Below are positions 1 through 64,000 of a DNA stretch of 64,000 bases, in pieces; the stretch's first letter is position 1; every line of letters begins with the position of its first letter. This DNA comes from Canibacter oris. GTDB taxonomy: Bacteria; Actinomycetota; Actinomycetes; Actinomycetales; Microbacteriaceae. The position numbers and the translations under genes are program-made. The notes beneath the pieces were generated by a model, which worked only from the letters and a program-made list of their open reading frames with translations, did not search any database and was not told the origin of the DNA. The DNA lies in assembly GCF_014197205.1 (NCBI RefSeq), contig NZ_JACIFD010000014.1, positions 1 through 64,000 on the forward strand. Direction: 5' to 3'.

Positions 1-3000
1 AACAGCACCTTTACGCAGCAACTCTTACAACTGATTGCAAACTCAGACGATGCGGTGCTCACCGCTCTCGGGCTACGGAAGCTAACGCAAGAAATTCCCC
101 CTGATTTGCCACGTAAAGACAAAATCGCACTGCGTGCCGGGTCTTTGACCGCGCTCGGGGTGCCGTGGGCAGTACCGCTTGCGGCAAAGCGGTGGTTGCG
201 CGAGCGGGCTACGCATCTGTTGTGCGCCGCAAATCTGCCCAGTGATTCGCCGCGGGGGGCTGATCCACACCTCAGCAATGCCCTGCAAGAACTGCGCACG
301 CAAAACAGTCCGGCGCAGGTTGAGCTGCACGGAGAGAAGGTTTTGGGGCCAGAAGCCAGTCATCGAGAGCTACGGAGACTGCTCGGACTGGCTTATATGC
401 CAGAAGTCGAATATTTACTTGCTGATGTCGGACGGCTAGCACCTGGTGATGCGTGGGCAAGTGAGGCGCGGGCGCAGCGAGCTGTGGCGGCGCTGCGGCA
501 ACTGATTACCGAGGGCGCAGAGCACGGCACTTTTGTGACTATTACCGCATCCACTTACGGTGACAGTCTGCTGGCGGCGACCGTAACCAACAAATTGCTT
601 GCAGATCCTGATGTTTTGCCGCACCAGTTTGGCATTACGCTGTACGCAGAAGTACCTGAGAGCTTTGAGATTTTGACGGCTCTCGCGATTCATGCCAGTG
701 GCCGTAAAGCTGTTGGCGGCGGCAATTTGCAGGTGCGGATCGCGCTGCGCTCGACTGCCTCCCGCGAGTCTATCGATTCGCTGTTGAGCGGGCAGCAGTT
801 TGCGGTGCTAGAAAGCCGTGCTGAAATTGAAGCCGCCGCGATGAAGCTGCTGCTGCAGGCACAGCGAATTGCTGGGGTAACAACAGTTTTTTGCAGCGAT
901 AGCCCGTATGTGGTTGCCGCTGCGCTGGCGCAGCTAGAGCCAGCCGCTACAGTAATTGAGGTGCGCTCCGGAATCTGCCCCGAACTGGTGCTAGCGCTCA
1001 CCGCAACAGGGATTGTAACCCGCGTTACGTTGCCGGTTGTCAGCAAAGATGATTTCCGCGCGATAATGCCACATCTGTTGGCGCTTACGGCGGAGGCTGC
1101 GGACGACAAAAGCGCGGTTGCTCGTAGTCGTATGCTCGAATCGGAATATTTGCCTGCAGAGGAGCTGCGCTACGCCGAACTGCAGCACCTTTACGAGGTC
1201 TGCGAGCGTGCGGCAGAGCCAGCACAGTTGCCGCGGCGGACACAGGATCGGGCGCGGGAGTGGGATCCCAGTGACCGTGACAGCGCACTGTTTTACCGCC
1301 CCGCCGATGATCCCTTTATGCGCGAAACTGGCGGCTTAACGGCCGCGGTTTTAGGGCTTAATAGTGACCCGGACACCGGTGAGATTATTTTGGAGCAGCA
1401 GGTGCTACCGCGCACGGTGCCGGTGGTGTCTGAGAGCGGTTTTGCAGCGGAACCAGGAACTGATGTGACGAGATTCCCCAATCGCCAGTGGTTCCGCGCT
1501 CAAATCTCCGCGGATTTGACGGAGCCGAGTGCGCAGCGAGACGCCACACAAGTTGCAGCGCAATCCGTGACGCAGGACGCGGTGGCAAACCCGACACAAC
1601 CCGAAATGGTGTCGCATGAGAGTGCGAGGGCGCAGACAGACCCGCCTGAGATTGGAACTATTAACACTGTGGTGTTGCAAAACACTCTCACCGCTAGAGC
1701 CCGTGTGCTGCGCCGCATCGCCCTCACCACTGTTGCCGAACGCGATCTTTTTACTCGGCTTTTTGCTGCACACACTGAGCTGTCAGCAAAACAAATTGAT
1801 GCTCAGGTGAACACACTGATTGACACCGCGAGGTATCTGGCGCAGCAGGCAGAAGGTCTGGAGCGGGTACGGGGAGCACGATTCCGGCCGGCTGGTCGTG
1901 TGCTGCTTGCGGGTGACGAAACAGCATTTTTGGTGGATCTGCTCGCCGCTTTCCTTGCCGAATATGCAGCAGGAAACCCTGTCTACTTCGGGCTGCCAGC
2001 GGCGCACATCGAATTTGTCACACGCGTCTTGAGCCAGTGGCAAACCGCAGGTCTGCCACATCAAGCTTTTGAAATTGTGGTTTTCGATGACTTCGTCACA
2101 GAGCCCGCTGCCTACGAAATTGTGCGCGGGGTAACTGTTGGTAGTTTAAGCCTGCGCCGTGCAGTTATGCGTGCAAAACCAGCGCTTGCGGTCAACAGCC
2201 GCAGTTACCAGTTAGGCGTCGCGACAGTCACCCCAAATGCGGACTATCCGGCCGCTGCTGCGGCGATTGTTGAGTCGGCTTTTGGCGGTGATGACGCCGG
2301 GCTACGCCAGGTGCGTGCGGTGTGCGCTGTGGGAAGCGCTTATCGTGCGGAGCGTTTCAGGCAGTTGCTGATTGACGCGGTCCGCAGCATTCCCGCTGGT
2401 GTGACACACACCACGGATCCTTTGCAGCATGCTCTGCCGCCGTTGCCACACCCCCCAACCGCGGCAGAATACGAGGCTCTAACTGCACTGGAACGCGGTG
2501 AAACCTGGCTGTTGCCTCCGCGGCAGCTAGATGATTCCGGCCTGGTGTGGAGCCCCGGCATTAAAGCAGGAATTAGCCCGCACAGTAGCTTCTGGGAGGT
2601 CGCTGCACGATTACCGGTTTTGGGCCTGGTGCATAGCCGCTCTTTGAGCGAGGCTCTAAGCACCGCCAACGAGCTAGGTTCTGGTGCGGTCGCGGCGCTT
2701 TTCAGTTGGGACACCGAAGAGATTATTCCGTGGTTGGATCGGGCTAAAGCCGCGACCCTCACCGTTAATCGCCCAACTTCCGGGGCGCGGGTGGAGCGGC
2801 TGCCCGGAGGTACCTGGAGTGGCGCAAACTCTAGTATTGCTCCGTTGACCGGCGGCCCGCATCAACTGCTAACCCTGGGAACCTGGCAGCTGCGCGAGGG
2901 AACCCCTAGCACTACCTTGCACCTGCGCGGGCTGGAGCCGGAAATTGCGATGTTAATTGAAACTACGCAGGAGTGGTTAGACTACGCTGAGTTCGATCGC

Positions 3001-3558
3001 TTGCGGCGCGCGGCTTTGGCGGACGCGCTCACCTGGCGTACCCAGTTGGGTGTCGCCCGGGATGTTTCTAATCTCGGGGTTGAGCATAACATTCTGCGAT
3101 ACTGGCCGGTTGCGAGTCATATTCGCGTCGCAGAAGACACTCCGATTGAGCAGATTGTACGGGTTTTGAGCGCTGCGTTGCTGGTGCGTGCCCCGATTTC
3201 AGTGTCTACTGGGATGGCGCTACCGGAGCCGGTGGCGCAGTTGCTGCAGCGGCAGGGCGTCGAGGTGACGCTCGAAACCGATGCCACATGGGTAGAGCGT
3301 ATCGCGGTTACCGGCCCGCAGGTCGCAGGAGTTCCAGCAGTGCGTATTCGTCTTATTGGGGCTGATGCTGCAAGCATTGGGGAGTGGGTTGTGGATCGCG
3401 CCTCCGTCGCGATTTGGGCAGAACCGGTAACAATGGCGGGACCCCTAGAGCTGCTTACTTTCTTGAGAGAGCAAGCAGTGTCAATCGCCGCGTGGCGAGA
3501 TGCAATGGTGGCGCGGCAACCGAGATTACTTGACTGGCTGCGCGAAATAGGTCGTTAA
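1..3558 (+). CDS. PutA-like proline dehydrogenase/aldehyde dehydrogenase homolog, 5' partial, catalytically degenerate
   Basis: The frame is open from base 1, so the gene begins upstream of the window; the GTG at 55 is not a true start. The layout follows bifunctional PutA: a PRODH-like part (about the first 400 residues, with LHGEKVLG and VRIALRS where active enzymes have the KVRxVKGAN strand), an ALDH-like part, and a PutA-type C-terminus containing FLREQAVSI. Key residues appear lost. In the segment AFGGDDAGLRQVRA, the position of the ALDH catalytic Cys (GQ/KCSA in the family) is Leu. The general-base Glu position reads Arg, and the PRODH DxEE strand reads TITAS. The family role is proline to glutamate oxidation; I infer a pseudoenzyme or a decaying paralog kept open over at least 1,180 codons. 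Confidence 0.75.
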   Translation, partial: NSTFTQQLLQLIANSDDAVLTALGLRKLTQEIPPDLPRKDKIALRAGSLTALGVPWAVPLAAKRWLRERATHLLCAANLPSDSPRGADPHLSNALQELRTQNSPAQVELHGEKVLGPEASHRELRRLLGLAYMPEVEYLLADVGRLAPGDAWASEARAQRAVAALRQLITEGAEHGTFVTITASTYGDSLLAATVTNKLLADPDVLPHQFGITLYAEVPESFEILTALAIHASGRKAVGGGNLQVRIALRSTASRESIDSLLSGQQFAVLESRAEIEAAAMKLLLQAQRIAGVTTVFCSDSPYVVAAALAQLEPAATVIEVRSGICPELVLALTATGIVTRVTLPVVSKDDFRAIMPHLLALTAEAADDKSAVARSRMLESEYLPAEELRYAELQHLYEVCERAAEPAQLPRRTQDRAREWDPSDRDSALFYRPADDPFMRETGGLTAAVLGLNSDPDTGEIILEQQVLPRTVPVVSESGFAAEPGTDVTRFPNRQWFRAQISADLTEPSAQRDATQVAAQSVTQDAVANPTQPEMVSHESARAQTDPPEIGTINTVVLQNTLTARARVLRRIALTTVAERDLFTRLFAAHTELSAKQIDAQVNTLIDTARYLAQQAEGLERVRGARFRPAGRVLLAGDETAFLVDLLAAFLAEYAAGNPVYFGLPAAHIEFVTRVLSQWQTAGLPHQAFEIVVFDDFVTEPAAYEIVRGVTVGSLSLRRAVMRAKPALAVNSRSYQLGVATVTPNADYPAAAAAIVESAFGGDDAGLRQVRAVCAVGSAYRAERFRQLLIDAVRSIPAGVTHTTDPLQHALPPLPHPPTAAEYEALTALERGETWLLPPRQLDDSGLVWSPGIKAGISPHSSFWEVAARLPVLGLVHSRSLSEALSTANELGSGAVAALFSWDTEEIIPWLDRAKAATLTVNRPTSGARVERLPGGTWSGANSSIAPLTGGPHQLLTLGTWQLREGTPSTTLHLRGLEPEIAMLIETTQEWLDYAEFDRLRRAALADALTWRTQLGVARDVSNLGVEHNILRYWPVASHIRVAEDTPIEQIVRVLSAALLVRAPISVSTGMALPEPVAQLLQRQGVEVTLETDATWVERIAVTGPQVAGVPAVRIRLIGADAASIGEWVVDRASVAIWAEPVTMAGPLELLTFLREQAVSIAAWRDAMVARQPRLLDWLREIGR

Positions 3559-3726
3559 AAGTACGCTTCAATGTGGGACGCTGTGAGTGAGCTTTGTGCA
3601 ATTAATGTAGTTGCTTCGTCCCGGATGTGTTATGTGCATAGCGCAGGTATTTCTGTTGACTCGTTCTTACAATTCTGAAATTTTCTTGAAAACGTCTGAC
3701 GATTGTGAGAAACTATATGAGTATTG

Positions 3727-3745
3727 TGAGGATAACCTTACTTAC
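3727..3745. promoter_or_regulatory. Candidate DtxR/IdeR iron box upstream of the HtaA gene
   Basis: The 19-mer TGAGGATAACCTTACTTAC matches 13 of 19 positions of the DtxR/IdeR consensus. It lies 33 bp upstream of the chosen ATG of a haem-protein gene, where iron repression would be expected. Direct copies of ATTGTGAG precede it at about 3702 and 3724. The site is inferred from sequence and context only. Confidence 0.5.
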
Positions 3746-3778
3746 TTCTGTCTAAAGAAAACCTATTTGAGGAGAGCC

Positions 3779-5971
3779 ATGTCTCACGCTAAGCCAAGCC
3801 GTGCAAAGCGGCTTTTTGGTGCACTGGTGGCTGCGGCTGTTGCTTTTGGTGGTGCGGTGGTAGCGCCAACCCAGGCATTTGCTGCAGAATCAGGCACCGT
3901 TGCGGACGCAACTCTGGATTGGGGTATTAAAGACTCCTTCCGCAGCTACCTGCACGGTCCAATCGCACACGGCCAGTCAACATTGATTGGCGGAGTGACT
4001 ATGGACGACAATATTCGGGATGCGGGTAAAGGCTATCACTGGACCGGTGGTACCGGCACTGCAATGAATGACGGCACCAGCGGAGATGTGCGTTTCTCGG
4101 GTGGTGTGCGGATGGTGGGTCACAATGGCTTGCTCGATATGAGTTTGACTAATCCACGCATTGAAATCACGGGCGCAACCACTGCCAAGATGTATGTTGA
4201 TGTGAGCAGCAAGCGACTGGATAACCCGAACGAGGTTATCCAGGAAGCTGGAATGTACTTCGCTAACCTCACTTTGCCAGCTCCGGTGACATCGGGTGAC
4301 ACTACCTTCACCTATAACGGGGTAACGCTTGCAGTTACCGCCAAGGCAGCTGAAGCTTTCGGTTCTTTCTACCAGGAAGGACAGGTTTTTGAGGGTCTGT
4401 TTAACCTCACCGTGCCAGTGACGGTAGCTGCTCCGGTTCCGGTAGCCACCACCACTGATGTTGTGCTTCGCGCTGAAACTTTCACCACAGCTGATGCAAT
4501 TGGTGCAGCAGCTGGTGTTACCGATGCTAACGGTGTGAAACTCACCGACGAACACGGCACTGTCGAGTTCTTCGTTAACGGCACCTCAGTCGGTCAGGGT
4601 CGCTTTGTTGGGGTTGCCGGGATGTTCGCCCTGAACATTCCTGCGCAGGCTGCTGGCAAGCACAACATCACCGCGAAGTTCACCCCGAAAGACACTAACG
4701 CTTACGCAGCTTCAGAGTCAGCTGCAAAGCAGGTTACCGTTAATGCACCGGGTAACCCGACTGATCCGCCAACTAATCCACCTGCAAACTACACCCCAGT
4801 AGTAAAGGTGTTTAAGGCAGACGGCACCACGGAGCTAGGCGACGAAAAGGTCTACGAGGGCGACACCATTGTTATCAAGGGCACTGGATTCAACACCAAC
4901 AACCCAGGTGGCCGCGGTGCACCCGTGCCTGCTAACCTGCCACAGGGTTACTACTCAGCATTCGGACAGTTCGCTGACGTGTGGCAGCCAAGCAACCCTG
5001 CGAGCACCGGAGAGAGCCGCCCCGCTGAGGCAACTGCGTGGGCGCTCACTGATGCCGCATTCGACGGTGTTCCAGCAATGTTCAAAGACACCGTAGCCAA
5101 GGGTCGCGTGGTGCTGAACGCTGACGGTAGCTTCACCTGGACCTTGCAGCTGCCAGCAATTAAGAAGGGCGTTGAGAACGGCAAAACCGGTATCTATACC
5201 TACTCAGCAGGTGGTCTCAAGGACGCAACTCACGAGGTATTTGTACCGCTGAACTTCGTAGCTGGCGATCGCCCAGCTGAGCCACAGCCACCGGTTGTTA
5301 ACCCAATCGCACCGGTTGTGACTCCAGCTGCTCCGGCAGATGAGTGTGTTGCTTACAGTGCAACCGGCGGTTCATTCAACTGGGGTCTGCGCGAGTCATT
5401 CCGCAACTACGTGCAGGGACGTATCGCTAAGGGTAGCTTCTCAGGTGGTGCCTTCAGCGTATCAGGTGGCGCGTTTAACGCTAAGGATGGCGTTGGGGTT
5501 ATTAACTTCAACGGCGCGATCCACGCAACCGGGCATAAGGGTGTGTTGAACTACAACCTGACCAACCCGAGCATTCAGCTCACCGGCGGTAACTCAGGTG
5601 TTATGTACGCAACCGTTAATGGCACCCGCGTGGCATTCGCTAACCTCACCTTCAGTGGTCTGGTAGCAAACGAGCAGGGAATCACCGCTAACTGGGTATC
5701 AGCCACCCTGACCGCTGCAGGTGCGCAGACCTTCAGCTACAACGGCAGCGCTTTCTACCAGGCTGGCGAGGCGCTGGACGGCTTCTCATTGAACGTTACC
5801 CTCGGCGGTAAGGTTGCTTGTGCAGAGGCTCCTGGCACCGATCCGAAGGAAGCTAAGAAGCTCGCTGCTACCGGTGCAGACGGTGCTCCGCTCGGCGCAG
5901 TTTCACTGCTGCTGCTCGCTGGCGCAGTGGCTGCTGCAGCAGGCCGTCGCTTCCAGAAGCAGGCACGCTAA
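3779..5971 (+). CDS. htaA: Cell-wall HtaA-domain haem-binding protein with LAATG sorting signal
   Basis: The start at 3779 follows a GAGGAG ribosome site and gives a clean signal peptide (cationic N-terminus, hydrophobic core, cleavage near AFA-A, residue 35); the longer frame from 3611 would bury it. The mature protein has two HtaA domains, about residues 45-220 and 525-680, each with a W-x-x-x-x-S-F-R-x-Y motif. Between them are an Ig-like domain (about 225-325) and a further beta-rich domain (about 340-510). The C-terminus is LAATG (residue 695), a hydrophobic helix and a basic tail, as expected for class E sortase substrates. HtaA proteins bind haem at the surface and pass it to a haem importer; no importer lies in this window. 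The upstream iron box suggests iron repression. Confidence 0.88.
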   Translation: MSHAKPSRAKRLFGALVAAAVAFGGAVVAPTQAFAAESGTVADATLDWGIKDSFRSYLHGPIAHGQSTLIGGVTMDDNIRDAGKGYHWTGGTGTAMNDGTSGDVRFSGGVRMVGHNGLLDMSLTNPRIEITGATTAKMYVDVSSKRLDNPNEVIQEAGMYFANLTLPAPVTSGDTTFTYNGVTLAVTAKAAEAFGSFYQEGQVFEGLFNLTVPVTVAAPVPVATTTDVVLRAETFTTADAIGAAAGVTDANGVKLTDEHGTVEFFVNGTSVGQGRFVGVAGMFALNIPAQAAGKHNITAKFTPKDTNAYAASESAAKQVTVNAPGNPTDPPTNPPANYTPVVKVFKADGTTELGDEKVYEGDTIVIKGTGFNTNNPGGRGAPVPANLPQGYYSAFGQFADVWQPSNPASTGESRPAEATAWALTDAAFDGVPAMFKDTVAKGRVVLNADGSFTWTLQLPAIKKGVENGKTGIYTYSAGGLKDATHEVFVPLNFVAGDRPAEPQPPVVNPIAPVVTPAAPADECVAYSATGGSFNWGLRESFRNYVQGRIAKGSFSGGAFSVSGGAFNAKDGVGVINFNGAIHATGHKGVLNYNLTNPSIQLTGGNSGVMYATVNGTRVAFANLTFSGLVANEQGITANWVSATLTAAGAQTFSYNGSAFYQAGEALDGFSLNVTLGGKVACAEAPGTDPKEAKKLAATGADGAPLGAVSLLLLAGAVAAAAGRRFQKQAR

Positions 5972-5999
5972 TTAGCGAATACGCCAGGTAACAGCAACA

Positions 6000-6025
6000 G
6001 AGGGCGGCCTTGCGGGGTCGCCCTC
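6000..6025. terminator. GC-rich hairpin after the HtaA gene
   Basis: GAGGGCG (6000-6006) pairs with CGCCCTC (6019-6025), 29 bp after the HtaA stop. There is no strong T-run after it, so it is a weak intrinsic terminator or only an mRNA-stabilising stem. Confidence 0.5.
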
Positions 6026-6121
6026 TCGCTGTCTCCAAGGCTTTGTCGCCACGCTGAAAAAACTAACTTGCGAGGCACCACGAAATCAGCTAATATAAAT
6101 ACTTGGTTGTAAAACAACCAC

Positions 6122-6203
6122 GGCGAGTTACCCAAGCGGCCAAAGGGATCTGACTGTAAATCAGCTGTCATCGACTTCGGGGGTTCGAATCCCTCACTCG
6201 CCA
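6122..6203 (+). tRNA. tRNA-Tyr (GTA)
   Basis: The acceptor strands GGCGAGT (6122-6128) and ACTCGCC (6196-6202) pair fully, with discriminator A at 6203. Anticodon GTA is at 6156-6158 in the loop CTGTAAA, flanked by CTGA/TCAG. The T arm carries GGTTCGAATCC. The long variable arm fits bacterial tRNA-Tyr. The 3' CCA is not encoded. Confidence 0.96.
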
Positions 6204-6208
6204 CGTTT

Positions 6209-6244
6209 GAAAAGTCCCTAAAACACCAGTTTTGGGGACTTTTC
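6209..6244 (+). terminator. Intrinsic terminator of tRNA-Tyr
   Basis: GAAAAGTCCC followed by TAAAAC pairs across a short loop with GTTTTG then GGGACTTTTC. The U-rich 3' arm starts 5 bp after the tRNA and fits a rho-independent terminator. Confidence 0.75.
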
Positions 6245-6316
6245 CTGTGCTCGGGCGGTTTTCGCGCCAACTGCGTCAGCTGCCTACTCGCGCAGCGTCA
6301 GGCTACGCCTGCGCGA

Positions 6317-7894
6317 CTATGCTTGCCGCGGCAGTTGCCTTAAAATTTCTGCCGCGACCTCAATATCACTGTAGGCGTGCTTGATGCCCTGAATATCCTG
6401 ATAGGTTTCAACACCCTTGCCGGTAATCATCACCACATCGCCAGCGCCCGCAGCCATAATCGCCTGCCGCAGCGCATCGCGGCGACAGGTTGTAATCTCG
6501 GTGACCCCCTTCAGCCCAGGCCGCACCTGGCGCACCCCGGTGAGCAGTTGCTCGCGAATACTGACCGGATCTTCAGTGCGAGGATTCTCGTCGGTGATCC
6601 ACACCACATCAGCGTGCCGCGCCCCCGCAGCAGCGAGAGGCACTCGCTTTGAAGGGTCCCGATCGCCGTCGGTGCCAAAAATCGCGATCAACTGCCCCCG
6701 TGTCATCTCCCGCGCTGTCTCTAGCACCGCCGCGAGGCTCTCCGGTGTATGAGCGTAATCAACAATCACCAGCGGATGCCCCGCCTGCGGCTGTGGGTTG
6801 ATTACCTGCATCCGCCCCGGCACCTGCGCGGCATCACCAACCGCCGCAATAGCGGTCGCTAAATCTGCACCCAAGTGCACCGCGCCAATCAGCGCAATCA
6901 TGATGTTCTGCACATTCACATGCCCCAAAATCGGCATTGAGACGGTGTGTTCTGTGCCAGCCGGATCCACAACCGTAAACACAGTGCGATAAAGCTCTTT
7001 ATCGGTGTGGATCGCGGTAACCCGCCAATCGGCCGGCTTATTGCTGAGAGCAGAGTAAGTCGTGACCGGCACCTGCGCCGCCGCCGCCAACCGCTCGCCC
7101 CACTCGTCGTCAACACAAATTACCCCGTGCCGCGTGTACTCGGGGGTGAAAAGCTGCAGTTTTGCGGCGAAATAGGTTTCCATATCGCCGTAAAAATCAA
7201 GGTGATCGTGCTGCAGGTTGGTGAACCCGGCAACGTCAAAAACCACGCCCTTGACGCGGCCGAAACTAACCGCGTGCGAGGAAGTTTCAACCACCGCAAC
7301 CTGGGAGCCGCTCTGCGCCGCAAGATCAAGGAAGCGGTAAAGCACCGGAGCCTCTGCGGTGGTGCGCTCCGACTCAAAACGCACCGCGCCAACGCTCGTC
7401 TCAACCGTGCCGCACAGCGCGGTCTCGCCGAAACACTTCTCAAAGATGGAGCGGGCCAGGTAGGTAGTGGTGGTTTTGCCGTTGGTGCCGGTAACCGCGA
7501 AAGTTTTCAGCTTCGCCGCCGGATCCTGGTGCAGTGCTCGGGCGATATTCGCTGCCGCCAGTCGGGGCTCGGCGACCGTGAGCAGCGGGATGTTCAGCTG
7601 CTGAAGTTCGGCAACCTCCTCCGCTTGCTGTGCGCCCGCGGCGTCAGTCAAAACCGCGACCGCCCCGGCTGTGACCGCTGCAGTCGCAAAGCGTATCCCG
7701 TGATTAGTAGCTCCGCCGAGTGCTACAAAAATCCACCCCGCGTCGCAGTCGCGGTTGTCGAGGGTGATGCCTGAAACCAGTGTGTCAAGGCCCGCAGCGC
7801 CGGTGTGCACGAGCTTCGCGTCAGGAGCGGCTTGCAGCGCGGCTGCAAGGGTAATTGGGGTGACATCCGGGCGTAAATCGCAGAAGCTACTCAT
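6317..7894 (-). CDS. murE: MurE-type UDP-MurNAc-tripeptide synthetase (stand-alone Mur ligase)
   Basis: This 525-residue Mur ligase has the ATP P-loop GTNGKTTT (residues 136-143), the central-domain motif ETSSHAVSFGR, the HDHLDFYG metal and substrate region, and the C-terminal DYAHTPESL and DENPRTEDP motifs. The DNPR-like motif is the MurE region that selects the third amino acid; here it reads DENPR. The enzyme adds a diamino acid to UDP-MurNAc-L-Ala-D-Glu in the cytoplasm. It is not in a dcw cluster (neighbours are tRNA-Tyr and a sugar transporter), so it may be either the sole relocated murE or a paralog. Assignment to the MurE subfamily is firm; its substrate is not settled. Confidence 0.85.
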   Translation of the reverse strand: MSSFCDLRPDVTPITLAAALQAAPDAKLVHTGAAGLDTLVSGITLDNRDCDAGWIFVALGGATNHGIRFATAAVTAGAVAVLTDAAGAQQAEEVAELQQLNIPLLTVAEPRLAAANIARALHQDPAAKLKTFAVTGTNGKTTTTYLARSIFEKCFGETALCGTVETSVGAVRFESERTTAEAPVLYRFLDLAAQSGSQVAVVETSSHAVSFGRVKGVVFDVAGFTNLQHDHLDFYGDMETYFAAKLQLFTPEYTRHGVICVDDEWGERLAAAAQVPVTTYSALSNKPADWRVTAIHTDKELYRTVFTVVDPAGTEHTVSMPILGHVNVQNIMIALIGAVHLGADLATAIAAVGDAAQVPGRMQVINPQPQAGHPLVIVDYAHTPESLAAVLETAREMTRGQLIAIFGTDGDRDPSKRVPLAAAGARHADVVWITDENPRTEDPVSIREQLLTGVRQVRPGLKGVTEITTCRRDALRQAIMAAGAGDVVMITGKGVETYQDIQGIKHAYSDIEVAAEILRQLPRQA

Positions 7895-8221
7895 ACCCGG
7901 TATTTTACTGCGTGGTGATGGGAGTTGGCTGGTGTGGGGTTTGCGGATGGGCGGGCGTTGGTGCGGTTATCCGTGCGGGTGCTGCGGGGCAGAAGTGCTC
8001 GTGCGGCTCAAGCGGGTACAGTTTTGGTGTGACACGGTCCGGTGCTGCCGAGATGTCAGACAACTTTAGGGTGGTGGATCCACCGATCTAATGCGTTATT
8101 AATAAATAATCAGCTAACCGTTGCGATTCTGTAACATAAATATTTGATTTTTGCGCTCCTAATGCAGTAAATTGATTCCCAGACATCGGATGTTTACCGC
8201 ACTTCGACGAAGAGGTTAAAC
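7895..8221. promoter_or_regulatory. Divergent intergenic region between murE and rbsA
   Basis: No convincing gene is seen in these 327 bp. They hold a perfect 12-bp palindrome, GGTGGATCCACC (8073-8084), an AT-rich stretch with TTATTAATAA, a weak candidate promoter (TTGCGA 8121-8126 and TTTGAT 8143-8148), and an AGAGG ribosome site before the GTG at 8222. The palindrome could be an operator for the sugar operon, but no regulator gene is adjacent. Confidence 0.4.
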
Positions 8222-9733
8222 GTGACTAAACCACTCTTAGAACTAACCGGCATTAGCAAAAGCTTCCCTGGAGTGAAAGCGCTGCAGGGAGTTGAGTTTA
8301 CCCTGTATCCGGGCGAGGTGCTGGTGCTTGTTGGGGAAAACGGTGCAGGCAAATCAACCCTGATGAAGATTCTTTCCGGAATCTACAGCCGCGACGAAGG
8401 CACCATTAAATACAACGGCAAAGAGGTCGAGATTAACGGGCCGGCAGCCGCTAAAGAACTGGGCATCAGCATTATCCACCAGGAAATGCATCTCGCACCA
8501 GACCTCACTGTTGCGCAAAATATTTATATCGGGCGGGAGCCTGGCAAGTTCGGCATGATCAGCGAGCGCCAGCTTAATAAGCAAACCCAGGAGCTGCTGG
8601 ATAGGCTCGGCATTAAACTTGATCCACAGCAGAAAGTTGGCACCCTCAACGTTGCCGGCCAGCAAATGGTGGAAATTGCGAAAGCCATGTCTTATGACGC
8701 ACACGTGCTGATTATGGACGAGCCAACTAGCGCGCTGACAGACAGCGAGGTGGAGACCCTCTTTAAACTCATCGCAGAGTTGAAGGCGAAGGGCACCGCG
8801 ATTGTTTACATTTCGCACCGCATGGAGGAGCTCAAGCGCCTAGCTGACCGCGTGGTGGTGCTGCGAGACGGCGCCTACATCGGGCAGCTGGAGCGCGAGC
8901 AGATTTCGATTCCGACCATTATTGAGATGATGGTTGGGCGCAAAATTGAGGGTAACGCGCGGCCGGTTCCAAAAAACCTCGACGGTGCCCCGGTGGTGCT
9001 TGAGGTGACCGGGCTAAGCACTAAAAAACTGCTGCAGGATGTTAGCTTCACGCTGCGCAAGGGCGAGATCCTCGGGTTCGCGGGGCTCATGGGCGCAGGC
9101 CGTACCGAAACTGCGCGCGCGATTATTGGGGCGGATCGGCGCTCCGCCGGGGAGATTAAAATCCACGGTAAGCAGGTCAACATTAAGCAGCCTGCCGATG
9201 CAGTGAAAGCCGGTATCGGTTATCTCTCAGAAGACCGCAAGGGCCTGGGGTTGCTGTTGGAAAAGTCAGTTGCTGATAACACCGTGCTGGCAAGCCTGAA
9301 AAAATTTCAGCGCGGCGGTGTGATGCTAGACACCAAGGCGCTGCAAACAGCGCAGCTTTACGTCGAGGAATTGCGCACTAAGACTCCGTCGGTAAAACAG
9401 CAGGTAAAGCTTCTCTCCGGTGGTAATCAGCAGAAAGTAGTGTTGGCGAAGTGGCTGGTGCGGGACACAGACATTCTGATTGTGGATGAGCCAACTCGCG
9501 GTATTGATGTCGGTGCGAAAGAGGAAATCTACAATCTGCTTGAGAAGCTCGCGGTTTCGGGGAAATCAATTATTGTGATTTCTAGCGAGCTGCCAGAAGT
9601 GTTGCGGCTTGCGGACCGCATCGTCGTGATGTCAGACGGCAAAGTGGCTGGGGAGCTTGACAACGAGGCAGCAACACAGGAAAAAATTATGGACTTGGCA
9701 ACTAACGCCAACGCAGAAGGAGCACACGCATAA
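8222..9733 (+). CDS. rbsA: Ribose-type sugar ABC transporter, double ATPase subunit
   Basis: This 503-residue protein carries two ABC cassettes in tandem, as in RbsA/MglA/XylG. The N-terminal half has Walker A GENGAGKST (38-46) and Walker B LIMDEPTSAL. The C-terminal half has the degenerate P-loop GLMGAGRTE, the signature LSGGNQQKV and Walker B LIVDEPTRGID. It powers uptake of a pentose or hexose with the permease and binding lipoprotein encoded next. The start is a GTG after AGAGG. The stop overlaps the next start (TAATG), which implies translational coupling. The substrate is inferred as ribose from the order and a ribokinase gene nearby. Confidence 0.92.
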   Translation: MTKPLLELTGISKSFPGVKALQGVEFTLYPGEVLVLVGENGAGKSTLMKILSGIYSRDEGTIKYNGKEVEINGPAAAKELGISIIHQEMHLAPDLTVAQNIYIGREPGKFGMISERQLNKQTQELLDRLGIKLDPQQKVGTLNVAGQQMVEIAKAMSYDAHVLIMDEPTSALTDSEVETLFKLIAELKAKGTAIVYISHRMEELKRLADRVVVLRDGAYIGQLEREQISIPTIIEMMVGRKIEGNARPVPKNLDGAPVVLEVTGLSTKKLLQDVSFTLRKGEILGFAGLMGAGRTETARAIIGADRRSAGEIKIHGKQVNIKQPADAVKAGIGYLSEDRKGLGLLLEKSVADNTVLASLKKFQRGGVMLDTKALQTAQLYVEELRTKTPSVKQQVKLLSGGNQQKVVLAKWLVRDTDILIVDEPTRGIDVGAKEEIYNLLEKLAVSGKSIIVISSELPEVLRLADRIVVMSDGKVAGELDNEAATQEKIMDLATNANAEGAHA

Positions 9734-10704
9734 TGAGCACAGCACAGGCAGGTAGCAAACTGCAGTGGCGCAGCTGGCTGCAGCAGGGGCTAGCAGTGGC
9801 AACCCTGGTGGTTCTGTTTGGATTCTTCACCATTATGAACCCCAGTTTCGGCAATTGGTCAAACGTTTCCGGCATTCTGCTGGCGGCGGCCGGTATCGCG
9901 ATTATGGCGATCGGCACCACCTTCGTGATTGCTACCGGTGGCATTGACCTTTCAATCGGCACCGGCTCCACGCTGGTAGCTGTGGTATTTGGTGTGTTCG
10001 CGGTGAAAATCGGGATTGACCCGGTGCTGTCACTGCTGCTGGCAATCGCCGCCGGCGCCCTGATGGGTTTCATTAACGGTTTCTGCATCGCCTACCTTGG
10101 GCTGCCACCGTTCATCGCGACCCTCGCGATGATGATGGTGGCGCAGGGTCTGGCGCTGATTCTCTCCGGGGTTGCCCCAATTTACTTCACCGATATTCCC
10201 TGGGTGCGCGATATCGCACTCGGCGAAGTGATTCCGTCACTGCCAAACGCGGTGCTGTTGATGTTCATCATCGCTATCATCTCCTGGTTTGCGCTCAGCA
10301 AGAGCCGCTTCGGGCGTATCGACCTCGCAATCGGTTCCAACGAGGAAGCAACCCGGTTGTCAGGCATCGACACCAAAAAATGGCTGCTGATGATTTACGT
10401 CGTCGCCGGGATTTTCACCGCGATTGCGGGTATTGTGCTGGCATCACGATTGAGCTCAGCGCAGCCGCAAACCGGTGTGGGGCTGGAGCTGCAGGCGATC
10501 GCTGCGGTGATTATCGGCGGCACCAGTCTGATGGGTGGTAGGGCATCTATCGTTGGCACTGTGATCGGCGCGTTGATTATGGCGGTGCTGCTGAACGGTC
10601 TGCGCATCATGGGCGTGCAGTCAGAGTGGCAGTTCGTGGTGTCCGGGTTGGTGATCGCGCTCGCAGTGTGGTTCGACACCATCCGCAACCGGTCTAAATC
10701 GTAG
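9733..10704 (+). CDS. rbsC: Ribose-type sugar ABC transporter permease
   Basis: This 323-residue polytopic membrane protein of the branched-chain amino acid/sugar permease family has about eight to ten hydrophobic segments. It contains the family motif region GIDLSIGT (here ATGGIDLSIG, near residue 75) and a C-terminal AVIIGGTSLMGGRASIVGT loop that contacts the ATPase. It forms the inner-membrane channel with RbsA. Its ATG overlaps the rbsA stop by one base. Confidence 0.92.
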   Translation: MSTAQAGSKLQWRSWLQQGLAVATLVVLFGFFTIMNPSFGNWSNVSGILLAAAGIAIMAIGTTFVIATGGIDLSIGTGSTLVAVVFGVFAVKIGIDPVLSLLLAIAAGALMGFINGFCIAYLGLPPFIATLAMMMVAQGLALILSGVAPIYFTDIPWVRDIALGEVIPSLPNAVLLMFIIAIISWFALSKSRFGRIDLAIGSNEEATRLSGIDTKKWLLMIYVVAGIFTAIAGIVLASRLSSAQPQTGVGLELQAIAAVIIGGTSLMGGRASIVGTVIGALIMAVLLNGLRIMGVQSEWQFVVSGLVIALAVWFDTIRNRSKS

Positions 10705-10790
10705 GATTCGCTGCTCGCGAGGTGCACTCCCCAAGGGTGCGCCACAGGGCAAAATAAGTCAGTAATACATCTAAGATTACGGAGCTAAAA

Positions 10791-11795
10791 ATGAAAAAAA
10801 TGAAGCGTGGCGCAATGGTTGCAGCTTTAGCTGCAGCGGCATTGGCACTGACAGCATGCGCAGGTGACGCAGGTACAGCAGGTGGCGGCGATGAAGCAGC
10901 TGGCACTACCAGCGGCGACAAAAAAACCGTAGCACTGGTATCTAAAGGTTTCCAGCACCAGTTCTGGCAGGCAGTCAAGGCCGGCGCTGAAGAGGCTGGT
11001 CAGGAGCTCGGCGTTGAGGTTACTTTTGAGGGCCCGGCATCTGAAACCGAGGTGGCGAAGCAGATTGAGATGCTGGAAGCAGCTATCAACAAGCCAGCTG
11101 ACGCTATCGGTCTTGCAGCGCTTGACGCTGAAGCTTGCCAGCCAGCACTGCAGCAGGCAAAAGCTAAGAAAATCCCAGTGGTGATGTTCGACGCAGCTTG
11201 CGGTGGCGACTACGGCCAGTACCTAGCAGCTACCGACAACAAGGTAGCTGGTGCGCTGGCTGCTGAGCACATGGCAGAGGCAATTGGCGGCGAGGGCAAG
11301 ATCGCGGTTATCGGCCACAGCCAGATCAACTCCACCGGTGTAGATCGCCGCGACGGTTTCGTGGAGTTCATGAAAGAGAAGTTCCCGAACGTGCAGATTG
11401 TTGACATTCAGTACGGTGACGGCGACCACGCAAAGTCAGCTGACATCGCTCGCGCAATGATTAACGCACATCCTGACCTCAAGGGCATCTACGGCACCAA
11501 CGAGGGTTCAGCAATCGGTGTTGTAAACGCTGCTAAAGAGCTGAATATCGACCCTTCTAAGCTGGTTATCGTTGGCTTCGACTCAGGTAGCGCACAGATT
11601 GACGCAATCAAGAGCGGCCTGATGCTCGGCGCTGTGACCCAGGATCCACGTTCAATCGGTCGTATCACCGTTGAGAACGCAGTGAAACTGATGAATGGCG
11701 AGAGCGTAGACGCGTTCACCGACACCGGTTCATTCTGGTACGACAAGTCAAACATTGACGACGAGAAGATCAAGGGCATGCTGTACACCGGCTAA
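10791..11795 (+). CDS. rbsB: Ribose-type substrate-binding lipoprotein
   Basis: The 334-residue protein starts after GGAG (10781-10784). It has a lipoprotein signal with lipobox LTAC (Cys 23), a Gly/Ala-rich linker, and a periplasmic-binding-protein type 1 fold of the RbsB family (VALVSKGFQHQFWQAV near residue 48, then DSGSAQIDAIKSG and GAVTQDP). It captures sugar at the outer face of the membrane for RbsC/RbsA. It is third in the rbsACB operon, 86 bp after rbsC, and is followed by a strong terminator. Confidence 0.93.
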   Translation: MKKMKRGAMVAALAAAALALTACAGDAGTAGGGDEAAGTTSGDKKTVALVSKGFQHQFWQAVKAGAEEAGQELGVEVTFEGPASETEVAKQIEMLEAAINKPADAIGLAALDAEACQPALQQAKAKKIPVVMFDAACGGDYGQYLAATDNKVAGALAAEHMAEAIGGEGKIAVIGHSQINSTGVDRRDGFVEFMKEKFPNVQIVDIQYGDGDHAKSADIARAMINAHPDLKGIYGTNEGSAIGVVNAAKELNIDPSKLVIVGFDSGSAQIDAIKSGLMLGAVTQDPRSIGRITVENAVKLMNGESVDAFTDTGSFWYDKSNIDDEKIKGMLYTG

Positions 11796-11810
11796 TCCCG
11801 ATCACTAACC

Positions 11811-11844
11811 AAGGAAAGCGCCCGGCTCGCCGGGCGCTTTCCTT
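11811..11844. terminator. Strong bidirectional terminator between rbsB and rbsK
   Basis: AAGGAAAGCGCCCGG (11811-11825) pairs perfectly over 15 bp with CCGGGCGCTTTCCTT (11830-11844) around a 4-base loop. It lies between the convergent rbsB and rbsK genes and can serve both. Confidence 0.88.
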
Positions 11845-11867
11845 GTGTCAAGTTTGCTTTTGCGCGG

Positions 11868-12887
11868 TTAAGCGTTTTCTGGCCGTGCCAAAAACTTTGC
11901 CACCTCAGCTGCCGTCGGCAGACTCGGCGAAGCACCCTTTTTAGTTACTGCCAGAGCTCCTGCGGCGCTCGCGACACGAATCGCTGCGGGCAGCGCCTTG
12001 CCGGTTGCTAAAGCGGCAGCTAAGTGCCCCGCAAAAGCATCACCGGCTGCGGTTGTGTCTACCGGATCCACTTTAAACGGCGCAAAAAACTCGTGGCCGG
12101 CAGCTGTCACCAGCACACAGCCAGCCCCTGCGAGGGTGATGAGGGCGTGCTGCACGCCCTGCGCGATGAACCACTCGCCGGCGGCGACTGCGGTGGCGCG
12201 ATCCACCACCTGCACCCCGGAGAGCATGGTCGCCTCGGTTTCATTTGGAGTCACGATATCAACGTGCTGCCAAATTTCGGCGGGCAGCGCCGCAGCCGGA
12301 GCCGGATCAAGCACAACCCGGATGCCCGCAGCCGCCGCCGCGCGCACGGCGTGCGCCGAAAGCTCACGCGGAATCTCCAACTGGGTCAGCAGCACCGCGC
12401 AGCGGGAGCCAACCGCGGCAATCGCAGCATCAATCTGCGCCGCAGACAGGTGATTATTGGCGTTTGGCACGACTACGATATCGTTTTCGCCCGAGGCATC
12501 AACCCGAATATGCGCGATGCCGGTCTGATCAGCTACCTGGCGCAAATGCGAGGTATTGACGCCCGCATCACGCAGCCCGTCAAGCACCAACGGCGCGAAA
12601 ATATCGTTACCGACGCAGCCCACAAAATATGCGTCTCCGCCTGTGGCTGTGCCGCCAGGGGTGCCGCCGGGGGAGCTCTCGGCTGTGCCTCCAGAGGTGC
12701 CCTCTGCAGTACCGCCCAGGGCGCGTGCCGCAGCAACCGCCTGATTAGCGCCCTTACCGCCCATCACCAGGGTGAACTCATCACCCAGGAAAGTTTCCCC
12801 CGGTGCCGGGAGACGGCTTGAAAACGTGGTGACATCGGCGCTAACCGAGCCGATAACCAGCACGCTGTCGCGAGAATCGTTGCTCAT
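11868..12887 (-). CDS. rbsK: Ribokinase with a Gly/Thr-rich insertion
   Basis: This PfkB-family kinase has the N-terminal [13 protein letters not shown] motif and the catalytic/anion-hole motif [11 protein letters not shown] near the C-terminus. It phosphorylates ribose to ribose 5-phosphate and pairs functionally with the rbsACB transporter transcribed towards it. After [15 protein letters not shown] the usual short turn is replaced by about 27 residues of Gly/Thr/Ala/Glu/Pro-rich repeats (GGTAE, GGTP types), which looks like a local repeat expansion. It lies 22 bp downstream of lldD and probably shares its transcript. Confidence 0.88.
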
Positions 12888-12909
12888 TGTGCCTACCCTC
12901 TCTTAGCGC

Positions 12910-14139
12910 TCAAGCGCGTGGCTCTAAGCGATCAAGCAGGGTAACGTGCTCCGGCGTCAGCTCCGCAAGGCTGGTGACCCCGAGCAGGCGCATCACACGT
13001 GACACCTCGCCGCTGAGAATCTCCAGCATCCGCCGCACCCCAGCTTCGCCGCCTGCCATCAAACCGTACAGGTAGGCACGGCCAACCTGAGTGTAGCGGG
13101 CGCCCTGCGCCACCGCGGCAACAATATCCGCGCCTGACATAATGCCGGTGTCCACGTGAATTTCGAGATCTTTGCCAACCTCGCGCACCACCTGTGGCAA
13201 CAACCGGAACGGCACCGGCGCGCGATCCAACTGCCGCCCGCCATGGTTAGAAAGCTGAATCGCATCGACCCCGAAATCGGCAAGCCGCTTGGCGTCGGCA
13301 ACGTTCTGCACACCCTTCACCACAAACTTGCCCGGCCACAGTTCGCGAATCTTGCGCAAGTCGTCGTAGTCGATTGACGGATCAAACATGGTGTCAAGCA
13401 GCTCGCCTACGGTGCCATCCCAGTTGCGGATTGCCGCAAATTCAAGCGGCTCGGTGGTGAGGAAGTTAAACCACCACTCAGGCCGCGGCGCCGCGTCAAG
13501 AATGGTCTTCAAAGACAGCTGTGGCGGGAAGCTCATACCGTTGCGCTTGTCGCGATGCCGAGCACCCGCAACCGGGGTGTCAACGGTCACGAGCAGCGTG
13601 TCAAAGCCACTCGCGGCCGCACGCTCCACTAGCTCGTAGGAGCGATGCCGTTCTTTCATCATGTAAAGCTGGAACCACAGCCGACCCTCGGGCGCGGCCG
13701 CACGCACATTCTCAGGGCTTGTGGTGCCGAGAGTGGAGAGCGCAAACGGTACCCCGAAATCACTCGCCGCGGCCGCGCCGGCGCGCTCCCCGGCAGCGTG
13801 CATCAGCCGGGTAAACCCGGTTGGCGCAATACCAAACGGGTACTCGCTGCGGGTGCCAAGCACCTCCCAGCCGGTGTCAATCTGCGACACATCCTTCAGC
13901 ACACCAGGGTGAAACTCCACGTCCCGAAACGCCTCGTAGGCGCGCCGCAGCCCGACCTCACCCTCAGCCGCACCCGCGGTGTACTCAAACGGCCCCTTCG
14001 GAGTGCGCCGCTTCGCAATCTTGCGCAAATCCCACACGGTCTGAGCCTTCTGGAGCCGCGCCTGCGTCGGGTTCTGGAACGGGTTTTTAAACTGCATGTA
14101 GCTGCGCAGCGTTGCGAGATCAGGCAACTGGCGATCCAT
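12910..14139 (-). CDS. lldD: FMN-dependent L-lactate dehydrogenase
   Basis: The start at 14139 follows AAGGAG at 4 bp spacing and gives 409 residues; the longer frame to 14199 has no ribosome site. The protein is an FMN-dependent alpha-hydroxyacid dehydrogenase: [42 protein letters not shown], the active-site motif SNHGGRQLD, then DTGIMSGAD and the [16 protein letters not shown] phosphate-binding region. It oxidises L-lactate to pyruvate at the membrane and feeds the respiratory chain. It sits upstream of rbsK on the same strand. Confidence 0.88.
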
Positions 14140-14246
14140 AATGCTCCTTAAAATTTTTAGCGTCTTTGATATTTCTAAAATACCCTGTTTAGCGCCCAAA
14201 ATGATAATTATTTTGGTGGATCAGCCCGCAGTTTTTTAGCCCCGCC

Positions 14247-14606
14247 TCAGCGCCAAAATTTAGTTGCCCCGGCTTTATCCTCAAGATTAAAGTCAAGCAC
14301 TCGCCGCAGCAGCTCAAAATTTACCTCTTGCTGTTTTCCGATGCACCAAAAATTCTTGGTGCGGCGAAAACCCAGCGCATCTATTTCCGCAGCAAACTTT
14401 GCGATTGCTATCGGTTCAGGAGCGATATTCACATATTGGCTGCTGTGGCTGAAAGCAATAATAAACGTTCCGTTGTGCAAAAACATCGGCTGGCTCCACT
14501 TCAGCGCGTAACTTAGCTGCGGATAGTTCTCACACAAAAACTCATAAATGTGGGTGAGGGTTTTGCGGTGCTGTGGATCCACCACCGTTGCTAAATACTC
14601 TCTCAT
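14247..14606 (-). CDS. DUF1801 (YdhG-like) protein
   Basis: This 119-residue protein matches the DUF1801 pattern: an N-terminal YLATVVDPQHR, LKWSQPMFLHNGTFIIAFS in the middle, and a C-terminal FxxEDKAGATKFW region. Family members include the Bacillus frataxin-like YdhG/Fra, linked to iron delivery. Function here is not shown by the sequence. It is a single gene between lldD and the MFS gene. Confidence 0.8.
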   Translation of the reverse strand: MREYLATVVDPQHRKTLTHIYEFLCENYPQLSYALKWSQPMFLHNGTFIIAFSHSSQYVNIAPEPIAIAKFAAEIDALGFRRTKNFWCIGKQQEVNFELLRRVLDFNLEDKAGATKFWR

Positions 14607-14635
14607 GGTTTAACTGTAACGAGTTTTGTGGGTGT

Positions 14636-16144
14636 TCATGTGTTAGCAGCGTCAGGAGCAGCATTAGCGTCAACAACGCTAGGATCCGCATTGGTCGCGT
14701 CCACCGCTGCATGCTGCTGCGCCAAAGGCCGCTTGGGCATCAGGAAAGTCAGCGGAATCACCAGCGTCAGCAGCACCGCAGCGGTGACAAAAGCCGCCTG
14801 CATTCCGCTTGCCTGGGCGGCCGCGGTGGCACCACCAGACAACTGCGCCACAACGCCGTAAATCGCCACAAACAGAGCGATGCCGAGGGCCCCGCTAACC
14901 TGCTGCAGCGTTGAGATGGTGGCGCTGCCATGAGATGCCAGGTGCGGCGGTAAAGAACCTAAAGCTGTCGAAAATACGGGAGTGAAAATACCCGTGAGGC
15001 CGATACTAAACAGCAAATGTGCTGCTTGCACGTACCAGTAAGGGGTTGCGACACCAAATAGGGTGAACATCCACAGCGCGGCAGCTGTGATGATAATTCC
15101 GGGAAGTAACACCGTGCGAGCGCCGTGTTTATCAACCAGACGACCAGCAACCGGTCCCATCAGACCCATAATCAAACCACCCGGCAGCAGTAGCAAACCA
15201 ATCTGCAGGGTAGTCATGTGCAACACATTAGCGGTGTAGAGCGGCAGTAGCACAATGGTTCCGAACATCGCCATCATGCAAAAAGCCAGCAGAATCGACC
15301 CGAAACGGTAGGGACGAAAGGTGAAAACTCGCAGATCCAGAAGCGGTTCTTCATGACGGATCAGCGCTACCTGGCGCCACACAAACAGCACCACGCCCAG
15401 CACCCCGAGCACCACCACCAACAGCGGCACCAGCAGCGACCCGTCACGCACTTCGCCAAAAGCACTTAACCCATAAACCAGGCTGCCGAAACCCACAACC
15501 GACAGCAGAATGCTGTAACCGTCTAGCGGGGCCCGGCGCGGTTGCCCCAGATTTGGGAGGAACTTGAAGGCGATCAGCGTGGCGACTGAGATCACCGGCA
15601 AAATCAGGATGAACAGAAACCGCCACGGCAAGTGTTCCAGAATCAGCCCCGAAATGGTGGGACCCAGGGCGGGGGCGACGGCAATTACCAGTGACACCCG
15701 TCCCATGACGCGGCCGCGAATCTGCGGCGGTACCACGGTGATGACGGTTGTCATCAACAGGGGCATGGTGATGGCAGTGCCGACGGCTTGCACGATCCGC
15801 CCCAGCAATAGCAGCAGGAACCCGGGCGCTGTCGCCGCAATCAGAGTGCCGGTGAGGAACAGTGACATCGCGGTGAAGAAAAGTTTGCGCGTTGTCATGC
15901 GTTGGATCAGCGCCCCGGTAATCGGAATGGTGACGCTCATCGTGAGCAAGAACGCGGTGGTCAGCCATTGTCCTTGACTCGCGGTGATTTGCAGTTCGTC
16001 AAGCAGTACCGGCAGCGCAACACCCATCACGGTTTCGTTTAAGATAACCACGAAGGCGGCGGTTAGTAGCACCCAGATAGCGATGTTGTTGCGTGGATCA
16101 AGCTTGGCGGCCGCGGGTGCAGCCGGGGTTTCAACGGTGACCAT
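14636..16144 (-). CDS. MFS multidrug exporter, DHA2 (EmrB/QacA) type
   Basis: The start at 16144 (MVTVETPAAP) follows a GAGAAAG site; the 52 extra codons upstream look untranslated. About 14 hydrophobic helices are visible. The motif GRIVQAVGTAITMPLLMT after helix 4 and PALGPTISGLILEHLPWRFLFILILPV (shortened here to its landmarks PALGPTISG and WRFLF) are typical of proton-coupled DHA2 drug exporters. It probably exports lipophilic or cationic drugs. No regulator gene is adjacent. Confidence 0.87.
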   Translation of the reverse strand: MVTVETPAAPAAAKLDPRNNIAIWVLLTAAFVVILNETVMGVALPVLLDELQITASQGQWLTTAFLLTMSVTIPITGALIQRMTTRKLFFTAMSLFLTGTLIAATAPGFLLLLLGRIVQAVGTAITMPLLMTTVITVVPPQIRGRVMGRVSLVIAVAPALGPTISGLILEHLPWRFLFILILPVISVATLIAFKFLPNLGQPRRAPLDGYSILLSVVGFGSLVYGLSAFGEVRDGSLLVPLLVVVLGVLGVVLFVWRQVALIRHEEPLLDLRVFTFRPYRFGSILLAFCMMAMFGTIVLLPLYTANVLHMTTLQIGLLLLPGGLIMGLMGPVAGRLVDKHGARTVLLPGIIITAAALWMFTLFGVATPYWYVQAAHLLFSIGLTGIFTPVFSTALGSLPPHLASHGSATISTLQQVSGALGIALFVAIYGVVAQLSGGATAAAQASGMQAAFVTAAVLLTLVIPLTFLMPKRPLAQQHAAVDATNADPSVVDANAAPDAANT

Positions 16145-16295
16145 GTTTTTCTTTCTCAAAATGCCGCACAGTGATTGGGCAGCTTCACAATTATAGGGGA
16201 AAGTATTGGGGCGGTGCTTGGAGCGGTGGGGTGGCAGAGCGGCAGCACAATAGGTAACAGAGCAATAGGTGGCAGAGCAACCGAGCAATAGAACA

Positions 16296-16320
16296 CCCAC
16301 ACCCCGGGGCTGGGTGTGGG
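16296..16320 (-). terminator. Hairpin after the first chromosomal immunity paralog
   Basis: CCCACACCC (16296-16304) pairs with GGGTGTGGG (16312-16320), 20 bp after the stop of the gene at 16341. Nearly the same stem is found after the prophage immunity gene (37486-37514), so gene and terminator appear to have been duplicated together. Confidence 0.6.
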
Positions 16321-16340
16321 CTGCCGCGGGTAGTGTGGCG

Positions 16341-16760
16341 CTAGGTGTCAGTTGGGTCAGGCTCGTCTGAATCGTAGTCGTATAAGCCGTACACGTCCAC
16401 CCATTCGTATTCGATTTCCGGGTAGCACTCAGCAGCTACATCATCTATATCAGGTTCACCATTGTGCGGATCTTCCAGAAACCGCTTCAACAGAGGTTTG
16501 AGCTCTTCGGGGGTTTCGACGTTATGGTGCTTTTTGAACCTTGAGAGCCCAATGAGACCCCAGTAGTAGTGGTTCCCTTCGACATCTGCTAAGAGTTCAT
16601 CTGTGTAGGCGTCATCATAGAGGTGTTTCAGCTTATGGTGCAGGATTTCACACATATCGCTAAGGCAATACCCCTGTTCAGCAAGGCAGCCTTCTTCGCC
16701 GGGTGATTTCTCCCGTTTGAAGAGCTCATCTATAAGCGCGATTTTGGCTGCCTTATCCAT
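16341..16760 (-). CDS. Orphan immunity-like protein (paralog of the prophage MuF-toxin immunity gene)
   Basis: This 139-residue, strongly acidic soluble protein shares its whole length with the genes at 16937 and 37530. Shared blocks include MDKAAKIALIDELF-REKSP, GYCLSDM-EILHH, LKHLYDD, GNHYYW, TPEELKPLLKRF-EDP and YPEIEYEW. It is the most divergent of the three. The prophage copy lies 18 bp behind a MuF-EndoU toxin gene, so by family logic of polymorphic toxins this one is an orphan immunity gene outside the prophage. I do not recognise a named family, and the function is inferred. Confidence 0.75.
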   Translation of the reverse strand: MDKAAKIALIDELFKREKSPGEEGCLAEQGYCLSDMCEILHHKLKHLYDDAYTDELLADVEGNHYYWGLIGLSRFKKHHNVETPEELKPLLKRFLEDPHNGEPDIDDVAAECYPEIEYEWVDVYGLYDYDSDEPDPTDT

Positions 16761-16769
16761 ATCTGTATT

Positions 16770-16877
16770 TTACTGTGCTTCTTGCTGTGCAGCGAGCGCT
16801 TTCTTCGCTTCCTCCTGGGACTGCATGTACTCATCATATTCTGGCTTTATTATCCAAGCATCTGTGCTGCGCGGATC
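16770..16877 (-). pseudogene. Candidate 3' remnant of a coding gene upstream of the orphan immunity gene
   Basis: A 35-codon frame with no plausible start ends in TAA 9 bp before the immunity ATG. It encodes a charged, helix-like tail (KPEYDEYMQSQEEAKKAL then AAQQEAQ). Such a C-terminal fragment fits the 3' end of a lost gene, possibly a displaced toxin or phage gene. The segment is short, so chance cannot be excluded. Confidence 0.35.
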
Positions 16878-16936
16878 TTAGTGGGTGTCAGTAAGCCAAG
16901 CTGGCATGACAACTTTAAACTTTTGAGATTAGAAGG

Positions 16937-17356
16937 TTATGTTGTGTTTGCGTCTGTCTCATCCGGGTCATCGGCAAAAATGCCATGCACGTCTATCCAT
17001 TCGTATTCGATTTCCGGATAGTGTTCTGCTGCAATGTCGTCGATGTCTGAATCCCAGTCATCAGGGTCTTCAAAAAATCGTTTCAGAAGAGGTTTAAGCT
17101 CTTCTGGGGTTCTGACGTTGTGCTTCGTTTTGAGGCGAGATAGGCCGTAGAAAATCCAATAATAATGGTTTCCGTCAAGGTCTTCTAGCATCATGTCAAT
17201 GTATTCATCATCATAGAGATGTTTCAAAGCATGATGCAATATTTCAGCCATATCGCTGAGACAATAGCCGCGCGTTTGTAGAATACGCCGCTCAGCGGGT
17301 GATTTCTCCCGTTGGAAGAGCTCATCTATAAGCGCGATTTTGGCTGCCTTATCCAT
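16937..17356 (-). CDS. Second orphan immunity-like protein
   Basis: This 139-residue acidic protein is much closer to the prophage immunity protein (37530) than to its neighbour at 16341; from GYCLSDM to YPEIEYEW only scattered residues differ. It starts in the same local context (GATATGGATAAG) as the first copy and lies 184 bp outside attL. The likely role is cross-protection against related MuF-EndoU toxins, inferred from the linked toxin gene in the prophage. The three copies imply duplication or leftover modules from earlier prophages at this tRNA site. Confidence 0.75.
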   Translation of the reverse strand: MDKAAKIALIDELFQREKSPAERRILQTRGYCLSDMAEILHHALKHLYDDEYIDMMLEDLDGNHYYWIFYGLSRLKTKHNVRTPEELKPLLKRFFEDPDDWDSDIDDIAAEHYPEIEYEWIDVHGIFADDPDETDANTT

Positions 17357-17504
17357 ATCTGCAGTTTACTGCGCTGTGAGCGCATAGCCAATAATAATTA
17401 GTCCGGCAGCGTTAGACACGCCCGACAAATGCCACACTTTTGGCACTTAACCCACATTCTGACAACATACTCAATGTTTACTGGCGGTGTTTGCTAGAAA
17501 AGCG

Positions 17505-17538
17505 AAACCCCCGGTTTTCCTTGATTTTCCGGGGGTTT
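17505..17538. terminator. Original terminator of the tRNA-Thr gene, now at the left prophage border
   Basis: AAACCCCCGG (17505-17514) pairs with CCGGGGGTTT (17529-17538) directly beside attL. On the minus strand it follows the tRNA 3' half, so it was probably the terminator of tRNA-Thr before phage integration. Confidence 0.65.
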
Positions 17539-17540
17539 TG

Positions 17541-17580
17541 GAGCCACCTGCGGGATTTGAACCCGCGACCTGCTCTTTAC
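17541..17580. repeat. attL core, 40 bp
   Basis: It is identical over 40 bp to 52912-52951 and consists of the 3' half of tRNA-Thr in antisense (T arm to anticodon). The bases on both sides differ from the right copy, so the core is exactly this length. The chromosomal side is to the left. Confidence 0.93.
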
Positions 17581-17635
17581 AAGGTCGCACCTGGTGCTTT
17601 CAGTCACCTGTTCAAGCGTTCTAAGTTACAGCTTT

Positions 17636-17689
17636 GTAAATTGTTGGTTTAGGATACATAATCAACACAAGTAAATTGTTAGTCTAAGG
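17636..17689. repeat. Direct repeats between attL and int (arm-type sites and/or operator)
   Basis: GTAAATTGTTGGTTTAGG (17636-17653) and GTAAATTGTTAGTCTAAG (17671-17688) are imperfect direct repeats 35 bp apart. They could be integrase arm sites. The second contains TTAGTCTAA, also present in the repressor/xis intergenic region at 52557-52565, so it may be a repressor operator over the int promoter. Confidence 0.5.
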
Positions 17690-17697
17690 CTAAAAAA

Positions 17698-18546
17698 ATG
17701 ATGGACCACACGAGATTAACATTATGGGAAGACACCGCCGACCTGTTAAAGAAATGGCGGCTGGAGATGGTAGCAGCGACGCTATCTAAAAGAACGATAG
17801 ACGAGCGCCTGTTGTTGATATCTAACTTTATGAAACAGACGGCTACGACGCCGCGGAATTTCAGTGCGGCAGATGTTGTGCTATTTTTGAGCCGCGAAGA
17901 CTGGAGTCCGTCGACACGACAGAGTTATCACAACATATTAAGAGCTTTCTCTCTTTGGTGCGTGCGGGTTAAAGTCCGCGCTGATGATCCATTGGTCGAT
18001 ATTAGAGCGCCGCGGCGGCCGCGCACGCAGCCCCGCCCCTTACCGAAAGACGCAATACCCGCAATCTATGCCGGTGCGCGCTCTGACCGGACACGCGCAT
18101 ACATCAAGCTAGCACTCTATGCGGGGCTCAGAATCCATGAAGTTGCTAAAGTACGCGGCGAGGACTTCGACACTGTTGGCAAAACGCTAACGGTGGAAGG
18201 CAAAGGCGGGGTGCGCGCCGTCATACCCCTGCACGAGGAGCTAGTCGCTTTAGCCGAACAATTCCCACGGCGCGGCTACTGGTTCCCCACATGGGCGGCG
18301 CCACATGTAGACCGCAAGCAAGTCTATCGCGCAATTAAAGAAGCTATGACACGAGCAGGCTACGATTACTGTACGCCCCATCAGCTGCGACATTCATACG
18401 GCACCGCCTTAGTCGAATCAGGCGCTGACCTCAGAACAACACAAAAACTGCTCAGACACGCTTCGCTGGAAACCACACAACGATACGTAGACAGCTCGTT
18501 AGAAAGGCAAACAACAGCGCTTAACGCATTAACCTTCATTCTCTAA
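17698..18546 (+). CDS. int: Tyrosine integrase
   Basis: The 282-residue recombinase has a SAM-like N-terminal core-binding domain (about 10-100) and a catalytic domain with Arg145 (AGLRIHE), Lys169, His228-x-x-Arg231 (HQLRHSYGT), His254 (LLRHASLETT) and nucleophile Tyr263. It acts between the phage att site and the tRNA-Thr gene. It is short for the family because it lacks an obvious arm-binding domain, although repeats lie upstream. In the circular phage it would directly follow the repressor gene on the same strand. The start could also be the second Met at 17701. Confidence 0.93.
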   Translation: MMDHTRLTLWEDTADLLKKWRLEMVAATLSKRTIDERLLLISNFMKQTATTPRNFSAADVVLFLSREDWSPSTRQSYHNILRAFSLWCVRVKVRADDPLVDIRAPRRPRTQPRPLPKDAIPAIYAGARSDRTRAYIKLALYAGLRIHEVAKVRGEDFDTVGKTLTVEGKGGVRAVIPLHEELVALAEQFPRRGYWFPTWAAPHVDRKQVYRAIKEAMTRAGYDYCTPHQLRHSYGTALVESGADLRTTQKLLRHASLETTQRYVDSSLERQTTALNALTFIL

Positions 18547-18591
18547 AACAAGCCCGTAGATCGCGAGCGCCGCGGTCTGCGGGTTTGTTTT
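18545..18591 (+). terminator. Intrinsic terminator of int
   Basis: AAAACAAGCCCG (18545-18556) pairs with CGGGTTTGTTTT (18580-18591) with one G-U pair, directly after the int stop, and ends in a T-rich arm. Confidence 0.75.
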
Positions 18592-18654
18592 GTGTGGTGG
18601 TTTGGGGTGTGGGAGGATGGAGCAGGCAGTTAGTGTTTTAGAAGGTGGTGTGGT

Positions 18655-18921
18655 GTGGTTATCGAGAGTGCGAGCTGGCTGGATAAGGCAGTGACAGATA
18701 TTGTGGAGAGGCGTCGGCGAGAAGTGGGCGTATCGGTTGAAGATTTGGCCGCCGGAGCAGGGTTAGAGGTAGCTGCTTTGTTTGAAGTGCTGGATTGTTC
18801 CAGGTCGTGGTTGCTGGACGAGGTTTGTGCGGTCTCGGGGGCGCTAGGCTGGGACTGCGCGGGGTTGATTAAGGCGGCAGAAAGCAGCAGGCCGGGTCTT
18901 GCATCAGGGTTTGAGAACTAA
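18655..18921 (+). CDS. Small XRE-like DNA-binding protein
   Basis: The 88-residue protein starts with GTG after AAGGTGG. The segment VERRRREVGVSVEDLAAGAGLEVAALF resembles an XRE helix-turn-helix (landmarks VSVEDLAAGAGL and a later ALGWDCAGLI). It lies between int and the ImmA-type pair, on the opposite strand from the latter. It may be the repressor partner of the ImmA protease, but no DNA-binding specificity can be read. Confidence 0.55.
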   Translation: MVIESASWLDKAVTDIVERRRREVGVSVEDLAAGAGLEVAALFEVLDCSRSWLLDEVCAVSGALGWDCAGLIKAAESSRPGLASGFEN

Positions 18922-18959
18922 ATCTCAGGGTTAGCTTAATGATTGCAGCGGCAGCGCTG

Positions 18960-19367
18960 TCATTTTTTTGTAGAGAATAGGTATTTTGCCACGATTGTGA
19001 GGATTCCTAAAGTCTGGATGGTGATACCGGATATGAAAGCGATAATCACTCTATCCGATATTACTTCCCTTATTGTTTGGCAGACCACTACGAAACCAGC
19101 GGCGCTGAGAGTAAGGAATACTAGCAATAGTAGGGCGAACATGAAAATCATGCGTAGTTTGTTATTTTGCTCTAGTTCATTGACTTTTGCTCTAGCTTTG
19201 GCGTCCTTGGCGTTGAACTCTAAAGATTTACTGTCAAGCTTCACATCTTTTGGCCCAGGCTCTGAATTTTCGCTTGGTATAGATATACCTTCGCTAGACA
19301 GAATCTCATTGACCTCAGCGAGTTTTGGGTCTTGCGACGACTGCGCTAAATCATACTTATCATCCAA
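18960..19367 (-). CDS. Two-helix membrane protein linked to the ImmA protease
   Basis: The 135-residue protein has a charged, partly coiled N-terminal half (about 1-68) and two transmembrane helices (MFALLLLVFLTLSAAGFVVV and a second around IIAFISGITIQTLGILTIV). It overlaps the stop of the ImmA gene by 8 bp, so the two are co-translated. The N-terminus would be cytoplasmic. A role in superinfection exclusion or signal sensing is possible but only guessed from context. Confidence 0.65.
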   Translation of the reverse strand: MDDKYDLAQSSQDPKLAEVNEILSSEGISIPSENSEPGPKDVKLDSKSLEFNAKDAKARAKVNELEQNNKLRMIFMFALLLLVFLTLSAAGFVVVCQTIREVISDRVIIAFISGITIQTLGILTIVAKYLFSTKK

Positions 19368-19884
19368 GGCTGGTTGCCCTGTTCAGTGTTTCTTGTTTTT
19401 TTAATCGGTTTAGACGTGTTTTAGCCGCTGAAAGCGATACGTGAAAACGATGCGCGACAGCTTCCGCGTTGCTTAAATCAGGAGTGAGCGCGCGCACTTC
19501 ATTTTCAGGCATGAGAAGCCCACCAGCGAACTGGTCTGCATAGAATTCCCGCAGGTTATAGTTGTGACTGTCGCGTTTATCGACAAAGGAATACTCTTGG
19601 TCATCCGCTTCTATAAGCCGCTCAATGTAATGGCCGATTTCGTGGGCTAGAGTAAACCGCTGACGAGCAAGCGTTTCTTCGGAATTGATATATATTTGCG
19701 GACGCGAATCATACGCTGTCTTCACAATCATTCCAGAAACTCCGCCTGGAATATCGTCGCGGTAGTGAACATCGAGACCGTACATTTCAGCAACTTTTTC
19801 AAGCGTGAAAATGCCCTCTTTCTCAACGACAAGACGCCGGACTCTTTCGCCGTTTTCTTGCGCGACTCGCCAGATTGCTGCCAT
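19360..19884 (-). CDS. ImmA/IrrE-type metallopeptidase
   Basis: The 174-residue protein has the zinc motif HEIGH (His81, Glu82, His85) within LARQRFTLAHEIGHYIERL and a downstream YADQFAGGLLMPE motif, both typical of ImmA/IrrE. ImmA cleaves XRE repressors to trigger prophage or ICE gene expression. It starts after a strong GGGAGGAGG site. Its target may be the XRE-like product of 18655 or the right-end repressor. Confidence 0.88.
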   Translation of the reverse strand: MAAIWRVAQENGERVRRLVVEKEGIFTLEKVAEMYGLDVHYRDDIPGGVSGMIVKTAYDSRPQIYINSEETLARQRFTLAHEIGHYIERLIEADDQEYSFVDKRDSHNYNLREFYADQFAGGLLMPENEVRALTPDLSNAEAVAHRFHVSLSAAKTRLNRLKKQETLNRATSLG

Positions 19885-20309
19885 GATAGCCTCCTCCCAT
19901 CTCTAAAATTTAGGATAACACGCGTTGATACCTGTATAGTTGAATCTTTTGCAACGATTACAAAACAGATTTTCTTATGCCGCTGCTATGCTCTCAAAAG
20001 AACAGCAGGGCGATGCGCGAAAGCAAATAGCACGGCAGAGAGCCGGCAAAGTTCATTTTTCGGAAACAGCACTATTTGAAACCTAATTGCATGACAGGCT
20101 CCACTGCGATTGGCAATGTTTGCTAAATACTTACTGGGCAGCGCGGAGACCTTCCGATTTCCTAACCGCATTTGTGGTGGGAAAACCGGCTGCTTGAGAA
20201 TACGTAGAAGAAAGCAAAGAGGACAACCAGCACCGCTCTCTGGATTGATTTCAGCAGCAAGCTGCGAGCGCTCTTAGATATATGAGCTCGCACTGTTAAA
20301 AATTAAGTC
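19885..20309. other. Non-coding stretch upstream of the ImmA gene
   Basis: I see no convincing gene in these 425 bp. Short frames on both strands (for example 19986-20171) lack ribosome sites and domain character. The segment probably carries the promoter of the ImmA operon and the upstream side of the small-RNA promoter at 20310. Confidence 0.5.
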
Positions 20310-20340
20310 TTGACAAACATTAAAGCCGCATGCTTATAAT
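20310..20340 (+). promoter_or_regulatory. Consensus sigma-70-type promoter
   Basis: TTGACA (20310-20315) and TATAAT (20335-20340) are both perfect hexamers, 19 bp apart. A perfect palindrome, ACCAATATTGGT (20348-20359), sits at the expected transcription start and could be an operator. No plus-strand gene follows within 28 kb. Confidence 0.7.
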
Positions 20341-20346
20341 TGGTTT

Positions 20347-20426
20347 CACCAATATTGGTAAGAAAAGTATTGGGATTGAGAAGATTTAGCGCCCCGCCTT
20401 AAATGGCAAGGGCGCTAAATTTTTTT
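20347..20426 (+). ncRNA. Candidate prophage small RNA (about 80 nt)
   Basis: The segment lies between a consensus promoter and an intrinsic terminator with seven T residues, both on the plus strand and facing no gene. The predicted RNA begins at or in the palindrome ACCAATATTGGT and ends in a 10-bp GC-rich stem. There is no ATG; a TTG-initiated 15-codon frame exists but has no ribosome site. Its position in the lysogeny-control end suggests expression in the lysogen. Confidence 0.55.
20385..20426 (+). terminator. Intrinsic terminator of the candidate small RNA
   Basis: TTTAGCGCCC (20385-20394) pairs perfectly with GGGCGCTAAA (20410-20419), followed by T7. On the minus strand it could also help end the leftward region, but the T-run favours the plus strand. 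Confidence 0.8.
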
Positions 20427-20440
20427 CTCTCACGACCTGA

Positions 20441-20848
20441 TTAGGCTTGCTCATGCTCTAAAGGTGGGTATTGCACTTCGACCTCATAGCCTTCAGCTAC
20501 TAGGCTCATGGTCACAAAATTCACCAGCGCGCAATGCACTTCGAACGGGATACCGGTGTCCGGCTGCAGAAGCGCATATTCTTCGGCGTCACGGTAGCGC
20601 GCCACTGTAACAGTTTCAGGGTCGCCGCCTACCCGCTCTGCTTCATCATCGACACCGTCAAGAATCACCTGCTGCATCTCAATAATGCGGTAGGCTAGCT
20701 CTTCCAACGCGGCCACAGCGTGCTCTGGTGGATCTATTGTTAAGCACCACCTGCGTACCGTGCGCGGGTTGTAGCCGGCAAACTCTGCAAAACTTGTAGA
20801 ATCCAAGCCGCAGGCCGCCATAAAAGTTTTAAACGTAGCACTATTCAT
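20441..20848 (-). CDS. Hypothetical phage protein with N-terminal helix-turn-helix
   Basis: In this 135-residue acidic protein, residues about 8-38 (CGLDSTSFAEFAGYNPRTVRRW) resemble a Cro/CI-type helix-turn-helix with Arg-rich recognition helix NPRTVRRW. The rest is acidic and unknown. It follows the 171-residue gene by 15 bp, so the pair is one transcript. A regulatory or DNA-binding role is likely but not specified. Confidence 0.6.
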   Translation of the reverse strand: MNSATFKTFMAACGLDSTSFAEFAGYNPRTVRRWCLTIDPPEHAVAALEELAYRIIEMQQVILDGVDDEAERVGGDPETVTVARYRDAEEYALLQPDTGIPFEVHCALVNFVTMSLVAEGYEVEVQYPPLEHEQA

Positions 20849-20863
20849 AACCTAGTCGCCTCT

Positions 20864-21379
20864 CTATTTAGCGAATTTGTAACCGAGCTGTTCAGCTTCC
20901 ACCAGCGTAACTTCCCGGAATTTACGAGCCTGCGGAGCCTTGTAGTGGAAAGTCACGCTCTCATTGTTTGACCGCAGCCGGCGGCCATCAGCACCAGTAA
21001 TGTAGCCGTCTTTACGAGTCTGGGGTTCGGCCATCACAATCTCGACGGTCTCCCATTTCGAGGTCGCGCGGCGAGTGAAGCCGCCTACCATTGTTTTGTA
21101 GCTGATGCTGATACGCAGCCGGTTCAAGTCACCATTAACAACAGGCGCGGCCTTAATTACTGGGAAGTCAGCTGGATTGAGTTCTGCGAAATCTTCTGGA
21201 TCATAGTAGTTGGTTTTGTTGGCTGCAGCGGAAGTGTGATGCCATTCACAAGGAAGTACAGCTCCTGCTTTTACTGCGCGTTTCTGCCAAGCATCTAGCC
21301 GACTGTAGGTTAGCAGTCCGTCTTCTTCTGCTGTGATAGCGCGATCTGACTTGGTTAAAACACCGTACTTGGTTTTCAT
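20864..21379 (-). CDS. Hypothetical phage protein
   Basis: I do not recognise this 171-residue protein. It has no signal peptide or membrane helix. It carries a CEWHHTS segment (near residue 45) and a Lys/Arg-rich middle. A start with AAGGACC upstream is plausible. It is the first gene of a two-gene minus-strand unit between the lysis cassette and the lysogeny end, where cargo genes often sit. Confidence 0.6.
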   Translation of the reverse strand: MKTKYGVLTKSDRAITAEEDGLLTYSRLDAWQKRAVKAGAVLPCEWHHTSAAANKTNYYDPEDFAELNPADFPVIKAAPVVNGDLNRLRISISYKTMVGGFTRRATSKWETVEIVMAEPQTRKDGYITGADGRRLRSNNESVTFHYKAPQARKFREVTLVEAEQLGYKFAK

Positions 21380-21523
21380 TTTTCAGGTCCTTCTCTTCCG
21401 AGGTCTTTCTCTTTTGACTCTTTTCAGTGGCCTTTGCCGCCTGACAATTCAATTATATGTGTCCGTGTGCGGACATTGCAAGTGGTGCGCAGTGTCGGCG
21501 TGTCGCGCATGATAAACTAGCGC

Positions 21524-21648
21524 CACAAGACCAGTTCCGCTACCTAGCACAAGTTAGATAGTCCAGGGCTGGTCATTGCTTTACCGCAACAAAAAAGTGC
21601 CCCTCCCGAGCACCAGTGTATGGGCACCCGGGAGGGGCAAAAATTTTT
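21524..21648 (+). ncRNA. Candidate structured RNA between cargo genes and lysis cassette
   Basis: Stems can be drawn in series: GACCAG (21529-21534) with CTGGTC (21569-21574), enclosing CTACCTA (21540-21546) with TAGATAG (21555-21561, one mismatch), then a 10-bp terminator stem ending in A5T5. An extended -10-like TGATAAACT lies at about 21510-21518. No reading frame with a ribosome site is present. This is a structural guess without covariation support. Confidence 0.35.
21599..21645. terminator. Bidirectional intrinsic terminator
   Basis: GCCCCTCCCG (21599-21608) pairs with CGGGAGGGGC (21629-21638). T-runs flank it on both strands (T5 on plus after it; T6 on minus from 21591-21596). On the minus strand it ends the late (lysis) transcript after the holin-like gene. 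Confidence 0.8.
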
Positions 21649-21670
21649 AGCTAGCTTTTATACCAGCAGC

Positions 21671-21946
21671 TTAATCATCTTCTAGAATCACTTCATGCTC
21701 AGGCTCCGCCGCGGCATGCTTACCGGCGGGAGTATTCGCGATTGCCAGCCCTGCGAACGGGATAGCGAGATACGCGACAGCAGCAGAAGCCATATCAAGA
21801 ATCACAGGTCGTGGCACATCAACTACGCCCCACGCAGCATGCAGCGCGCCGACCACCAGCGCTAGTGATACATAAGCGAGATATAGGCCGCGGCGCACCT
21901 CAGCACTCTTAATCACACGGCCAAGCTCAATAGTGTTTGCAGTCAT
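21671..21946 (-). CDS. Putative holin-like membrane protein
   Basis: The 91-residue protein has two hydrophobic helices (about 20-41 and 50-68) and a charged acidic tail, the usual size and layout of actinophage holins. It is the last gene of the late operon, after the amidase and two further membrane proteins. AAGGAAAC precedes the ATG. The holin call rests on layout and position, not on a recognised motif. Confidence 0.6.
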   Translation of the reverse strand: MTANTIELGRVIKSAEVRRGLYLAYVSLALVVGALHAAWGVVDVPRPVILDMASAAVAYLAIPFAGLAIANTPAGKHAAAEPEHEVILEDD

Positions 21947-21976
21947 AATATAGTTTCCTTTCTCTAATTTGTAGGG

Positions 21977-22354
21977 TTATTTAAGCCAAGACGGGCGTTC
22001 AGGTGGCGGCGGCACCGCGCCGCTCTCAATCCAGTCGAACACCTCAGCCAGTTTCTTTCGCAACTTTTCCTCATGCTGCTCTTGCTGCTCTAGCTGCGAG
22101 CGCTGGGTGCGTAGTTGTTTTTCTTGTTCGTAGACGCGCTGTTGTAGGTGAGTTACGCGGTCGCGGAGTTGGTTGACTTCGTCGCGTAGTGGTGTGAGGA
22201 ACTCGCGCCATGCGGCAGCGACGGAGACATCTGTGTTAGTTTCGGTTTTGCGTTCTTCGTTTGCTGCGGTGCGGCGGCTGGAGAGCCAGGTTACCAGGGC
22301 GGGGATTGCGGCGGTGGCGAATCCGGCGAGTGCTGCTATCAGGGTGTCTGGCAT
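21977..22354 (-). CDS. Membrane-anchored coiled-coil lysis-cassette protein
   Basis: The start at 22354 (MPDTLIAAL) has an AAGGAG site; the longer frame to 22561 runs through the preceding gene in another frame. The 125-residue protein has one N-terminal helix, then a long coiled coil (VNQLRDRVTHLQQRVYEQEK and onward) and a Pro-rich tail. This is reminiscent of Rz-like or holin-associated proteins, but the host is Gram-positive, so the role is open. Confidence 0.65.
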   Translation of the reverse strand: MPDTLIAALAGFATAAIPALVTWLSSRRTAANEERKTETNTDVSVAAAWREFLTPLRDEVNQLRDRVTHLQQRVYEQEKQLRTQRSQLEQQEQHEEKLRKKLAEVFDWIESGAVPPPPERPSWLK

Positions 22355-22797
22355 GTGTGGTTCTCCTTTCTGTCTGGCAGGTCGATTATTACGCTGGAGA
22401 GCCAGACGAAGCGCAGCAGGATAAAGAAAAGGAGGGCGCGGAACCCTGCAGCGTGCACGCCGTCGATTAGTGCGATAAGAGTGTAGATGCAGATTATAAG
22501 GGTGAATGGTGCTGTTGCGAGCCCGAACGCTGCGATTGTGATTTTTGGCCGGTTGATCCACGCGGCGAGAATCACGAATACGCCCACGGCGAGGGTGAAG
22601 CAGCCGATTAGTTGCGGGTCAAACAAGCGTTGCCCTAATAGTTGCATGTCGCTTATTAGGTAGCGGCCGTTTATCGCATAGTCGGAGCCGATAACGATTA
22701 GCAGCATGCCGATAGTGGTGAGGAAATCAGCGCGCTTGACCAGTGAGCGTTTGTGTGCGTTTTTGCGTTTAATCCACGCTTCTATCTTTCGCAGCAT
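22339..22797 (-). CDS. Four-helix membrane protein of the lysis cassette
   Basis: The 152-residue protein has a basic N-terminus (about 1-24) and four hydrophobic segments (around 28-42, 62-80, 88-106, 118-136). It lies directly after the endolysin and overlaps the next gene by 16 bp. It may be a second holin or an accessory membrane protein. I do not recognise the family. Confidence 0.62.
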   Translation of the reverse strand: MLRKIEAWIKRKNAHKRSLVKRADFLTTIGMLLIVIGSDYAINGRYLISDMQLLGQRLFDPQLIGCFTLAVGVFVILAAWINRPKITIAAFGLATAPFTLIICIYTLIALIDGVHAAGFRALLFFILLRFVWLSSVIIDLPDRKENHTCQTP

Positions 22798-22801
22798 GGT
22801 C

Positions 22802-23857
22802 TCACCTCACTAAGGTTTTCTGGCGCTTGACTTCGGCATCGATTTCCTTATAGCGGGCACGGTGCTCTGGTTTCAGGCGGCGCTGACGCTCTGCGCCGTT
22901 CCCGTAACGGCCGCCGCGAATTTCAGATGCCAACAGGCAGATGTCGAAGCCTGCGGCCTGGTTGATGCGTTTCTGCTCGTTTACCTCTTGTTCGATTTCA
23001 GTAAGTCGCCCCGGGAACTCGCGCCCTAACTGCTGTTTGCGTTCTGCGCCGTTCCCGTAACGTCCGGCACGTACCCGCACCGCAGCGTGCGACACGTCAA
23101 TCTTTTTAGCGGCCGGCGCGGTTGGCGGCGGCGGTGTATTAGGTGTGGGTGGGGTGTGGGTGATGCGTGCGGCGGCGCCGATAGGCTCACCCTCACGGAT
23201 TTGCCGGTTCACCTCCTGCTGAATCGCAGCACCGTAACCTGGGTAGCGCTCCTCGAGTGCGCGCGTACGATCCACGCCGACACCGTAGTTACCGAGACGC
23301 ACCCCGCGCACGATAGCCGTGAAATCATGCCGCGCAGGCTGCACCGGCACGCCAGGCCGCCCCATAACAGCGAGCGCCCGCTCACGCAGCAGCCCGAGCC
23401 GACTGTACAGGTAGTTTCCGGGACAGGTTGTGGGATTGACATCGCGGTGTCCGATGACTGTGGCGGGGTCGGTGAGGTTCCAGCCGTAGTGTTTTGCGAG
23501 GTCTGCTAGCAGTTCTACTAGCTTGTTAAAAGCCGCGTCAGTCACTGGCCAGTCACCGCCGGTCGCGCTGTTTTGAATCTCAACAGTGATAGCGTTCTGG
23601 TCATGTCGACCTTGCCAGTTGTTGCTGGTCCACGGGCAGAGGAACTCTGGAATCTGGCCGATAAGCGTCCCGTCGCTGTAGAGGATGTAGGTTGCTGACA
23701 CTTCGGCGTTAGGATTCATCAACCGCTGATCGCCACCGGTGGTGCCGCCCCAGTGGTGGACGATAAGCCGTTGGGGGGTGAGATTGCCGCGACTGTGAAA
23801 TTTACTGTGATGCTGGACAGCGCGGGTGATTAGTTTGCTGAAATCGCGTTTAAACAT
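22802..23857 (-). CDS. Endolysin: N-acetylmuramoyl-L-alanine amidase with three CW_7-like repeats
   Basis: The start at 23857 follows GGGAGG. Residues about 28-165 form an Amidase_2 domain with zinc-ligand candidates His34/35 (IVHHWGG), His137 and Cys145 (VIGHRDVNPTTCPGN). After a linker come three repeats of about 42 residues with the pattern G-x-(Y/R)-Y-G-x-G-x-(D/E)-R-x-x-x-L followed by an EV/VN helix; this matches the Cpl-7-type CW_7 cell-wall-binding repeat, which binds peptidoglycan rather than choline. The enzyme cuts the MurNAc-L-Ala bond to release phage. It has no signal peptide, so it needs a holin. Confidence 0.87.
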   Translation of the reverse strand: MFKRDFSKLITRAVQHHSKFHSRGNLTPQRLIVHHWGGTTGGDQRLMNPNAEVSATYILYSDGTLIGQIPEFLCPWTSNNWQGRHDQNAITVEIQNSATGGDWPVTDAAFNKLVELLADLAKHYGWNLTDPATVIGHRDVNPTTCPGNYLYSRLGLLRERALAVMGRPGVPVQPARHDFTAIVRGVRLGNYGVGVDRTRALEERYPGYGAAIQQEVNRQIREGEPIGAAARITHTPPTPNTPPPPTAPAAKKIDVSHAAVRVRAGRYGNGAERKQQLGREFPGRLTEIEQEVNEQKRINQAAGFDICLLASEIRGGRYGNGAERQRRLKPEHRARYKEIDAEVKRQKTLVR

Positions 23858-23887
23858 TGGTCCTCCCTGTTTTTGGGTATAAAAAAT

Positions 23888-23913
23888 GCCCTGCACCAGG
23901 GGCGGTGCAAGGC
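23888..23913 (-). terminator. Terminator between tail and lysis genes
   Basis: On the minus strand, GCC-TGCACC pairs with GGTGCA-GGC around a short loop and is followed by T6 (23881-23886). It would limit read-through from the tail genes into the endolysin. Confidence 0.6.
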
Positions 23914-23947
23914 TTTAGGTGATACTGGTAGCGGGTGTGGTGTGGTT

Positions 23948-24292
23948 TTATTCTTCGATGATGATTTCGTGCGGTACGGGGTTTAAAAGGTTTTGCACGG
24001 CGGTTTTAATCATCTCGTCAGTTATAAGGTCTTCGTCAAGACCGGCAGTATAGTGCGGTTGGTGGTCGGCTGTATCGGCGGCTGTGTCCGAGCTATCGGC
24101 AGTAGTCACGGCAGCTGGCGGGGGTGTCCATTCTCTGTATTTTTCTGCCCATGCCGGGTCAGACACGAGATATAGTGCGTTGTTTGCGGCCCATGCGCGC
24201 GGGTCAGGCACGCGCAGCGATGCCGCGCACGCCGCGATACGTTCAATAAGCCAGGGATCGCATGACATTTCAGAGATTGTTAAATAAGACAA
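23948..24292 (-). CDS. Hypothetical phage protein after the tail fibre
   Basis: The 114-residue acidic soluble protein has a central Trp-rich stretch (DPAWAEKYREWTPPPA) and a Thr/Ala/Asp-rich linker. It directly follows the tail-fibre gene (15 bp) and ends before the terminator. I do not recognise a family; it may be a fibre chaperone or accessory. Confidence 0.6.
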   Translation of the reverse strand: MSYLTISEMSCDPWLIERIAACAASLRVPDPRAWAANNALYLVSDPAWAEKYREWTPPPAAVTTADSSDTAADTADHQPHYTAGLDEDLITDEMIKTAVQNLLNPVPHEIIIEE

Positions 24293-24307
24293 AACTTTTA
24301 CCTCTTT

Positions 24308-26233
24308 CTAAAATCCGTAAACATATCTGAGCACCCAGTAGTTGTTGCCGGGCTGGCCGCTAAGCTGGTGCCCCTCGATGCGGTCGTTATATACGTAGAA
24401 CACTTTGCGGCCGAGCGCGTCACCTACAATCACGGGGAACGTGAATTCGCGGTAAGCGACGCCTGCGATGAAGCTTTTCGGGATGAAATTCGTCTGGAAA
24501 TCGAAATCGTAGGTGCGGCCTCCGTCGATGCGCCCCCAAATCAGTACGATGCCGTTCGCCTGAGCCGAGACTGGCTGTGACAGCTGGGCGCGATGTCCCG
24601 CGCTCATTTGCAGCGCGCCAGCCCACAAGCTATTGTTAGGCTGCTCAACAGTCGCATGATGAAGCGCGGCCGGCGTCACAAACTTCTCAGCGCTAACACC
24701 AGCGACCGCTTCACTATTTGTCGCTTTCAACGCCCCGATACCCGCTGGCGTCACAGCACGGTCCTGGCTGGCGGCGGCGAGCGCTTCCGCGAGCGTTGCT
24801 GCGGGCACCAGTTTCCGACCGTTACTGTACACATCTCCCGCGACATCGAGCGCGCCCTGTTCATGCATTTTACCGACGCCAACCTTAGTGCCGTTAAGGT
24901 CAAGCGCGACCGCAGCGGTGCCCACGTTTTGCGTGAGCACGATTTGAGTGCCTGTGCGGTCGGTGATTGTGACTTCTACAGTGTAAGACAGTGATGGGAG
25001 GAACGCGCCGCCGCCGGTCACCTGGATAGGGGTAGCAGAGTTCACGAGTCCCGGATTTATTGTGTTGCGGTTTATCCAGCCGGCGTTTGATGCTTTCGTG
25101 CGGATCCGCAACGTCAAACCGTTTTTTTGCACACCCGAGACAGTCAAAGCCGCGGCTGACACGTGGCAAGTGACCGTCAGGTAGCTGCCTTGGGGGTCTT
25201 TGACTCCGGCGGCGTTGGCGCGGGAGACGCTGAACCCGCCAGCTTCAAGTATCGGCGCACGATACGGCAGCACCTGCAGGCTAGCGGTTTTAGTGCCGGT
25301 GCGGCCGCGGGAATCGGTCACGACACCCGCGGCGGTGATGCTACCGCCCGAGGTCGGCGTTATCACGCTACCAGGTTCTATTTCGGCACCCGCAACCACG
25401 TATTTCGTGCCGGTGATTGTTGAGCCGTAGACACCGGTGGCGTTGATGCTGCCGCGGATCCGCGAAACTGAAGCGACAAAAGCACCGATGTTATTCTTCA
25501 CTGTGACGTTGTCGTCGGTGAAGCTGACAGCTGACACTGTCGGTTTCACACTATCAGCTGCGGTTAGTGTCACCGTGGTTTGCTTGCTGCCGATAACATG
25601 GCCGCCGTTTTTTGTCACAACGGTGATGATGCAGTCGCCCTGCGCTGCGGTAGGGATCTGTGACAGCAGGCTGTGTGGTGGTGTCCAGGTGGCGCTGGTT
25701 GCCGCCGCGGTAGCGATGGTGCCGGTCAGGCTACCGAAACGATAGGTGACATCATGGGTGAAATTGCTTGCGGCGCGCGGTAACTGGATAGACGCAGGCA
25801 CACCGGTGGTGAGTTTGCCGCCAGCAATCTGGGGCGCGGTGGCGCGGGGGATAGTTGTCGCGGTGACGCCGTGTTGCCACACTTCGTGATACCCGCCGAT
25901 AGACCCGTCGCTGTCGCTCCATGCACCGACCCAGGCGCGTGCAGGAAGGCTACCGTCAGCATTATGTCCGATAGTGTGCTCGCCGTGCGCGAGGGTCAGC
26001 GTGTTGGCGCCGCGGAAATCGTAGCCGTTTGTGGATCCATGCGCGATAATGTGGCCGTTCGGGGTCTGCACATTCCAAAACGTCGTGTAGCGAGACCAGA
26101 AGCCGCTACCAGTGTTTTTGACTAGTCGGAGGTGATACCCGAAAGTGGTGCGGTTACCGACAATATCTTGCCGGATTTGCCACACATCGAGAATCAGACT
26201 GTACGAGCCGTTTTTTATGCTTGTAGTAGCCAC
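24308..26233 (-). CDS. DUF859-type tail fibre / receptor-binding protein
   Basis: The 641-residue protein has the DUF859 layout of siphophage tail proteins. It has an N-terminal jelly-roll-like segment (about 1-135; SYSLILDVW, RTTFGYHLRLVKNT, HTIGHNADGS), repeated beta-rich domains (about 135-455), and a Ala-rich shaft. The end is an aromatic receptor-tip region (TYDFDFQTNFIPKSF, NNYWVLRYVYGF). The LNGTKVGVGKMHEQGALDVAGDVY segment marks the fibre region used by phages for trimerisation. It probably binds the host cell wall. Confidence 0.75.
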   Translation of the reverse strand: MATTSIKNGSYSLILDVWQIRQDIVGNRTTFGYHLRLVKNTGSGFWSRYTTFWNVQTPNGHIIAHGSTNGYDFRGANTLTLAHGEHTIGHNADGSLPARAWVGAWSDSDGSIGGYHEVWQHGVTATTIPRATAPQIAGGKLTTGVPASIQLPRAASNFTHDVTYRFGSLTGTIATAAATSATWTPPHSLLSQIPTAAQGDCIITVVTKNGGHVIGSKQTTVTLTAADSVKPTVSAVSFTDDNVTVKNNIGAFVASVSRIRGSINATGVYGSTITGTKYVVAGAEIEPGSVITPTSGGSITAAGVVTDSRGRTGTKTASLQVLPYRAPILEAGGFSVSRANAAGVKDPQGSYLTVTCHVSAAALTVSGVQKNGLTLRIRTKASNAGWINRNTINPGLVNSATPIQVTGGGAFLPSLSYTVEVTITDRTGTQIVLTQNVGTAAVALDLNGTKVGVGKMHEQGALDVAGDVYSNGRKLVPAATLAEALAAASQDRAVTPAGIGALKATNSEAVAGVSAEKFVTPAALHHATVEQPNNSLWAGALQMSAGHRAQLSQPVSAQANGIVLIWGRIDGGRTYDFDFQTNFIPKSFIAGVAYREFTFPVIVGDALGRKVFYVYNDRIEGHQLSGQPGNNYWVLRYVYGF

Positions 26234-26252
26234 TAGCGCACCTTTCTATGTT

Positions 26253-28883
26253 TTAGAGTGGGCGAATGACCGTGCGGCCGGTGCCGAAACGCTCATGCAC
26301 ATGTTCGCCGAGCTGTGCGGAGCCGGCGATAACCTGCCCCGAGATGAAGCGCGACCCGTCCCAGGTAGAGACGGCTACGCCCGCTTGCATAATCTGTGCG
26401 CCAGCAGGAGTGATAGAAATCACGTTAGATCCCTCACGCGACCGGACCTCCGCGCCAGCGGGCGTGACCACAAACACGGCCTGCTGCTTTTGCAGACTGT
26501 CGCCGACCTGCTGCGCCTGCTGCTTCGCCACCAGCGCGGCACCCGCAGCCGATTCCGCAGTCTCCTGCACGGCCTGTACCTCACCCGCGAGCTCCGCTTG
26601 GTTACCAGCAAGTAACATAATCGATTGATTCGCGGTAAGGTTCAAGGTCTCGCCGACGCTGGGAGCCAGCATGTCAGCTTCAATCCGGCCCGCTTTTAGT
26701 AGGTTCACCCACGCGCTGTTTGCCCAAATGTCTGCGGCGTTTAGCATGTCGCCTGTGATACCTGTGACAGTGATTTCTTGGACAGCGGTCATGCCAGCGG
26801 TGCGGCCTAGCGGGTCAAAAGCGCGAGCACGCATCTGCAACACTGTGCCCACTGGATAGCCTGGAATCAGCACGCTAGCAGCAGCAGACAGGCGAGCACC
26901 GACCGGCACCCAGCCGCTACTGTCAGCTGCAGGCTTCACCTCAACTTGCACAGTAAAACCCGGGGCAACAGGCGCGGTGAAGTTCCCGGCCCATACGGCT
27001 ACAGCGTTACCGAAACCGGCACGAACTTCTAGCCCGGCAGGCGCTATAGTCGAAGCCGCTGGGCTGACCACGCTAAACACAAGTTCATCTGATGTTTCGC
27101 CGGTGAAGCCCGCCGCTGATATTGCAACAACTTTAGCGCGATGCTGCAGCATATCCGCAACAGTCAACACCACAGTGGGGGAGGTAACGCGCGCGACCGG
27201 CGCGTCATCTAACCACACCTCATAGGCTTCAACCGCGACCGGCGCACCGTCAGTATCACTGGTCACTGCCGTCCACGAGAGCGTGACCTTCCCGGTTACG
27301 CCCTGCCCCGTGAACTGCGAGACGTTAGAAGTCACCGCAAGCCCGGTGGGTGCGGCAGGTGTGCTCGATGTCGGCGCGGCAGGGGTGAACAGCAACTCTT
27401 CGGAGAAAGCACTGACGCGACCGTCAGCGGTTTTAGCACGCACCGCCACCAGCCGCTGCACTCCCGGTGTAAACACGTTCACGGATGCGGTAGGCGAAAC
27501 AGTCTCGGTCACAAATTGCAGCGGCTCCGCAGGGAGCCGAGACCACACCTCATAGCCGGAAATGGTCACTTCACTGTCTGAAACAGTAGAAGTGACCGCC
27601 GCCCAGGTGAAGGTCTGAAAACTCTGCGCCGTGCGATCTACGTAACGGCCTTCATTAATAGACGCCAAGAGCCCTACAGGCGCTTTCGGGGGACTGTCCT
27701 TACTGCCTGGATTAGCTGCGAACGCCTGACCGTTACCCCCGATATGGCCGCCGACAGTTGCCGCGGCAACGCGCTGCAACACTTTAGCCTGCACCCCTGT
27801 GACTTTCTCGCCAACAATCGCCTGCAACGTGAAGCTGCCTTGCACGTCACGAATTGTGACACCAATAATCCGCCGCAACTTGCGAGCGCCGCGGCTGCGT
27901 ACGGTGATGTTGTCGCCGATGTTGAAGTCGCGGAATGGGGTTAGGTCTTGTGGGTTTTGGGGTGTCCACTCGAATGATTCTTGCCGTATGGCGGCGCGGC
28001 CTTTTTGGAGTATTGGTTGGGCGAGTTTTGTGGCTTCGGTGTGGTTGTTGACCCCGGATTGGGTTTGGGTTGCTTCTAGCCGCCCCCATTTGCTGGTTTG
28101 ACCGGTTTCTAGGTAGAGCCAGTGTGCGGCTTTGTCAGGGACTACGGTTAGGTGGGTGAAGATGTGCCGCATGTCGGATTTGACGGGTGCGCGGGTGACG
28201 TTTGCGCCGCCGAGCACGAGTTCGGTTTTGTTGCCACCGAAGGTGCCGGGGCGGTATAGGCGTAGTTTTGTGCCGGTGATTGTCCAGTCGCATAGGCCGC
28301 CGTCGGTGAGGGTTTTTAGGGTTTCGGTGAGGGGCTGCAGGAGAGGCACTTCGAGTTTGATTTTTTCGTTTTGTGCCCAGGCTGCGCCTTGGCTGTCGTG
28401 GTGGCGGCCAAAATCATATTGGACGTGTTCGCCCCAGCCGCGATATTTTGATTCTTTAATCAGTCCGTCGAGTATCCAGCCTGCGCTAACCGGTGCTTCA
28501 CCGTTAGGATCGCGCCACAGCCGGGCGTTGTTTTTCGCGTCGTGTGCCCAATGGTGATATGTGTGTGCGAGCTGGAAGAGGACGTAGGATTCGCCGGTGT
28601 AGGTGACTGTTTTTGCGGTGTCGGTGTCGTCGCCTTCGTCTTCGGTCATAATAAACCGGTCGTGGGTTGGCACGGGCTGAAAGCGGCTATCGCCGATAGC
28701 GTATTCGACGCCGACCGCGAAGCCGTCCTCTGGCATGCGGCCCGCGATACTAGTGGGTAGCGCGAACTTTAACAAGGGTGCGCCGTTTAGCTGCTGTGTA
28801 TAGTTTATGCTTCCTGCGCTGGCCGGCAGTAGGCGGCCTTTGACACCGTCCGGTGTGTATTCGCGGATCCGTAAACGCAGCAT
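26253..28883 (-). CDS. Tail tip (Tal-like) protein with fibronectin-type III domains
   Basis: In this 876-residue protein, the first 400 residues resemble siphophage tail-tip/baseplate hub proteins of actinophages (a T4 gp27-like fold is expected there). Residues about 410-720 contain three Fn3-type repeats (PTGLAVTSNVSQFTG, VTLSWTAVTSDTDG, AYEVW landmarks). A C-terminal coiled segment and the fibre-like VFVVTPAGAEVRSR region follow. It joins the tail tube to the fibre. Its position between Dit and the fibre supports this. Confidence 0.72.
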   Translation of the reverse strand: MLRLRIREYTPDGVKGRLLPASAGSINYTQQLNGAPLLKFALPTSIAGRMPEDGFAVGVEYAIGDSRFQPVPTHDRFIMTEDEGDDTDTAKTVTYTGESYVLFQLAHTYHHWAHDAKNNARLWRDPNGEAPVSAGWILDGLIKESKYRGWGEHVQYDFGRHHDSQGAAWAQNEKIKLEVPLLQPLTETLKTLTDGGLCDWTITGTKLRLYRPGTFGGNKTELVLGGANVTRAPVKSDMRHIFTHLTVVPDKAAHWLYLETGQTSKWGRLEATQTQSGVNNHTEATKLAQPILQKGRAAIRQESFEWTPQNPQDLTPFRDFNIGDNITVRSRGARKLRRIIGVTIRDVQGSFTLQAIVGEKVTGVQAKVLQRVAAATVGGHIGGNGQAFAANPGSKDSPPKAPVGLLASINEGRYVDRTAQSFQTFTWAAVTSTVSDSEVTISGYEVWSRLPAEPLQFVTETVSPTASVNVFTPGVQRLVAVRAKTADGRVSAFSEELLFTPAAPTSSTPAAPTGLAVTSNVSQFTGQGVTGKVTLSWTAVTSDTDGAPVAVEAYEVWLDDAPVARVTSPTVVLTVADMLQHRAKVVAISAAGFTGETSDELVFSVVSPAASTIAPAGLEVRAGFGNAVAVWAGNFTAPVAPGFTVQVEVKPAADSSGWVPVGARLSAAASVLIPGYPVGTVLQMRARAFDPLGRTAGMTAVQEITVTGITGDMLNAADIWANSAWVNLLKAGRIEADMLAPSVGETLNLTANQSIMLLAGNQAELAGEVQAVQETAESAAGAALVAKQQAQQVGDSLQKQQAVFVVTPAGAEVRSREGSNVISITPAGAQIMQAGVAVSTWDGSRFISGQVIAGSAQLGEHVHERFGTGRTVIRPL

Positions 28884-28911
28884 AATAATTCGTCTTTCTC
28901 GATAGGGCTGA

Positions 28912-29706
28912 TTAGGTGAGGTATGCGGGGGCGGCGCGCACTTCTACGCCAGCGCCAGCACTAAAACTGTCCTGGACGAGCTGCAACATGCCGCTACGGT
29001 CAGCGGGAGCCCCTGCAGGGTACCGGGGCGTAATCTCGAAAACGCCGCGTGCGCCGCCAAAATCCATTTGGCCGGACACCTCGGTGCCGCCAGTCCAGGT
29101 GTTTGTCTCGGTGACCCAGGCGCGGCCAGTGTCCGCATGGAACCGCAGATAACGTCCTGCGGGAAGCTCCCCGTCAAACAAAACATAGGAGCCCGCCGCG
29201 TCGACCAGCTGAGGACGGTTCATGCGGCCTTTAAACCGCACGACAGCGTCCTGCACAGGGGCGCTGATACCTGCAAGCAGGCTAATGTTAGATCCACCAG
29301 TCGCAGCCGGTTTAAACGGTGTCGTGACAGTGTCGCCTGTCCACGTGCCTGACGGTATTTCCACCGTGAAAGTCACATCATCATAATCTTTATGACCGAC
29401 ATGATTAGTGACGCTAGCTGTGGAGAGCACGCCGTATAGTCGCATTGCTGGTTTGTCGGGGTGGGTGATTTCCAGCTGGGGCGATTGGAACAAGGTGAAT
29501 AGGGTGCCGCGGTGTGCGCGTGCGATCCGCAGCACGAACTGGATTTGTGCAGGCTGCGCAGTAGCGCCGGGCACGATAAGCACGCCGTGACGGCCTGCCT
29601 GCCGCACCCTGGTGTGCTCGAGTGTCACGTTCAGCTGCGGCTGCGTGCCATCGAGCAGGAACCAGTGCGTGTTTTCTAGCGGCACCCCATTCACTTTGTA
29701 CATCAC
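28912..29706 (-). CDS. Distal tail (Dit-like) protein
   Basis: The 264-residue protein lies directly after the tape-measure gene, the usual place for Dit. It is beta-rich, with the N-terminal YKVNGVPLENTHWFLLDGT and a galectin-like C-terminal half. Dit forms the hub that links the tail tube to the tail tip. The call rests on size, position and fold character. Confidence 0.68.
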   Translation of the reverse strand: MMYKVNGVPLENTHWFLLDGTQPQLNVTLEHTRVRQAGRHGVLIVPGATAQPAQIQFVLRIARAHRGTLFTLFQSPQLEITHPDKPAMRLYGVLSTASVTNHVGHKDYDDVTFTVEIPSGTWTGDTVTTPFKPAATGGSNISLLAGISAPVQDAVVRFKGRMNRPQLVDAAGSYVLFDGELPAGRYLRFHADTGRAWVTETNTWTGGTEVSGQMDFGGARGVFEITPRYPAGAPADRSGMLQLVQDSFSAGAGVEVRAAPAYLT

Positions 29707-29720
29707 ACACCCCTTTTCTG

Positions 29721-32513
29721 TTACATGTAACGGTTATCGGTCTCGTTCCAGATTTCCGCGAAATCGTCACGCACCACCGGATTGTTGAAAACAAAATTCG
29801 TGGTATTCCCAGCACCAGCTCCGCCAGCGGCGAGCGCCGCTAGCACCTGCTTGATTTCATCGAAAACGCCTAGCCGGTTTCCGGTTTCAACCCAGATTTG
29901 TCGATTCCGGTCCCGCACATCAGGTTTCCCCGAGATATATGACTCCCAGCCGGTTTCTGGTTCAGCGAATTTGTGGATCGGCGCGCCGCCCTTATAAATA
30001 CCGGATGGGAAGCCGCCACCAGCATAGGCTTCGACGCCACCGTTAGCGTAAGCGAACATGCCGCCGGTAGCCTGTGCGGTGGTGCCGGTGCGGCCGACCA
30101 CGGCGTTTACAAGGACGGTGCGACCATTCCAAGACCACAGGAAATTTTTTAATGTCGACTCGGCGCTACTGGTGTTCGCCTTAATTTTGGTTTCCAAATT
30201 TTCAGGAAATGTGATTAGCCGGTCGACATACCGTTTAGCTGCTTCTTCATTATTAGTAAGCGCATAATACGTATTAAACAAGTATTGGCGGCCCGCTTCA
30301 AGAATCTCGTTCACTTCCTCGGTACTGCCGCCCATGTTCGCTACCGCTGCCGCATAATCGTTAGTAGCTTTCGCGACATCAAGCATAGAGCTCATAGTGT
30401 CACGACCCGCTTCAGTAGTCACATCAAGCGAGCCCTTGCCTTCGGCGAGCTGCTTTTGTAGATCCGCGAGCGCATCATGGAATTTAATAGAAGCGCGTTC
30501 GGTGTCGAACTGTGCAGAGCCGAAGTTTCGGATTTCATCAGCGAGCGCGGATACTTCGCTCTCGGTGACGCGTGCCGCGTCCTGCAGCTCTTCGAGGGAG
30601 TTCACTTGCTCGTCGATTGCGCCTGCCGCGTTTGTTGCAGACGCGGGGATTTCTCCTAGCGCAAGTTGCAGGATTGTTGAATCGTCAGTCGCGAGTCCTG
30701 ACGCGTGCGCGATATCCACGAGTGTGTTTTTGTATTCTTTCATCTGATTGTTAAGCAGATACAAGGCCTGGTTTTTGTCCAGGTTGCTGCCCTCGTACAG
30801 TTCCTTGAACGCTTTCTGTGCGAGCGGTAGATCCTGCGAAGAGAGAGTGCTGAGAGCAGTAGAGTATTCGCGCAGTTTATCAAGCGCAGCAGATTCAGCA
30901 TTACGTAACGTAGTGAACCCTGTTTCAGATTGCTTCATCACCTTGTCGATAAGCGCCGGCAGTGTAGTTGCTGCCTGTTTTACGCCACGGAAGGTCACTT
31001 GTACGTCTTTAAGGTTCAGGTCTAGAACCTCGTAACCGTTTGCGCCTTGCTTAATAGATGTTGCAAGGTCGCTAGCTTCGAGCTTCGCGTCCTGCATAGC
31101 GGCGCTTAAACCACTAATTAGCAGTGTTGCTGCAGCAATCGCGATACCCCACGGACCCCCCACAACGCCCATCATGCCTTTCATCACACCGGTCACGCCT
31201 TTACCTGCGACACCGAGCGTCTCTAGCGCGATTTTATAGGCCGCGATTTTAGGAATCACAGTCATATATGCGCCACCTAACAGCAGCACACCAGCGGCGA
31301 GCACACCACCCCACGCGACTACCGCACCGAGCGGACCGTCGAGACCTGAAAGCATGTCAGCAAAGCCGCCGATGCCCTCAGCGACAACCTCAATGGCCGG
31401 CAGCAAATGCTTGCCTAGACTGATACCTGCATCAGTCACCTTGTTACCTAGCATTTGCAGCTTCGCCGCAGTAGTCTCATAGCGTTTATTTGCTTCGTCC
31501 GTAAGCGCGGTGCCCTTTTGGAATTCGCGGTTACCCATGTCGAGAGCACCAGTGAATTTGTCAGCGGCAGCGGCGGAGCCTAACAGCGCTTCACGCATGC
31601 CTGCTTCGGCGACGCCGAGCTCTTCTAACAGGCCAAGCGTGGATTTGCCTTGCTTTTCAGCGTTAGCAAGACCCGTAACAAACAAGCTAAGTGCCTTGCC
31701 TGGGTTTGACTTCCACGCGGCGCTGAACTGTTCCGCGCTAACACCTGCGATAGTCGCGAATTTTGTGAGATCGTCACTGCCAGTCTCAACAGCAGCCGCA
31801 ATATCAATCATTATTTTAGACATTGCGGTGCCGCCGGCTTCAGCTTTAATACCAACAGAGGAAAGCGCAGCCGCGAGACCTAACACTTCGCCCTCGGTGA
31901 GCCCCACCTGGACACCCGCCTTCGCGAGCCGAGTTGCCATTTCTAGAATCTCAGCTTCGGTCGTAGCAAGACTGTTGCCGAGCCCCACAAGAGACGCGCC
32001 AAGCTTAGCCACGTCGTCGTTACTGGTGCCCATAATGTTCATGAACCTTGCGAGCGAGGTTGCGGCCTGTTCAGCCGACAGGTTAGTGGTCTCGCCGAGG
32101 TCAATCATGGTTTTCGTGAAATCCACGACATCCTCGGTTTTCACACCAAGCTGACCTGCAGTTTCTGCTACTGCTGCAATCTCAGCATGTGAAGCCGGTA
32201 GCGTTTTCGCTAGATCGCGCAGACCTTTTTCAACCTCGGCTAGCTGCTCCGGTGTGCCGTCAACAGTTTTCTGTACCCCAGTCCAGGCGGTATCCCAGCT
32301 GATAGCAGCCTTAGCCGCGAGCCCCAGCCCGGCAGCCATGGCACCACCCGCGACAAGCATTGCGGTGCCCATGCGAGAGATCGCTTCCTGCTGCTGCGCG
32401 AGCTTTTCTGCTTCCGTACCGGTTTCACGAGTCTTCTGCGCCGCCTTATGCATGCCGTCGATATACTGCTGCACCTGCGCAGTAAGAATAACTTTCGTGC
32501 TACGTTCGGCCAC
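29721..32513 (-). CDS. Tail tape measure protein
   Basis: This 930-residue protein has the TIGR01760-type N-terminal core: WDTAWTGVQKTVDG, ASHAEIAAVAETAGQLGV, NLSAEQAATSLARFMNIMG and LTEGEVLGLAAALSSVGI. Hydrophobic Gly-rich segments (about 395-480) follow, then long helical stretches. It sets tail length and is ejected with DNA. Its length predicts a tail of roughly 140 nm by the usual 1.5 A per residue rule. It lies after the two frameshift-linked chaperone genes, as expected. Confidence 0.93.
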   Translation of the reverse strand: MAERSTKVILTAQVQQYIDGMHKAAQKTRETGTEAEKLAQQQEAISRMGTAMLVAGGAMAAGLGLAAKAAISWDTAWTGVQKTVDGTPEQLAEVEKGLRDLAKTLPASHAEIAAVAETAGQLGVKTEDVVDFTKTMIDLGETTNLSAEQAATSLARFMNIMGTSNDDVAKLGASLVGLGNSLATTEAEILEMATRLAKAGVQVGLTEGEVLGLAAALSSVGIKAEAGGTAMSKIMIDIAAAVETGSDDLTKFATIAGVSAEQFSAAWKSNPGKALSLFVTGLANAEKQGKSTLGLLEELGVAEAGMREALLGSAAAADKFTGALDMGNREFQKGTALTDEANKRYETTAAKLQMLGNKVTDAGISLGKHLLPAIEVVAEGIGGFADMLSGLDGPLGAVVAWGGVLAAGVLLLGGAYMTVIPKIAAYKIALETLGVAGKGVTGVMKGMMGVVGGPWGIAIAAATLLISGLSAAMQDAKLEASDLATSIKQGANGYEVLDLNLKDVQVTFRGVKQAATTLPALIDKVMKQSETGFTTLRNAESAALDKLREYSTALSTLSSQDLPLAQKAFKELYEGSNLDKNQALYLLNNQMKEYKNTLVDIAHASGLATDDSTILQLALGEIPASATNAAGAIDEQVNSLEELQDAARVTESEVSALADEIRNFGSAQFDTERASIKFHDALADLQKQLAEGKGSLDVTTEAGRDTMSSMLDVAKATNDYAAAVANMGGSTEEVNEILEAGRQYLFNTYYALTNNEEAAKRYVDRLITFPENLETKIKANTSSAESTLKNFLWSWNGRTVLVNAVVGRTGTTAQATGGMFAYANGGVEAYAGGGFPSGIYKGGAPIHKFAEPETGWESYISGKPDVRDRNRQIWVETGNRLGVFDEIKQVLAALAAGGAGAGNTTNFVFNNPVVRDDFAEIWNETDNRYM

Positions 32514-32527
32514 AATGCACCCCTTTT

Positions 32528-32899
32528 TTATAGGTCTTTTTTCTTCACAATGAACCGGTAAGCGCTAGAATCAGCATCGTCACCGTACTGAGCCCGGAAA
32601 GCTTTCTGGAACTGTTCAAGCCGCCGCTGCGCGAAATCCATATACACTGAAACTTCGTAGTCCCACGCCTGTTCAGGATTCGACGGATCCGCAAGCGGCG
32701 AAATAGCTTCACTCATTGGTTGACCGTGCGAGCCGAGCCGCTGCGATTCCACATACGCCAGCAGACTTGATACGTCAGCCTGGCACCACTCCGGCTCCCG
32801 ATACGTTTTAGCCCCTATCAGCTGGCCGTTGCCGTCATAGAAAAACTCGGTGTATTCGCTGGGCTCCCACCCTGACAAGCGGCGGGGCGAAACCCCCAA
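32528..32899 (-). CDS. Tail assembly chaperone, downstream frame (made by -1 frameshift)
   Basis: The frame lacks a good start of its own (TTG at 32899 without a ribosome site) and continues upstream to the slippery site without a stop. Read through a -1 shift it continues the preceding gene as SFTPWQQDQLELALKLG then VSPRRLSGWEPSEY, a coherent sequence. The product is the gpGT-like fusion that holds the tape measure during tail assembly. It is located just upstream of the tape-measure gene in transcription order. Confidence 0.82.
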   Translation of the reverse strand: MGVSPRRLSGWEPSEYTEFFYDGNGQLIGAKTYREPEWCQADVSSLLAYVESQRLGSHGQPMSEAISPLADPSNPEQAWDYEVSVYMDFAQRRLEQFQKAFRAQYGDDADSSAYRFIVKKKDL

Positions 32900-32913
32900 T
32901 TTAAGAGCTAGCT

Positions 32914-33315
32914 CTAACTGGTCTTGCTGCCAGGGCGTGAAACTTTTTTTAAAGCCACAACCTCGTCATTCGGCGTACCCATGTTCAGGCCCCACCAGAC
33001 CGCAGCAACAGCCTGCACCTCAACACCACTAATAGCGTCAAAAAGCTCGCCCCAATCAACATCAGCAACAGGCACGCCAGCAGCATCTAACAACCGGCCG
33101 TGCGCTTTACAAGCTGCGAGCGCCGCGGTTGCGGGGGAGTATCCGAGGCGGGCGTCGGCGGCGTCTTGTGGTGGTGCTGCGGCGATTATTGCGGCCCATT
33201 GCATGCCGGGTAGGCGTGAGATTTCGATGCTGTAGAGGTTTCCGGCTAGTGAGATGTCTACGGTTTCGGTGGCGCGCTGCTGTTGTGCTTTTTTAAGGTC
33301 GTCGTGAAAGCTCAT
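32914..33315 (-). CDS. Tail assembly chaperone, upstream frame
   Basis: The start at 33315 (MSFHDDLKKAQQQR) is better than the longer frame to 33366. The 133-residue product ends 12 codons after a slippery heptamer. It matches the actinophage gpG-like type: a KKAQQQRATETVDISLAG N-terminus and a helix-rich middle (LPGMQWAAIIAAAPPQDA). It is needed in excess over the fused form during tail assembly. Confidence 0.82.
   Translation of the reverse strand: MSFHDDLKKAQQQRATETVDISLAGNLYSIEISRLPGMQWAAIIAAAPPQDAADARLGYSPATAALAACKAHGRLLDAAGVPVADVDWGELFDAISGVEVQAVAAVWWGLNMGTPNDEVVALKKVSRPGSKTS
32943..32953 (-). promoter_or_regulatory. Programmed -1 ribosomal frameshift site
   Basis: The coding strand reads GCT TTA AAA AAA G in the upstream frame. 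This contains two overlapping canonical heptamers, T TTA AAA and A AAA AAA. A -1 slip joins the two chaperone frames, the classic siphophage tail arrangement. Confidence 0.85.
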
Positions 33316-33387
33316 GTTTTGTTCCTGAATACAGAAAGGGGTGCCGGCCTGGGTTAAGGCGGGCACCCCTCTAATAGGGTGTGTGGG

Positions 33388-33900
33388 TTAGGCGACTACT
33401 GTGACGTCGCGGTGTACGGTGCCGGTCACGAGCAGTTCCTGCATCTTGCCGATCTGGGTATTCTCGGCGCGAGGAATATCTCGCTGCAGGCCGGCTTTGA
33501 CCGGTGCGACGATTGATAGCAGCTGCTGCGCCGCGATATCCTGCTCGTTCTCAACGACAAGGCGTTCGACGAGCCACCATTCGCTCCCCTGGGTTAGGCG
33601 GGTGCGAAGAGTGTCGTCTTCGGTGCCTACGTAAGGATATTTGAGAGTGAAGGTATCTTTTACTTTGCCTTCTTCTTCGAGCGCTTGGGGGAGTGTATAG
33701 CGGCTGATTTCGGATTTTGTGACATCGGTCTGGTGGTCGAAACCGTCACCGAAGAGCAGATAGGTTGCGTCGATGACATTGCTTGCTTTAAGTTCCGAAG
33801 CTTTCGGCGCTTTAGGATTAGCGATACCGTTTTTCGGCACGAGCAGGACTTTAGAGCGGCCGTCGGAGGTTTTGCCGGGCGCGATAGGGCTTTGAGCCAT
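33388..33900 (-). CDS. Major tail (tube) protein
   Basis: The start at 33900 has an AAGGAAAA site; the longer frame to 34056 covers intergenic sequence. The 170-residue product has the composition and order of siphophage tail-tube proteins (MAQSPIAPGKTSDGRSKVLLV start, beta-rich, FTLKYPYVGTEDDTLRTRL). It lies between the connectors and the tail chaperones, the standard slot. Confidence 0.8.
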   Translation of the reverse strand: MAQSPIAPGKTSDGRSKVLLVPKNGIANPKAPKASELKASNVIDATYLLFGDGFDHQTDVTKSEISRYTLPQALEEEGKVKDTFTLKYPYVGTEDDTLRTRLTQGSEWWLVERLVVENEQDIAAQQLLSIVAPVKAGLQRDIPRAENTQIGKMQELLVTGTVHRDVTVVA

Positions 33901-33925
33901 AATAGTTTTTCCTTTCAAAAAGTGT

Positions 33926-34330
33926 TTACATTGGGTCAGAAACAAGGTCGAACTGGGTGACAGCGAAAAACATCGGCTTGTCGCTGTCGGTGTCAAGCTG
34001 CGGTAGCTTGCTTGTAACGAATCGGACGGGGTGCAGGTCGCGGCCAGGCACCGCAAGTACCGCGCCAGTTAGCGCGTCGGTCTTGTCTTGCACCCACTGA
34101 CAGGACTCGATGCTGTCGCCGACGCTGTGGATCGTCACAGTATAGGTGTGGCGGGTTTGGCCGCTGGTGTAGCGGTGCTGTGCCGCGGCTGTTTTCGCGA
34201 TAAACACAACCGCATAACGGCGAGCGCTGACACCAGTCGCGGCTGCGGCATCGTAAGAATCGAACACGCTCCCTGGCAGGTGCTGTTCTAGGAAGGCGAG
34301 GATCGCTTTTTTATGTGCGCGGATACTCAT
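33926..34330 (-). CDS. Tail terminator-like protein
   Basis: The 134-residue protein starts with MSIRAHKKAILAFLEQHLPG, typical of tail terminator (gpU-like) proteins that cap the tail tube and join it to the head. It overlaps the preceding gene by 4 bp (ATGA) and precedes the tail-tube gene. The identity is inferred from size and order. Confidence 0.65.
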   Translation of the reverse strand: MSIRAHKKAILAFLEQHLPGSVFDSYDAAAATGVSARRYAVVFIAKTAAAQHRYTSGQTRHTYTVTIHSVGDSIESCQWVQDKTDALTGAVLAVPGRDLHPVRFVTSKLPQLDTDSDKPMFFAVTQFDLVSDPM

Positions 34331-34728
34331 AGGCCGTTTTCCTTGAGCGCGTCAGCGACTGCAATGTTGAGTCCGTCGATAAAGTCCTGACTGTTAGCTT
34401 CAAGCGCTGCAAGTCCCAGCATTTGCGGCGGGTTGTTAATAGATCCGAACTCGATAAGGTTTCCGAGCGCGCCCTGTGGGCGGGTCTTATCCGGCCCCAC
34501 TTCCGCAGATAGCACGGTGAAGCCGAACGCTTGCAGGCCTTTAAGGTCGTAGGTGATAGAACGAGGAAACAGCGGCGCATGCTTTAACCCGCCTGCGGAT
34601 TCTGCCCAAGTGTCTTTCACCTTGCGGGCCGTGACTTCGACGGCTTGACGGATATATTTACCTGCTGTCTTTGGCACATTTTCGAGGTCGCGGGCGAGCT
34701 CGAACAGTTCGCTAGTGTCAACTGTCAT
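34327..34728 (-). CDS. HK97 gp10-like tail completion / connector protein
   Basis: The 133-residue protein has the N-terminal helical ELFELARDLENVPKTAGKYIRQAVE pattern followed by FGSINNPPQMLGLAALEAN (landmarks IEFGSINNPPQ), which matches the HK97 gp10 family. It overlaps neighbours by 4 bp on both sides, so the connector genes are translationally coupled. Confidence 0.72.
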   Translation of the reverse strand: MTVDTSELFELARDLENVPKTAGKYIRQAVEVTARKVKDTWAESAGGLKHAPLFPRSITYDLKGLQAFGFTVLSAEVGPDKTRPQGALGNLIEFGSINNPPQMLGLAALEANSQDFIDGLNIAVADALKENGL

Positions 34729-35120
34729 GCTGCAGTCTCCAAAATATAGCGGACGCTAGTGGTTTGGCTACCGTAAAACCGGGTTTTGACTTTGAACACT
34801 TCGCCTATGTTTGTAGGGTCGCTGCTGGCGGTGATAGTTACAGTATCGAGCGGTCGCAGACGTGGTGCGCCGACAGGTAGGTGGAGCTCGGCGACACCAA
34901 TAGTAGTGAGCTTGCTGGCGGCGTCACTGATATCGTTCACGTTCGCGGTTTGTTTCAACCTGCATTTACCGGTATAGATCCGCACCGAGCTAGGGCGGTA
35001 CACGCCCTGTTCCTCGTCCCAGCTGCCGACAGTGCTGTGGCGGGTGATTTCGCAGGTATCAAGCATGCGGGTTTCCGCAAAGCGGCGGCCGCTGTTTAAC
35101 GTGGCAAGTACACTAGTCAT
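34725..35120 (-). CDS. Head closure (head-tail connector) protein
   Basis: The 131-residue beta-rich protein carries EITRHSTVGSWDEEQGVYRP and LHLPVGAPRLRPLDTVTIT, resembling actinophage head-closure proteins (DUF6093 type). It lies second in the connector series. It seals the head after packaging. Confidence 0.68.
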   Translation of the reverse strand: MTSVLATLNSGRRFAETRMLDTCEITRHSTVGSWDEEQGVYRPSSVRIYTGKCRLKQTANVNDISDAASKLTTIGVAELHLPVGAPRLRPLDTVTITASSDPTNIGEVFKVKTRFYGSQTTSVRYILETAA

Positions 35121-35683
35121 GCGGTGTCTCCTACTGTGATATTCGCGGTCGTGCCGAACTGTTTTTGGATAGCGGCGATAGTGTGCGGCGTTAGGGTGAA
35201 TCCGGTTTGTTCGCCGCCGTTAGCAAAAGCGATACGGAAATCATCAATCGCAATCGACGAGACACCGGCAGAGGTAAGCCCCAGCTGGTGCGATAGCGAT
35301 ACGAGAGTTTGCGATACCAGCACGCAGGATAGGCGGATAAGTTCACGCGGCGGATCCATGACACCGTAACGGTAACTAACCGTTACAGGCCTGGTGCCTT
35401 TTACTCGGATAGCTGCCGGCAACTGCTTATACGGCACCGGCTTACCGGTGGCGTCTGTAACACTTTCGATAGACGCCACCGGTAGTTGGGGGAGCCGCAC
35501 AAGACCTGCTGTAGGCACATCAGTGAACGTGACCGCGGCAGGTGGCCACACTCGTTGGCCGATAACACCACGCAGATATTCTGCAGCGTCTTCCAACAGA
35601 GTGCTAATCCACTCTCGTTCACTGGGCTCGAAAACACGGCCTAACCGTTTTTCTAGATCCTCGTATGTAGCGAAGCTAGCCAT
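35117..35683 (-). CDS. Head-tail adaptor (gp6-like) protein
   Basis: The 188-residue protein starts MASFATYEDLEKRLGR, the usual N-terminal helix of phage adaptor proteins, and contains ISTLLEDAAEYLRGVIGQRVWPP. It is the first connector after the capsid genes and overlaps the next by 4 bp. Its ribosome site lies in a run of nine G residues on the coding strand (35692-35700), which is unusual. Confidence 0.7.
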   Translation of the reverse strand: MASFATYEDLEKRLGRVFEPSEREWISTLLEDAAEYLRGVIGQRVWPPAAVTFTDVPTAGLVRLPQLPVASIESVTDATGKPVPYKQLPAAIRVKGTRPVTVSYRYGVMDPPRELIRLSCVLVSQTLVSLSHQLGLTSAGVSSIAIDDFRIAFANGGEQTGFTLTPHTIAAIQKQFGTTANITVGDTA

Positions 35684-35691
35684 GTGCGACT

Positions 35692-35700
35692 CCCCCCCCC
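35692..35700 (-). repeat. G9 homopolymer in the adaptor gene ribosome site
   Basis: On the coding strand the sequence AAAG9AGTCGCAC precedes the ATG at 35683. The G-run overlaps the Shine-Dalgarno position, so slippage would change spacing. Confidence 0.6.
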
Positions 35701-35706
35701 TTTCGG

Positions 35707-35910
35707 TTATTTGCCGGCTGGTTTTCCCGCATCATTCGGTACGGTAGGCGTAGCAGGCGGCGCCGGCGCGGTGTCGGTTTTACGCTTAGCCGGTGCCCGC
35801 TTCTGTTTCTGCTCCACCAGCTCATACTCGCCTTTATTCAAAAGCAGAGCCTGCGCAGTTTCTTCCGACACCAAAAGCTCGGTGCCGTTCTGACTTTTAA
35901 TAAGCGGCAT
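35707..35910 (-). CDS. Small hypothetical head protein
   Basis: The 67-residue protein has an N-terminal beta-like part (MPLIKSQNGTELLVSEETAQ) and a Lys/Pro/Ala-rich tail. It sits between capsid and adaptor and its ATG touches the capsid stop. Similar short proteins occur there in many actinophages; the function is not known. Confidence 0.65.
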   Translation of the reverse strand: MPLIKSQNGTELLVSEETAQALLLNKGEYELVEQKQKRAPAKRKTDTAPAPPATPTVPNDAGKPAGK

Positions 35911-36749
35911 TAAATAGTCACCTCCACAGAAGCAAGTGCTTTTGGCCGCACAACCTTGCAGCCGTAAAGGTGTAGACCTTTAACCGCGTCAGCGAACCGC
36001 TTTTCCATACGCAGCGCTTCAACTTTCGCAATCTGCTCCGCGTAAGTAGTCGCAATGGGCGAACCGGCAACCAGCATTTTGCCGCTGCCGCTACCAGTAG
36101 CGACGTTGTTAGACACCTTGATGGCGAGCCCTGCGGCACGACCAATATGACCGTTCGCACGCACCTGCTCACCGCCAGAGTCACCCGCGGCGATAAACCG
36201 CTTGTCTTTCTGCAGCAAACCGTGCATTTTCGGTGTAATAATCGCGAAACGCCCTTCGGTAGGCACATCTGATTCATCTAGCAGAATCGCTAGATCCACC
36301 AGCAGGTCATAGGCGGCGTCAGGCGTGGACAGGGTTTTCTGCCCAAGCTGGTTACCAGAATGTACGTTGGCGGACATCACGGACGCGATATAAGTATCTG
36401 ACGTGTCGCGTAGCTTGTATGCTGCGCGGCGCGCCTGCTGCTCTAGCACGTTACCGCGCGCCTGCCGCTTCTCGATGTCGTCAACCTCGAAAGCGAAATA
36501 CTTCGACTGGTTGATAATCAGCGTCTGATCAGAATCTGACACCTGCTCGATACTAATATCGGCATGGCTGGTGTAAGTGCCGATAGTAGGGTCAGCCAGA
36601 GACGTGATATGCACGGTGTCGCCGAAGTTAGCGATTTCACCCTCATAGTCACGGTTCACAGTATCCTGTGAACCGAAAACGTGGGCTTTTTCCAATTCAG
36701 TGATAATCTGGGCAGCCCACACCTCGGGAACGAATTTATCGAGTGCCAT
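35910..36749 (-). CDS. Major capsid protein (P22 coat-like)
   Basis: In this 279-residue protein the N-terminus FVPEVWAAQIITELEKAHVFG and the later GDTVHITSLADPTIG and NQSKYFAFEVDDIEKRQA follow the P22 coat/gp5-like capsid family of the HK97 fold. It forms the icosahedral shell. It lies directly after the scaffold gene on the same strand. Confidence 0.85.
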   Translation of the reverse strand: MALDKFVPEVWAAQIITELEKAHVFGSQDTVNRDYEGEIANFGDTVHITSLADPTIGTYTSHADISIEQVSDSDQTLIINQSKYFAFEVDDIEKRQARGNVLEQQARRAAYKLRDTSDTYIASVMSANVHSGNQLGQKTLSTPDAAYDLLVDLAILLDESDVPTEGRFAIITPKMHGLLQKDKRFIAAGDSGGEQVRANGHIGRAAGLAIKVSNNVATGSGSGKMLVAGSPIATTYAEQIAKVEALRMEKRFADAVKGLHLYGCKVVRPKALASVEVTI

Positions 36750-36773
36750 AATGGTTTTCCTTTCAAAAGAGAT

Positions 36774-37421
36774 TTAAGTTAGAAGATTGTTTAGAAGTCC
36801 GCGCTGTTTCGCGTCAAGAATTTCTTGATGTTTACCCTCTGCCGCGAGCTGGCGTACTTCGTCATGGGTCAGCTGACGTGGTGTGGATCCATTGCGTGCT
36901 CCGCCGTCAGCGCTGCCTTTAACCTGGCCGCTTTGCGCTGCCAGGTAAGGCTTACGAGAAATCAAATCGTCAATAAGCGCGTCAACCATCGTGGTGTCTA
37001 CCGCGCCGTCTTCGGCAACCTCAATCTGGGTCACGTCGATAAAGGTTGCCGCGTCCGCAGGGTCAGACAGTTTGCCTTTAGCGGCTGCTCGTAGCTCGGC
37101 GAGCGCGATCCGTTCGTTTGCTGCCGCGAGCGCTGCTTCCTTAACACGGCGTGCCTGCTGTTCTGCTTCGTATTCGGCTTTGCGTCCCTCTGCTTCGGCT
37201 TTTAACCGTTCGAGTTCGGTTTTAGCTTCTGCGGCTAGACGCTTGTATTCGTTGCGTTCGGCTTTCATCGCGTCTAACGCTTTTTTACCAGCGTCGCCGA
37301 GCGCTTTTTCACCCTCATGCGGGGTCTCGTTGGTAGTGGTTTCCTCCGCGGCGGGTGTGGTGCCCGGGGTTGAACTTTTTTCTTCCGCAGGGGTTTCTGG
37401 GGTTTGGGTGTTGGTGCTCAT
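36774..37421 (-). CDS. Capsid scaffolding protein
   Basis: The start at 37421 follows AAGGAG. The 215-residue product has a disordered Thr/Glu/Pro-rich N-terminus (about 1-50), a long coiled coil (ALDAMKAERNEYKRLAAEAK and onward), and a basic C-terminal tail, the usual layout of DUF4355-type scaffolds. It organises capsid assembly and lies directly before the capsid gene. Confidence 0.82.
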   Translation of the reverse strand: MSTNTQTPETPAEEKSSTPGTTPAAEETTTNETPHEGEKALGDAGKKALDAMKAERNEYKRLAAEAKTELERLKAEAEGRKAEYEAEQQARRVKEAALAAANERIALAELRAAAKGKLSDPADAATFIDVTQIEVAEDGAVDTTMVDALIDDLISRKPYLAAQSGQVKGSADGGARNGSTPRQLTHDEVRQLAAEGKHQEILDAKQRGLLNNLLT

Positions 37422-37448
37422 TATGGAATTGCTCCTTAAAATAGCCAA

Positions 37449-37472
37449 AGCCCGCACTAAGCGGGCTCGTTT
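37449..37472 (+). terminator. Plus-strand hairpin with T-run upstream of the scaffold gene
   Basis: AGCCCGC (37449-37455) pairs with GCGGGCT (37461-37467) and is followed by CGTTTTT. It faces against late transcription and would stop antisense RNA from the capsid region. Confidence 0.55.
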
Positions 37473-37485
37473 TTGGGGTATGAAA

Positions 37486-37514
37486 AACCCACACCCGAAG
37501 GCAGGGTGTGGGTT
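37486..37514 (-). terminator. Terminator after the toxin-immunity pair
   Basis: AACCCACACCC (37486-37496) pairs with GGGTGTGGGTT (37504-37514); T-rich sequence follows on the minus strand (37482-37487). It lies 15 bp after the immunity stop and would separate terminase-portal-toxin-immunity transcription from scaffold-capsid. A similar stem follows the chromosomal paralog at 16296-16320. Confidence 0.75.
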
Positions 37515-37529
37515 AAAGCAGTTTAGATG

Positions 37530-37949
37530 TTAAGCGGTGGCGGTTTGCGTTTCTTCAGCGTCAGCGGCCGTGAAGCCGTGCTCGTCTACCCATTCATATT
37601 CTATTTCGGGATAGTGCTCTGCTGCTATGTCATCAGTGTCTGAGTACCAGTCATCAGGGTCTTCAAAAAACCGTTTCAACAGTGGTTTGAGCTCTTCCGG
37701 GGTCTCGATTTGATGTTTTGTTTTAAGACGCGACAGACCATAGAAAATCCAATAATAATGGTTTCCATCGAGGTCTTCTAACATCATGTTGATGTACTCG
37801 TCATCATAGAGATGTTTCAAAGAGTGGTGCAAAATTTCGCACATATCACTAAGGCAGTAGCCGCGCTCTTGTAGACAGGATTGCTCAGCGGGAGATTTCT
37901 CCCGCTTAAAGAGCTCGCCGATTTGCTCTGTCTTGGCTTGCTTGTCCAT
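37530..37949 (-). CDS. Probable immunity protein for the MuF-EndoU toxin
   Basis: The 139-residue acidic soluble protein is encoded 18 bp after the toxin stop, in the slot where MuF polymorphic toxins carry their immunity gene. It has no phage structural signature, and two paralogs lie outside the prophage. Motifs shared by all three are LFxREKSP, GYCLSDM, LKHLYDD, GNHYYW, TPEELKPLLKRF and YPEIEYEW. High acidity fits binding to a basic RNase surface. The immunity role is inferred from position and paralogy; I know no named family for it. Confidence 0.78.
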   Translation of the reverse strand: MDKQAKTEQIGELFKREKSPAEQSCLQERGYCLSDMCEILHHSLKHLYDDEYINMMLEDLDGNHYYWIFYGLSRLKTKHQIETPEELKPLLKRFFEDPDDWYSDTDDIAAEHYPEIEYEWVDEHGFTAADAEETQTATA

Positions 37950-37967
37950 AACCTATATTTTACCTTT

Positions 37968-39887
37968 CTACAGAGGGAAAGCGCTAGCGATTTCGCCATT
38001 AGGCTTGCGGGTGACTTTCACTCTCACAGTTTTGCCTTTCACCGTAACCGTGGCTATATGCTCAAACACCCCTCTGCTAGTAAAAGCAGCGTCTGGTGTT
38101 GCACGTAATGTTTTAACCATAGCTGTCATGATTTCTGCGTTATCCCATTCTTCCGGAAACTCTGACTTATTGTGACGCCAGCCATAACCATATTTATGAC
38201 CGCCGCCACTGTTGTCTCCATAAAGAATGTGATTCCACGCGTCAGGGGTCAGTTCCGGTAGATCCGCTGGCCAACCGATAGGCATATCCGGCTCGTCAGG
38301 AAAATCTTTCGGCGGCCCCTTACGCGGAGGAAAACCGCCGCCAGCGCCAGCCGCACGCTTTGCGCGTTCCGCGTTGTATTTCTTTTTGTGGTCTGGCCAA
38401 GCCTGTCCACGGGTTACAGAGCGGCCGTCTTTCTTTTTGCGAGCAAACAAGAGCGGCGCGACAACCTTGCGGCTTATCCGTTCTAGTATTTCGCGCGGCA
38501 CCGGAATAGGGTTTTTCAACGCGTCAAGCCCGACACGTTTCACCAGCTGGGTGTGAAACACGTATGCGGTTTCTGCACCGGTGGAGTCGTCCAATCCGAG
38601 GGCTTCGTACAGTCGCCACATGCTGCTGTTAGATCCACCAACCTGTGCTAACCGTATGCCCTGCTCAATCTGCCGTTCTAGCAAATCAAGCCGGTACTTA
38701 TCGGCTTTCACGCCTTTCTGGGTGGAGAAAATACCCGCCGATTCCTGACCGATACTCGGCGGAATATAGCCGGTAATTTTCGCATACTCCCGCCGATACA
38801 CCGCGTCATGCAGCCGCCGCTCGGCCGCGGTCATAGTCGCACGATCCAGCGGGTCACGCACCCCAGTCTCACGCGCACGCAACACCCGTTCACGCTTCGA
38901 GCCTGCCACTAGCGGCCTGCTAATCGGCTTACTGTAGGCTTCATGGAAACGACCGATTATGTTGCCGCCGCGCACCTGCGCCCCCGTGATATACCCTTGC
39001 TGCCGCATAATCGCAATAGCTTTAGCACGGTCGTCACCTGCAATCTCGTAGATATCATCAATAGTCAGACGATGCGGTGTGCCGTAGCGGCGAGCGCCGC
39101 GTGGTGTCGCGAGCCCGCGTTGTTTGATGTTTGCGACGCGGTAGATGTCGGCGCCGTCACGGATCGCTTGCGCGTTCGCTTTACCGAATAGGCGTACTTG
39201 GTCTTTCTCGTTAAGGCTGTTGAAGTATTTATAGGGGTCGGTGGTGAGGTTTTCGCCAGTGTCTTTGCTGGCGGGGATATGTTGGCAGTCGCAGCGGCCG
39301 TGCCGCTCGAATCCTTCATTCCAGCGATACCACTTGCCGGCAAGCACTGCGCAGGCAGCGCATGACGGTGGATTTAGCATGCGCACGTAGCCGGTGACCG
39401 CTGGGCGGGCGGTGATATCGGCTTGGTAGATTTCCCGGCGGGTGTCCGCTAGTGTCGTGATAATGGCCATTGAGAGCCAGTTAAGGCCGGTTTTTAGCGC
39501 TTGCGGCGTGTTCATTCCGGCGGATTCTGGCAGTAGCTGGTTGAATTGGGCGATTTCTGTTTTGGTGCGGATCATCGCTTGTTCAATCAGGGTTGTGGTT
39601 TCGCGGCCGTCCGGTGCGGTGGTGAGAAAAGCGTCGATGTTGAGGTCACCTATGCGGGGCGCGTGTTCGCCGGTTTCTTCGAGCACACGCCCCGTATAGG
39701 TTTCAGCCTGTACAGCAGCCTGCGCGCGGGCGCTCTCCAGCACCGCCGTTATCTGGCCACGCACCTGCGGCCACTGCTGGCTGAAATCCTGGCCGAGCGT
39801 CTGCCACAAGCGGGTGACGCGGTTAAGCGCGGCCTGCGTGATTTCACGCTGCTGCGCTAGCTCCTGCATCGGTGTTTGAAGCCGCAT
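37968..39887 (-). CDS. MuF head morphogenesis protein fused to a C-terminal EndoU-type nuclease toxin
   Basis: In this 639-residue protein, residues about 1-215 form the phage MuF (minor head) domain, with the Cys/His motif NPPSCAACAVLAG then HGRCDCQHIPA (about 172-208). A long helical and basic linker (about 220-540) ends in a Pro-rich hinge (PPRKGPPKDFPDEPD). Residues 546-639 match the bacterial EndoU toxin domain: NHILYGD with candidate catalytic His553, GGGHKYGYG with His564, FPEEW, and a final ASAFPL end like the family TAYP end. EndoU toxins cleave RNA, tRNA in some cases. MuF toxins of temperate phages are an established polymorphic toxin class. The gene overlaps the portal gene by 44 bp. 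It is probably packaged in the head and delivered with DNA (inference). Confidence 0.85.
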   Translation of the reverse strand: MRLQTPMQELAQQREITQAALNRVTRLWQTLGQDFSQQWPQVRGQITAVLESARAQAAVQAETYTGRVLEETGEHAPRIGDLNIDAFLTTAPDGRETTTLIEQAMIRTKTEIAQFNQLLPESAGMNTPQALKTGLNWLSMAIITTLADTRREIYQADITARPAVTGYVRMLNPPSCAACAVLAGKWYRWNEGFERHGRCDCQHIPASKDTGENLTTDPYKYFNSLNEKDQVRLFGKANAQAIRDGADIYRVANIKQRGLATPRGARRYGTPHRLTIDDIYEIAGDDRAKAIAIMRQQGYITGAQVRGGNIIGRFHEAYSKPISRPLVAGSKRERVLRARETGVRDPLDRATMTAAERRLHDAVYRREYAKITGYIPPSIGQESAGIFSTQKGVKADKYRLDLLERQIEQGIRLAQVGGSNSSMWRLYEALGLDDSTGAETAYVFHTQLVKRVGLDALKNPIPVPREILERISRKVVAPLLFARKKKDGRSVTRGQAWPDHKKKYNAERAKRAAGAGGGFPPRKGPPKDFPDEPDMPIGWPADLPELTPDAWNHILYGDNSGGGHKYGYGWRHNKSEFPEEWDNAEIMTAMVKTLRATPDAAFTSRGVFEHIATVTVKGKTVRVKVTRKPNGEIASAFPL

Positions 39888-41316
39888 TTAACGCCCCTTC
39901 CACCAAGGTTTTAGCCTGCTCTACCTGCTGCTCCTGCTCAGCCATCGCCAACACCCGTTCGATAGTCGTCGGATCCAGCCCGTCGAGCTCCATCAGGTAC
40001 TCGAGGGGGTAACCGATGGCTTTCTTTTTCAGCAGCATGTCCGCCAACTGCGCTTCCGAGCGAATCTCCGGGTCAGCCCAGCGGATAGTCGCGAGCCGTG
40101 CCGCGTCCGCGAGCTTCTTATCGTCTTTCGCGAGACCGATAAGCCGATACACTTCACGTAGGTGTGGGGTGATTACGCGCTCGAACTCGATAACTTTTTT
40201 CACAAGCCCGATTTCGCTAGCTTTAAGCCCTTCACCGTTTACGTTCGACATGCCGCGACGCGTCAACAGGTACGACGGCGGGGTGCGTGATTGCGCACAA
40301 ATGTGACCGATTGCCATTTCGATAACCTCTGTAAATGGCTCTAGCTGGGCTGCGGGCCAGGAATCGATTTTCGCGTCACCGTTTGGAATGTACATGATGC
40401 GTTTTTCTCGCAGCTCGCCGAGATCAACGGGGCGGCTGCCGATGATTTCACCGGCATCGTTCAGAATCGGAATAGTCGGTGGCCCCGAGCCTAGCACCAC
40501 GCGGGCTTCCATAGAAGCATAATCCGCAGCAAGGAACAAGTACGCCCACAGGAGGTTGATTGCGTCCTGCATAGCCATGGCGCCGCGAATTTCAGATATC
40601 GGGTCTTCACCAAGCACAGGGCGGTTCGGCATCGGCACGATCGGCACCTCACCCATATAGTTTGTGAGCGGCCACGGCTCGCCGGGCACGTCGCGGGGCT
40701 GCCAACCGCCGGAAGTGAAACTAGACGGGGCTGCCTGTTTCGCCTGCGAATCCCCCTCATAAGCCCGAAGCCCACGCTTACGCTCAAACTTCCACACCTC
40801 GTCGGCGGTATAAAGGTTCACGAATTCGTGTTTGTCGTCCTGCCACGACTTAATCGCCGCAACACGTTTGCGAGGATTGAACCAGTCGTATTCGACTTCG
40901 ACCTGTGACGGGGTCTCCCATGTGATGTCTACTTCTCCGTCTTCCTCGCCAGGCCACACAAGAACATACGAAATACTATGATTCAGGGACGCCAAAAAAC
41001 CGCTTGACGATTGCATCGCCATCTCGTTAATCTGCCACTGTTCCCACAGTTTTTTAGCTGCGCCACCGTATTCGGTCTCGTCCAGCTTCAAACCAGTGTG
41101 CTCGATACGCTCCAGTTCGGCGTTTGCGACTGGCGCGACCCAGTTATCAGAGAAGCTCGCATACCGTTCTTTGTTTGCTTTTCGCCATTCCTCAGTAGCA
41201 AAATTTAGCGGCTGTTCACCTCGATAGTAGCTCGCTTCTTTCGCGACGCGAGTACGGCGGTTTAAAAGGCGCGAATACAGGCGGTTAACAGTTTTCAAAG
41301 CGTCCTGTGCGTCCAT
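39844..41316 (-). CDS. Portal protein (SPP1 gp6-like)
   Basis: The 490-residue protein starts with helical LKTVNRLYSRLLNRRTRVAKEASYYRGEQPL, typical of SPP1-type portals, and contains TWETPSQVEVEYDW, DPISEIRGAMAMQDAINLLWAY and a long C-terminal helix (QEQQVEQAKTLVEGAL). It forms the DNA channel of the head. It lies between the large terminase and MuF genes, in the classical order. Confidence 0.88.
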   Translation of the reverse strand: MDAQDALKTVNRLYSRLLNRRTRVAKEASYYRGEQPLNFATEEWRKANKERYASFSDNWVAPVANAELERIEHTGLKLDETEYGGAAKKLWEQWQINEMAMQSSSGFLASLNHSISYVLVWPGEEDGEVDITWETPSQVEVEYDWFNPRKRVAAIKSWQDDKHEFVNLYTADEVWKFERKRGLRAYEGDSQAKQAAPSSFTSGGWQPRDVPGEPWPLTNYMGEVPIVPMPNRPVLGEDPISEIRGAMAMQDAINLLWAYLFLAADYASMEARVVLGSGPPTIPILNDAGEIIGSRPVDLGELREKRIMYIPNGDAKIDSWPAAQLEPFTEVIEMAIGHICAQSRTPPSYLLTRRGMSNVNGEGLKASEIGLVKKVIEFERVITPHLREVYRLIGLAKDDKKLADAARLATIRWADPEIRSEAQLADMLLKKKAIGYPLEYLMELDGLDPTTIERVLAMAEQEQQVEQAKTLVEGALNAASNTDAGASAAA

Positions 41317-41330
41317 AAACGCCCCCTTTT

Positions 41331-43025
41331 CTAATAGTAGATATACAGCGGTTCTTGCTTAGCCCGCTCACCGGTTGCGAGCGCGTCCAATGCTGCTTCA
41401 TGCGCGAGTACGCTAGACATCACGTAGTCGATTTTCTGATGATCCGCGTCAGCAGGTTTACCCAAAATGTATTGCCGCACAGCCTGGCCGTCAGCGTTAC
41501 GGGTGACAGACCGCATACGCATTACCGCGTTCTGCAGATGCTGCCGCAAATCCGGGTCGCCGTCGTGCGTGAAACGCGAATCTGGATTGTAGATGTCGGT
41601 GCGGAATCGTTCGAGCGCACCGAACATCGCCGCCGGGCGGTTGGTCGGCCATTTCACGAACACTTTGCTGCCAAATTCCGCCGCTAGTTCGTCAATCTCT
41701 GTCTCCCAAAACATCGGGTCACAATAAGCACGCACGATTTCGTATTCGGTTGCGATAGCTTTAAAAGCGTTACGGACCTCAGCGCGGGGAATCCTGCCGC
41801 CGTAATCTTGCGGCCGCCACATGGTTTTACGGTCTTCAAGATACTTTGGTGTGAACTGATACAGGTCGAGAGTTTCGGCACGGATCGCCGTATAGTCGTT
41901 ATTGTCGGAACCGTCAAACCCGAGACAGATTTTAGTGCGCGCCGCCACCTTAATTGGTGCCTGCCGCCCTTCCAACCCGTCGAGGGCTTTCGCGTCCCAC
42001 TGTGCTAGGTTTTTAAGCCAGGTGCCGTGACCTGCAACGATACGGTTTCCGAAGAAACGTTCCGCGTCCGTGGGGTCTTTCTCCATCATCTCAGCGGCTT
42101 GCGCTTCAATAGTCGCAATGTTGACCCAGGGCGCGTCCTGGTAGTTGAAAGCAAAAATTTTCCGCCGGTCTTTTGGATTGCCGAAGTCGAGACTTGACGG
42201 TGCTTGCTTAAAATCACGATAGATGTCCTGTGCTGATGATTCGTAGGTGCGTTGTGCGACAGAATCATCTGCTGGGTTCCAGGCGTTTGTTGTTTCAATC
42301 GCGCGGCCGTCCATACCCGCCAGGCCCTGCCGCTGTTTCTTCGCCAAGTTGTGGCCACCGTTCGATGCGATCCACAGCCCGGTCTCGTCCTGGATAACGA
42401 AGGTCACGCGCTGACCGAGACGACTGTTACCTTTAGACGTCACGGCGTCGATTCGGCCACCGTTCGGCAACCGAATAAACTCTTCACCGGTTTTAGGAAT
42501 CAGCAAAGATAACGGACCAAGGTTAATCATTGGACGCAAAGCGTCATAAGTGTTGTCGGTCTGGTCCTCAGTCGTAGCTGTAATCTGGATTAGCGCGGTA
42601 GGCCACGGCCGCCCCATCGGTTCGCCCTCTTCATACTGGTAAAACCAGCCGCAGCCGCAGCCGTGCGCGGCACAATCATAAGTTTCTTTACCAGTCGACC
42701 AGCCAGCAAACAACGCAGGCCCCACACCCTCTAAACACGCGAAAGCAGACACCAACGGTGATTTACCCCATTTCTGCGAGCGCACGAGCTGCGAGCGCCG
42801 ATAAGTGAAAGCCGCAGCTTTCGGGTTTTGCGGCAGCGTTAGATCCGTTTCCGCTGCAGGGTTATAAGTTGCTGTGGGTTTTACATCGTAATGGTTTGCG
42901 ACAAACAGTAGTTGTTCGTCTCGGAGGATAAACGGCGCTCCCTGGTGTGTCATATCGGGTATGACGCAGTGTGATTCAATCCATGCGGCGGTAATCATCA
43001 TCGGGTTTTTCGGCACCGTCGACAT
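41331..43025 (-). CDS. Terminase large subunit
   Basis: The 564-residue protein has an ATPase domain with the Walker-A-like segment RRSQLVRSQKWGKSPLV (near residue 75-92), Walker B VTFVIQDETG (about 215), the following TTNAWNP coupling motif, and a nuclease domain with FDGSDNNDYTA (about 365), AYCDPMFWETEI and a late Asp-rich KPADADHQKID. It packages DNA at the portal. It is preceded by the small subunit with a 2-bp gap. Confidence 0.92.
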   Translation of the reverse strand: MSTVPKNPMMITAAWIESHCVIPDMTHQGAPFILRDEQLLFVANHYDVKPTATYNPAAETDLTLPQNPKAAAFTYRRSQLVRSQKWGKSPLVSAFACLEGVGPALFAGWSTGKETYDCAAHGCGCGWFYQYEEGEPMGRPWPTALIQITATTEDQTDNTYDALRPMINLGPLSLLIPKTGEEFIRLPNGGRIDAVTSKGNSRLGQRVTFVIQDETGLWIASNGGHNLAKKQRQGLAGMDGRAIETTNAWNPADDSVAQRTYESSAQDIYRDFKQAPSSLDFGNPKDRRKIFAFNYQDAPWVNIATIEAQAAEMMEKDPTDAERFFGNRIVAGHGTWLKNLAQWDAKALDGLEGRQAPIKVAARTKICLGFDGSDNNDYTAIRAETLDLYQFTPKYLEDRKTMWRPQDYGGRIPRAEVRNAFKAIATEYEIVRAYCDPMFWETEIDELAAEFGSKVFVKWPTNRPAAMFGALERFRTDIYNPDSRFTHDGDPDLRQHLQNAVMRMRSVTRNADGQAVRQYILGKPADADHQKIDYVMSSVLAHEAALDALATGERAKQEPLYIYY

Positions 43026-43027
43026 GA

Positions 43028-43495
43028 TTATTTCACCGCCTTTAACCTCGTTCTCACATCCGTATTGTCAATAACAGGTTTCTGGTTTTGCTGGTTTTGT
43101 TTATGCTCGCTGATTTCGTCGTATGCGATGCGCCACCGGTGCCGCGTCAGTCCAGAAACTGATAGGCCGAGGTCTTCCTGCATGCGCACGACGACGCTTT
43201 TAGTTGAAGCGGGCGCGGCAGGCTGCACTGATTCGAGAAATGCGCGAACATATGCTGCAACTTGAAATTGCAAGTGTAGCTTTTCCCACATCACCGCTTG
43301 CGGACGCTTCCACAGTGTGCGCCATAGCGCGAGTTCACTTTTTTCTGCTTCGCCTAAAGGCCATTCTGGGGTGCGTCCCTTGCGTCCTTCCGCCGGGAGC
43401 GTGACCCATGTCGCGGAATCGTCTTTCCGGTCACGTCTTAAAGCGTTCGGGTCAGGAGCTGGACCACTACGAACGCGTGCACCGCCACGAGACAT
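43028..43495 (-). CDS. Terminase small subunit
   Basis: The 155-residue basic protein starts MSRGGARVRSGPAPDPNALRRDRKDD, a known start of actinophage small terminases, and contains WPLGEAEKSELALWRTLWKRPQA. It recognises the packaging site. Its position between HNH and TerL supports it. Confidence 0.85.
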   Translation of the reverse strand: MSRGGARVRSGPAPDPNALRRDRKDDSATWVTLPAEGRKGRTPEWPLGEAEKSELALWRTLWKRPQAVMWEKLHLQFQVAAYVRAFLESVQPAAPASTKSVVVRMQEDLGLSVSGLTRHRWRIAYDEISEHKQNQQNQKPVIDNTDVRTRLKAVK

Positions 43496-43666
43496 ACAAA
43501 ACCACCCCTAAAATTCCCGGTTTTCCTTTAAAACACTGGGCAAACCCGGAAACTTTTTGAACCTGACAAACCTTTTTTTGACCTCCCCGGCGGTACAGCC
43601 GGAAGGGTGTTTAGGGGGCTCCCCCCTCGGGTCCAAAAGAGTGTTTCAACATGCTGTCTCCCGTCG
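43496..43666. other. Intergenic region, candidate cos/packaging site
   Basis: Between the HNH and small terminase genes lie 171 non-coding bp with the short inverted repeat CCGGC-GGTACA-GCCGG (43587-43602) and GGGGG-CT-CCCCC (43614-43625). HNH nuclease next to terminase is associated with cos-type packaging in known phages, so a cos site may lie here. The exact cut cannot be read. Confidence 0.4.
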
Positions 43667-44023
43667 CTATTTTGTCAGCTGCCAGCCGCCAGGTTGTGCT
43701 TTCGCAGTCTCTTTCTTGTGACACGTTGCGCAAAGTCCACGACCGAACGATGGATCGTTGGGATTTAAACCATAGTCAACAAGTTCTTTACGCGAATATG
43801 GATAGTGGTCCGCCTCGGTAGCCTGCCTGGTTTCACAGATTACACATACCGTGTCACGTTCAAGTACCTGATTGCGGAAACCCTGGTGCCCTTTACCCCG
43901 GTACCCCCTTTGGGCTGCAGTACCGCGAGCACGGTCAGCAGCACGCCGATGTGTCTTGCACTGCGACCCCTCACTAGCAGGGTAGATGTTCGGGCAACCC
44001 GTAACAGAACAAACGCGCATCAT
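43667..44023 (-). CDS. HNH endonuclease
   Basis: The 118-residue protein has an N-terminal zinc-binding part (CSVTGCPN, CKTHRR) and the HNH core: VLERDTVCVICETRQATEADH, NPNDPSFGRGLCATCHKKETA. In many phages such a protein works with the terminase in DNA packaging. It is the first gene before the terminase pair on the late strand. Confidence 0.9.
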   Translation of the reverse strand: MMRVCSVTGCPNIYPASEGSQCKTHRRAADRARGTAAQRGYRGKGHQGFRNQVLERDTVCVICETRQATEADHYPYSRKELVDYGLNPNDPSFGRGLCATCHKKETAKAQPGGWQLTK

Positions 44024-44181
44024 GTCACCTGTCCTGTAAAACTAGAAAAAGCCCACACAACTGGCGGGCAGCGCCACCGCCAAGCCCCTCTATCCGGGGT
44101 ACAGCTGTAGCGCTATCATAATCATAAAGTGTGCAACTTTTATTTGCAAGGCAAAACGAGGGTGTGTCACCCAATAAAATC

Positions 44182-44487
44182 TCACGATGCAAAGCTTTCA
44201 CCCCCTGATTCAACCTCTGGCATTTTCCCGCCAGCACGAACCCACGCCCGCACAATCCGTTCACGCTCCGACTCTGTAATCTCATAACCAGCAGCGGCCC
44301 GCGGCAGCTCTCTAGATTTATCAACAAGCGCCTTATACTGGATCCAGCTTATAACGACCCAATGCTCTAGCCAGATACGACGGCGACTATCACGCCGGTG
44401 TTTCATCCCCTCACGAATCCACCGCCGCAGCGTATCCTCGCTCTTGTTAAACTGTATCGCCGCAGTGCGCAGCCCTATCAGGCGCAT
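44182..44487 (-). CDS. Small HTH (MerR-like/helix-turn-helix) phage protein
   Basis: The start at 44487 (MRLIGLRTAAIQFNKSEDTLRR) gives 101 residues; the longer frame to 44697 reads through the previous gene. The segment LRTAAIQFNKSEDTLRRWIREGM fits a DNA-binding helix-turn-helix that selects subsites by a MerR-like wing. It overlaps the upstream gene by 41 bp. It may be a late-gene regulator because it lies just upstream of HNH-terminase. Confidence 0.68.
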   Translation of the reverse strand: MRLIGLRTAAIQFNKSEDTLRRWIREGMKHRRDSRRRIWLEHWVVISWIQYKALVDKSRELPRAAAGYEITESERERIVRAWVRAGGKMPEVESGGESFAS

Positions 44488-45049
44488 AAAACAAACTCCA
44501 ATCAACCTCAAAAAACCAGCCACAACCAGTGCATGAAACCTCCGGCGCGTGACCTGCCGGCCAGCGGCACACAACCTCGTCACGTGCGCACAATGGACAA
44601 TGCCTGAGCTGATACGACTTCGCGGCATCGACCGGAAACAAACGCTCAAGCTCAACACAGGTTTGCTCAAAATCACGCAACAGCTGGTGGGTCTCAAAGA
44701 CTCCAGTCAAAGTGTCGAACCTGTCGTGCAGCAAATCAAAAACTGCTGGCACTGTCAGCCCCGGGTTTTGTGGCAACCGTAGCTTGTTACGGATCCAGAC
44801 GCCCCAGCCGAGGATAAGTTCTTCAACGGATTTCAGTGCGTCAAGTAAAACTACTGACACCGGCGGGCAACCCCCAGACACCAGCCGAGAGCCACCAACC
44901 TCGCCATGATTCGATGACGGTACTCTAGCCGCCACCAAAGTTTGATAACGGAATTCCAAATCGACGAGACGCCAGCTAAGCCGCCGGCGGCAAGACAGGC
45001 ACAGCTCGTTCAAGGTTTCACAACCACAGACCGCAACAACCTCAGACAC
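44447..45049 (-). CDS. Cys-rich phage protein, putative zinc finger
   Basis: The 200-residue protein has an N-terminal CGCETLNELCLSCRRRLSW motif and a C-terminal CPLCARDEVVCRW, then CTGCGWFFEVD, giving two possible zinc-binding knuckles. A helical middle lies between. The gene pair with the HTH protein is common in Microbacterium-type phages. Function unknown; a nucleic-acid-binding regulator is likely. Confidence 0.68.
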   Translation of the reverse strand: MSEVVAVCGCETLNELCLSCRRRLSWRLVDLEFRYQTLVAARVPSSNHGEVGGSRLVSGGCPPVSVVLLDALKSVEELILGWGVWIRNKLRLPQNPGLTVPAVFDLLHDRFDTLTGVFETHQLLRDFEQTCVELERLFPVDAAKSYQLRHCPLCARDEVVCRWPAGHAPEVSCTGCGWFFEVDWSLFYAPDRAAHCGDTV

Positions 45050-47168
45050 CTAGAAACTCCTCCCGCCGGACAGCCGGCCCCACGCTCACGCTCGCGCTCT
45101 CACGCGCGCACCCACCCTCACGCGCACGCGCGCGCACCCGCTCGCGCCACAGCCATGAAGACTTCATGAAACTTTCATGAAAGCCAAAATCCCGCTTAAA
45201 AACAGGCTTCCCGCCCTGCTCAGCGCCGCTGTTGTTTAGAACGGCTCCCACTCCTCCTGAGCTACCGTTTCCTGCTCTGCTGGGAACTGCGGCCGGCGAC
45301 TGTACTCCGCCCCCTGTGTAGCCGCTGCCGTAGTAGTTTCCGGCTCGACGCTGGACTCCTCGTCCGTCTCGTCCTGACTCATATCCGGCGCCGACAACGG
45401 CACCCGCACCGCGTGCGGATTTTCGCGCAGCATTTCGTAGCTGTAGCGCGCTGTGCGACACGGACCGCATGCTGCTTCTGTACCGTAAGGCTGATGCTTC
45501 GCACAAAACGGCGACGCCAGCACCTGCCGATTTTGTGAAGCTGGCGCCGGTGTACGTTTTGCTTGCTGCTGGTAGAACTCTGCTTGTAGTTTTTGTACTT
45601 GTTCGGGTGTCAGCTCGCCGGTTATGGGCGGCTGCGGATCTACCGGTGCAGTGTTTACTGCCACCGGTTCGGCGGTGACCTGTAAGCTTTCCGGCTCTGC
45701 TGCCTGCGAGGTTTGCTGCATGGCTGGCGCTGGTGGCGGCGTCTGCTTCGGTGCTGCCGCTGTTGTTGTCTGCTCTGTTGTTGGCGTCACTGGCGCCGCC
45801 GGCTGTGGCAGATTCTGCGGCGCCGCCAGCGGTGACGGCTTCGCATGCTGAACCGCTGGCCACGGCACCACCTGCGCTAACCATTCCCCGCCCGGCGCCT
45901 GATAGGCATGTAGCCAGCCGCTCTGTATCAGCTGCTGCAGGTGGCTCTGCAGCTCCTCCTCGTTCATATGCGGATCGTGGCGGTAAATCGTCGACAGTAT
46001 CAGGCGCAGGTCGAGCTTGCAGCGCCCCTCGTCGTCGACATGCATCCTCATTCCCGCTGCCGTGAACCTCACCGCTGGCGGCAGCGCTGCGAGCCGCTTT
46101 TCTGTGAAGTCGATACTCGGCAGCGACCTCTGCCGCCTCTGCTGCATGCTCGTCTACTCCTTGCAGATAAAGATTAAAAGCTAGATTGAATTCGTCAACA
46201 GACGCGACTTTGAAGCATTCGGTGAAGCCGCGGCCAAGCGGCAGCAGCTGCTGCGCCAGCTCGTCATTCTCACTATTGAACGCTGGCGGAAACACTTGAC
46301 GCAATAGGCTAAGCGCCGCCTGTTCCTGCTTCGCGATAGTGTCACGGTCTAAGAAAATCAGCTCCGCGCCGCGAGCTACCAACGATCGCCACCGTGAATT
46401 TTTGTAGGCGCGGCCGACTTTGATAATCCCGTGCTCCTCGAAATAAACCATGTAGGTCATTGCGACCGCTGGCATGGTGCCATTAACCTTTTCACGCGCA
46501 GCCTTGGGCACCGGCGCCACTGGTGCCGGCGTTTGCAACGGCACCGTTGCAGCCATAGCGGGTGGGATGGCGGCGGGCTGCTGTGGATCTACCGCCGGGC
46601 GCGGCAGCGTCTGCTCCGATGGTTGCGCAGATGGTTGCCATGGCGACACCGACGGCGCTGCTGGCGTAGGCGGTGCAGCCCATTCTGCCGGTACGACGGG
46701 TCCGGTTTCTGTCGGCTCGATGTAGTAGCCGTCGTCGTCAATTTCACCCGCGGCAAGCAGCTGCGCTTTAAGCCCCGCTTTATAGTCGTCGCTTGCGAAT
46801 GGTGAATCAAGAATCGGGTGACGGCGCCGCGCCGGCTCCGGCTTATTAGCAGCGAGAATAGGTGCACAAACCTCCCATGCCGGCATCTCAACAAGGTCAT
46901 AGTAAAACTGGCGCGCGTACTCTGGCACGGGTCGCGGCCACACGCCCCGCTTGGTTTCGACACCGTGGTCGCGCGCGAAAAGCCAGCGAGCGGTCAGCTC
47001 TTTCTGACAAATCTCAATCTCCCAGGCAGCATAAGTGCCTTTCTTCCATTCAGGCAGACCGGGATAGTCGAACAGCAGCGGCGGCTCGTTGTTCATGTTC
47101 TTGTAAAGGTGCGCGGTTTCCCAGCCCATGAGAGGAATATCAGCTGTCACGGTTGTCTCCTTCCTCAT
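45042..47168 (-). CDS. T5orf172/GIY-YIG-like protein with a long overprinted C-terminal extension
   Basis: Residues 1-350 look real: a Pro-rich linker at about 160-235 and a T5orf172-type (GIY-YIG superfamily) segment with MVYFEEHGIIKVGRAYKNSRW (landmarks YFEEHGIIKVGR). After about residue 345 the frame stays open for more than 350 codons across the next gene in another frame, with Ala/Gly/Arg/Ser-rich text. No stop occurs, so ribosomes should produce 708 residues unless the frame is shifted. Either the natural stop has been lost or the extension is tolerated. Confidence 0.6.
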   Translation of the reverse strand: MRKETTVTADIPLMGWETAHLYKNMNNEPPLLFDYPGLPEWKKGTYAAWEIEICQKELTARWLFARDHGVETKRGVWPRPVPEYARQFYYDLVEMPAWEVCAPILAANKPEPARRRHPILDSPFASDDYKAGLKAQLLAAGEIDDDGYYIEPTETGPVVPAEWAAPPTPAAPSVSPWQPSAQPSEQTLPRPAVDPQQPAAIPPAMAATVPLQTPAPVAPVPKAAREKVNGTMPAVAMTYMVYFEEHGIIKVGRAYKNSRWRSLVARGAELIFLDRDTIAKQEQAALSLLRQVFPPAFNSENDELAQQLLPLGRGFTECFKVASVDEFNLAFNLYLQGVDEHAAEAAEVAAEYRLHRKAARSAAASGEVHGSGNEDACRRRGALQARPAPDTVDDLPPRSAYERGGAAEPPAAADTERLATCLSGAGRGMVSAGGAVASGSACEAVTAGGAAESATAGGASDANNRADNNSGSTEADAATSASHAANLAGSRAGKLTGHRRTGGSKHCTGRSAAAHNRRADTRTSTKTTSRVLPAASKTYTGASFTKSAGAGVAVLCEASALRYRSSMRSVSHSALQLRNAARKSARGAGAVVGAGYESGRDGRGVQRRAGNYYGSGYTGGGVQSPAAVPSRAGNGSSGGVGAVLNNSGAEQGGKPVFKRDFGFHESFMKSSWLWRERVRARAREGGCARESASVSVGPAVRREEFLGV
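45236..46147 (-). CDS. Putative phage replication initiator (winged-helix N-terminus)
   Basis: The 303-residue protein begins after AAGGAG at 9-bp spacing. Residues about 15-95 follow the common phage replication-module pattern: RFTAAGMRMHVDDEGR, then EEELQSHLQQLIQSGWL, HAYQAPGGEWLAQVVPW. A long Pro/Gln/Thr-rich linker follows, with a Cys pair (FCAKHQPYG, CGPCRTARYS). It lies entirely inside the open frame of the gene starting at 47168 but in a different frame. Confidence 0.7.
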   Translation of the reverse strand: MQQRRQRSLPSIDFTEKRLAALPPAVRFTAAGMRMHVDDEGRCKLDLRLILSTIYRHDPHMNEEELQSHLQQLIQSGWLHAYQAPGGEWLAQVVPWPAVQHAKPSPLAAPQNLPQPAAPVTPTTEQTTTAAAPKQTPPPAPAMQQTSQAAEPESLQVTAEPVAVNTAPVDPQPPITGELTPEQVQKLQAEFYQQQAKRTPAPASQNRQVLASPFCAKHQPYGTEAACGPCRTARYSYEMLRENPHAVRVPLSAPDMSQDETDEESSVEPETTTAAATQGAEYSRRPQFPAEQETVAQEEWEPF

Positions 47169-47433
47169 TTTCTAGCGCTTGCCAGACACAGTGCAGCAGG
47201 TGACACTTGCAGCCTTTTGCAGGAATCACAGGCGTGTCTAGGAACTGCTGCAGTTCGCGATATTTGTTCAGTTCGTTAGCCGCGATAGTCAATACGGCTT
47301 GCAGGTCGCAACTGTTAAGCACCTTGGCTACAGAGACAGCGTCATATTTTTCGATTGCTGCCGCAAGCACGCTCAAATCGCGGATAGCGCGCTTCTGCCG
47401 CGGATCCGTCATATCAACTACTGCAACAGGCAT
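47140..47433 (-). CDS. Small early phage protein
   Basis: The 97-residue protein has a helical middle (AAAIEKYDAVSVAKVLNS) and a C-terminal KGCKCHLLHCVW motif with three Cys and one His, a possible metal site. It overlaps the next gene by 29 bp and lies in the early cluster. Function unknown. Confidence 0.58.
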   Translation of the reverse strand: MPVAVVDMTDPRQKRAIRDLSVLAAAIEKYDAVSVAKVLNSCDLQAVLTIAANELNKYRELQQFLDTPVIPAKGCKCHLLHCVWQALENEEGDNRDS

Positions 47434-47435
47434 CG

Positions 47436-47993
47436 CTAAAGTCCTAACAGTACGTGATTATCTGACCGGCTAAAACGGCTGTAACGCGCCTGCCGAGCTT
47501 CATCAAGTTCACGCTGCAGCTCTGTAAGACCCACTGACGCGCGAATTACCGCAGGTATTTTTGAACTAAGCATGAAACGCGGCCAGTTATCAGCAGCGGT
47601 GCGGCACACGTGCAGAAACGCTTCGGCCTTACTTTTTAGATCAGCCGCCGCATACACGCCGACTACACCGGCCGCTGTCGCATAACTCCAAAAGGTCTCT
47701 AGCATGCCGTCCGCTAGATGCCGGTAATAGTCCGCAGGATAAGCGCTAAGAGCGTCCGCGGGTAGGCTTAGTGCGGCCGTAAGGTCTTCGACGCTGTATG
47801 ACACCACAGAACGGCTGTATCCGACACGCACGCGGCGTGCGGCGGCACCGAAATACACCGGCAAAACATGATGAACGTCATCATACGCGTATGGCAGCAG
47901 CTCGGCACCTGCCGGTGCAGGCTGCAGCTGCTGCGGCTGCGGATCCACGGGCGCAGCGAAAATATCAAAAACAGGAGCGGTCAGAGTGCTCAT
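47436..47993 (-). CDS. Hypothetical early phage protein
   Basis: The start at 47993 overlaps the upstream stop (ATGA) and fits coupling. The 185-residue product has a Pro/Gln/Ala-rich N-terminus and a helical domain (VEDLTAALSLPADALSAYPA, YRHLADGMLETFWSYATA). No family is recognised. Confidence 0.6.
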   Translation of the reverse strand: MSTLTAPVFDIFAAPVDPQPQQLQPAPAGAELLPYAYDDVHHVLPVYFGAAARRVRVGYSRSVVSYSVEDLTAALSLPADALSAYPADYYRHLADGMLETFWSYATAAGVVGVYAAADLKSKAEAFLHVCRTAADNWPRFMLSSKIPAVIRASVGLTELQRELDEARQARYSRFSRSDNHVLLGL

Positions 47994-48226
47994 ACCAGCA
48001 CCGCCTGCCGTTCGCGCAACGCTAGCTCGCACTCGATACGCTGCAAACGACCAGCAACAGCATCTAGCTCTGTGCGAATCTGCGACAGCATCCGCTTAGA
48101 AGCAGAATACTTCACCGTGTCACGTTCAATGCGGCGTAGATCCGTATAGCGTTCCTGCAGCTCCTGCAGTTCAGCAGATAGCGCTTCGTTGTCGTAATGT
48201 TCAAGAAATTCGTTAAGCTTTTGCAT
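47990..48226 (-). CDS. Small coiled-coil early protein
   Basis: The start at 48226 has an AAGGAAAG site. The product of 78 residues is one long coiled coil (LQELQERYTDLRRIERDTV and RTELDAVAGRLQRIECEL). Function unknown. Confidence 0.6.
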   Translation of the reverse strand: MQKLNEFLEHYDNEALSAELQELQERYTDLRRIERDTVKYSASKRMLSQIRTELDAVAGRLQRIECELALRERQAVLV

Positions 48227-48452
48227 TTTCGTATGGGCTTTCCTTAAAACCTGCAATGATGATTCGCCGTTCTGCCGCGGCTGGCGCGTTCACGCACTGA
48301 TTGTTTCCGCCATTGTTCGTGAATGGGTTGGCGCACCTGCCGCAGCGGTGCGGCCGCTGTGGGTCCAACACCGGGCGCGGTACCGGCTCCACCGTTCGGC
48401 TGTCACCCGGCTTCACCGGTACGCTCCTGGGCTGGCCCCCGCCTGGTCTCAC
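48213..48452 (-). CDS. Small protein with a Cys pair (doubtful)
   Basis: The frame of 79 codons encodes HRCGRCANPFTNN, a possible half zinc knuckle, within otherwise low-information sequence. It overlaps both neighbours. The coupling fits an operon, but coding is uncertain. Confidence 0.35.
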   Translation of the reverse strand: MRPGGGQPRSVPVKPGDSRTVEPVPRPVLDPQRPHRCGRCANPFTNNGGNNQCVNAPAAAERRIIIAGFKESPYENAKA

Positions 48453-48591
48453 GCGGCAACACTCCCAGTCCGACAGTCATGAACAAGAGCGCGGCAACCG
48501 TCGCACCGTTCGGCTGTAGCACGCTATCGAAAGCATCAAACAGTAGAAAAAGCATAGCGAGCAGAAACCAGAAACCACTTTTATGTAACAT
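48403..48591 (-). CDS. Small two-helix membrane protein
   Basis: The start at 48591 gives 62 residues with two hydrophobic segments (FWFLLAMLFLLFDAF and VAALLFMTVGLGVL). It lies downstream of the plus-strand gene at 48632 and may be expressed early. Function unknown. Confidence 0.5.
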   Translation of the reverse strand: MLHKSGFWFLLAMLFLLFDAFDSVLQPNGATVAALLFMTVGLGVLPRETRRGPAQERTGEAG

Positions 48592-48592
48592 T

Positions 48593-49309
48593 TCACACAC
48601 CACTTTCGGGGGCTTCATTAGAATCTGTTTTATGATTTTTGAAGAATTTGCGAAGCTTACTTTTAGTGCTTTTCTCGGCGGTGGAATCGCACTTTTCGGT
48701 AGCTTCCTGTGGCACAAATTCACCGAACGTCAAAAACTCGCAGACTGGACCGTCACCGCGGTTTTCGATGACAATCATGCAGCTTACGGATACAGTTTTG
48801 TTATAAAGAATGTTGGTGAAGCTGCGGCTAAAAATGTGACGGTAGAATCCGTCCATGGTGAGCGTCTTCACGTCCACAAATCGACGCCCACGGGATTCGT
48901 GAGACCCGGCGACATCCTCTTTGCTAGCACCGAAGTACCTGTAAGCAGCGTCTTCGTCATCAGATGGGAGAGGGACCGGGGGCCACGTCAAAGTCGCGTC
49001 CAAAATGCGATTCGCTGTGCAGAATTGAACGTCACCAACATTCGCATTGTCCCTGGCAGCACGCTCCGCAGCAGCTAACTCGTGTTTCTTGTCAATCCAA
49101 AGCCCACACAAGCTAACTGGTTTACTGTTGCCTGCAGTAGGCTGTCGAACACCAGGCAGGGCGACAGAAACCCTGCCCGGTGCCGACAGCGGCCGGGTAG
49201 CAGGCGAAACGCCCCGACCGTTTCCTCCACAAGTCGTGGCTGCGGTGGAGAAACCCGCAGCAGCAGCTGGTGAAGAAATTTCAGAAACAGTAGTAGCTTT
49301 CATATTCAC
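48593..49309 (-). CDS. Alternative antisense frame opposite the plus-strand gene (doubtful)
   Basis: The frame of 238 codons begins at an ATGA overlap with the preceding gene, which favours at least a real N-terminal part. Most of it, however, is antisense to the plus-strand gene at 48632-49078, which has more protein-like sequence. Either this gene was interrupted by the cargo gene or it is chance. I give it low weight. Confidence 0.28.
   Translation of the reverse strand: MNMKATTVSEISSPAAAAGFSTAATTCGGNGRGVSPATRPLSAPGRVSVALPGVRQPTAGNSKPVSLCGLWIDKKHELAAAERAARDNANVGDVQFCTANRILDATLTWPPVPLPSDDEDAAYRYFGASKEDVAGSHESRGRRFVDVKTLTMDGFYRHIFSRSFTNILYNKTVSVSCMIVIENRGDGPVCEFLTFGEFVPQEATEKCDSTAEKSTKSKLRKFFKNHKTDSNEAPESGV
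48632..49078 (+). CDS. Plus-strand cargo gene: membrane-anchored protein
   Basis: The 148-residue product starts MIFEEFAKLTFSAFLGGG, with one N-terminal helix (AFLGGGIALFGSFLW) and a beta-rich soluble domain (YGYSFVIKNVGEAAAKNVTV, then VHKSTPTGFVRPGDI). The VKNxGxxxAxNV pattern is typical of Ig-like extracytoplasmic domains. It runs against all neighbours, as phage cargo (moron) genes do. No ribosome site is obvious. Function unknown. Confidence 0.58.
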   Translation: MIFEEFAKLTFSAFLGGGIALFGSFLWHKFTERQKLADWTVTAVFDDNHAAYGYSFVIKNVGEAAAKNVTVESVHGERLHVHKSTPTGFVRPGDILFASTEVPVSSVFVIRWERDRGPRQSRVQNAIRCAELNVTNIRIVPGSTLRSS

Positions 49310-49509
49310 TGTTTGCTTCCTTCCATAGGCGCAATGGTTGTGACGATAGGAGAGTCAAAACCCGAGCTGTAAGGAACAGAGAAACTGTTGACCGCCGCAG
49401 CGAATAAAACCCAAGTGGTGATGTTGCTAGCCAGCAAAAACCAGATAACTATATGCTGTGCTATGAGCAGCCAGCGATAACGGGCAGCGGTGTGGTCGCA
49501 ATGTTTCAC
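49306..49509 (-). CDS. Small membrane protein
   Basis: The 67-residue product has a long hydrophobic stretch (WLLIAQHIVIWFLLASNITT and VLFAAAV). It follows GTTGCTCC-type intergenic sequence with a weak ribosome site. It is part of the minus-strand early cluster. Function unknown. Confidence 0.5.
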   Translation of the reverse strand: MKHCDHTAARYRWLLIAQHIVIWFLLASNITTWVLFAAAVNSFSVPYSSGFDSPIVTTIAPMEGSKQ

Positions 49510-49526
49510 AGTTGCTCCTAATATGC

Positions 49527-49982
49527 TTAAACTTGCTCTGTACCTGATGGCAGCTGCGGATCAGCGAGGCAGGTGAAGTCGAAGCCTACCGCGCGCATAT
49601 CTTCGTCAAAACGTTCTAGGTCTTCACAACTCTCCGCGATTTTCATCTCCAACTTGAGCCGCGAACTAAAATGCTTGCGATAGCCGAGGTTGATTTTGTT
49701 TAGATCAACACCGTAATAGGCGGCTGCAAGGCAGGTTGATTCACGCCGGTGACGGTGGCAGGCGACACCGGCGCGGCTAGCCGCGAGCACGAGGAAATCA
49801 ATAAATTCTTGTACTAATTTTTTCTCTTCCGCCGTCAAAGCGTGCTTTTGCAGCAGATCCATATATTCCTGCACAGTGATGTCTAAAAGCTGCAGCTGTT
49901 CTCTATCAGTGAGCGCGGCTTCCGCTTTACGGTTACTGATGTCGAAAGCTAAGATTCGCTGGTCTGTAAGGTCGATAGCCAT
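49527..49982 (-). CDS. Hypothetical early phage protein
   Basis: The 151-residue acidic, helix-rich product (REQLQLLDITVQEYMDLLQK) ends in CLADPQLPSG. It starts one base inside the preceding stop (ATG at 49982), so it is coupled to the gene before it. No family recognised. Confidence 0.6.
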   Translation of the reverse strand: MAIDLTDQRILAFDISNRKAEAALTDREQLQLLDITVQEYMDLLQKHALTAEEKKLVQEFIDFLVLAASRAGVACHRHRRESTCLAAAYYGVDLNKINLGYRKHFSSRLKLEMKIAESCEDLERFDEDMRAVGFDFTCLADPQLPSGTEQV

Positions 49983-50260
49983 TAGTCGTTTTCCTCCAGT
50001 TGATTTGGGGTTTCGAGACGCTGCATTTCTGCCTCGGCAGCGGTTTTCAGTGCGAGAGCATGAGAAGATATTTCCTGCGCGATGTCGTAAACGGTCTGTG
50101 CGAGTTCGACCATGCGATGCGCAGGTAGAAAGCCAAGCCGTTTACGGTTTAGCGCCGACTCGTAGCTGAATCGGGTTTTAAGTCTGGCAACCGCTGTAAG
50201 AATTAGCGTTGCGGCGCCAACCATTTCTCGCTGATGATGCAGTTTGTGATAATCAGTCAT
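49982..50260 (-). CDS. Hypothetical early phage protein
   Basis: The 92-residue helical product (MVGAATLILTAVARLKTRFS, then HALALKTAAEAEMQRL) overlaps the neighbours by 8 and 1 bp. It lies in the middle of a coupled early cluster. Function unknown. Confidence 0.6.
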   Translation of the reverse strand: MTDYHKLHHQREMVGAATLILTAVARLKTRFSYESALNRKRLGFLPAHRMVELAQTVYDIAQEISSHALALKTAAEAEMQRLETPNQLEEND

Positions 50261-50519
50261 TGTTCAATTCCTGTTGTTTCATGTAGTTCTGTTGTAGATT
50301 TAAAACCGCCGTTCGCTGAAAGCGGTTTCTAGCCTTGTCTTTGCTTGCCGCTGTTGCCGGTATCTGGGAGGGCTGGTTTTCTCGGTGGGCAGCGAAATCC
50401 CTGTCGACCAGGCAGGTGATGTGGACGAAAATTTTACTGTCGCGGTAGTACTCTTGACCCACAATAAAAACAGCTTCGGCAGTGCTAATCGTTTTAAGCG
50501 CTAGTTTTTTGTGGTTCAT
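50253..50519 (-). CDS. Early phage protein, paralog of the gene at 51482
   Basis: The start at 50519 (MNHKKLALKTISTAEAVF) is chosen because the paralog begins the same way. The first 40 residues match 51482 closely: LA-KTIS-AE-V, GQEYYR, FVH-TC-VD--FA. The C-terminal halves differ. The pair suggests duplication of an early gene with swapping of the second half. Function unknown. Confidence 0.6.
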   Translation of the reverse strand: MNHKKLALKTISTAEAVFIVGQEYYRDSKIFVHITCLVDRDFAAHRENQPSQIPATAASKDKARNRFQRTAVLNLQQNYMKQQELNND

Positions 50520-50706
50520 TTTTGCTACCTCGTTTCCGGGTGTTGATAAACGCTCGCACTTCGGCGGGGTCATATTTGACACAGCTTTTTGAAATACGAA
50601 CATACGCGGGGCCTTTGCCCTGGCTGCGCCAGTTTGCGAGAGTTTGACGTTCTACGCCGAGCATGAGCGCCGCGTGATTAGTAGAGATTAGATTTTTATC
50701 GCTCAC
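50494..50706 (-). CDS. Helix-turn-helix (AlpA/excisionase-like) protein
   Basis: The 70-residue product has the HTH_17-type pattern: LISTNHAALMLGVERQTLANW, then GKGPAYVRISKSCVKYDPAEV and a basic tail. Such proteins act as excisionases or transcription regulators. It starts directly beside the divergent cargo gene at 50743. Confidence 0.82.
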   Translation of the reverse strand: MSDKNLISTNHAALMLGVERQTLANWRSQGKGPAYVRISKSCVKYDPAEVRAFINTRKRGSKNEPQKTSA

Positions 50707-50742
50707 AGTGCACCTCCTGTCTGAGCTTGAGATAATGAGAAA

Positions 50743-51534
50743 ATGAGCGATTTTGTACCGTTTTCAGTTCGTGAAGGGCACCGAGAATTCACTTTTGTGC
50801 AAGGCTTCCCACCTGCGCTAGCTAATCGAATCCACAGGTGGATAAACAAAATAGATGTTCTTTTCCCTGTAGACGTTGTCGAGAGCATGGCGTTATCACT
50901 GCAGATAATGGATTTTGACAGATACGCGACTTTGAATAACTTGTTCTCCCATGCACTGCAAGATTCGACATTGGCTTTAGACGTGCTTGAGCTTTCAGCA
51001 AAACATGCTGCAGAGGGCGAGAAGATTGCCGAGTTTTTCGATTTGTGCAAGCATGAATACAAGTTCGATACAAAACTGTATAAGTTCGTGCCGCGAGTGC
51101 TTAGTTCACAGGTTGAAGCATTAAAAGCGGTGTTGTCACAAAACGAAATAGTGGGCGGTGCGCTGTTGAAAGCTTGGCTGGCTCTTTTCACGCACCGAGA
51201 AACAGAGCGCGACCCAAATGTTTGTTGGCACAGCTGCATCAAAGCGTTAGAGGCAGCATACGCGCCTTTAGTAACGCCTAATGACGCTAAACCAACCTTG
51301 GGGAAAATTCGGGCGGCTTTGCGTGATGGATCCGCTAAATTCGTGACGCCTTTAACTGGTGGGGTGGACTTTATCGTTGCCGCGTTAGAGCTAGTAGGGT
51401 ATGAACCAGGGCGGCACCAAGACGGGAAAACAGCTAAAGCCGCGACCGAAGAGCAAGCAGAAATGGTGCTATTTACAACAATCACTTTGTGTTCCTTTGC
51501 TGTTTCTCCGCTAATAAGTCGAGCTGCACCTTAA
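50743..51534 (+). CDS. Plus-strand cargo gene, abortive-infection/HEPN-like candidate
   Basis: The 263-residue soluble protein runs against the early cluster. Its helical middle (CWHSCIKALEAAYAPLVTP then TLGKIRAALR) resembles the C-terminal region of abortive-infection (Abi/HEPN-type) proteins, but the RxxxxH-type catalytic motif is not clear to me. It overlaps the convergent gene at 51482 by 53 bp. As a moron it may protect the lysogen against other phages; this is inference. Confidence 0.65.
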   Translation: MSDFVPFSVREGHREFTFVQGFPPALANRIHRWINKIDVLFPVDVVESMALSLQIMDFDRYATLNNLFSHALQDSTLALDVLELSAKHAAEGEKIAEFFDLCKHEYKFDTKLYKFVPRVLSSQVEALKAVLSQNEIVGGALLKAWLALFTHRETERDPNVCWHSCIKALEAAYAPLVTPNDAKPTLGKIRAALRDGSAKFVTPLTGGVDFIVAALELVGYEPGRHQDGKTAKAATEEQAEMVLFTTITLCSFAVSPLISRAAP

Positions 51535-51865
51535 ACCAGGTGCCGCTAGAGACGGGGAACAATCGGGAATATACGATTGGTGTGAACGCGCGGTGTGCTG
51601 CATCAAATGGTTTGTATCCGAGCTCTAGGTAGCCGTTAAAAACCTTTTCAAGGTAATACCGTTCTTCGTCAGTTAGGTAACATTCGGTGTCGGTTCCGCC
51701 ACGTTGGAACTTTGATTTTGGAATATCCGCGCTGCTTGCAAATGCTTCGTCAACTATGCAAGTGACGTGAACGAAAGCTTTACCGTTACGGTAGTACTCT
51801 TGTCCCCGCATAAGAACAATTTCGGCGGCACTGATCGTTTTATGCGCTAATTCCCTGTAAGTCAC
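51482..51865 (-). CDS. Early phage protein, paralog of the gene at 50253
   Basis: The 127-residue product shares the N-terminal 40 residues with 50253 (LAHKTISAAEIVLMRGQEYY, FVHVTCIVDEAFA). The rest is a helical domain (YLTDEERYYLEKVFNGYLEL). It overlaps the neighbouring gene at 51862 by 4 bp. Function unknown. Confidence 0.6.
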   Translation of the reverse strand: MTYRELAHKTISAAEIVLMRGQEYYRNGKAFVHVTCIVDEAFASSADIPKSKFQRGGTDTECYLTDEERYYLEKVFNGYLELGYKPFDAAHRAFTPIVYSRLFPVSSGTWFKVQLDLLAEKQQRNTK

Positions 51866-52239
51866 CGTGCACCTCCCATAGGTGCGGTAGCGGCAGCGGG
51901 TACGCTAAAAATGGGGTGCGAAAACATAGGCTTACGCCCTCTCTCGTAATCGACTTTTCCGAGCCGGTGATTAAAGTGTGACTTTTCGCGGATCCGTTTC
52001 CGCGGATACGAAAAAAGCCGGGAGTTGAAAAAACCGTACGAGAATCGGCCCGCCCTTATTTCCGCTTGCGCGGTCTTGTATTCAAAGGCACTCCCGGCAT
52101 TAAAAGCCGCATTGTCACTTGCTTTGTTGCAGAAATGACAAGCCGCTCTGTCGGGAGCGGAAAGCCGTCTCGTAATGGTGTTTTCAGCACCTACAGGCAG
52201 CATAGCATACGCTGCGCGGCGGTTGTCAAGTTTCTGCAT
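51862..52239 (-). CDS. Doubtful early gene
   Basis: The 125-codon frame has a 4-bp overlap with the next gene, as in a coupled operon. The product is rich in Arg, Phe and Ser without visible domains and the region contains inverted repeats (GCCGGGAGT at 52017-52025 with ACTCCCGGC at 52091-52099). It may be a leader or regulatory region instead. Confidence 0.35.
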   Translation of the reverse strand: MQKLDNRRAAYAMLPVGAENTITRRLSAPDRAACHFCNKASDNAAFNAGSAFEYKTAQAEIRAGRFSYGFFNSRLFSYPRKRIREKSHFNHRLGKVDYERGRKPMFSHPIFSVPAAATAPMGGAR

Positions 52240-52275
52240 CGTAGTTTTCTTTCGGCGAGATAAGTGGGGGATATA

Positions 52276-52288
52276 GGGGGGGGGGGGG
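52276..52288. repeat. G13 homopolymer downstream of the excisionase-like gene
   Basis: Thirteen G on the plus strand (C on the transcript) lie between the stop of the HTH gene at 52295 and the start of the next frame at 52239. Such long runs are prone to slippage. Confidence 0.8.
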
Positions 52289-52294
52289 TAAAGC

Positions 52295-52528
52295 TTATGC
52301 GGCGAGCGCTTTGTTGTTTTTGGTGGGGGTGGTTTTTTGTTTTTGTTTTTCGTCTAGTTGTTGTTTGAGTTTTAGGACGTCTTGACGGGCGTATAGGCGG
52401 GCGCCGGTTTTTGTTGTGGGTTCGTAGGTGGGTTTGATTGCGCCTGCTTCTACAGCGCGTGCGAATGTGGTGCGGCTTTTGCCGATGATGGCGGTTGCTT
52501 CGGATGCTGTAAGCAGCTGGTCTTTCAT
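52295..52528 (-). CDS. Excisionase/Cro-like HTH protein ending in ALAA
   Basis: The 77-residue product has an N-terminal HTH of the AlpA/MerR type (LLTASEATAIIGKSRTTFARA, then GAIKPTYEPTTKTGARLY) and a Lys/Gln-rich tail. The last four residues are ALAA, the same end as the ssrA tag recognised by ClpXP, so the protein is a candidate for fast turnover. It is divergent from the repressor and is the first lytic-side gene, the usual place for Cro or Xis. Confidence 0.8.
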   Translation of the reverse strand: MKDQLLTASEATAIIGKSRTTFARAVEAGAIKPTYEPTTKTGARLYARQDVLKLKQQLDEKQKQKTTPTKNNKALAA

Positions 52529-52555
52529 GTGACAAAACTTTACCTTTTGATAAAT

Positions 52556-52566
52556 TTTAGTCTAAA
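52556..52566. promoter_or_regulatory. Candidate repressor operator
   Basis: TTTAGTCTAAA is a perfect inverted repeat with one central base. It lies in the divergent promoter region between the HTH gene and the repressor. TTAGTCTAA recurs upstream of int (17679-17687) in a similar flanking context (TAAATT before it), so both may bind the same regulator. Confidence 0.5.
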
Positions 52567-52648
52567 TCGACACGCCGTGTTTTTTATTCTTTTGGAAAAG
52601 TTTTTCCTGGGTATTGCCTTGTGGTTAAACTTGCGCAAAAATTGAGTT

Positions 52649-52978
52649 ATGAGTACACAGCTTTTTATCCCAGCGGAATTGCTGGAGTTCGATATGTCTG
52701 ATCGCATGCGTAAAGCTATGCGCATCAATGGGATGAACGCTACCTATATTGCTGAAAAGTTGGGTGTTGCGCGGGCTAGTGTAAATAACTGGCTGAACGG
52801 GCATCACCGGCCGCGCTTTAGGGATGTAGAGGGGTTCGCCGAGATAACTGGCGTGCCGATTCAGTGGCTTTTATATGGGAAATTCCCCGCCGAAACCGGC
52901 GAGGAATCTCAGAGCCACCTGCGGGATTTGAACCCGCGACCTGCTCTTTACGAGGGAGCTGCTCTACCCCTGAGCTAA
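52649..52978 (+). CDS. CI-like phage repressor whose frame runs through attR into tRNA-Thr
   Basis: The 109-residue XRE-type repressor has the HTH at MNATYIAEKLGVARASVNNWL and an FAEITGVPIQWLLYG end-helix (about 29-75). A second ATG at 52694 has the better ribosome site (GGAG, 6 bp) and gives 94 residues. The last residues are encoded by the att core and then by host tRNA antisense (EGAALPLS, stop at 52976). In the excised phage the frame would instead pass from the core into 17581-17652 and gain 23 residues ending CKLLV, giving 124 residues. The layout repressor-att-int with a divergent Cro/Xis gene matches integration-dependent immunity in phage BPs and relatives. Confidence 0.82.
   Translation: MSTQLFIPAELLEFDMSDRMRKAMRINGMNATYIAEKLGVARASVNNWLNGHHRPRFRDVEGFAEITGVPIQWLLYGKFPAETGEESQSHLRDLNPRPALYEGAALPLS
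52882..52907. terminator. Hairpin at the 3' end of the repressor / end of tRNA-Thr
   Basis: ATTCCCCGCCG (52882-52892) pairs with CGGCGAGGAAT (52897-52907) with one mismatch. It lies inside the repressor frame and next to the tRNA 3' end, so the phage may supply a new terminator for tRNA-Thr on the minus strand. Confidence 0.55.
52912..52951. repeat. attR core, 40 bp
   Basis: It is identical to 17541-17580. It forms the 3' half of the intact tRNA-Thr, ending within the anticodon, and at the same time codes for part of the repressor C-terminus on the plus strand. Confidence 0.93.
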
Positions 52979-52984
52979 GGTGGC
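52913..52984 (-). tRNA. tRNA-Thr (CGT), prophage attachment site
   Basis: The acceptor strands GCCACCT (5' end at 52984) and AGGTGGC pair fully. The anticodon CGT is at 52950-52952, the T arm has GGTTCAAATCC, and the length is 72 nt. The phage DNA rebuilds the 3' half, so the tRNA remains intact after integration. Confidence 0.95.
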
Positions 52985-53028
52985 GTGTGCGCACAAATGT
53001 TGTGACGGCACTGTCTATTATCGTAGCA

Positions 53029-53517
53029 CTATTTCAGAAACTTGATACTCTCCAGGACAGCGGCAATTTCGTACCTGTACGGCTTAATCTCACCGCCGTC
53101 TGCGGTGCGCGCCGTGAGCAGCACACTGGCGCCACTGCCGTCAGACACCTGCGCCGTAATCGCATCAGCCTGCTGCGTGTGCAGCACGCTGTTACCGCTG
53201 CCAAGCGTTTCCAGGAAAGGTAGCTCCGGCAAAACTTCAGGCGCCGTGCCAGCCGGATACGCGGTGAGCGTGATCCACACCCCATTTTCTGGAGACACAA
53301 TTTCCGCGGTGCGTTCCTCACTGTGTCGTAACCGCCACTGTACGGGCAGCTGCACCACCGCGACCTCGCCGAGCGTGTGCGTCGCCGCATCCGCATCGAC
53401 CACCGCGTTCAATCGCAGCTGCCAAACCGTCAGCGCGCCGCCGCCGAGCGAGAGCGTCAGCAGCGCCAGCACCACCCACAGCAGTGGCCGGTGTCGTAAA
53501 GGTTTCGAGCCTGTCAT
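53029..53517 (-). CDS. Membrane-anchored/exported protein
   Basis: The start at 53517 (MTGSKPLRHRP) has GAAAGG at 4 bp; the TTG at 53529 is less likely. The 162-residue product has one N-terminal helix (LLWVVLALLTLSLGGGALTV) and an extracytoplasmic domain (VVQLPVQWRLRHSEERTAEI). No family is recognised. It follows the deacetylase gene on the same strand. Confidence 0.68.
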   Translation of the reverse strand: MTGSKPLRHRPLLWVVLALLTLSLGGGALTVWQLRLNAVVDADAATHTLGEVAVVQLPVQWRLRHSEERTAEIVSPENGVWITLTAYPAGTAPEVLPELPFLETLGSGNSVLHTQQADAITAQVSDGSGASVLLTARTADGGEIKPYRYEIAAVLESIKFLK

Positions 53518-53582
53518 GATGCCTTTCAAAATTTCGGTGGTGGATCCGCCTCCCGTGGCACACCCACCCGGGTCGATTCTGG

Positions 53583-55271
53583 TTAGCGCCGCCGCACCAC
53601 GCCGTGCGGCTTGCCGTCGAGCAGCTCCGTCACCGTGACCAGGCTGAAGCCGCGGGCGTGCAGCCCGGAGATAACCTCGGGCGCAACCGCCACAGAGTCA
53701 GCGTGGATATCGTGGAACAGAATAATACTTCCCGGCTGTGACACTTGCACAGCGTGGGAAATTAGCGCTTCTCGGCCCGGTTTGCGCCAGTCCTCGGTGT
53801 CGACATCCCACATGATTGCAGTCAGGCCTACGGCCTGCAGCACCTCGTCATTCAGGTCGCCATAGGGCGGGCGGAAATGCGTAACGGGCGCGCCCGAAAT
53901 CTGTTCAAGAATACGTTTTGCCTCAAGCACCTCGTGTTTCGCTTCGGGCAGCGGCAGCTTGGTGAGCGCGGGGTGGCGCAGGGTGTGACTGCCGATTTCG
54001 TGACCTTCTGCAGCCGCGCGCTTTGTCACCTCGGGGTAGCGCTGCGCGCTGGGCCCCAGCATGAAGAAAGTTGCGGGCACCTGGTGAGTTTTCAGGGTGT
54101 CGAGGAGTTTCGCGGTGTGTTCGCCCGGGCCGTCGTCGTAGGTGAGCGCAACACACGGCAGCAGGTCGCAGGGTAGCGTTACGCCGCCGTCAACCGCGCG
54201 CAGGGCGGTATCGCGCGCGGTGCCAGGTGTGGTTGTTGCTGCCGCACTGCCGCCAGTGCGCAGCTCCGGCGTCACCCATTCTAGTGCGGTGTCAAGCGCC
54301 ACCACAAAGGTCTTCGGCTCAGTAGTTGCCGGCACTCCCACTGCGGTAAGCTCCGGTGCGGTAATCCCCGCCGGCAGTCGCACGATGATGTTTTCCGCGG
54401 TAATCTCCGCATCGTTTAGCGCCTGCTGCACCAACCGCAGTTGCTCAGCTGGGGCGGCAGCAATCGGGGCAAGACTCAGTGACCCCGCTTCGTGCCGCAG
54501 TATATTCACCGCGGCACGCCAAAACTCTTGCGCCCCCGTGGCGGTAAATCCGCCTCCCACATAGGCTCCGGTGTTTGGATTCAACAGCAGATTCAAGCTG
54601 GTGTCAGTAATCACCCGGTCGCCCTGCATGCGCACCGTGCGCAGTCGAATCTCCAGCAGCTCGGCATCCAACTGCACCGCGTCACACACAATTGCGGTGC
54701 CGCCTTTAGCGGGCGGCGCCGTTTGCGAATCAGACAGAATTTTAGCTGCGCTCCAGTGGGTGGATCCGGCAACGCACCCCCGCTGCTGCAGCTGTGCGCC
54801 GACCTCATGTGCCTGCGGCCGGTAGGCTCGTGTGTTTGCCGCGATGCTTTCGCGCAGGTAAGCAGTAACAGCCTGATTCAGCTTGTCAGCGCCGGGCACA
54901 TAGATAAACCGCGCCGCAAGATTAGCCTCGGTGTTGCGAATCCGCTGCTGTTGCAGTCGCAGCTTATGCACCGTGGCGGTGTATGCGGCTTGGGTGATTG
55001 GTGCGGGGATGGTGGATCCACCACCCTGTTGCGGTGTAATCCCGGTTGCAGTACCAGAGCTAGAATCAGTGGCGGTTGCGGAACCCAGCAGTTTTCCAGT
55101 TGCGGGAGAAACTGCGGTATTATCCGAAACCAGCCGGATGCCGGTTTCGGTGGCGAAGTTCCGGGGCGTCCAAGCGGTGTCAACAATCGCCTGACACCCC
55201 GCTAGCAGCACCGCCGCCCCCGCGAGCACAGTCGCGAGGACAGCACGGCTGCGGCTGCGCCACCGCTGCAT
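53583..55271 (-). CDS. Lipoprotein polysaccharide deacetylase (NodB domain)
   Basis: The 562-residue protein has a lipobox LLAGC (Cys 26). An N-terminal domain (about 90-300) of RsiV/DUF3298-like character precedes the NodB domain (about 370-550) with the five motifs LTYDDGPGEHT (Asp-Asp), HTLRHP (His-x3-His), RPPYGD, DVDTEDW and ILFHDIH. It is zinc-dependent and probably deacetylates peptidoglycan or a related glycan at the outer membrane face. Its start overlaps the stop of the hydrolase gene by one base. Confidence 0.88.
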   Translation of the reverse strand: MQRWRSRSRAVLATVLAGAAVLLAGCQAIVDTAWTPRNFATETGIRLVSDNTAVSPATGKLLGSATATDSSSGTATGITPQQGGGSTIPAPITQAAYTATVHKLRLQQQRIRNTEANLAARFIYVPGADKLNQAVTAYLRESIAANTRAYRPQAHEVGAQLQQRGCVAGSTHWSAAKILSDSQTAPPAKGGTAIVCDAVQLDAELLEIRLRTVRMQGDRVITDTSLNLLLNPNTGAYVGGGFTATGAQEFWRAAVNILRHEAGSLSLAPIAAAPAEQLRLVQQALNDAEITAENIIVRLPAGITAPELTAVGVPATTEPKTFVVALDTALEWVTPELRTGGSAAATTTPGTARDTALRAVDGGVTLPCDLLPCVALTYDDGPGEHTAKLLDTLKTHQVPATFFMLGPSAQRYPEVTKRAAAEGHEIGSHTLRHPALTKLPLPEAKHEVLEAKRILEQISGAPVTHFRPPYGDLNDEVLQAVGLTAIMWDVDTEDWRKPGREALISHAVQVSQPGSIILFHDIHADSVAVAPEVISGLHARGFSLVTVTELLDGKPHGVVRRR

Positions 55272-56809
55272 TAAAGCTGGTCTTCCGTGGCTACTTCACA
55301 CACGGTTTCGTGCTGCGGCAGCACGTTCCGGTTGAAGTATTTAGTAACCAGGTCGGTCACACAGGAGGAGGTGCCGAAAGCAATGTGACCCTCGCCCTCA
55401 TAGCTCACCAGCACCCCGTTTTCGAGCTGCTCTGCCAGGCTGACCGCCCACTGATACGGGGTTGCCGGGTCACCCTTGGTGCCGATTACCACAATCGGTG
55501 CCGAGCCCGCGGCGGTTACCCCATCACGGCTGTCAGCGCTCACCGGCCAGCCCCAGCAGCTGGCTTCAGAATAACCCTGGTAAGGCCCAAAAATAGGGGC
55601 CTCGGCAGCAAGCTTTTCGGCGTTTTTGCGCATCGCCGCGAGATCTGGCTGCTGTTGCGTGTAGTCAGAGCAGTTGATAGCAGAAAAAGCTTCTCGAGAA
55701 TTATTGAGATAGCTGCCACTGCTGGAACGGTCGTTGTAGAAATCAGCCAGCAGCAGGGCGGTCTCAGTTTGGCCTTTTTCAATTTCACTCATCAAATCAG
55801 TTAAGAACGGCCAAGAATCTTGTGAGTAAAGAGTCGTGATGATTGCGGTTAGTAGCACTGAACTGGTGACCCAGCGCCCGTCAGCTGCTTTCAGCGGCTG
55901 CTTATGAACCTGTGCGAGCAGCTGTTTCACACGTTCTTTACCGGCAGCAACATCTCCGGTGTACCAGCAGCTTTGTTTCGCAACACAGTCAGTGAGATAG
56001 TTGTTAAGCGCCAACTCAAACCCTTTGGTTTGATTGACCACAACCTCAATCGTGTCTGCGGTGGGGTCAATTGCCCCATCAAGAACTATTTTTCCTGTCA
56101 GCTGGGGGTATTTATCAGCGTATCTTGCCCCAATGTAGGTGCCGTAAGAGAAACCGAGATAGTTGAGCTTTTCGTCTTTAACGAGCTGGCGGAGTAGGTT
56201 AAGATCTTGCACAGTGTTCGCGGTGGAGACATGCTTAAATAGTTCCCCGCTGCGTTCTACACATTTTTGTGCGAAATCTTCGTTATCGGCTTTCACCTGC
56301 GCCAGCCAAGCCTCAGAGCCTGGCTCCGGGGCGTCTTTATCGTAACCGTAAAGATCTTCATCAAGTTCTTCATAGGTGAGGCAAGAAACGGCACTGGAGT
56401 AGTCTACTCCGCGTGGATCCCAACTGACAATATGATAATCATTACGCAGTTCTGCAAGCTCAGAGCCAGCATTTTCAAGATAACTCACACCGCTGGCGCC
56501 CGGGCCGCCAGGATTGACAAAAATTGTGCCACGCGGATTTGCAGAGTATGACTTGAGACGCGCAACATTCAGATAGATAGCATCTTCTGCAGTGGGGTTT
56601 TCCCAATCAAGCGGTGCCTGCACCTCAGTGCATTCGATGCTGCCACAGTCTCCCCAGAACAAAGTTTGCGAAGCAAAATCAGAACCCGTAATGCTGCCAT
56701 CGGGGCGTTGAGGCTGCTGTATTTCTACCTCTTCAAGCGGCACACAGGACGCCAACGCCAGAGAAGCGATAGCGCCAACGGTAGCTATTTTTAACCTACG
56801 ACCAGCCAT
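55271..56809 (-). CDS. TAP-type secreted alpha/beta hydrolase (tripeptidyl aminopeptidase family)
   Basis: The 512-residue lipoprotein (lipobox LASC, Cys 22) has the oxyanion segment NPGGPGASG (about 98), the DPRG motif, nucleophile elbow GFSYGT (Ser about 220), a TAP C-terminal domain with VIGTKGDPATPYQWA and catalytic His in the YEGEGHIAF segment, followed by the C-terminal Cys of the fold. Family members trim N-terminal tripeptides from peptides outside the cell. It is cotranscribed with the deacetylase. Confidence 0.88.
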   Translation of the reverse strand: MAGRRLKIATVGAIASLALASCVPLEEVEIQQPQRPDGSITGSDFASQTLFWGDCGSIECTEVQAPLDWENPTAEDAIYLNVARLKSYSANPRGTIFVNPGGPGASGVSYLENAGSELAELRNDYHIVSWDPRGVDYSSAVSCLTYEELDEDLYGYDKDAPEPGSEAWLAQVKADNEDFAQKCVERSGELFKHVSTANTVQDLNLLRQLVKDEKLNYLGFSYGTYIGARYADKYPQLTGKIVLDGAIDPTADTIEVVVNQTKGFELALNNYLTDCVAKQSCWYTGDVAAGKERVKQLLAQVHKQPLKAADGRWVTSSVLLTAIITTLYSQDSWPFLTDLMSEIEKGQTETALLLADFYNDRSSSGSYLNNSREAFSAINCSDYTQQQPDLAAMRKNAEKLAAEAPIFGPYQGYSEASCWGWPVSADSRDGVTAAGSAPIVVIGTKGDPATPYQWAVSLAEQLENGVLVSYEGEGHIAFGTSSCVTDLVTKYFNRNVLPQHETVCEVATEDQL

Positions 56810-56822
56810 ATTATTCCTTACA

Positions 56823-57983
56823 TCAGTTCGGGATAGTGATTAAACTTACCAGTGCTGCCTCTAACACCAAAGCAGGCTGAATATTACGCCCCAAACGCCC
56901 CCGCGCGGTCTCCAACTCCGTCGCAAAAGCACAGATTTTTTGGGTGCTAACTGCTGCGCTCAACTGTTTTAGCTGCTGCGCGTGCGCCTCATTAATTAGC
57001 TCCGGTCCCGCGGTGTCACGGTGCAGCTGCAACGCGAGAATATCGCGGCACACGGTGAGTAAATCAAGCAACACGCGATCCACCCCATCAATAGTGGCAC
57101 GAGTCAACCGTCGTTTGCTGCTCTCCTCAAGCTCTTTAAAAGCCCTGCTGTAGTCGCGGGGGATCTTCTCACCCGGCTGCAAACCGAGACTGTGATAAAG
57201 CGCAGTGCGCTCTTGCTCCAGCTGCTCCGCCACCTGCTCTTCGGCATCCTGCTGCGCTGCCTGATGCAGCTTAGTCGCAGCCTGCATCGCAGCCGCCAGA
57301 TTGGTGATTGTTAAAACCGCAGCAACTGTGTCAAGTCGCCGCTGCAAAGCATCCGCGTTGGTCGCCAACTGTCGCGCCATCCCGATATGCCCCTGCGCCA
57401 GCTTTGCCGCTTGCAAAGCTAACTCCGCAGCTACTCCGTCACGCTGCTGCAGCAGCTCAGCAACCACCGCAACATCGGGTGTTGTCAGCCGTAACACTCG
57501 GGTACGACTGCGGATTGTCGGCAACAGGTCGGCCTCGCTCGGTGAGCACAGCAGCCACACAGTAGACTCCGGTGGCTCCTCTAACGCTTTAAGAGTGGCG
57601 TTGGCTGCCTGGGAGTTCATCCGGTCGGCGTCTTCAATCACGATAACCCGCCGCGGCGACACAGCCGGAGCGAAATAAGCGTTAGCAACCGCCTCCCGCA
57701 TCTGTGCCACGCCCAGCTCGTTGGTTTGTGTGCGCACCAGCTTAACATCAGGGTGGGTGCCCAGCAGCACCTGCTGATATGTTTCCTCCAGTTCAGCAGC
57801 ACTTGCTGTGGGGGCTGCCACCAGCGCCGCCGCGAATCGCAAGGCGAGATTAAAGCGCCCGGAGCCCGGGGGGCCAATCAGCAGCCAAGCGTGCGCTAAC
57901 TGTGCCGCGCGCTCAGCTCGCAGCGCCGTAGTAAGCGTCTCAACCGCCGCGCGCTGGCCGACAATCTCGCTCCAAAAACCCAT
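56823..57983 (-). CDS. holB: DNA polymerase III clamp-loader subunit delta-prime
   Basis: The 386-residue AAA+ protein has a P-loop-like GPPGSGRF (Lys replaced by Arg, as is common in delta-prime), VIVIEDADRMNSQAANATLKALEEPP and IRSRTRVL in the usual order. A helical C-terminal domain follows. It is part of the clamp loader that places the beta clamp on DNA. It does not need ATPase activity for this role. Confidence 0.9.
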   Translation of the reverse strand: MGFWSEIVGQRAAVETLTTALRAERAAQLAHAWLLIGPPGSGRFNLALRFAAALVAAPTASAAELEETYQQVLLGTHPDVKLVRTQTNELGVAQMREAVANAYFAPAVSPRRVIVIEDADRMNSQAANATLKALEEPPESTVWLLCSPSEADLLPTIRSRTRVLRLTTPDVAVVAELLQQRDGVAAELALQAAKLAQGHIGMARQLATNADALQRRLDTVAAVLTITNLAAAMQAATKLHQAAQQDAEEQVAEQLEQERTALYHSLGLQPGEKIPRDYSRAFKELEESSKRRLTRATIDGVDRVLLDLLTVCRDILALQLHRDTAGPELINEAHAQQLKQLSAAVSTQKICAFATELETARGRLGRNIQPALVLEAALVSLITIPN

Positions 57984-58041
57984 ACCTCTAAGCTTAGTGA
58001 GAATCTATGAATAAAGCATGCTAGCTTGGGGTGCCGGGTCG

Positions 58042-58677
58042 CTAAAATGCGGCGGGCAGATCCACATACTGCTGCCCTAAAATTTCACAGTGCGCTGCGC
58101 CCGCACTGAGAGTCGCAGCGAGTTCTGTCACTGTTGCCGTCTCCGCCAGCGGAACCGATACTGTTTGTGTCACAACCTCGCTGAAAACTGCCTCTCCAAT
58201 AATCGCGCCGCGTCGCCGCAGCTCGCTGACAAGTGCGCCGTGCACTTCGTAGGAAGATGTCACCGCTACCTGCTGCTGCAGTTCACGCCGGATTCGTGGG
58301 GCGGAGCTCGCCGCTGCTGCAACTGCCGCGCGGTAAGCCCGGGTGAGGCCGCCGGCACCGAGCAGGACACCTCCGAAATAGCGGGTCACAATTGCTACCA
58401 CATCGCTCAGCTGTGCCGCGGTTAAAGCCTCCAACATCGGAGCTCCGGCGGTGCCGCTGGGTTCGCCGTCGTCGTTGTGTCGCGCGATGCGCCCGTCGCT
58501 GCCGAGCACAAAGGCGGTGCAGTGATGGCGGGCGCGGGGATGGGTGGCGCGAACCTCGGCGATAACCTCGCGTGCCTGCTGCTCTGTCTCGACCCGCTGC
58601 AACCGGGTAAGGAAGCGTGAGCGCTGAATCTCAAGTTCAGTTTCGACCGTGCCTTTAATCGTTGTATAGCTGCTCAC
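58042..58677 (-). CDS. yigZ: YigZ/IMPACT family protein
   Basis: The 211-residue protein has the UPF0029 (IMPACT) signature in its first domain: EIQRSRFLTRLQRVETEQQA, HHCTAFVLG, DDGEPSGTAGAP, VTRYFGGVLLGAGGL. A C-terminal DUF1949-like part follows. Its role is unknown in bacteria; relatives regulate translation. It is a single gene. Confidence 0.88.
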   Translation of the reverse strand: MSSYTTIKGTVETELEIQRSRFLTRLQRVETEQQAREVIAEVRATHPRARHHCTAFVLGSDGRIARHNDDGEPSGTAGAPMLEALTAAQLSDVVAIVTRYFGGVLLGAGGLTRAYRAAVAAAASSAPRIRRELQQQVAVTSSYEVHGALVSELRRRGAIIGEAVFSEVVTQTVSVPLAETATVTELAATLSAGAAHCEILGQQYVDLPAAF

Positions 58678-58798
58678 GTTTCTATTTTGCCAGGCCGTGG
58701 TCGGTGCCAGCTATTCGGTGAAGTTTGTGCGATGCTCGCTACTGCTGAGCTTTGGCCGGAGTCCGCGAGCGTCGCGCATTCCCGCTAGACTCGAAGGT

Positions 58799-59167
58799 AT
58801 GAGTGCGGTGCGAGTGGATCAGTGGGTGTGGGCGGCGCGGCTGGCTAAAACCCGCAGCCAAGCCACTGCTGCTTGTAAAGCCGGGCATGTGAAGCTTAAT
58901 GACACCACAGCGAAACCTTCACAGCCGGTAAAAATTGGGGATACAGTGCGGGTTACCATCGGGCAGAGTTATAAACTTTACCGCGTGGTCGGGTTTGCCA
59001 CGAAGCGTGGCAGCGCTGCCGAAGCCGCACAGCTGTTTACAGATTTAACGCCGCCGCCGCCGCCGAAAGCAGAGCGGCAACTAGCGATTGTGCGTGAGCG
59101 GGGAGCGGGGCGACCATCGAAGAAAGAACGCCGAGACCTTGATAAGCTGCGGGGATTCACCAGATGA
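58799..59167 (+). CDS. S4-domain RNA-binding protein (Hsp15-like)
   Basis: The start at 58799 follows GAAGGT; the longer frame to 58697 has no good site. The 122-residue product has an N-terminal S4 domain (VRVDQWVWAARLAKTRSQAT, VKLNDTTAKPSQPVKIGDTV) and a basic tail (GAGRPSKKERRDLDKLRGF), the Hsp15/HslR pattern of a ribosome-rescue-linked RNA-binding protein. It overlaps the next gene by 4 bp. Confidence 0.88.
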   Translation: MSAVRVDQWVWAARLAKTRSQATAACKAGHVKLNDTTAKPSQPVKIGDTVRVTIGQSYKLYRVVGFATKRGSAAEAAQLFTDLTPPPPPKAERQLAIVRERGAGRPSKKERRDLDKLRGFTR

Positions 59168-60159
59168 GTGCTAGCGCTCTGCCCGCCCGCACCGTAGCGG
59201 TGCCGGAACAGCTGTCAACGGGGGTACCCGATGCTAGTCACACAGGTGCTTTGCCGCTGCTTGTAGACAGCCCGCCCATCCGGTCCGAGTGGCGGGAGTT
59301 TGATCTCGAAACGTGGCAGCGCTTGCAACAGCAGCACACCGCACGGGCTACGGAGTTCACAGCCGGGCATCTGGCGCGTCGGGCGCGCGGTGAAAAACAC
59401 GCGATTGAAGATTTCTTGTTCACCTACTACTCGTTCAAACCCGCACAATTGGCGAAGTGGCACCCCGGGGCAGGGGTGATCCTTACTGCCTGTACAGCGC
59501 GCGCCAACTGGCGTTATTATCACCAGGACGCGGCCGGAGCGCACGTGGATTTGCGAGGTTATTTTGCGGTGCGCGGCGCAACCGTGGCCTACGTCAAAGA
59601 TCTGCTGCAGCGCACCCTTGCGCATACCCCGAATTTCGGCTGCTTCGGGCTGCACGAGTGGGCAATGGTTTACCAACTAACTCCCGAGCAGATACGGCAT
59701 CGGGGGCTGCGACTGCGGCTCGGTCATAGCGGCAGCGATGAGGTGGTGCAACACCATCGCATCACCTGCAGCCACTTTGACGCGTTTCGTTTCTTCACGC
59801 CTCCGGCGGCGCCGCTGAACACCCTGCAACCGACACGTGAAACACAGCCGCTGCTGGAGCAGAGCGCCTGCCTCCATGCCGGCATGGACATCTACAAGTG
59901 GATTACTAAGCTTGGCCCAATTGTCCCGGGCGAACTGCTGCTTGATGCCTTCGAGCTGGCGCGTGATATCCGCTATGTTGATATGCAGGCTTCACCCTAC
60001 GATGTTAGCGATTATGGGCTGCCGGCAATCCCGATTGAGACTGCCACCGGCAAACGCGAATACATGCGGTTGCAGCGCGGTTTTGCGGCGCGCGGCAACG
60101 AGCTGCGGCATCGGGTGCTGGAGTGCATTCAGCACGCTGAGATGTTGTATAGCGGTTAA
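59164..60159 (+). CDS. Conserved actinobacterial protein, often annotated 3-methyladenine DNA glycosylase
   Basis: The 331-residue soluble protein starts in an ATGA overlap. It has conserved aromatic/His blocks (DFLFTYYSFKPAQLAKWHPG, FGCFGLHEWAMVYQ, HFDAFRFFTPPA, YDVSDYG) typical of an actinobacterial family. I do not see the HhH glycosylase motif, so the glycosylase name used in databases is doubtful; the true role is unknown. Confidence 0.7.
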   Translation: MSASALPARTVAVPEQLSTGVPDASHTGALPLLVDSPPIRSEWREFDLETWQRLQQQHTARATEFTAGHLARRARGEKHAIEDFLFTYYSFKPAQLAKWHPGAGVILTACTARANWRYYHQDAAGAHVDLRGYFAVRGATVAYVKDLLQRTLAHTPNFGCFGLHEWAMVYQLTPEQIRHRGLRLRLGHSGSDEVVQHHRITCSHFDAFRFFTPPAAPLNTLQPTRETQPLLEQSACLHAGMDIYKWITKLGPIVPGELLLDAFELARDIRYVDMQASPYDVSDYGLPAIPIETATGKREYMRLQRGFAARGNELRHRVLECIQHAEMLYSG

Positions 60160-60581
60160 ACTTGTTGGTCTTGCGCGGCGATTTGGCGATGATGTTGGAT
60201 CACCTCAGCCACCACGAAATTAAACCATTTTTCGGCGAACTCCGGGTTAAGGTGGGCATCTGCTGCGAGTTGTTTCAGTCGTTCAATTTGTCGTGCTTCG
60301 CGCTGCGGATCGCTCGGCGAGAGGTTATGCTCCGCCTTTAATTGCCCCACCGCCTGAGTGCATTTGAAACGCTCTGCGAGGAGGTGGATCAGCGCTGCAT
60401 CAATATTGTCGATACTGGCGCGCAGACGCAACAGTTGTTGCACCGCCTCCGGCTGAGGCGGCTGTGGGGTTGGCGGCTGTGAAGCCGATGCTGGCGCGCC
60501 CGCGGTTGGGGCCGTCGTCTGACCAGGTGACGGCTCAGCTGCGGCCCCGGCGGGCTGCTGTGCGGCGGCGCGATCCACCAT
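60156..60581 (-). CDS. Chorismate mutase (AroQ, class II)
   Basis: The 141-residue protein has a Pro/Ala-rich N-terminal 55 residues, then a helical AroQ domain: LRLRASIDNIDAALIHLLAERF, KCTQAVGQLKAEHN, DPQREARQIERLKQ and VAEVIQHHRQI. The catalytic Arg of LLRLRASID and the Lys of GQLK fit. It converts chorismate to prephenate for Phe/Tyr synthesis. The N-terminal extension is unusual. Confidence 0.85.
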   Translation of the reverse strand: MVDRAAAQQPAGAAAEPSPGQTTAPTAGAPASASQPPTPQPPQPEAVQQLLRLRASIDNIDAALIHLLAERFKCTQAVGQLKAEHNLSPSDPQREARQIERLKQLAADAHLNPEFAEKWFNFVVAEVIQHHRQIAAQDQQV

Positions 60582-60583
60582 GA

Positions 60584-61876
60584 TTACACCTCGTCAGTAA
60601 GCGGGTGCCGCACCACAACCTGCTCCCGCTCGGGGCCCACTCCAATGGCGGAAATGCGGGCACCGCTCATCTGCTCTAATGCCAGGATGTAGCGCTGCGC
60701 GTTCTGTGGTAGCTCCTCGAAGGTGCGGGCGCCGGAAATGTCTTCCGTCCAACCGTCGAACTCTTCGTAGATTGGTTTCGCGTGGTGGAAGTCGCTCTGA
60801 TTGACTGGCATTTCATCGTGACGCACACCGTTAATTTCGTAAGCCACACAGACCGGAATTTTTGGGAGCCCACTGAGCACGTCAAGCTTGGTTAGCACGA
60901 AATCGGTGACGCCGTTAACGCGGGCAGCGTAACGAGCAATTGGCGCATCGTACCAGCCGCAGCGGCGGGGCCGTCCGGTGGTGGTGCCGTACTCGTGGCC
61001 TACTTTCGCGAGATGCTCGCCATTGGCATCAAACAGTTCAGTCGGGAACGGACCTGCTCCAACGCGAGTGGTGTAAGCCTTAATAACAGAGATAATGCGA
61101 GTCAGGTGTTGCGGAGCGATGCCGCTGCCGGTGATCGCACCGCCGCTGGTGGCATTGGAGGAGGTTACGAACGGGTAGGTGCCGTGATCAATGTCAAGCA
61201 TTGTTGCCTGCCCTGCTTCATACAGCACGGTTTTGCCGTCTGCTAGAGCTTCGTGCAGCAGTAGTGAGGTGTCGCACACCATCGGCTCCAACATCTCCCG
61301 GTAGCTTAAGAGATCAGCGATAACCTCTTCCGGGTCGATAGCGCGGCGGTTATAAATCTTCACGAGCACCTGGTTTTTGAACTCTAGTGCTGCCTCAACC
61401 TTTTGCCGCAGAATGCTCTCGTCGAAAATATCCTGAATGCGTACCCCGACACGATTGATTTTATCGGCGTAAGCTGGGCCAATACCTCTTCCGGTCGTGC
61501 CGATTTGGCGTTTTCCAAGGAATCGTTCGGTGACTTTATCAAGGGTGCGGTGATACGCGGTGATAACGTGCGCGTTAGCGCTTACTTTCAGTTTTGAGAC
61601 GTCAACGCCGCGGCTGGAGAGCCCGTCAAGTTCCTGTTTGAGCACTCCAAGGTCGATGACCACCCCGTTAGAGATAACGGGCACTACTCCCGGGGTTAAA
61701 ATGCCTGAGGGCAGCAGATGCAGTGCGTATTTTTCATTACCAACAACCACGGTATGACCAGCGTTGTTGCCGCCGTTGAATTTTACAACGTAGTCAACCT
61801 TGCTGCCGAGTAGGTCTGTGGCGCGGCCTTTGCCTTCATCACCCCACTGGGCTCCGGATACGAGCAGAGCAGGCAT
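60584..61876 (-). CDS. purA: Adenylosuccinate synthetase
   Basis: The 430-residue protein has the phosphate loop [14 protein letters not shown] (residues 7-20), [44 protein letters not shown] and RCGWYDAP, all in order. It joins IMP and aspartate with GTP in the first step of AMP synthesis. It lies 2 bp before the chorismate mutase start in the same direction, following DUF3151. Confidence 0.97.
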
Positions 61877-61877
61877 G

Positions 61878-62321
61878 TTAATCCCCTTCTTCTGTGACAG
61901 GTGGTTGCTGGTTAGCAGTCAAGTGTGTGAGAGCTTGCGGGTCGCTATCGTTTATGAATTGTGTCAGCCTCGCAGCCTCGGAGGTTTCATCAATGGCTGT
62001 TGCTGCAAGTTGCAGCTCATAGAGGGCAGTCAAAACTCCACGGTTAGGAGCGTGGCTGTAAGGAACGCTGCCGTGCCCACGCCAACCATTTTTGCGTAGC
62101 GTATCAAGCCCTCGGTGATAGCCGACACGGGCGTAGGCATAAATTTCAAGAGCAGGCTTGCCAGCGAGCCGAGACTGTTGCGCTAGAGTTGCCCAAGCGA
62201 GGGCAGATTCTGGGTGCTGCATCACCACAGCTGCTGCAGGTTTGCCAGCAGCTAGCAGCTGGGAGGCTGGGTCTGTCGGTAACAGCGTAGCAGCGGGAGC
62301 CAGGAGATTTTCTCGCATCAT
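61878..62321 (-). CDS. DUF3151 protein
   Basis: The 147-residue protein has the actinobacterial DUF3151 pattern: [15 protein letters not shown]-like core and [22 protein letters not shown] (landmarks [11 protein letters not shown] and WRGHG). It sits directly upstream of purA on one transcript, as in many actinobacteria. Function unknown. Confidence 0.9.
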
Positions 62322-62381
62322 ATTCTCAGTCTAACTATTCTTTGTCTGACATCGCAGCCAGTCTTGCAAGCTACAATTTGC

Positions 62382-62870
62382 CTAACGGAAGTTTACGAAC
62401 TGCAATGCAACATCAACGTCTGCTTCTTTGAGCAACGCAATGGTGGTTTGCAAATCATCGCGGCTCTTCGAGCTTACCCGCAGTTCATCACCCTGAATCT
62501 GACTTTTAACGCTTTTCGGGCCCTCTTCGCGAATAATTTTGCCGAGTTTTTTCGCGGTTGCTTGATCAATACCTTCTTTGAGTTTTGCTTCAATCCGGTA
62601 TTCTTTGCCGCTTGCGTAAGGCTCTCCGGTATCGAGAGTTTTTAATGACAAGCCGCGCTTGACAAACTTAGACTGCAGCACGTCAAGCGCTGCTAAGACG
62701 CGCTCTTCGCTGTTGGCTTTCAGCATTATTTTGTCGCCTGACACCTCAATTTCAGCGCCGACGCCTTTAAAATCGTAGCGTTGCTCTAATTCTTTCCGTG
62801 CCTGATTGACGGCATTTTCGACCTCCATGCGGTCGATTTTACTTACTACATCAAATGTTGAATCAGCCAT
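62382..62870 (-). CDS. yajQ: YajQ family nucleotide-binding protein
   Basis: The 162-residue protein starts [20 protein letters not shown] and contains [16 protein letters not shown] (landmarks RYDFKG) and [21 protein letters not shown], the YajQ signature. Two RNP-like domains bind nucleotides; some members bind cyclic di-GMP. It is a single gene. Confidence 0.95.
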
Positions 62871-62974
62871 GCTTTAAGGGTATCTGATTTTATTTGCCCT
62901 ATTAATAGGGAATTTCAAGCTTGTGGAAATTTTTGTGTCGTAATGGTGCACTACGAGTAGTTGCGCTCATTTGT

Positions 62975-63004
62975 TTGCATTCTGGCTCCGAATGTCTGTA
63001 AGAT
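62975..63004 (+). promoter_or_regulatory. Candidate promoter of rpmB-rpmG-rpsN
   Basis: TTGCAT (62975-62980) and TAAGAT (62999-63004) are separated by 18 bp. The leader of about 120 nt has an AGAGGA ribosome site before the rpmB ATG. No zinc-uptake-regulator box is clear. Confidence 0.5.
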
Positions 63005-63129
63005 TGACTTCGGCTGTGTCTTCTCCTGTAGGCATAGACCGCGGGCGCTACCGACTTGGTGCGCACGCAGACAAGAGATCTTGGGAGTTTAGCTTTTTTA
63101 GCTGGGCTCGGTACTGAGAGGAAATAACT

Positions 63130-63366
63130 ATGGCAGCAGTGTGCCAGGTGACCGGAGCTGTTCCAGGCTTTGGCCACAACGTATCACACTCACACCGCCG
63201 CACCAAGCGTCGGTTTGACCCAAACATTCAGAAAAAGACTTACTTTGTGCCTTCACTCGGCCGTAAGGTAACGCTAACTCTGTCAGCTAAGGGCATCAAA
63301 GTGATTGATGCACGTGGCATTGAGGCAGTAGTTGCAGACCTGAAGAAACGCGGGGTGAAGTTCTAA
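63130..63366 (+). CDS. rpmB: Ribosomal protein bL28
   Basis: The 78-residue protein starts [20 protein letters not shown] and continues [32 protein letters not shown]. This is bL28 of the type with one Cys left of the zinc site. It is first in the three-gene ribosomal cluster. Confidence 0.95.
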
Positions 63367-63367
63367 A

Positions 63368-63538
63368 ATGGCGAAAAAGAGCCAGGACGTACGTCCTATC
63401 ATTAAGCTGCGCTCAACAGCAGGCACTGGTTTTACTTACGTCACCAAGAAAAACCGCCGCAACACCCCTGACCGTCTAGTGCTGAAAAAATACGATCCTG
63501 TGGTTCGTAAGCACGTTGAATTCCGAGAGGAGCGCTAA
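63368..63538 (+). CDS. rpmG: Ribosomal protein bL33
   Basis: The 56-residue product starts [20 protein letters not shown] and continues [16 protein letters not shown] and [16 protein letters not shown]. It lacks Cys, so it is the zinc-free form. The start lies one base after the rpmB stop. Confidence 0.95.
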
Positions 63539-63540
63539 TC

Positions 63541-63846
63541 ATGGCTAAGAAAAGCATGATCGCGAAGAACAAGCAGCGTCAGGAAATTGTTGCACGTTAC
63601 GCAGAGCGTCGCGCCGAGCTGAAAAAGGCGCTTGTAGATCCAAATGGCACCCCGGAGAGCCGTGAAGCTGCTCGCCGTGGCCTGCAGAAGCTGCCTCGCA
63701 ACGCTTCTCCAGTGCGTCTGCGTAGCCGCGATGTCATTGATGGTCGTCCACGTGGCGTGCTCAGCAAGTACGGCATCAGCCGTGTGCGCTTCCGTCAGAT
63801 GGCGCACCGCGGTGAGCTGCCAGGTATCACCAAGTCAAGCTGGTAA
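63541..63846 (+). CDS. rpsN: Ribosomal protein uS14
   Basis: The 101-residue product starts [20 protein letters not shown] and ends with [27 protein letters not shown] (landmarks YGISRVRFR). It is the long, Cys-free (zinc-independent) form. It is third in the rpmB-rpmG-rpsN operon. Confidence 0.96.
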
Positions 63847-63887
63847 AAAGCTATCTTTGTAATTGCTTGCACGATTGTGCAAGTTTC

Positions 63888-63923
63888 AAAAAGAGGACCT
63901 CGGTTTCCGAGGTCCTCTTTTTT
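63888..63923 (+). terminator. Strong terminator of the ribosomal operon
   Basis: AAAGAGGACCTCGG pairs with CCGAGGTCCTCTTT around TTT and is followed by more T. A second perfect 7-bp hairpin (CTTGCAC 63866-63872 with GTGCAAG 63877-63883) precedes it. Confidence 0.92.
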
Positions 63924-64000
63924 CATTAATGTCGGTTTTTAGAATAAAAGCCTGGTTTTTAGGAACTTGTTAAGATTAACGCCTTGCCGTAGAATTAAAA

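Follow-up and report, generated by a model that had tools for sequence, protein, structure and literature searches.

A PutA-related protein that lacks the catalytic residues of both halves and is kept in Leucobacter and some Canibacter relatives

The window, a stretch of 64,000 nucleotides from the start of a Canibacter oris contig, opens with a single open frame of 1,185 codons (Table 1), after which an HtaA gene is found. The contig begins inside the gene, which leaves the frame open at the 5' end. The end of another contig, C17, carries exactly the same 906 bases as the window start in the opposite orientation and supplies the missing start of the gene (ATG at C17:1041-1039, minus strand). 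With C17, the full length is 1,230 amino acids, of which the window encodes the last 1,185 residues and C17 the first 45 codons. The first-pass annotation described a full-length PutA-like protein; the product is a PutA paralog of about 1,230 amino acids, but it is not complete within the window. A second, intact putA, which that annotation proposed to look for, was searched and found elsewhere in the genome. Judged from its sequence, the product is a very large protein related to the proline-degrading enzyme that lacks the catalytic parts of both halves, and it is called pseudo-PutA here. Chance is ruled out by the homology over the full length, by a frame that other species conserve, and by dN/dS.

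Table 1. Features of the pseudo-PutA gene in the window
Feature	Residues	Positions	Strand	Basis or conservation
Pseudo-PutA ORF, C-terminal 1,185 of ~1,230 aa		1..3558	+	
PRODH-like (beta-alpha)8 barrel	~90-401	268..1203	+	Predicted structure
PRODH Lys (of SIK) position	D142	424..426	+	Asp in 50 of 53 rows, one gap
Acidic pair peculiar to the family, after barrel strand 4	E217 to E220	649..660	+	Glu in 49 and 48 of 52 rows, otherwise Asp
PRODH His (of GHN) position	D300	898..900	+	Glu in 45 and Asp in 7 of 53 rows, one gap
Arg at the end of barrel strand 7	R322	964..966	+	Arg in all 52 rows that have a letter
Linker	402-500	1204..1500	+	Family motif RTQxRxxEW...RDSALFYR...TGGLTAAVLGL...TGE...SGFAxEPxTD
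ALDH-like (P5CDH-like) domain	~501-960	1501..2880	+	Pfam Aldedh at 562-935
ALDH catalytic Glu position	R734	2200..2202	+	Alignment
ALDH catalytic Cys position	L768	2302..2304	+	Alignment
C-terminal domain, class seen in CfPutA 5UX5	~961-1185	2881..3555	+	Sequence alignment

The predicted structure and the fold comparison indicated a PRODH barrel followed by an ALDH fold, in the order of PutA. All eight barrel strands were predicted in the AlphaFold model with a pLDDT of 80-95 in most 10-residue blocks and lower values (52-66) at residues 251-270 and 351-390, and the barrel matched isolated PutA PRODH domains with VIA Z of about 31-33. Pfam Pro_dh (PF01619) gave no match to the window protein up to E 1; some relatives, such as G480 (45.7 bits) and G017 (47.6 bits), still pass the cut-off. 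The best solved match in both sequence (phmmer 1.2e-72, profile 1.4e-152) and fold (VIA Z 34.7, rmsd 6.6 over 699 residues) was CfPutA of Corynebacterium freiburgense (PDB 5UX5), a class 3B (type B) PutA, which has the same order of PRODH, P5CDH and C-terminal domain. The alignment to 5UX5 covers the domain after P5CDH to chain residue 995, and a weak third stretch (7.6 bits) carries it to residue 1067. Unlike the CfPutA class, pseudo-PutA is without the key PRODH and P5CDH catalytic residues and has a long conserved linker motif, whereas this region is short or variable in alignments of intact PutAs. No other 50 residues of the family are as conserved as linker residues 402-451, with a mean majority residue of 0.82 (19 family rows) against 0.20 in 22 intact PutAs; one linker alignment omitted L116 and cut L108 at its frame break. 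Neither of two models gave the linker a clear fold: the 10-residue blocks from residue 411 had a pLDDT of 34-51 and, in a second AlphaFold model of the linker, ALDH and C-terminal domains, of 26-54.

The catalytic positions were assigned by aligning the protein with the intact PutA that the genome also encodes. It was claimed from the letters alone that the ALDH Cys reads Leu, the Glu reads Arg and the PRODH DxEE motif is lost, and the alignment agreed: L768, R734 and, for the Asp of LDMEE, T182. The Tyr and both Arg of YLxRR are replaced by H358, A361 and L362. The supposed loss of the VRxVK motif was true in part, since its Arg is still there in the window protein (R246), while it is kept in just 3 of 53 family rows. 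The last Glu of RRLEE also remains (E365), as in 48 of the 53. Alignment of the relatives, which the annotation had proposed, indicated that the catalytic loss is family-wide: the ALDH Cys and Glu were each found in none of the 53 aligned members and the PRODH Lys in none of the 52 with a letter there (one gap). Other catalytic letters do survive in part of the rows, namely Tyr (11 rows), the first Arg (5), the Asp (3) and the second Arg (1), which is a point against the pseudoenzyme reading. The description of a protein without catalytic residues is supported and extends to the family, in which the PRODH catalytic and FAD-site residues of a PutA (Lys of SIK, Asp of LDMEE, Tyr-x-x-Arg-Arg) are absent or rare and its ALDH Cys and Glu absent. 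A migrated ALDH nucleophile, that is, a conserved Cys elsewhere in the pocket, was rejected because Cys never reaches more than 9 of the 53 rows at any alignment column. The 53-row table is without G003 (split frame) and the partial matches G470 and G474, and takes the main frame alone of the split assemblies G450 and G457; the probable counterpart of G470 was seen among the relatives as L114. G092, G096 and G165, which were scored apart, have P, H and H at the Cys column and Q, R and R at the Glu column.

In the tree, the pseudo-PutA family forms one clade (100/100), with the members of four genera together (100/100). It is joined at 99/100 with half-decayed PutA2 paralogs of three other genera and G023, and this whole group falls within a PutA2 clade (100/99) in which most of the remaining rows have intact catalytic residues. 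Among the PutA2 paralogs of other Microbacteriaceae, G031, G005 and G011 keep all tabled catalytic residues and G007, G027 and G022 are half decayed; these paralogs share the clade of pseudo-PutA and parts of its linker motif. Several family loci have a TrhO-like gene, which is also present in the stretch around PutA2 of G029, G014, G008 and G020. The topology shows a single origin of the family among active PutA paralogs. The second PutA, PutA2, was stripped of its catalytic residues in the two halves a single time, with both folds kept, probably in a common ancestor of four genus-level groups including Leucobacter and Canibacter.

In the sister genus holding the named Leucobacter genomes, pseudo-PutA is present in 52 of 54 genomes and in 45 of 45 near-complete ones. 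Canonical PutA is present in 45 of 54 and in 39 of the 45 near-complete genomes; pseudo-PutA is thus more faithfully retained than the working enzyme. Among 13 independent close pairs, chosen greedily at an amino-acid identity of at least 0.78 and a dS of 0.02-1.2, dN/dS had a median of 0.109 and a range of 0.034-0.177, with region medians of 0.102 for the PRODH-like, 0.062 for the linker, 0.099 for the ALDH-like and 0.078 for the C-terminal part (12 pairs for the last). YN00 gave 0.026-0.106 for pseudo-PutA in five pairs. Seven Leucobacter pairs, which are not mutually independent, gave 0.084-0.187 for pseudo-PutA and 0.093-0.176 for canonical PutA. These values, measured as the first reading of the locus had proposed, indicate purifying selection in this genus and differ from the neutral evolution and broken frames of a pseudogene. 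On the other side, the dN/dS of pseudo-PutA grows with distance, with medians of 0.24-0.41 below 75% identity, and in wide pairs it was above that of canonical PutA each time (e.g., 0.318 vs. 0.195 for celer-ruminantium, 0.381 vs. 0.279 for G017-celer).

A decaying relic, whose frame is still open by chance, would also have lost all key catalytic sites. In Canibacter, the gene is absent from one of five genomes (G002) and its frame is split in another (G003, 130 contigs), and dN between the window and C. zhoujuaniae was 0.463 for pseudo-PutA against 0.209 for canonical PutA, with dS saturated in both; this faster change and partial loss would fit a relic, and the gene looks to be under weaker constraint there. 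Split frames also occur in other assemblies (G450/L115, G457, L116 and the end of L108), but the canonical PutA of L. coleopterorum (L115) is split as well, which suggests sequencing errors there. The low dN/dS of about 0.1 in all regions of close pairs and the presence in every near-complete genome of the sister genus reject a recent relic for the family, and we regard decay as very improbable.

The intact PutA could be the partner of pseudo-PutA, which would then be a regulatory or assembly subunit of the prozyme kind, as dead paralogs are for some enzymes. The two co-occur in the 45 Leucobacter-genus genomes noted above and in the genome of the window, and the C-terminal domain is conserved. 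Pairs including a genome without canonical PutA had slightly higher dN/dS in every matched identity bin with both kinds (e.g., 0.317 vs. 0.282 at 65-70% identity), which would suit a constraint that is slightly relaxed without the partner. However, six near-complete genomes without canonical PutA or any other Pro_dh above noise keep pseudo-PutA; this search covered seven of the nine genomes without canonical PutA and left out G474 and G478 (72 and 76% complete). The supposed partner is also the less faithfully retained of the two. As pseudo-PutA also persists in genomes in which neither PutA nor another Pro_dh was found, regulation of active PutA as its sole role is disfavoured, and the partner reading as such seems improbable.

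The mouth of the barrel has been remodelled, with conserved charge-reversed residues on its C-terminal face (D142, E217, D/E300 and R322). This would be expected if the protein were a repurposed enzyme, in which these residues form a new active site for an unrelated reaction, perhaps on a solute from an adjoining TrpX-type ABC importer. In 13 of 20 loci of the Leucobacter genus, and in C. zhoujuaniae, parts of an importer of the ABC_sub_bind type are encoded immediately upstream and on the same strand. They are not adjacent in the other seven, among which G392 carries the importer at about 5 kb upstream and the contig end truncates the G480 locus, and the 8 kb of C17 checked showed no importer next to the window gene. 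Moreover, no cofactor motif was recognised, and the conservation of the mouth is marginal: it exceeds that of the opposite face only weakly (p 0.04) and does not exceed that of the rest of the barrel (p 0.19), in tests that ignore relatedness. A repurposed enzyme is unlikely in our estimation. A broader proposal is a genus-wide core function of Leucobacter newly derived from PutA, with a charge-reversed barrel, a new ligand or catalytic site, a read-out through the linker and often an amino-acid-type importer at its side, kept after the loss of proline oxidation; this is put forward tentatively.

Two other features of the neighbourhood were considered. The palindrome TTGTCTACAA of the window genome, a candidate FCD/GntR operator between a divergent regulator and the gene, was rejected, as the 260 bases that follow the regulator hold no counterpart at the nine other loci scanned; L100 alone has any match to the loose pattern. 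A heme or iron link, suggested by HtaA and by the EfeU/EfeO genes after pseudo-PutA in C. zhoujuaniae, was dropped since neither belongs to a cluster shared with other loci.

Catalytic loss together with long retention, even without a working enzyme, suggests that the family probably has a job other than proline oxidation. Such a retained function was proposed from the open frame, and it is supported by the purifying selection and the persistence in the six genomes. We consider it fairly probable that pseudo-PutA is a maintained pseudoenzyme with both PutA folds that acts by binding, independently of proline oxidation. Its present action would be binding and not the oxidation of proline or P5C. 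The remodelled barrel mouth may hold a small ligand, and the new linker and the C-terminal domain may show a partner protein that the ligand is bound; the mouth and the conserved linker are thus candidate working parts. The regulator or scaffold role named by the first-pass annotation is plausible, and a sensor role might likewise be supposed.

Pseudoenzymes in general have a conserved fold and lost catalytic motifs and are kept under selection, and ALDH16A1 is an example with the ALDH fold. Pseudo-PutA resembles them in the family-wide loss of motifs and in its maintenance by selection, which is weaker on the Canibacter branch, and differs from them in that a single polypeptide holds two different enzyme folds, both dead. 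The literature searched yielded no pseudoenzyme of the PutA or PRODH kind. That a protein of 1,230 amino acids is retained so faithfully suggests a new function in a genus of which many strains have names. Similarity-based annotation may label it a bifunctional proline enzyme, and metabolic models would then predict proline oxidation in genomes with no remaining Pro_dh. The family is a clear-cut example from nature of how both active sites of a large enzyme with two domains were lost, and the order of loss is traceable because half-decayed and intact relatives are still living. In the half-decayed G027, the ALDH Cys and Glu are kept, and the PRODH Lys and Tyr are lost.

The only Pfam match of the dead protein, the PutA-like product at the start of the window, was Aldedh (56 bits, residues 562-935), and Pro_dh was absent up to an E-value of 1. 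The phmmer search matched the Corynebacterium freiburgense PutA structure (5UX5) across both halves and weakly across the final part of the C-terminal domain. For the catalytic positions, the intact PutA encoded on contig C4 of the window's genome served as the reference, and the residue numbers are those of the window frame. In this alignment, the ALDH Cys and Glu corresponded to L768 and R734, the PRODH Lys, Asp and His to D142, T182 and D300, and the Tyr/Arg/Arg to H358/A361/L362. The first-pass annotation had claimed that the catalytic residues were lost, which held for all of these sites but not for the VR-Arg, retained as R246. In an alignment of 53 rows (the window protein, C. zhoujuaniae, a further Canibacter genome (G004) and 50 of the 52 members from the Leucobacter-holding genus), neither the Cys nor the Glu of the ALDH site was kept in any row. 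The PRODH Lys was kept in 0 of 52 rows, the remaining one being a gap, and its position was Asp in 50 of the 53; the His position was Glu or Asp in 52, with a gap in the other. Less uniform positions were the last Glu of RRLEE (retained in 48 rows), the Tyr (11), the first Arg (5), the Asp (3), the VR-Arg (3) and the second Arg (1). In G096 (L164) and G165 (L165), from another genus, a fast-evolved family member carried other letters at the dead sites, with the Lys replaced by Ser, the Asp by Val, the Glu by Arg and the Cys by His.

The window is the beginning of C14, one of the 24 contigs (1.65 Mb) of its genome. The terminal 906 bases of contig C17, which extends further upstream, are identical to the C14 start in the opposite orientation. 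As this overlap occupies both contig ends, we infer one gene broken by the assembly rather than a partial duplication; joining the contigs gave a complete protein of 1,230 aa, and the unbroken frame of C. zhoujuaniae encodes 1,219 aa. A family profile made from 20 relatives (cut-off E 1e-250 or better) found the dead protein in 52/54 genomes of the Leucobacter-holding genus and in all 45 near-complete ones (at least 90% complete, at most 5% contaminated). Among five Canibacter genomes, G002 was without it and the frame of G003 was split. The frame was also split in the single-contig assemblies of G457 (L224) and L. coleopterorum (G450, L222; likely the same record as L115). Since canonical PutA is split in L. 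coleopterorum too, its split frames point to sequencing errors.

Coordinates of the dead-protein gene, its downstream neighbour and further decayed PutA paralogs
Feature	Location	Strand	Remark
Dead-protein frame	window 1-3558	+	single open frame, 1,185 codons, 5' end beyond contig edge
Start of dead-protein frame	C17:1041-1039	-	ATG
Two-HtaA-domain gene	window 3611-5971	+	next downstream; below-cut-off Ig-like domain match too
Decayed PutA paralog, G020	L048:7576-11382
Decayed PutA paralog, G010	L059:6311-10300
Decayed PutA paralog, G034	L061:1542-5276
Decayed PutA paralog, G023	L054:7021-11169

The dN/dS of the dead family (Nei-Gojobori; 13 independent close pairs, identity at least 0.78, dS 0.02-1.2) had a median of 0.109 (range 0.034-0.177), and the closest pair differed by ~20 nonsynonymous versus 189 synonymous changes. 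Constraint was present in all four regions of the protein in close pairs, and the linker (402-500) had the lowest regional value (median 0.062). In seven Leucobacter pairs with both paralogs, which share species and include UT8R-LEU1 with dS >1.5, the dead protein ranged over 0.084-0.187 and canonical PutA over 0.093-0.176. The dead protein was above canonical PutA in every wider pair (celer-ruminantium, 0.318 versus 0.195; G017-celer, 0.381 versus 0.279), including four with Canibacter-genus rows, and the family medians rose to 0.24-0.41 at <75% identity. These higher values could come from dS saturation, faster long-term change of the dead protein, or both. The window and C. zhoujuaniae share 53% identity in the dead protein versus 74% in canonical PutA; evidence for constraint is weaker on the Canibacter branch, where the dead protein may be under relaxed selection or faster adaptation.

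INDEPENDENCE from proline oxidation is indicated by six near-complete genomes of the Leucobacter-holding genus (G440, G140, G458, G460, G480 and G483), which keep the dead protein without canonical PutA. Canonical PutA, called at E 1e-110 or better, was found in 45/54 genomes and in 39/45 near-complete ones. The Pro_dh search of the six gave no match in three and matches inside the dead protein itself in the other three; one further match, in G483, covered 24 positions (12.8 bits). Five genomes with canonical PutA, searched in parallel, gave strong matches. G469 (92% complete, 7% contaminated) behaved like the six. The search thus covered seven of the nine genomes with no canonical match, the other two being G474 and G478 (72 and 76% complete). 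The nearest-relative dN/dS of the six was 0.15-0.44, a little higher than in other pairs matched for identity, so constraint persists in these genomes, though it may be slightly reduced. A role solely as a PutA regulator is therefore unlikely, because the protein is kept under constraint where neither canonical PutA nor another Pro_dh was detected, although a minor link to PutA may exist.

Among 20 loci of the same genus, two of which end at contig edges, part of a same-strand ABC importer (ABC_sub_bind/BPD_transp_2 type) lay directly upstream in 13. Also upstream were a PEBP-family gene in 15 and a GntR/FCD regulator on the opposite strand in 11, and in 16 loci a GNAT gene, likewise on the opposite strand, adjoined; distances were taken between open frames, not start codons. 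In C. zhoujuaniae, 50 bases separate the end of the importer ATPase gene from the first start codon of the dead-protein frame. The nearest upstream gene in the window's genome is the regulator, and the importer was not found on the 8 kb of C17 examined. No neighbour was universal among the loci compared. The next gene downstream likely encodes a heme-binding surface protein, judging from its domains, and belongs to no cluster common to other dead-family loci.

The AlphaFold model (mean pLDDT 68, pTM 0.41) contained a barrel of eight strands, most of it at pLDDT 80-95, followed by ALDH-like and C-terminal domains; the predicted domain packing was unreliable. Foldseek and VIA grouped it with PutA, 5UX5 being the top match (E 8e-47; Z 34.7). 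In such barrels, the face at the C-terminal strand ends is the ligand-binding side. In the model, these ends or the positions immediately after them are occupied by the family-conserved D142, R145, E217, E220, D/E300 and R322. Conservation of the mouth face was slightly above that of the opposite face (p 0.04, relatedness ignored), with no excess over the remainder of the barrel (p 0.19). The linker has a strong family motif, and its fold was not resolved in two AlphaFold models. A C-terminal domain is described for type B PutA (PMC5293562). The dead protein, whose sites are dead, whose two folds are kept and which is under selection and independent of detectable Pro_dh, would hold a ligand in its remodelled barrel mouth and might touch a partner through the linker and C-terminal domain. 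The main rival explanation is that it has gained a new catalytic activity. In a literature search with most subscription papers outside its reach, no paper on a proline dehydrogenase pseudoenzyme, on proline dehydrogenase in Leucobacter or on PutA and proline in Microbacteriaceae was found, nor was a PutA case in the passages of PMC10211241 consulted.

The main tree, built on 32 rows, recovered the dead family as monophyletic (100/100). The family grouped at 99/100 with the half-decayed PutA2 rows of G007, G022 and G027 and with G023, which has a long branch, all nested (100/99) in the clade of PutA2, a second PutA paralog of Microbacteriaceae. All tabled catalytic residues are present in G031, G005, G006, G011 and G028 of this clade, and the fork to the nearest active rows had a support of 92/87. 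When G092 and G096/G165 were added, the members from four genus groups formed one clade (100/100; stem 0.95 changes per column), with a joint G096/G165 branch of ~1.0. The PRODH Lys and Tyr are gone in G027, which retains both ALDH residues (Cys and Glu); the Lys and ALDH Glu are gone in G007, and the Lys, Cys and Glu in G022; these losses suggest that PRODH may have decayed first. Some or all of the tabled residues are also lost in four more paralogs (G020, G010, G034 and G023). As G020, G010 and G034 sit apart from the dead family in a quick tree, catalytic loss is recurrent in PutA2.
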